This document shows positions 1-64,000 of a stretch of 64,000 nucleotides of DNA, in pieces. The translations under genes and the position numbers were made by a program. Position 1 is the stretch's first letter. Each line of letters begins with the position of its first letter. Below the pieces are notes generated by a model, which had not been told where the DNA came from, did not search any database, and saw only the letters and a program-made list of their open reading frames with translations. The stretch is taken from positions 11,625,578-11,689,577 of the forward strand of contig NC_087073.1 in assembly GCF_026151205.1 (NCBI RefSeq), read 5' to 3'. The DNA comes from Bolinopsis microptera (Eukaryota; Ctenophora; Tentaculata; Lobata; Bolinopsidae).

Positions 1-34755
<34,755 letters not shown>

Positions 34756-35355
34756 CGGTAGCATTACGTATTTACGCGTACATGTTGCATTGGTGTATTT
34801 CGCTTTTTGGGACATTTTCTGTGGATTCTAAGGCAAAATCGATATGGTCTTATAATCCAGGCATAAAGTTTTCGATAATTCAGAAAATTAAACGTGTCCT
34901 ATTTTACTAAGTCTGGTTATGATCCTTAAAGATCACAATATTAATACCGTAACAGAATAATTGCTGAGGCGAAGTTTTAATTTGAGGCTATAATTTTAGA
35001 TAACTGCATTGCTTTTGTAAATATTTCAGTACTATTTCGTGTGACTGACTACATAACAATGGTGCACCATTGTCGCATTTGACTCTCAAGAAGTTCTAAA
35101 CATGGAACTGCATACTGGAGTTTGTTAATTATTGAATTATTTATGCGATATATTTACCTTTGTCATTCTCCGTCTTCATGATCATTAATAATATGAATAT
35201 AATCATTTGTTATTCACTGCAATTTCATGGGTTTTTATGGTTTACAAACAATAGAAATCGGAACTGTACAAGAAAAAATACAAGAAAGCGTTGGCTGTTA
35301 GAGGGCTGTTACCTAACAGCTGGCTTTTTGCTGTGTTAATTTACAAGGCCTCGTC

Positions 35356-35430
35356 CAGTGACCAGTTCTTGAGTCCTCGTCCAGTGACAAGTCCTCGTCC
35401 AGTGACAAGTCCTCGTCCAGTGACCAGTCT
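35356..35430. repeat. Minisatellite, 18-bp unit AGTCCTCGTCCAGTGACA
   Basis: About four copies of an 18-base unit, alternating CAAGTCC and CCAGTCT variants. Confidence 0.85.
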
Positions 35431-36559
35431 TCACAATTCTATAAGGTTTCGTGCCCTGATCAATATTGATTAAAAAGCGCTCCAGCACATACGATCGCTA
35501 AAATGCCTGTCCGTAACATCCTAACTGACAAGGTAAGTTGATGAAATTGACCATTAGAAAGCTTAACAAAACGAAAAGTTGTATTTTCAAAATCCTGTCC
35601 CATTTTCAAATATGAAAATTTCTGAACACAAATTTGACAGATTGGATGAACTTTTTGCCCAGAAACCAATTAGTAAGTTAATTGATGATGATATGAAACC
35701 AAATTGAGGTACTGGGAGTCAAAATCCCGAATAAAATTGCAAAATCATTTTGTCCCAATCTCTGTCCCGTTTTCAGTTTTTGTTACCTGGGGACCCCAGG
35801 CTATTATGTTCATTAACATAGAATAGAGATTAGGTTGGAGGACTTCGCCGCTTCGACGCGCCGCGCAAACTAGCATTCTTGCTTCGCAAACTAGCATTCT
35901 TGCCTCGTCGACAATCGTTGCTCTGCTTCGCAGAGCAACGATCTCGACGGATTGACATCGTCAATCAAAGATTACAGATTAGCAATAAGGCGGAATGACA
36001 GGCTGAGCGCGGCCCAGTAAAGTTTTTGAAGATGAAATTTCCAAGACCGAAATTTTACAGTTTTGACTGATTTTTCAGATCACCCGTAACCAATAAGTAA
36101 GTCAACTATAAATGCCAAATGACACGATTAAGGTGCTGGAAGTTTGATTTTGGTCGGAGGAAGCCCAAAGCAGAAAGCTTAACAAAACGAAAAGTTGTAT
36201 TTTCAAAAACCTGTCCCATTTTCAAATATGTAATTACAAGACCGTCGACGAGTCCAACTCGGTGCGCGTCCTGGTAGGTTATAAACCTACAAACACGTAT
36301 TGGAGGACTTCGCTTGACGGATGTTACTCGTTTAAATTTCTTCGAAGTAGCGCGCGCCGCTTTCTTCTCGAAATTAAGCCCGATGGCACGTGCTACGAAG
36401 TAGCGCGCACCGGGCCAAATCATTAACATTGGTTAAGGACTTCGCCCGTTCGCCTCGACGCGCCGCGCAAACTCTCATTTTTGCTAGTACTAGCATAGCA
36501 ACGATCTGGAAGGGTTGACACCGTCAATCAAAAGCACATAGTGAGGTGAAAACTTGATT

Positions 36560-36565
36560 TTTATT
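36560..36565 (-). terminator. Candidate polyA signal of gene A
   Basis: AATAAA on the minus strand about 85 bases downstream of the gene A stop codon. Confidence 0.5.
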
Positions 36566-36648
36566 CATACGAAAAAATTATTTAAATTATTTCAAAAGCC
36601 CTAATAAATTGTAAATTCTTTCAAAACTAATGCATAATGCCGTTACTC

Positions 36649-39600
36649 TTATGTAATGGTTTCATAAACGTCTGCAATACTTGCTACTTCATGTGTTAAT
36701 TCTAGACTGGGATAAAATCTTTCTGCTTGATCCAGTGAATCATTCACATAAGTGTCTTCATTTTCCCACCAAACGTCATATTCTGAATCGAGGACACAAT
36801 TAAGATGATTGAGTTTTGCAATCCTATGATATTTTTTAGCTTCATGGTCCGATTCGTATTCTTCTGAATTAGCATACACAGTTTGTTCTCTTGCTAACTT
36901 TTGTTTAGACAGCTCCACCGCTGACTTTTTATAAAGTTCACTCGCTGCATCCCAAGTTTCGTAAACTGAACTAGTAGAATAACACGATTGCAGCTCTGGT
37001 TCCTCGAGTTGCAAGGTAATTTTAGGTATTGGTGGCAATTTTGACAAGAAGATTGATGAAATCATTTCTTCGTTGTCTATTTTTACAACGGATGTTCTCG
37101 TGTCAGGAATCATGCCATAGCAATCTTCATACAATATGTTCTCTTCATCTTTAAATTGTATCTTCCGCCTTAGCAGGGTCAATGATTCCTGTGATATACT
37201 GGTACCGGAGGCTTGAATGACATTTTCTGTCTTACGACATCTTTTCCAGAGATAATATCCAACCAATGCCAGTACTGACAATCCTATTACCGTACAGACG
37301 ATGGGTAAGATAGGAGATATACTGTTCTTACCTGTAATGTAGAAGAGTTTTTAAAACTGAATTAGAAATTAGCTTAATAATTTGTGGTTACCACCATTTG
37401 ACGAGTTATTGCAATCAATCGTAATTGAACATTTGTCACCAGAATTAGAAGTGGTTTAGTTTCAGGATTTATCCTTGTCTGCCTGGTATTCTACATGCAA
37501 AATAGAAAGCACGGTTAATGTTAAAAATTTGTTGCCCCTTCCCATACTGTATTTATCGCACATCAATTACAAAAAAGGAAGCTGAATTACTTCAAAAATG
37601 TCCTGTAAATCTTTACTCATCTCGATATTTGAAGAAAAATACTTAATGTTCCATTGATTTGAAGGTAAGTCAGGGTTTGCGGTAAATCGGGGTTTGCAGT
37701 AAATCGGGGTTTGCAGTAAATCGGAGTTTGCAGTAAATCGGGGTTTGCAGTAAATCGGGGCATGGTAAATCGGGGTTTTACTGTACAATAAAATATGCCA
37801 TAAGTATAAAAAAGATATTTGAAGAAAAATACTTAATGTTCCATTGATTTGAAGGTAAGTCAGGGTTTGCGGTAAATCGGGGTTTGCAGTAAATCGGAGT
37901 TTGCAGTAAATCGGAGTTTGCAGTAAATCGGGGTTTGCAGTAAATCGGGGCATGGTAAATCGGGGTTTTACTGTACAATAAAATATGCCATAAGTATAAA
38001 AAAGTAAATATGCGCACATTTAGCACATCATCATCAATTGTCAATCTACTCCATGCTGTATTACCTTGAGCCATTGTTACAGTTGAACTTCTTGCAACAT
38101 ATCCGTCTCGAAAAGTAAATAAGCACACAAAAACATTCGGCACATCATCATCAATTGTCAATGTAGTCCATGCTGTATTACCGTAGTTAACATCTGCTGT
38201 GAAGGTAACATCTTTGATATTATGTTAATTTGAAATGTTTTTTCAAAGGAATATGTGTTTAATAAAATATCCCATTGATGAGAAATATCATAAACAAAAC
38301 ATAGTGTTTAACAGAAGGTTTCAAGATTATTTCCTGTATCATACCTATGCTAAGATCCTTTATTTCGTTGGCATTAACAAATGAGCCATCTGACATCTGT
38401 TTTTCCCATCCAATGTAATCAGGGTAAGATGTTGAATTTGCCAAACTACAGTTCAGAATCTGCTTGTTATCTTTACCAATTTTTTCATCTAGTCGAATTT
38501 CTGTAAAGGATTTAATACAGTCAAATCTCTATATATATACAGTGCCTCTCTATACCCTGAACAGGTACCTGAATATACTGGGCCTTTTCTATCCCCCCAA
38601 AATTTAAGTCAATTAGCTCGTTTTGTGCAAGAAATGTGATTTATCATAGCTTACATTTCATTTGATGATGATTTGAGTGTATATTCCATCACAATACTAC
38701 ACAAAACGTGCATATAAGGTCCTAACGGGGTGAATGGGAAGGTTATTTGAAAGGCTACAGATGTGGATTGGGATCATGTGAACCTCTCTATACCCGGGTT
38801 ATCTATAATGTGCACTTTTCGTTTTATCGAAAGGACCAGTATATAATAGAGGTTTCAATGTAATTCTAAAAAACCAAAAAGTCCAAAATAAACGTTTTGT
38901 AGAGTAAATCATCTAATCGTGATTAAAATAACATATTGTATGGAGTATGTTCTTATGCCAATTTATTGGTTAGTTACATCAACATCACCTATCACATCTA
39001 GTTTTACAGGATTCTTCATAATCCCAGAATCTCCAAAGTCAAATACACAATAGTAGGTACCATCATCTGATGGACCAACTTTTCCAATGGTATAAACAGT
39101 CGATATATTATCTGGTCTTAAAGCAATTTCCTGACAGTTAATTGTGTTATAATTTGATTTCTATAGGTTTATACTATGTCAAGAGGTTACACAACTTTTA
39201 TAGAATTGTCTTAATTTTAGCTATGATTTTGGTAAACAAAATCCAATAATAGTGCATATTAATTTAATAGAAAGCTGGTGTGCAGTACAGTGTCATTAAT
39301 CTGTTTATCCTTTGTTGTCCAATATGCTGACTTCAAGACAAGGTTCCCCGGAACAACTCTGCAAGAAAGATTTACTCCACTGCCTGTTTTTGCCACTATG
39401 TCTTTAGAACTAATAGCTGGAAAATATATTCAAAGTTTCAAATTTACACTGATAAAGTTAACTTTTATTGTTGTTAATTTCAGTGGCGAATTCAGAAACC
39501 AAATTGATCCAGCCTCCTATCCAGAGATATCTTTTCTTGTCAGCAATTTTTGATTTATTCTATTTTACACTTAATTTCATTAGCAACAGCCGAAATTCTG

Positions 39601-42600
39601 TTATTAGTTGACATCCATTGTTTCCTAGTATATAATAATCAAAAGCTTTGTCTTTGTTACAAACCTAATTTCTTCAGCGTATGTGTTGATTTCAGTGAAT
39701 AACCGGAAATATTGTACGCCACTAAGAATGTTTTGTTGCTTGTTACGTTCCCCATCATCATCAATTCTGTCGTTTCTTTGATGTGCGACACAGATATTCT
39801 GTTCAAAATTCCAACAGTATTTTGGGGCTTTGTCTCTAAACCTAATATGGAATGCAGTTTTACTTCCTTTTAGTTTATCTAGCACATGAACGGTATGGTT
39901 TTTGAAAAATATCAGTTCTATGACGCACTGCAAGCCGACATTCAGACCATAATATTCAAAGACTAATATTTTAATCGTTTTAATTTTCAATAATTACTTT
40001 TCAGTGAGCGTGTTTTCGATTCTGAAGCAGTTTTGTCAGTCAGGCGAACAAAGCAGTAGCTGGGTCTCAGTGACTTTAGCACAGTATTGGCATTCCCACC
40101 AACTGCTTTACCTTGACTATTCTGCCACTCAGTTGAGGCAATCTCAATACTGTTGTCATTAATCAATACCTCACATCTTACCATCGTAGTAGGGTTTATT
40201 CCAGAACATGATATCCCTGTTAGAAAATTATCTTCAAGCATATTATTAGGATAATGATCAATTTAAGTAAAGATTGTGAATACATATCTGCTTCTTCACT
40301 TATTGTAGAACAAGTTAGTGAGATCAACGTCTAGCAATGAAATAGTAGCTATAATGGATTACTACATAATATTTAATGATTAAAATCGAGAGGCACGTGT
40401 ATTTAAATATTTAATGATTCTTTCGTACATGCTTAATGTTGAGTCAATTCTTTGAACAATACACTAAAACCTTCAAAAGTCTCCATTACCTATGACATCA
40501 GTTCCATCCCCCGTAAAAACAAACTTAGCCTCTGTGTCGTAGTTGTCATCTAAGGACAACTTCAGCTCGAAAGAGCCTGCATTAACATCTGCCAGATTAT
40601 CTCCGTAAACTGCATAGCTGTCGACTGATATTTTCTCGTTAAGACCTTGTATTTTGCTTAACACTGTGGTCTTTGTCCAATTTCCGATCAGTTGCGTCGA
40701 TCCTTTAGTATCTGTTTTTAATTAAATTGTCAGTATCTTTATCAAGAACTACTCATTCTACCATTTGAGTACATATTGTATGATTTTGCTAAATATTTTT
40801 GGTGCATTATGAATGGGTCCCATTGACCGTCTTCTCTTGTATGTTAGCTTCTTTTATACATAATATATTTCCTAATAAAAACCACTGTTTAGATATTAAC
40901 TACTAGCATGGCTATACATATTTCTAAAACATCTGTAAGAAAGTAAGAACTGCGTGGTTCCACAGAGTACCTATTGCATCAGCTATCACCGATATGTTGA
41001 TTATTTGGTCATTACTGAGGGTCAGCTGACAATAATACATCCCTTCATTATTTAGAGAGAGTGATTTGATTGCAAGCAACGCTTTATTTCCCGGTCCAGT
41101 CTTCCTATCATAGAGTATCGACTTGTCTATCACTGGAATATATGGTTATTATGATGGCTTAAGTTATTAATAACTGACATCTTAGATATAAAGCATGTTG
41201 TTAAGTTTATCTGCTTACCACGTGCCAGGCACGTGTCAGGCACTCACATGATTCATTTGCGATGTTGGGATAGAACCATTTAGCGCTGTTCAGTTTGTGT
41301 TCCAGATTGTGCAACTCTACCCACATCTCAGCGCTCTCGTTTGCTTTGCTGACTGCATTTTTTTTCTCGATCTGAAGAAGTAGACAAAATTTATTAAACT
41401 AACCGATTGATTTACAGCTATTTATTAAATGTAAAGTTTTAAAGTTAGAAGTTTGCATAGCAGTGTTTAGTGTTTGCAGAGAGAGTTTAAAAGTTTAGAA
41501 ATGTTTAAATCTAATTTGTAAATCTAATTTCATTCTTTTTACCGTAACAACATCCAAGAAAGAGGTTGCAGTGAAGTTGCGAAATCCGCTTATCTCGAAA
41601 ACACAGGTATAGTTTGAGTCGTCAGAGAGTGATGCTGTTTCTACAGTAAAAGTCACCAAACTTCGTGACGTGGCTGATCTTTTCAAGAGTAAACCTGAGA
41701 TATTGCCCGCTAGCAGCTGATAGTTATTTAGGCGCACTGTCGCTGGTCCTTGTACGTAACTAAATAAGTAGGTACCTAGCTATTTCATATATCATTACAA
41801 GTTTTATATTCTGGTGGGTTATAATTCAGTTTTCTGCAAATTATCACAGTATTTATGGAATTAATAAAATCAAAATCTTAATTCCCATACTCTTGATATC
41901 GCATGATATTTTGCAGAGTACAACCTAGAAAATTGAGCCAGTCAAATGTTTTATTCCGTAACGACGCTCATCGCTATTCACTAATCCAAACTCAGTTACT
42001 TAACAAATTCATTAGTCTAGACGTCTAAATTCTCTATTTTTCTGCGGAATTTAAATCAGAAACACGTTTGAAATGGTTGTCGTGAACTTGTTGATGAGGA
42101 ATAATAGTATTGATTAACCAACCTGTTGAATCCGTCCAGTATGCTGAATCAAACTTGTGGTAAATTCCAGTTGATAACTCGCAAGATAACTCGGTGGTGT
42201 CACCTTCTATCACCACTACATCAGTTTTGAATATTGCTGAAATTAAAATACATTTATGCTTCTATCTTGAAACGCCTTACAAATACAGGAGGTGTAAAAT
42301 AAAGATGAAAATATCTATTACATCATTGTGTTTAAAGCTAAAAGACACAGTCGACTCACTAAAAACGTCAAGGAGTACGTAGCCCTGTATATTTGATTTG
42401 TTACCAAACCAAAAAGTGCAGGTGTAGTTCCCAACGTCTTTAGACGTTACATTGAGCAATGTTAACACACTTTTCTGCTTATGTTTCTCTGCTTTACTGT
42501 GTTCTACCGTACTTCCATCGATCGTGCTCCCTTGAAAAGTGTTAACAAATTCATGACTCAATGTTTACTGCGACTTTTCTGTGTCCGAAATAATTTTGTT

Positions 42601-44490
42601 AAACTGCTAGTCGCTGAACTGCTGAAGTTCGAATGTACAAAAGTCAAAAACTACAATTTTGCCACTTAGAGAATGTATTTCCAGGAATCTGTGAGAAGTA
42701 TTTTATAAAAAACATGTTACATACCGTTAGGATGAGTCCATTTAATGATCTGAACACCAGTGGAAACATTGTAACGTGTACAGGACAAAATCGTTGTTTC
42801 CCCAGCTAGGCTTACATTGGTGCCTCCTTGAACTCCTGAGGAAAGTAAGATCGAGGGTTATTAATCATGTAACAAGTTAAGAGCTAGTTTCTGACAGATT
42901 GCAGGTATCAATTGACGTATTGTCGTTGAACTTGGATTGGTTTTTAAATGCATGAATTTGCCAATGGGAGTGGACAGCATGATAATGACATTTACATTTA
43001 GCAACGTTTATAAAGTGTGACACGTACCACTGCTCATGTTACCGCTAATTATTTCTAATTATTGATAATAACTGCTCTTACCGCTAACATCGCAAGATTC
43101 AGGAATAAGTCCACTCCAGAATGCATTAGTGTCGTTGTACATACACCATGCTTCAATCCTAGTACCTTCATTACATGTCATGGTTATTCTACTTGTGTTG
43201 CTGGACACAGCAATGTCTCCGAACCTCATCACTCCACATCCTGCCACCAAATACCAAGTTACAGAGCGCACATGTAGAATGTAGATAAAACCAAAAACAT
43301 CAATACTTGACTATCAGAACTAGAATCTATCTGATGTAAGGTTACTGAAACATTAACTCTTTTTTGGCCCAGCATGCAAGCAGATGCTTTGTGGAGCTAT
43401 TAAAAGTTTCTCATTTGTAATTACCCAGTTGAAGTCTATTAGTGATGTGTACAAGTGTCTGCTTATCAGTCTCGTCGTTCAACAGGAGAACACTTGTAAA
43501 TCTGGCACTTTTTATTGGTCCTAGCTTAAACATCTGGTCTGTATTATGCATCGTAACACCACCTGAAGTAGCGGTGTTAAATATTTACGTGTGTGGTATC
43601 TACATTCCATGGTTCTGGACTTAATTAGCAAGAACCAACTTGTCTGGCCAGATTTTGTGACATAGTTTGATTAATTTGTAGTTTATGGGCGAATCACGAA
43701 GTGGTGAAGAGTTTTGTAGACTAGATTGTACCTTTGACAGGTTCAGACCAGACATTGCTAGAATCTGAGTCTTTTCCCTCAAACAGGACTCTGTCGTAGG
43801 TTACAATTAGTGAAGAAGACTTCTTTTTCATTTCAATTGTCTGGCTTTTGTTAAAACCTGAGTTTTCAAAGATTAGCAGGTTGTTCAATTGAATTCGCTG
43901 AATTTTACCTTGACTGTGACTGTAAGTCACCTCAATACAGTTCAATGAAGTAGATTCGACATTGAAGATTAGGCGATACATTTCTTAATAAACTAACCTT
44001 CATCAAGAAAATTCCACGTCAAGAAATGTCCCTGTAGGGAAATGTAAAGTTGAAAGTAGTAGCTCTTCCAGTAGACTATATCTCCAGACAGTTGATTGAG
44101 AGGAGATGAGAAGTTTAGAACTAGAGTAAACTTGTTGTTGCTCAGTGGCAAATCACTGGTAGTCTAGCAGGGTGTGGTAGCTTGAGTAAGGGTGATATTT
44201 TAAATTGTTCGGTTACGATATAAGGTTATCAAGTATCCTTGTTTAACTTTAATCGATTTAGGAAGTAAGCTCCTAACAATTCTTGTCTCGACTACTATTT
44301 GAATCTACCAATTCAGTAAATTAACGAATAGTATATTCTTTATTGAAATATAATTTTACCGAGTACTCAATCTTGGTGGATCGTTTTGTTGTTCTTTGGT
44401 TCAATTTTAAAGTTTCGTTCCTAGTCAGATCTAATTCTTCACCGACTTTGTCCCCAAACTTCCAGTATCCAATTATTAAGGGTACTTTTG
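36649..44490 (-). CDS. Receptor gene A: LamG-like/sushi/Ig type I membrane protein, first exon not found
   Basis: Paralogue of receptor B and tandem with it. About 19 exons encode about 1,210 residues from the first recognised exon: a LamG/concanavalin-like domain (1-183, with YWKFGDKV and NKFTLVLNF), a sushi module (184-236, ending WSGLIPESC), three Ig-like domains (237-530; Cys pairs and DVGNYTCTF, DDSNYTCVF, NEGMYYCQL signatures), an unassigned Cys-containing region (531-677), a module resembling the farnesoic acid O-methyltransferase-like domain (678-799, ending YLWIGGWINLVSEF), two more Ig-like domains (800-985), a transmembrane helix (ISPILPIVCTVIGLSVLALV) and a cytoplasmic tail of about 200 residues with YGMI, YPSL and YETI sorting-type motifs. 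The signal-peptide exon was not found between 44491 and gene B. Function is inferred: cell-surface adhesion or recognition receptor. Confidence 0.75.
37625..38004. repeat. Direct duplication (2 x 190 bp) with 17-bp minisatellite
   Basis: Two adjacent copies (37625-37814, 37815-38004) each contain five or six units of about GTTTGCAGTAAATCGGG and end in GGGGTTTTACTGTAC. Read in reverse, that end starts CAGTAAAACCCCGATTTACC, which looks like a pogo/Tigger-type terminal repeat, the likely seed of the array. It lies in the last intron of gene A. Confidence 0.8.
38005..38064 (-). pseudogene. Partial duplicate of the last Ig exon of gene A
   Basis: Sequence just downstream of exon 38196-38065 repeats about 55 bases of it: it would encode GNTAWSRLTIDDDVLN against GNTAWTTLTIDDDVPN in the real exon. 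The copy lacks the Ig cysteine and the rest of the exon and runs into the 190-bp repeat, so it is a relic. Confidence 0.65.
38516..38862. mobile_element. Pogo/Tigger-like MITE
   Basis: TA, then CAGTCAAATCTCTATATATA at the left and its approximate complement TATATAATAGAGGTTTCAATG then TA at the right; about 343 bases, no transposase. Inner sequence (TTAGCTCGTTTTGTGCAAGA) recurs near 11900 and in part at 25700 and 26870, so the family is dispersed in this genome. It lies in a gene A intron. Confidence 0.7.
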
Positions 44491-44912
44491 CTGAAAATCA
44501 TACTCATCGTAAGTCGAAGCAGAAACAACGTTTCACATTTGAATGTACTTTATCAGCTATCAAATCCTCTTGTGTATGTTTAGTGTTTACTTTGGTATTT
44601 GATCAAATTAATTATTCCGTTGATTGCCTCAAATCGTATCATGTAAATGTCATAAGAGATCGTTCCCATATTACGTAAACCATTTCAACCCCTCCCCTTG
44701 ACTGGCTTACGTAATATGTTGACGATCCCTATGAAAGCTGTGTTTGAATCTAATTTAAGACAAAAGAACACCTTAAAACTTCAGAAATTATATAACCCTT
44801 GAAAATAGAATGATTCACACCAAATTAACAAATTAATAACACTGTTTGCTGGATCCTGCCAGTTTAATTTAAATAAATCTTTAAATTTTATTTTCCATGA
44901 AACCGAAATTAT
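44491..44912. other. Gap between receptor genes A and B
   Basis: A signal-peptide exon for gene A was expected here, but no ATG on the minus strand opens a hydrophobic frame ending in phase 1. AATAAA for gene B (minus strand, 44887-44892) lies 21 bases downstream of its stop. Nothing else recognised. Confidence 0.5.
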
Positions 44913-47900
44913 TCATAATCTCTCACTACGACTATCCGTCTGATCAGTGTCAACACTAGAATCTGAATAATAAGTAGGACTCTCTTTTTGTGTGCTTCCA
45001 ATGCTAAGCCCTGTAGCGCTGCTATCTAAATCTACACTGTCTTTATAACTACTAGAATTAAAGCTACTGAGGGATGTTAATGTCTTCCCTGACACTACTG
45101 AAGTTCTGTCAGATCTCCTTGACATCATTGTTAGACTTGAAGAGGAGGAGTCTGACTCACTAGTGCTGTGGGTTGTAGAGTATTCTGATGACAGTGTTTG
45201 GGATGATTCTGATTCAGTGTAGCTAGATGAATAAGATTGGGATTGTGAGTCTGGTGATATATCTTCTGGCCAAATAGCGTCTTCATTCGGTCTGCTAAAC
45301 TGAGTTTCACCTGGATACTCCTTCAGCAATGCGGCCACTGTGGAGTCGGAATAGTAATAGCTGTAATCTTCATCCTCGTAAGAAGACTCTGTTATCTCGG
45401 AAGAACTGGTTTCGTACAGGTCTGGCTTACTGCCAACATAAGATCCCAAGTTTCTGTATTCCTCTTTGATGGGTTCTTCGATAGGTTCTTGAACATCCTT
45501 GTCCTTCGTCCTCTGCAATTTTCCCAACAGTTTCTTACCGAATCCTTTCTTTGTTTCTTTTTTGGCCGGTTCAATGACTGGATCAATGACTGGATCAATG
45601 ACTGGCTCAATGATTGATTCGAAGCATCTTCCACGACACTTACTCTTTCAGGCTCATCATCCTCAACAGCTAGTTCTTTAATATTTGGAGAATCCTCAGG
45701 AACGCTAACTTTCTCTTCCAGATCCCTCTCTCTATTCTGACTTTGTCTTATCATTTTCTGGAACTTTGCAAATGCACTTGTTTTCGGTTTTGTGTCCGGA
45801 TTCATGGCAATTAACTGATCTCTGTTATCAGCCAAGTTACTGTACTCTGGCGGTTCATGAACACTTTCTTCTGGTTGTGATACAAACTTGGTATCAGTCG
45901 AACTTCTGATTTCGGAATATTCATCGGTGGTCTTTGCCTTTGGTGAACTAACTGACTTGTCTGACATTATTGTAGTTGAATGCTCAGTAGCAATATCAGC
46001 AACCACAGTTGTAGTTTTTGTAGATCCTGGAGTCGATTCTGAATTTTCTTTGGTTGTTGAAGCTGTCGATTGTCTGCTGGAGACACGCTGGGATAACTCA
46101 TTGGACAAACTTGACGCAGAACTGGTGGGCTTGTCGGTCTTTAAATCCGCTGTATCATAGGTAGGAAACTGACTAGGTGTTTCACTTCTTGCTAGTGTAG
46201 AAGATTCTATTTGGGTTGTAGAATCTGCTCCTAATGTAGATGGTGTCACACTGGACGTTGATGGTTTATCAGACTTTTTTTGTTCGATTGATTTCGCTGT
46301 GCTCTCAGTCTCATACTCATCCACCTTTGTAGACGATTTTCTAATTTCATTATAACCCTCTGATAAGGTTCTGCTTTTAGCTGTTCTTGAGCTATTACTT
46401 TGCTGTGAGTGTGCTGACCTTTCTAGTGATTTTATTTTAGATCTCACAGAGGTTAAGTTCGAAACTGCTTGTCTCAGCATTAAGTGAAGGTTCCTTGTCT
46501 GACGACTTTCTTTTCTTCGATACTTTAGATTTTACTGTCGAGATGGTGGGTTCACTAGGTTGGTTCAATTCTTTAGTTTTGGACGACTTCGTGTTTATTG
46601 CTGAGCTTCTATCAGTCTGCTTGTCAGTGGTCTTTGAACTGCTGTTCCTTGGTTGCTCTTTTGTCCTTTCTTCCAGGTTTGAAGACGGCTTTGACTTGGA
46701 ACTCAGATTTGGAGCTAATGGGGTCTTTACTGCTGCGGATTTCTCAGATATGGAGGGTTCAACTTCTCTTATTGTGGATTGAGTAGCTGAAGATAATGAA
46801 ATAGCTTCTTTTACTGTGGATCGGTTAGATGATGATTCTGAAACAGCCTTCTTCACTGTCGAAGCAGTAGCTGTTGACGATTTTGTTGAACTGTTTTCCG
46901 AAACAGATTTTGCTGCCGAACTCACTCCAGATTTTTTACCAGAATCAGATGACCTGACCGAACGTTTATTTGAACTCCTGCTGCTCGTTGATTTTCTCAT
47001 TCTGGATGTCGAGCCTAGTGAGTACTTATTGTCGTCGTGATCCGCTCCAAGAGAGAAACTTACTCTAGACTTTGTAGATGCTGAAGAAAGTGGCTTGTAC
47101 ACTTGAGATTCCATTGCTGATTTAGACGATCTTGAAAGGTTACCGTAAGCACTGAGCGATTTGTAAATTGATTTTGGTGGCTCATGCTCTGTAAGAGGTG
47201 CTTCTTCTTGTTTCGATCTTTCCGATCTCTTTGATAGGTAGTCGGAATATATGCCAACATTGCTGATAGAATCATCAGGATTGATCGTTGTATAGTCTGA
47301 AAATCTAGATATTATCGACTGGACATCAGACTGGGTCAAGTAATCGTATGTCACTGATTTACCACTTTTCTCGGGCTCAGATTCCAGTTGTGGTCTTGAA
47401 GATGAGCTGGATTTGTCTGTCACATCTGTCTTCGTTATTGTCGATACTTTTGATCGAAGCTCAGCTGCAGATATTCCCGTTAAAGAGGGATCTTTAAGCA
47501 ATGATTTCAGATCGTATGACTTTAGACTGTCATATGGAATCTCGGTTGACGTGTAGTCCCTCACGTCTGAGGAAGCAAGACTTGCTTGAACTGATGTCCC
47601 CAATGTTTGATTCTCAGTCTTCTGATTTGTTGAGTAGTCTTCCTCTGTTTTTGCTACATCGTATATCAGCGAGGGTCCAAACATTGACCATATCGAACTT
47701 CCTCTGGTAAATCTACAGTCCTACTGATATCATAAGTTGGCTCACTCAAGTCCCTCATGGCGTCCATGGTAGCTGTAGTGTCTGTCCTACTCCAACTGTC
47801 ACTGCTTGCTCTGTGAGCCTGCACTGACGAGCGCAAGCTGAATGTGCGAGCTGAGGTCCCCGAGGGGATTTGGTCGTAAATAGAAGATTTCCGTTTTCTC

Positions 47901-48441
47901 AGGCCGCTGCTAGTTGGGGAAATAGGCTCCTGTGTGCCAAGCTCTGATTTCACGTTCTCCATATGAGTATCATAAATACCTTCATTCGCTTGCTCTTTTG
48001 GAACAGCTGTATTAAAATTGAAAGACCTTCGGAAGAAATCGTATACTTTATTACGAATATCTTTCTCTGACTGAGCATCTCTGGGGACCTCATCCACTTT
48101 TCCATCGTTAGATTTTGACGACGAATTTGATAAAGATCTACCCATGAGAGTCTCTACTTTGCCACCCAGTTGAGATATTGAGATCTCAATATCTCTCTCC
48201 TCTGGGCTGTACTCAGAATAGTTGGCTGGTGTTTGGAACTGTCTCATGGTGGAAGTATCGTAAAATGAGCTTCCTGACCCAGGAACTGTGTTCATATTCT
48301 CACTGTTTATATCCGTGAGTGCCGGCTCGTCAGATAAGTAGGGTCCTTTGTATCTTATCTTGGAGTAGACTACAATCACTACAGCAAGGATGTAAGTTAG
48401 GATGAGAAGGGCAAATGTTATCAGTATTAGAGCCCACCACC
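44913..48441 (-). other. Transmembrane and cytoplasmic tail exon of gene B, with three frame breaks
   Basis: One long exon-like stretch in four overlapping open segments: 48441-47666, about 47706-46454, 46480-about 45590, and about 45640-44913. Amino-acid character (Ser/Thr/Glu-rich, regular Tyr) is continuous across the breaks, for example SIYDQI before and IPYDSL after the first, and IIEPVIDPVIDPVIEP after the third. GT-AG pairs 34 to 38 bases apart exist at each break (about 47692-47658, 46454-46421, 45651-45614, the last with a GTAAGT donor), and 71-74-base alternatives exist at the first. Micro-introns, sequencing indels and true frameshifts all remain possible. The stop is at 44913-44915. 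Confidence 0.65.
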
Positions 48442-51400
48442 CTGAAATGAACATGACTTGTAGACACTGAAGATATTGGACAGCATTCTGGTTCCTTGAT
48501 CAAACCTATCCTCCCAAGATGCCATGCTATAGTTTTATCTATCTTTAGAGAAGATTGTAACAGTAAATAAAACATATTACATTTCTGTATTTTAGAGGAT
48601 GGCATCTTGGGAGAAAGATCAAGCAGTGAAAATAAATCTCAAGTTCAGGTTACCGATCAGAGTAAAGATGCCATCTTCTAGAATACAACTACACGGAAAC
48701 ACATAAAATAAATATCTCCTAAAAGTGAAACAGCAACTTTACTGATGGAATAAATAGATCAACTTGTGTCTGATCGATACTCTGAAACTTCTAAAATATT
48801 ATTTAAAATCAATTTATTTATTGCAATCTATCTTTGAAATACATAATAACACGTCTTACTGCACATTAAGTTTCAATTAAACTGTTACAACTTCACAAAG
48901 AAACAATTCATAACACTTGTTATATCTTACCTACGACAGCTTTTTGAGTAAGTTCGATGTAAGAAAGTGGATCGAAATATATCCTGCAGGTATAGTCCTG
49001 TTGGTACAAATTCTCAATCGTGAGGTTGGTTGAGTACCAGATTGGCGAGGACAACTCTGATAAAATTTAACTTCATTAATCAGCAACCTTGGATTCGCCG
49101 ATCTGTCTATTGTTTTTGCATATTTTTTTATAGACAGTCTAAATAGCATATTTTGCATTGATAACCAATTTTATCAAAATAGCGGTAGGGGTATTATTAA
49201 CAGTTATCAGTGGTTAATGATTTTGCTTTTTCTTAAGATATAGGCGAATACAATATCAATATGCCGTCAGTAAATTGAATATTCTATGAAAAAACGGTTG
49301 CATAAAAGACTGAAAAGATATGGGCAGAACTAATCAATTTTAATAACTATATGCCTTGACAGACCAAGGTGTCTATTCAACAAATTACTTTTCATAAAAG
49401 TCTATATGTTTTTTTTTAAAAACTAGTGCTTAAACAAAGATCCTTTTACTACGTGGTTAGCTATTGCAAACCACCAGAATGTTTTGTTATATCGTAATTT
49501 TGTTGATTGTCCTGTGACATAAATTCATTGAAAAGAAATTATTTTTCTAAACACTTGCTTTTTACCGGTCACTGTATATTCCCCAGCTCAGTTTTCTCAC
49601 CGTAAACATATTTGTGAGTAGAGTTGTTGATGACCTGTTCTCCGTTTCTATTCAACCACAGTATTTTCTCAGCCCGAGTTGTTGGTAACGTGATGTCGTG
49701 AAGTTGACATCCTATAAAACTTGTTCTCAACAGTCCTTTCGAGGTTCCTCTGATTTCTGATGAGGTTTATTCGCGATAAAAGTTTACTTTGTGAGTTTTG
49801 TTTGTAAGCGATTATAAATTTTTATAACTTTACAGATAAAGACATCCATACAATGACTTTATCTTTAAACTCCATTAAAAGTTATATTATTCCCCTGCTA
49901 AGATCCACTAAGATCTGATAAGTTTAATAGTTTAAGCTTCTCGTAATACCTACAAAGTCGACGGTGATATTCCTGTAAAGATTAGAACCGTTGTACCCAA
50001 AGTAAAGTTTAGTTCCGACCATGCTGTCCCGAGTAAACCCGTTCATGTAAAATGTTAAGTTCTTGTCCGTGTCGAACACTGCCCTCACAGTTCGTTCCAC
50101 TGTTTCAAACAGTACACTTGTTTGGGCTGAGTGCTGGATCTCTGGTGGGTTGTGTGAGGTGGTGGTGTGTGGGTCATTGAATATTCAGGAGGGGCTTCTA
50201 ATTATGTTATAATTGGATGATCTTGTGTTCTAGAATATTCAATGTTAACCTCATACAATCAAATCTACTCGCATGCGTATTGCGTACGTTATTCAATGCT
50301 CAAAGCAGCGATCGTGTGTTATAAATAACCCTAATTTATAGCATATTCATTATTAAATACTGGAGTTCGACTAATTTTGTAAAATAACCACGTGTGACAG
50401 GTGTACTCTGTTTAGCGAGTGCTCAGTAAGTTCTTAAGTTAACCAAGTGACAATAATACTGTGACAGTCCAACCAAGTGACATTAATACAGTCTAACCAA
50501 GTGACATTAATACAGTCTAACCAAGTGACATTAATACAGTCTAACCAAGTGACATTAATACAGTCTAACCAAGTGACATTAATACAGTCTAACCAGTAAG
50601 TTGGAGTTTGTTCTCTGAGATAGAGTTGGGGGCGAGTGTAAAGTTACAATAATACTCCGTATCCTCTCGACCAGTAATGTTCAGATAGGTTGTCAGAGAG
50701 TTGTACTCGAATACTGTAATGTTCTCCTGTATAGTGGAGACTGGAGTCAGGCTGGGCGCGAGATTTTGAAAACTTAACGTTGAGTAAAACAAAGATATAT
50801 ATTTTGGTATCCCTAGCCTTATCAACAAATAGTAATAAGTCCCTGGCCTGCAGACTTTACAACAATTAAGGGGGGGGGGGGGGGGGGGGGGGTTGGTGTA
50901 AATTTGATAACCTGGTTGATGCAGATACCATGTTTATCAAACCACTGTGCACAAATAGGTTGCTCAAGAAGTCCTGTAATGTTGCAAGCTAGAAACTCCT
51001 CTCTGTACTTCTTAAAACGTTTTATCGTTACTGAAATTAATAGGTCTTCACTTCTCTCTCAATGTTAGAGTAACTAGCAACGTGATATTATGTCAGGTTT
51101 TATCTTTTTCCAGGTTCTAATTTTAGTAGGGGCTGGCAAAGAAGGTGTCACGTACCAACATGAAACGTTTCGTCTGTACTCCTTTTCTTACTCTGCAAAT
51201 CTTTGAAAATGTACTGTACACTTGTGGCGTTAACTTTAGTGTCTCCATAAGACACTGTAGTCCCCACAACTGTCTCACTGTCGTCTGGTAACTGTTGGAA
51301 TACGTCACGTGACGTCATGATACGTCACGTGATGTCATCACGTCACATGGCGTCACGTGATTACACTAGCTAGTTATTTATTTACTGAGATGAATTTAAG

Positions 51401-54400
51401 GCTTTGATAATATTAGAGTTCAACGTTTTCTGCTTAAACTAAGTTGTCACTTGTCAGAAACCTGTACATTCTCAGCATCAAGAACCCAGGCCGCCTTGAC
51501 AACTTCATCATCGTTATTCCATACCCTGAAGTTGACTGACATGTTGGTCGTCTTTGTCACTACCTCGTCATACAAAATTGCCTCTGCGACGATATAAAGG
51601 ATAATGATATTGATGTTGTTCGCAACATACGTCAATGTCTATTTTTCATTAATCGACATGATCACAGACACAGTTGAGATTAGTAAGATGGATACGGTGA
51701 TTACAAATATTAAACACTCGCAAACAGCCCGTACTTATCAGATCCACTAATGGCTGTCACCATGCTGACTCTCAAGTAAATCATTGCGTCACCTGAATAA
51801 CAGCTACACACGACAACTTACCCACAACATCCAGTTTGACATGGTCACTAATAGAAACCCCAGAACTAAAGTTGAACTCCACAATGTACTTCATCTCATC
51901 TGCATACGTCACATTCCTTATCTTCAACTGTGTCCAGTCCAGATTCCTATCCTTTACTTCGTTCCCAAACGTTAACGTAAACCTCGAGTTGTTTTCAATC
52001 TTTGTACCTAGAGCAATTAATTAGAGAGTAAGGCAGTGATTAGTAATTAGAGAGTTACTCAGTTTATCATACTGTTACACTTGTTGTGAAATGTGATGAC
52101 ATTCTTTTGTGTTTGAGCGCAGTGGGAGTTATTAATTACTCATTTGACGTAGGATAAGTTGGGCAGAACATGAAAGTAAACGTAACGTTTGGACCGCTAG
52201 GTGCAACGTACCATTCTCAAAGTACCACGTGACTGAGAGACTGTCGATTGTGGCGTTTTCTCTGTTCCCAATCAACACTATATCGTCCCCTAATTGTGCA
52301 GCCCTATCTGGTGCGTAGATACCTGAAGTATCATCATCACGTGATCTCCTTTAGCCCGCTTATATTTCGTTCCTCAAAGAGTTATGATCGACTCAGAGAG
52401 TTATGATCGACCGCCCTCAACGTATCGAAGTTGCACTAAGTATTTGTAAAGTTTTCAAAGCCGTATGTGCACATCAACAAGCATGTTAAGTCTATATATA
52501 CTTTTAGCAGCTTGCTGTACGTCTTTCATTTTGTATTATCGTTATCTTCTAGATACACTCAACCATACTTTGAGATTAAGTAACTAAGCATCGCTGGCAA
52601 ACGTACTTTAGTTTTGTCTATATTACTCACCACTAAAATCACAGACTTTAAGGATATCCCCCTGCCACCAGGACTCATCATCACTGTATTTACAGAGAAG
52701 TTCCAGCCAGTAGCCCTGCATACACTGCCTGTGTACAGCGTACTGGTTACCAGGTACTTCCAGTCCTCCTATCTTTACTTTGCCTTCACATCCTGTCAGT
52801 ATCTTTAGTTAACCGCGCAATTGGGTTATAGTTTTCTTGTCACAGATATTTCTGGGCTGTACTATGATTGAGTGTACTCTGGTTTAAATGACTTTTCAGC
52901 TATTTTCTTCTCATCATGTCGTATTGACAAAAGCCTACATCTATTACTATTAACATATTGCTTAGTGCTAAATGATTTTGAACTTAAATAGGTATATATT
53001 ATCAACAATATAACAGGAGCTTTCATGCACGGAACTGACAACAATGATCATTGGTGGCACTCATCACTACCAATAAATATAGGAATAGGGTAATTGGTAT
53101 AATGTTAGTGTTTACAGACTTATTGTGAGCCATTTCTCTTATTTACCTGTTGTACTGGGCACGAACACGCGTTTGAAACATCTTACGGTGGAACTAACAG
53201 TGAACTTATAAAAGATTTATATCGGTCAAAGGATGAGTAATGATGATATAATGAACAGAAAAGACGTTTATGTTGACCATAACACGTGAATGAGTCAAGT
53301 TAGTTTCTCTTTTGTGAGAGCAGTTGTATGGTATGGATATCATGCTATATGATGTAACAGTGGTATATTATTTTAACATGAGCATTTAACAGTTTACCTA
53401 GGTCTAGACGCTCTAGGGCTGTATTTCTCTCTGCAAGAGTGAGGACTGTGTCGAATAGTGCACAGTACTTCACGTAGCACTCCGTGTTTTGGCCTATCTG
53501 GAACTTATACTTTGTATTCGTCAGAGTCCGGGGAACTGGAATTGTAGGCTTCATTTTGAACGACGGACAATTTCATAAACATGTTTTAAAATAAATTGCG
53601 TTGTTTGTTTTTGTTGTCAGTGTTCATTTGGGAATTAAAGGTTGACAGTTTCCGAGCCGAAAACATTTTACATTTTACATTTTTCTTACGTTCTATGGTG
53701 ACGTTATATATGTGAACCTCGTCAACAAACATTACTATCTTATCTCTGTCGTAAGTGATCGTTATCTTGCTGTTATCAAACCATTCCTGTATCTCTGGGG
53801 TCGTTTCCACTCTATCCCCTCCTGTCAGATTTATGAGGTAAAACTTTCTTAATTTAACCTTTTTTTTGGATGGTTTCCAAAGAGAAAGATCATTTAGGGT
53901 AGACAACGTTAACCTTTGATAACTAAGACAGAGACTTGTTTTGGCAACTTTAACCTTTGATAACTAAGACAGAGACTTGTTTTTGCCGGATAACACGCTT
54001 TTGTTCCTTCTCTCTATTTCTTATAGAACTCCTTAAGTTGTGTTTTAACAAACCCTTGTCGATCCAGATGAGCTGTATCTTCTGGTCCTCAGTCTGATAC
54101 ACAGCAAACTTAAAGTAGTAGGTATCCCACTGCAGGATGTATCCTGCATCAGTGTCCGCTATTTTCAGGTCCAGGATTATTGTAAACTTAGAGTCTACCA
54201 TTGCTATCTCCTCGTCGTTCTATAATTACAATGTATTAGCTACGTCATAGCAACGTCATAGCTACGTAGCACAAACGTTGGCCAAACCGGAAATGTGCTT
54301 TAGTTTTCGCTGGATGTCTCTACTAATGTGATGCTTCTAGAACGTACTTCAAAGACAAACATAGTGAGGTCGACCTGCCACTTTATTTGACGTCCTAAGA

Positions 54401-54831
54401 AAAGTTAATATCTCCTCACTTCTACGAAGGATCTCTTCTCATTTGAAAGCTGAGTACTAGGGAAGGGTCTCTCCACATACTGCTGATAGTAGCCAGAGAA
54501 GTTAGACGTTCTCACGTGATCTTTTAGAGGCAGATATTTGCTGTCTAGTCTCCAGTACGCTAACAAATCTTTACTACTCCACACTCCTGGAGACATGTTG
54601 AATAGTAACGGTAACCGATATATAATGTAGCTAAGTGATTTTGTCATACACAACAATGTCATACAGTGAGAACTTTTCATCACTGTACAATGTACTTAGT
54701 GCATATATTTATAATTAGTTATATTATCTTCAGAATAATGCACTGAAACAAACCTACGGAATAATAAATTAGATAAAACAGTTACCTTGTATACAAGATG
54801 TGAGAAGAAACAAGTATAAAACACCGTACAT
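44913..54831 (-). CDS. Receptor gene B: signal peptide, LamG-like, sushi, Ig-like, TM, long ITIM-like tail
   Basis: Type I membrane receptor of about 1,850 residues. Signal peptide MYGVLYLFLLTSCIQG (exon 54831-54786). Residues about 17-216: LamG/concanavalin-like domain (LLAYWRLDSK, KITITYDRDKIVMFVD, YKFQIGQN). 217-270: sushi-like, four cysteines. 271-539: three Ig-like domains, the first two without canonical cysteines, the third typical (REDTEYYCNF). 540-603: a LamG-like piece (KNLTFYMNGF). 604-682: Ig-like (LYQQDYTCRI). Then the helix WALILITFALLILTYILAVV and a Ser/Thr-rich tail of about 1,140 residues carrying SIYDQI, IPYDSL, VTYDYL, SIYKSL and SAYGNL, which fit the ITIM consensus. The tail shifts frame at three places. 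Inferred role: adhesion or recognition receptor with phosphotyrosine signalling, possibly inhibitory. It is head-to-head with the PP2C gene. Confidence 0.75.
45577..45620 (-). repeat. 12-bp coding repeat (IDPV units) in gene B tail
   Basis: Four tandem copies of a 12-base unit encode repeated IDPV/IEPV tetrapeptides in the downstream frame; the third frame break lies at or just before this array. Confidence 0.8.
50440..50593. repeat. Minisatellite, 24-bp unit overlapping a gene B splice donor
   Basis: About six copies of AACCAAGTGACATTAATACAGTCT abut exon 50726-50594. On the gene's strand each unit contains GGTTAGACTGT, the same sequence as the real donor, so each copy carries a potential extra donor. 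Confidence 0.85.
50866..50892. repeat. TTAA followed by a 23-base G run
   Basis: TTAA then 23 consecutive G, next to the acceptor-side sequence of gene B exon 50726-50594. It looks like one half of the TTAA/G-run hairpin at 13138-13200. Confidence 0.8.
51301..51360. promoter_or_regulatory. Three 20-bp units rich in CACGTG and TGACGTCA
   Basis: The units TACGTCACGTGACGTCATGA, TACGTCACGTGATGTCATCA and a diverged third contain E-box (CACGTG) and CRE-type (TGACGTCA at 51310-51317) motifs. They fill the short intron 51292-51461 of gene B, beside its acceptor. Regulatory use is inference. Confidence 0.45.
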
Positions 54832-55380
54832 TTACCCCCTGAAGAACTGGCGAGTTAGAAATTGTATATCAATTATCAAACTTCCACAAACGCTACATCG
54901 TTATAAGGTTATACACACCAACAACATTTTCTGGTAAAGCTAAGCAAGCTAGTTGTTTGGAAAATGCAAGCTCTCTTTTAAGTTTTGTTCGAAATGCGTT
55001 AGTACGACACGTAAATCTTTGAAATAGTGCCATTTTAGTAGACTGCCCATTCTTCTAGTACTAATGGTTTCTGAACAATGACGGTGGATGTGGTACCAAA
55101 TGGTAAAGATTTGCTAAATGTCTAGACTTTAAATTGCTGTTTGCAGCTGCTGTGATGCAAATCGTTCCAGAAATACGGTTTTTTCGTCAGGAAATTTCAG
55201 GGCGCGGCTTCGAACCTTCAATTTATTGTTTATTGTGTAAATAGAATTGCGAAGTATCTTCCGATCTCTTGTCTCTGACCGATTTATGATCCGACGCTGT
55301 CTTTTCAACTGTTATATTAAACCCACTGATAAATAATCAGTCATAATCATTTTAATTAACCAATAACTTAATTAGCTATC
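54832..55380. promoter_or_regulatory. Head-to-head promoter region between gene B and the PP2C gene
   Basis: Only 549 bases separate the two start codons on opposite strands. An inverted-CCAAT-compatible AACCAATAAC lies about 20 bases before the PP2C ATG. No TATA box is convincing on either side. A shared or bidirectional promoter is inferred from spacing alone. Confidence 0.5.
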
Positions 55381-58300
55381 ATGGCATCGGACGAGGAAAT
55401 GTCAGGAGCGTTGGCGTGGCTGAACAAGTTCTGTGCAGATAACACAGATAAGTACGAGAAGGAGGAGAACCCACTGCGTATTATAGCCTACTACATTTCT
55501 AATCATGAGATGCAGGGCGCTTGTATGAGCTGGGCAAGTTCTTATCTTCACAAACTGTACGTTCAGGATTTTATGTTGCTTAATTTTCTCACGGTCAGTT
55601 TTAAAATTGAAATGAAATGTGCGTTGAAAGAACCTTGATTTCAATTTGTTATCATGATAAATATTTTCGTATTTATAAACACATATTTGCAGTATTTTAA
55701 ACTAATGAGATTTGCCTACCCATTTCAGGGACTGTCCTCTAAACTTCGCGTTAGTGTTATCTTATCACATAGCTAAAGAAGTAGAACTGCTGGACACAAC
55801 ACAGAACTTTACTCAACACGACACCGAACAAGGAACACGTGAGTCCAGACATTATTTCAATGTTTTCAATGTTTGCAGACATTTTTGTTTGCGATGTTTT
55901 GTCCTGTTGTTCCACGCTAGTAGTACAGGAACTAACTAGACTACCACATTCCCCTTGGGGTAGATGTTGGTAATAATTACATATTAACTTATTAATATGT
56001 TTCAGCAAGATGTTACATGTTAGTGTTGAAAGTAGTTAAACGTACCTGTTGTTGACAGTTTAAGATATTTGTACTTTCAGAGACGGTGGCAGCCGAGGTA
56101 GCAAGATGTGTTTTCAACAAAGTCCATCAGGTACTTTACAAACTCCTCACACGCACGCACACTACTTAGTACTTCTTGGGGGACTAAATTTAGAATCGAC
56201 ATTTAAATACAGCAGCGTGAGAGTGATATATAAATAGAGCAAATGTCAATAATGGGTACTCTGACTCAAATGTATCTTAACAGCCTCAATACCATCACAG
56301 TTATGAATCGCTGATAATATAATCTCTGTTTATAATAGGCATAGTTAAACTTATGTCATACCTGAGTAGGTGGGTTAGCAGTTTATTAATAATCTGTTAA
56401 ATAATAGTAACATGTCACGTGACCAGTCTCACCTCCCAGGTGTGTTGTAGGTGGCAGTCTGCCCCGGAGCTACCTTACTTTGTGAAGGAGTACATGCTGG
56501 ACGACGGCAAGATATTCTCAGGAGCATGTGCTGATCAGAACAGAAGGAAGAAGATGGAGGACAGATATATCTGTATACCCAACCTCAACAACTTGCTTCA
56601 ACTAGAGGTGAGACCTATATCTGTATACCCAACCTCAACAGTCAACAACTTGCTCCAACTAGAGGTGAAAACTTCTGTTAGATGTTTAGGTCACATGACA
56701 TGCTCCGTCGGTTCAGTGTGCTTTGGTCCAAGCTTTGCCTGGCCCTGCCATGGCTCTCTAGCTTGGGATGTTTTATACTTTGTAGTTATATAATATATAT
56801 ATATTATATGCTTCACACCTACACAACCACACATCCTTTTCACTTAATATTTAATGGGCTGCAGTTATTTCTCGTTAATAATTAGGCCTGATGTACATCC
56901 GATATTTAATTGGTATCTCACTATTTCAGTACATCTGCTTGTTAAGTTAATATTGTTATGTAAGTATGTGTAATGTGCTTTTGTAAGTTATTCATTATTA
57001 AATAGTGAGTGCGTTACAGCATGAAATATAGCGAAAGTGTAGAATATATTATATACATAGTTTAGATGGTTTTCTAGACTGTCCATAAATGGTTGACTTC
57101 TACCATTACCAAATTGTCATAGTCCTGCCACAATTTCTCTGCCATAACGCCAATGTCATTTCAGACATTACTAATGTCGCAACTCGCCTTGTAGTTTGGA
57201 AGTTCCTGCAAATTTCAAATTTGCCATCAAATTACGACATGTATGTAGGAGAATTGCAACTGCAAGCTGTAGTCTTAGTAGTCGAGATACTCAACTCAGA
57301 AACCATTTTATGACTTCTGAAGGGTGATATTACAATGGGCATTGTGCTTGTCAAATATATATTGTCTAGTCGGAGTCAGGTGCCACACTTCCGTATTAGG
57401 AATGATTAGAGGACGCATCAAAACTCACCTCGTATCACGTCTCTCACTAGTGAGAACATTCTCGCTGCTCTTACCACTGCATTGACAGTCCACTCAATTA
57501 TAATTACATATACAACATAATATCATTATATTAACATGTAATAGGCTTAACCACTAACTAACACAAACCACAAAGGCGGGCTAGTTTGTTGACAGAGTGT
57601 ATACGGTCAAACTACAGGACGTGTTGTACTGTGGTGTAAATGTTGAGTTTATTTACTTAGTTTATTTAGTTGATTAACTAAATTCAATACTCGCTTAGTT
57701 ACATGTTGTACAACGAGTTGTATTATTATAATACACGATCGTTCAATAATGAAACACCAAGCTGTTACATAGGCTAATGAGCATGCATTTACACGTGGTG
57801 TTTTAAACTGAGTTTTACTGAAACTCTTGTAATTCTGTAACATGCTCGCGCTCTATTCAATGCAACTCAGAAGTAACAGCACCGTAAAAATGGACGCTGT
57901 AAATTGGCGCAATTTTATAGTTAGTCCACCATGTAGCAAGATATCAGTTAAGATTTTGACGAAATTTTACCAATCTAATCAACGAAGGTTATTTTTGCTA
58001 GTCACGTGCAAAATTGTCCCGCACTAGATTGACGAAATAACCCCCTCGTCCCATCCCTCACCCTAGCTTCAATTCAGTGATTAAACGTAACCTAAATCTG
58101 CTCCAGGGTAAACGAGTGTCGTACCACGCGGTGTATGACGGACACGGAGGTATTGACGCGGTGGCGTACACTATACAGCACTTACATCTCAACATAGCTA
58201 AGAGCCCAAACTTCGTGAACGACCCTGCTAAAGCTATTGAAGAGGGGTTCATCTTAACAGACAAGAACTTTGTTCAGAAAGCCAACAGAGAGGTATTAGG

Positions 58301-61300
58301 ATTGTATATTCTTTATCTGTTAAATGCTTTAAACTACGAGTCACAGATCTAGAAGGAGCTTCACTTCACTCTTTAATCTGGAAAGTCTCAAGACCTGCAA
58401 GATCGTCTTAATCAAATGTTTAGACTGATTCATCTGGAATGAGTACCTATTACATTGATTATTGAATCAAAATTTAGTGGTTATTCTTAAACCTCCCTAA
58501 GTCCGGACAAATTTTGACAAATTCTTTCGTCATAAAACTTTAAAAGCATACCGATAGCATGACGAGACTCTCGGGAGTTTTATTATTTCTGTTCCTCGGC
58601 TAATACAAATATTTTGTTGACGATGTCAAAAGATATGAATAATTATTCACCGGTATTAACGAACATAGCTGTGAATAGTCATGTACAGTGCATCGTCTCC
58701 CTAACCGAACAATATGCAGTTCTTATATAATAACGGCTCACATAATATCCCTTATCAATTGTTAGATCAGCGGTTCATATCAATATACTGACAATGATGT
58801 GTAATAGCTTATAACTTAGTCACTTTATTAACTAATTACACTAATAACTTAATTAACTAACTGCGTTTTAATTGCCCAATTAACTAATGGTCCCCGCAGA
58901 ACCTCCGAAGCGGAACCACCTCTGTTGTAATCATGATAACCTCGACACACCTTCACGTGGGATGGGTCGGGGACTCTCAAGCGATTCTGGCAAGGAATCA
59001 GACTCACATCGACATCATGACCCCTCATAAACCTGAAAGAGAGGCGAGTTGAAGTGTTTTATCTTACATTCCAGAGCGATAAAAACCAATCAAATTGGCC
59101 ATCAAATCGGTACTAATTAATGAAGCACACTGATGTTTAAGATAGACCAACATGTGCCGGAGCGGGGCCACACTCTAACAACCATAAACACTATTCATAC
59201 TGTGCCTCTGTGAACATTTCTAACATTTCAATATCAGGATATCACCCAGATTATAATAACCACCCATATCCACAAATATGTTTGCAAATGACCCTGTCAA
59301 GCTTGTTTCTGATATCATTGCTCAAATAATTGATATTTCTTCAGTATCTCAGTAACTTTGCAATGGAGCCATTAATAATTTAACGACAAAAGAATAGCCT
59401 CCCCTGGTTCAGTGGCTGTTTATAATCATTGATCGGTAGAGATCATGAATGATTCGGAGAAAACCGCTCCCAGTCTCCGGAAATCCCGGGCGATTGCTGC
59501 ACAGCTGCAAAAACAGCTAATGATTTAATTAATCCTCACAATACTTAATACGTTACTGCGAATGACGTGTCTCGTATAATATCTAGCACAACTTATAATT
59601 ACTATGCTATTGTGCGTTATATAATAACAAAGGTGAAGCTTACTAATTCAGTACAGGACTCACCATCATGTGACACCATGTAATGACATATTATCATTTC
59701 TCATGATAATCTACTAACGATAACAGGAGAAGCTCCTCGACGTCACACCACCACTCAACTTCACATGTCTGCAATAATCATTGTACATTAAATTATCATC
59801 AGCGGTTATAATTTATCAGGTCATTAGAATAGTATAGTGTGACCCTGTCATCTGACAATATAAACTGTGTTATCATACCCCATGAGATCTGCTATTGCTA
59901 GTTAGATAGAGATAGAGTGCTCTCTAGTGAGCCGTTGTCAAGGGAGCGGCGCACAAGGGAGCTTCTTAGTTGATCCTGACAACCCTGATTAGATTTTAAC
60001 CACCTAGTCAGCGGTCACGTGATGTCATCCCCTGACTCGTCTGTCTCACTTGATAGATCTGCCAAAAATCTGTGTGGAGAAACTTACTGTGACTCGTTCT
60101 CTCTGTTAAGTTATTTAAGTATTCCCCCGGTTGCGGAAAACCTATCTAAACATAACGCTAGCTTAAAGTGCCCGGATTCTTCATATCTAATTATATTTTT
60201 CTTAAGTATTTACAGTACACACAGTACACACATAAAGTACCCAATAGCTCATTAGATATTAGCTGTACCCACATATTTGTCTGAGTGGCCTGGAACTTGT
60301 CCAAGTGTGGGCACTTAGCGCATGCTGTGTTATTTGATCCGTGTTGTTATGGTTGGATTACCTTATTACATGGCTCCAGTTATAGGAATATTAGGTTATA
60401 TTGGCTCGTTATCAGGACGTCAGAGGAATGTTCCCTCATTTTGGGTTTCGTGAACTTGTAACTCATAGTGGGCTAGGATACCATTGGAATGCAAAGGCTG
60501 CACTTTTAAACTGGGTACATTCCTTTGTAGACATTTGCCTACTGACTATGGAATAAAGCTGATGTTCAGAGAAAAAAGCTCGGTACAGTGTACTTTATTA
60601 GCCGGGAACATTGGAATGCGAAGTTTGAGTACATTTTTCCTTGCAGTGTAAGGTGTGCACCAATTTGACGTAAAAACGTTGCCAGTTTGTTGAACTTGTC
60701 GGTATTCCGTCAAAACATCTCAAACGGGCGTTGCAAATCCACTGTTTGACGGTAGTTGATAGCAGCAAACCGTGTTAACAACAAATCAATGGTTATTTAC
60801 ATTTCAGATTAAAATGCTAGTGGTTAACCACGATACACTAATGGCAAGTAAAGATAAGTTAGTAAAGAGTAACGCAGGTTAGTAACGCTAAACTTTTCAG
60901 GATGAGAAGAAGCGTATAGAAGACCTAGGCGGGTGCGTAGTATGGTTTGGTGCGTGGCGCGTAAATGGTACTCTGTCCGTGTCCCGTGCCATTGGTGATG
61001 CATCCCACAAGCCCTACGTGAGGTGTGCTCTTAATGTGTTTTACAACCACATTCCATTTAACTGTTCGAAATCTTGGAGTTTTTACTTTTTAGCCCTGCA
61101 TTCATTGTTGTACAAAGCATTTTGTGTGAACTAAATTGTAACCTTTGAGTTTCTGAAATTCTGACTTCAATATTTGGTGGTAGTGGAGACCCAGATATAA
61201 AGTCGCTACTTTTGGATGGAACTGAAGACTTTGTTGTGATCGCATGTGATGGACTGTGGGATGTCATTCCACCTTGGGAGGTAATTATTATTTTACTTGC

Positions 61301-62876
61301 ATTTTTCGTTTGTTAACCTCATGGGGTATGTAACTGGTGAGACTATGCCCGACGAGTAATAACAGCGTCAGCCTATTGGTCACAACATTCCATTCAACCG
61401 TCTTCAATGCCGTGCTAGACTGTGCGCGCGCGCTCGAATCGTTACACATTGTAGTTGTAACGCGCGATGTTCTTTTGCGTGATGACGTTCGCGCAAAACA
61501 CGTACGTTCTCACGTTTTTAGTTCTGCTTATGCACGCTGCCAGCTATTTCCGTTTTTGGTTTTACTAAGTTTACTGAAATTGAGCAACTATCATTACTGC
61601 ACGTATTAAATCTTTTAAAACCAGTCGGTTTCAAAGAACATCTAGATAGGATTAGGATGATTATCAAATATTATAAGAAGCCCGCGAATCTGTAATGTTA
61701 TTGTCAGTTTACCTATGTATAGCGCTTACATGTTACAGTTACATATATTTACTGGGCGGCGCTCAGCCTGTCATTCTGCCGAATCTTTATTTATATGAAC
61801 ATAATAGCCTGGGGTCCCCAGGTAAACATATATCACTGATCGAGTTTTACGATGTGCCATGTATAGAGTATAATTGCGGAACCAACCTGTTACAGGTAAG
61901 GCATTATATTTCAAATGTAACTTTTTCGTTTTTCTCAGGCTGTGGAATTAGTGGTGGACTATGTCAAAGATTTCGGCGTTGACGCTGACGCAACTGCCAA
62001 ACATTTGGTTACTCAAGCTGTAGATCGGGGGTCTCAGGACAATATTACCATCATAATTGTCTTCTTCGAGGACGGTCCACTGGTGACCAGCTGTAAGTCC
62101 GGAATCATGCGGAAATTAAGGAGATGTGTCGCAACTTGCAAAGCTCGGGTAGCACTAGCTCGGCATAGATCTAACAAGTAGATTCTGTTTTTTGTTTTGT
62201 TTTTCTGTGCGATAATACTAACAATATGACCGACTGTTTATGGATGCCGACTACAGGTAGGCCTCCCAAAGAAGAGGAGTCAGTGATTTTCCCGATCCCG
62301 ATTGCTGTGACTCCAGAAGCTCAGGCCATATTAGAACGACTGGACCGGAGCGTGAGGGGCGCCCAGGAGAGCCCTGAGCCAGCGGTAGAGCCGTCCACTG
62401 ACCAGGTAACCAGTGAGTGTGAAGTCCGGTCACGAGATATCAGATCATTGTGATATCTCTCGTCACGTGACAAAGCAAGTGCAAGTAAGATTTATACGCT
62501 GACCTGTGAACAGTGTCGATTGTGTGAATGATCAGATCCGCCCAGTATTCCATCAGCCGATTCCTGATTGTATGATCCCCGAGATTCAATGTAGCATATC
62601 GTGAAATCTTCATTACGATAATGTTTAAATGAGATTGGTGCAGTTAAACATGAGATTTCTGTCAGAGTTATGTTGAGATGGTTGTCTGATTGTTTCGTTT
62701 ACCACCAGGAAGTTCCTATTTCGGAAAATCGAGCAACAACCAACGGGTCCAGACCCCCGACACCAAGATCTGAGCGGACCACCCCGAGGGGTGAAACCCC
62801 CCATAAACAACAAGACTGTATGAGTAGGGGGGTCACACCTCACGGACTGGTCACAGACACCGCGGAAGTCAAGTGA
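55381..62876 (+). CDS. PPM1E/F: PP2C-family Ser/Thr phosphatase, PPM1E/PPM1F (POPX) type
   Basis: Metal-dependent Ser/Thr protein phosphatase of about 507 residues; in known animals PPM1E/F dephosphorylate PAK and CaM kinases. Exons: 55381-55556, 55729-55838, 56081-56130, 56440-56607, 58107-58292, 58900-59043, 60901-61022, 61184-61280, 61939-62092, 62257-62405, 62709-62876; all phases agree. The catalytic set is complete: R148/E152/D153 (NRRKKMEDR), D179 in DGHGG, G235-T237, GDS 254-256, SRAIGD 306-311, D341 in ACDGLWD, and D385-N386 in [22 protein letters not shown] and [17 protein letters not shown] are diagnostic of POPX. The N-terminal ~110 residues are a helical extension. The C-terminus is Pro/Thr-rich with RPPTPR. 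The intron after 59043 uses a GC donor. Start ATG at 55381 begins [17 protein letters not shown]. Confidence 0.93.
56565..56670 (+). repeat. Tandem duplication of an exon end and its splice donor
   Basis: The last about 45 bases of PP2C exon 56440-56607 (TATATCTGTATACCCAACCT onward, through CTAGAGGTGA) recur immediately downstream at 56617-56667 with a small insertion. The second donor, AGGTGAAA, would add residues if used. Confidence 0.8.
56608..58106 (+). other. PP2C intron
   Basis: About 1.5 kb between the MEDR exon and the DGHGG exon. Apart from the duplicated exon end at its start, no repeat, RNA gene or coding exon is recognised. Confidence 0.6.
59044..60900 (+). other. PP2C intron with GC donor
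   Basis: Starts GCGAGT after exon sequence AGAGAG and ends TTTTCAG. Splicing at these sites joins KPERE to [11 protein letters not shown] exactly as in PPM1F-type proteins; a GT donor is absent at this point. The interior shows nothing recognisable. Confidence 0.8.
61281..61938 (+). other. PP2C intron with dispersed repeat
   Basis: Contains ATGAACATAATAGCCTGGGG (about 61796-61815) and the following bases to about 61825, the reverse complement of 35786-35816. A CpG-rich stretch lies at 61410-61510. No exon seen. Confidence 0.6.
62093..62181 (+). other. Alternative read-through C-terminus of PP2C
   Basis: If the GTAAGT donor at 62093 is not used, the frame continues 29 codons to TAG at 62179-62181, giving a strongly basic end ([20 protein letters not shown]) in place of the Pro/Thr-rich tail. 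Both outcomes are open frames; the consensus donor favours splicing as the main form. Confidence 0.45.
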
Positions 62877-63694
62877 AACTTGTCAGATTGTACCAGGTTA
62901 ATATTACATATCAGTTAAAAACGCTGCATGGTTACGGGAATGAATTTTATGTATATTTTGGCAAATTCCCGCCCATCTGCAACCATCAATCATTTGTCCA
63001 TGTTGCCATTGTTATTGATGACGGTTTTGATATCGGAGTAAAGTTTATCTTAATTTTTTATGAAGAATTTTGAAGGATTTAAGGTTTAAGGTTTGTTGAA
63101 ATAACCCCAGCCCACCTCATTTTGGGCTGAATTTCATATTACATATTACATATTACAGTATTTTGTGCCTCCAAATTTATTTCTGTGCGAGTATAGCTTT
63201 AATGTTATAAGACAATCTCACAAGTTTGAGAACGCTCTTGATATCTTAAAATCCGATGAATCAATAAATTTATTCTTTAAATCAATTCATTTGCTAACAA
63301 ATGTTTCAAAGATATCCAATATTAACTTTTCACCATCATCATTGAGATGGTTGTTTCCTACTATTAATGTTTGAACCATTTGAAATGGTGCACTTGTTTT
63401 GCTACTTTTTGAATTCTCTTTAACTATTAATTACAATGGTCTGTCTGCCCATGTTTTGTATTATAATCCGTTGAATTGTGTTGTGTTCAGAGTTTAGACC
63501 CATGTACAGTCAATCTTGCTTTAAAACTTCTTGGTGTAAGATCCTTATAATTATAGAAAGAAATGAATTCAGCCGTAATAGGTTTCGTAAAATGTGTAGT
63601 TTATATTTACTAACATTAAAACGTACTATAAAATCAATATCAAAGTCTTCTTATCCTGTAACAGGACTGCAAGCAAAAACTAACTACAAACCAA
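62877..63694. other. Intergenic region between PP2C and the SLC7 gene
   Basis: AT-rich. AATAAA at 63263-63268 may be the PP2C polyA signal. Short ORFs have no recognisable features. Confidence 0.5.
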
Positions 63695-64000
63695 TTATTC
63701 ACAATCCAAAGTGGTAGCCAGAAATCTAGTCAATGTTTTTGAAGCCTTATGAAAACAGTCTAATTTGAATACATTCCTGACGAACAAGAAGTAAACAGGA
63801 ACTCCAGTCATCAGCACCATCACCCACATCAGAGATATCTTCCAGGTTGCTTGAGAGGTGAAGGGGGTAACGAAGGCAAAGATACCGAACAAGATGAAGA
63901 AAGCAGGGAAAACTAGCGGCACCCTGTAGGGTCGCTCCAGGTCAGGGGCTCGTATCCTCATCACAAACACTCCGACACAGCACATAACGTAGAAGGGAAA
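63695..64000 (-). CDS. SLC7-like: SLC7 light-chain amino-acid transporter, C-terminal end (partial)
   Basis: C-terminal piece of an APC-superfamily exchanger of the SLC7 light-chain (LAT/xCT) group, which forms disulfide-linked heteromers with SLC3 heavy chains and exchanges amino acids at the plasma membrane. The frame is open through base 64000, so the rest lies outside the window. Visible: the end of a membrane helix (FYVMCCVGVFVMRI), the cytosolic APDLERPYRVPLVFP loop typical of the family, then two helices (FPAFFILFGIFAFV and LMWVMVLMTGVPVYFLFV) and a short Cys-containing tail ending LATTLDCE. RPYRVPL and GVPVYFL are the hallmarks. The exact SLC7 member cannot be named from this piece. 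Confidence 0.85.
   Translation of the reverse strand, partial: FPFYVMCCVGVFVMRIRAPDLERPYRVPLVFPAFFILFGIFAFVTPFTSQATWKISLMWVMVLMTGVPVYFLFVRNVFKLDCFHKASKTLTRFLATTLDCE

Follow-up and report, generated by a model that had tools for sequence, protein, structure and literature searches.

Two adjacent, spliced genes on the minus strand of a Bolinopsis microptera chromosome, designated gene A (54831-44913) and gene B (44490-36649), form a genuine tandem pair of ctenophore receptors, and an unusual one. Coordinates refer to the window, by which we mean the whole 64,000-nucleotide stretch of DNA analysed. The two genes have a layout in common, namely a multi-exon head, a sushi exon, Ig-like domains that are usually split across two exons, and a single strongly hydrophobic stretch with a tail after it; the count of one helix in each protein comes from reading of the translations rather than from a helix predictor. 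We consider it probable that the pair arose by an old tandem duplication of a single-pass receptor of the immunoglobulin superfamily that is specific to the ctenophore lineage, and that the two would have related heads and different outputs.

Gene models

The models were produced by a simple exon-chaining script and then corrected by hand. In both genes the exons are open and the introns are bounded by GT and AG. The start of gene A is uncertain, being placed at 54831 in one model run and at 54596 in a stricter run; the choice of exons in gene A is uncertain between 51583 and 50594, and exon 39841-39665 of gene B is doubtful. For the fourth head exon of gene B, an end at 43453 was rejected because it breaks the frame to the sushi exon, and 43425 was adopted instead. 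The shorter B model (43453) underlies the B-head genome search, the Ig profile built from A and B, the search of the PDB with the heads, the first A-B alignment, and some of the home-made LamG profile tests described below. Table 1 lists the parts of both genes. Each gene has a tandem repeat in an intron: a 24-nt unit in gene A (window 50440-50619) and two 190-nt copies (99%) in gene B (window 37624-38003).

Table 1. Parts of genes A and B in window coordinates, with the evidence for each.
Feature	Position	Strand	Evidence or remark
Gene A exon 1, with the start and a signal peptide (MYGVLYLFLLTSCIQ)	54786..54831	-	by reading; one of two model runs
Gene A exon 1 donor, phase 1, AAG/gtaact	54786..54831	-	leader scans
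Gene A LamG-like head	53398..54586	-	exons 54586-54420, 54219-54054, 53821-53690, 53535-53398; LamG identity weak
Gene A sushi-like exon, four cysteines	52631..52792	-	model, A-B alignment, PDB profile
Gene A Ig1, exons 52322-52212 and 52007-51822	51822..52322	-	I-set E=0.009, sub-threshold
Gene A, rest of the ectodomain (degenerate Ig-like exons)	48931..51583	-	by reading; Pfam: none above cut-off
Gene A ectodomain exons	51030-50929, one ending 50594, 50141-49950, 49756-49601, 49056-48931	-	
Gene A hydrophobic helix and tail start, WWALILITFALLILTYILAVVIVV	47725..48441	-	by reading
Gene A Ser/Thr-rich cytoplasmic tail	44913..47653	-	exons 47653-46466, 46422-45640, 45577-44913; stop 44913
Gene B LamG-like head	43425..44490	-	exons 44490-44360, 44163-43998, 43857-43732, 43562-43425; leader exon not found
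Gene B sushi-like exon	43082..43240	-	PDB profile, A-B alignment
Gene B Ig1, exons 42835-42725 and 42530-42360	42360..42835	-	Pfam ig E=1.1e-9
Gene B remaining Ig series, in general with two exons to a domain	38065..42236	-	39416-38989: Pfam ig E=9.6e-5
Gene B unclassified domain within Ig series	40711-40490	-	
Gene B hydrophobic helix with tail of 199 residues	36649..37331	-	stop at 36649

Homology of the two genes

The N-terminal halves of the two predicted proteins are homologous, with 81 identities over 308 positions (E=2e-25, corrected B model). The homology extends to the structure of the genes. Seven head exons could be compared, with lengths in A and B of 167/131, 166/166, 132/126, 138/138, 162/159, 111/111 and 186/171 nt; phase is identical in all seven, and three (166, 138 and 111 nt) are of equal length. 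Five of the six internal exon borders coincide in the alignment, and the sixth is displaced by six columns. Farther along, the last Ig domain opens with an exon of 156 nt in phase 1 in both initial script models. The shared exon layout of the heads exceeds what chance would produce and points to tandem duplication. The original prediction, which posited a tandem pair with matching exon borders in the N-terminal halves and with greatly different ectodomain middles and tails, is borne out in these points: the middles are unlike, and the tails are 1,092 and 199 residues long.

Domain content

Gene B belongs to the immunoglobulin superfamily by the curated Pfam threshold, which its Ig1 (42835-42360) exceeds at 38.9 bits against a cut-off of 21.8. 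The stretch 39416-38989 also passes the cut-off, and the middle part of the protein gives sub-threshold Ig matches only, the best at 5e-4. The I-set match of Ig1 in gene A falls below the cut-off, and by reading this domain is without both canonical cysteines. The membrane-proximal ectodomain of gene A gives no Pfam match at E<=10, apart from one hand-read piece that matches C1-set at E=0.11. A joint profile of A and B, compared with the PDB, matches Ig chains across the Ig1 domain among the best 60 of 99 sequences at E<=10, with a best E value of 5.5e-6. Gene A is thus a putative member of the superfamily, placed there solely through its homology to gene B and through the joint profile.

For the sushi exon, neither gene gives a match to the Pfam Sushi model at E<=10. 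A profile built from the two exons, compared with the PDB, retrieves complement-control (CCP) proteins in 16 of 16 matches at E<=10; the best whole-sequence E value, 0.0017, is a sum across several CCP repeats. Taken one by one, the matching stretches of two such alignments are weak, with E values of 1 to 150. A CCP/sushi module in A and B is thus supported by the profile, without support from Pfam.

The identity of the heads is less secure. Pfam Laminin_G_3 matches the head of gene A below its cut-off, at E=0.056 for the whole head and 0.038 for a trimmed version, and an unrelated RNA polymerase family does as well or slightly better (0.046 and 0.02, respectively). The head of gene B, the corrected model included, has no Pfam LamG match, and no LamG chain in the PDB was matched by either head. 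Against home-made profiles of 10 and of 70 ctenophore LamG_3 domains, the heads score no higher than shuffles or reversed sequences. With the larger profile, made from 10 loci and 60 picked from 150 listed rows (one of the 60, a 99-residue open frame, was kept), the score of the head is attained by 21 of 100 shuffles and the length of its alignment, 117 columns, by none of them. By the order of motifs, judged by eye, the heads are probably LamG-like, and the LamG fold is putative. A LamG half-domain was also suspected in gene A exon 50141-49950, for which Pfam gave nothing. Laminin_G_3 domains as such are very numerous in this genome: at least 150 of 250 candidates exceed the cut-off, these being all of the 150 that were scored.

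A domain search of the ectodomains had been proposed as a check on the predicted order of LamG, sushi, Ig, helix and tail. Its outcome confirms Ig in gene B by Pfam and sushi by profile, and the helix stands by reading; LamG, sub-threshold in A and absent from the Pfam results for B, is the unproven element of that order.

Copy number and genomic surroundings

Chromosome-scale scaffolds, 13 in number, make up 97.23% of the published B. microptera assembly, and k-mers place the genome at about 254 Mbp (PMC10232365); the assembly of the ctenophore Mnemiopsis leidyi comprises 247.97 Mb in 13 chromosomes (PMC11797021). We searched the assembly that contains the window (264,652,675 bases in 232 contigs, with the locus on the contig designated C2) with five fragments of the two proteins at a threshold of E<=0.1. 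Distant copies could be missed, because the first look of this search was coarse and the queries from gene A covered it as far as Ig1 and then from 50141 to about residue 170 of the tail. The head of gene A gives eight matches, seven to itself and one to gene B (E=0.01). The head of gene B gives nine: seven to itself, one to gene A (E=0.002), and one to an Ig domain on C5 (E=3.9e-4). Of eleven matches to the Ig series of gene B, ten are to itself and one lies on C3 (E=0.005). All four matches to the membrane-proximal part of gene A, taken to about residue 170 of the tail, and the one match to the helix and tail of gene B are to the query itself. The place of the pair is matched once by each query fragment in this one assembly. 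No further gene of the A/B type was found in the five-fragment search, which leaves the two weak Ig matches on C5 and C3.

Three loci elsewhere in the genome were inspected: C5:5.82 Mb carries Ig repeats by reading, C2:14.27-14.29 Mb is by reading a MAM-LDLa-Ig-like gene, and C2:13.526 Mb has LamG and sushi in one open frame and no Ig there.

Among seven neighbouring open frames scanned, two carry PP2C domains, two carry PACT, and three have no match at E<=0.01. To the right of the pair, on the plus strand, lies a PP2C-type phosphatase gene (window about 58041-61134, best E=5e-11). To the left, also on the plus strand, a PACT (pericentrin/AKAP450) domain forms part of a coiled-coil gene (window about 33018-34755) and is split over two open frames, one above the cut-off (E=5e-8) and one below it (2e-4). 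The nearest recognized neighbours on the two sides are thus PACT- and PP2C-domain genes, and the five-fragment searches yield two genes and two weak Ig matches; the suggestion of a larger cluster of recognition receptors is not supported by these searches. Elsewhere in the window are a perfect inverted repeat (24854-27724; arms of 954 nt, 100%, 963 nt apart) and a near-perfect one (22269-23688; arms of 647 nt, 98%, 126 nt apart).

A and B might instead be adhesion or guidance receptors of an ordinary developmental kind, each with a single orthologue in other ctenophores. We hold this reading to be quite possible while leaning against it: the few copies that the searches returned, neighbours that are not receptors, and a head exon layout kept between A and B would fit it, but identity of about 26% between the two, the degenerate Ig domains of A, and the very different tails suggest fast change.

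The leader exon of gene B

In-frame stops lie immediately upstream of 44490, so the first known exon of gene B must be reached by splicing. In the roughly 420 bases between the stop of gene A and 44490, no hydrophobic exon was seen that has both an ATG and a phase-1 donor. A scan of 15.5 kb for such leaders returned 10 candidates, of which the leader of gene A itself has the best donor score; it joins the exons of gene B in frame, at B exon 2. Two other candidates, 53133-53040 and 53026-52939, both in an intron of gene A, are more hydrophobic than the leader of A. Since control stretches of equal length give about 5 and 16 candidates, the scan has low power and its result is a lead.

These results bear on a reading in which the locus is one transcription unit, with the leader of A spliced to the exons of either A or B so that two receptors would issue from one start. 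We regard it as unlikely. The in-frame stops, the lack of a hydrophobic leader candidate between the two genes, and the strong, frame-compatible donor of A's leader would accord with it, but the more hydrophobic candidates in the intron of A and the low power of the scan weaken it, and a weak exon, an error in the model or a non-functional gene B would also explain the absence. With its leader exon not found, gene B may not yield a surface protein as modelled. The missing leader could further mean that B is a decaying copy from which no surface protein is made, an improbable reading given that its head and its helix and tail exons are open and their splice sites agree in phase.

Cytoplasmic tails

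The tail of gene A has 1,092 residues, 31% of them Ser or Thr, with 43 Tyr; that of gene B has 199 residues and 12 Tyr. Motifs were counted against shuffles, with an ITIM pattern whose first position may be I, L, V, S or T; all P values are uncorrected for the number of motifs. In the tail of A, there are six ITIM-like sites against 2.51 in shuffles (P=0.0395, uncorrected), 12 YxxPhi sites against 5.76 expected (P=0.0045, uncorrected), three YxN sites against 1.47 (P=0.17), and 40 acidic-flanked tyrosines against 24.36, a count reached in 0 of 2000 shuffles. None of the motifs tested is significantly enriched in the tail of B by the same comparison: ITIM-like sites number zero (0.97 expected), YxxPhi four (2.49, P=0.22), YxN two (0.49, P=0.08) and acidic-flanked tyrosines 12 (8.41, P=0.11). 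For the ITIM-like tail originally proposed, the counts give a weak enrichment in A and no site in B.

Predicted function and comparison with known receptors

Taken as an old duplicate of a lineage-specific receptor, the pair has as its likeliest predicted function ligand recognition followed by tyrosine-based signalling. The unit of LamG-like domain, sushi module and Ig1, homologous exon for exon, would be the likely binding head, and its ligand might be borne by a second cell or by the matrix; the other Ig-like domains would serve as a stalk. Ligand binding or clustering would then lead to phosphorylation of tail tyrosines, on which SH2 proteins may dock. The long Ser/Thr-rich tail of A, with several ITIM-like sites, could recruit an SH2 phosphatase, and the short tail of B would offer YxN and YxxPhi sites and no strict ITIM. 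With such unlike tails, A and B would link related heads to distinct outputs. More broadly, A and B presumably act in adhesion or recognition.

Two homologous genes that share one kind of head and carry very different tails would suggest that the logic of paired receptors can arise outside cnidarians and bilaterians. They also offer defined genes on which expression, knock-down and binding can be studied. Should A and B be no more than a lineage-specific adhesion pair, they make a modest addition to the catalogue. We know of no named family with the order LamG, sushi, Ig, helix and tail, and neither a LamG-sushi-Ig receptor nor a ctenophore allorecognition locus appears among the literature matches listed, as judged by titles and the openings of abstracts.

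The Alr proteins of Hydractinia are single-pass receptors with tails. Like A and B, they are recognition proteins of the immunoglobulin superfamily, and many are encoded in one complex (PMC11999971); A and B differ from them in the LamG-like head and the sushi module, in the two copies found, and in belonging to another phylum. The likeness to cnidarian Alr drawn at the outset therefore holds for style, in the tandem, diverging receptors with tyrosine-bearing tails, and not, on the five-fragment searches, for a large clustered family. An Alr-like role for A and B as allorecognition or polymorphic immune receptors, within a larger complex, is accordingly speculation to which we attach little probability, for the resemblance of style is set against two copies in the five-fragment searches, PACT and PP2C domains in the nearest recognized neighbours, and an Alr family of 41 members in one complex (PMC11999971).

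Other comparisons reach parts of the architecture. The ITIM-bearing Ig receptors of the LILRB type resemble A in their Ig ectodomain, single helix and tail tyrosine motifs (PMC11999971), but A has a tail of 1,092 residues and B lacks a strict ITIM. Another ctenophore, M. leidyi, has proteins that combine a C-type lectin domain (CTLD) with Ig, EGF or sushi (PMC11797021); unlike A and B, its CTLD-Ig-sushi proteins are based on C-type lectin domains, and the main text of that paper has no occurrence of the word laminin (PMC11797021). Within B. microptera itself, a 486-residue open frame at C2:13.525-13.527 Mb encodes a LamG_3 domain, two stretches of sushi and repeats rich in cysteine. This protein shares with A and B the order of LamG then sushi (Pfam 1.2e-14 and 1.1e-12), and differs in its cysteine-rich repeats, in an uninterrupted LamG, and in having no Ig in the open frame. 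No sequence relation to A or B was found, 11 of 100 shuffles scoring as high. To our knowledge, neither a LamG-like nor a sushi module occurs in ITIM-bearing Ig receptors such as LILRB.

Further features of the genome were observed in passing. The glutamate-receptor ligand-binding family has 32 matches, several of them close together on C12 and C3. Among the best 60 of 283 PDB sequences matched by one glutamate receptor of this genome, three ML032222a iGluR sequences of Mnemiopsis leidyi and 4zdm from Pleurobrachia rank first, ahead of the GluA chains, in keeping with a ctenophore origin. Groups of Ig matches lie at C5:15.97-16.10, C7:14.70-14.78 and C9:6.45-6.48 Mb, and these may suit a search for receptor clusters better.
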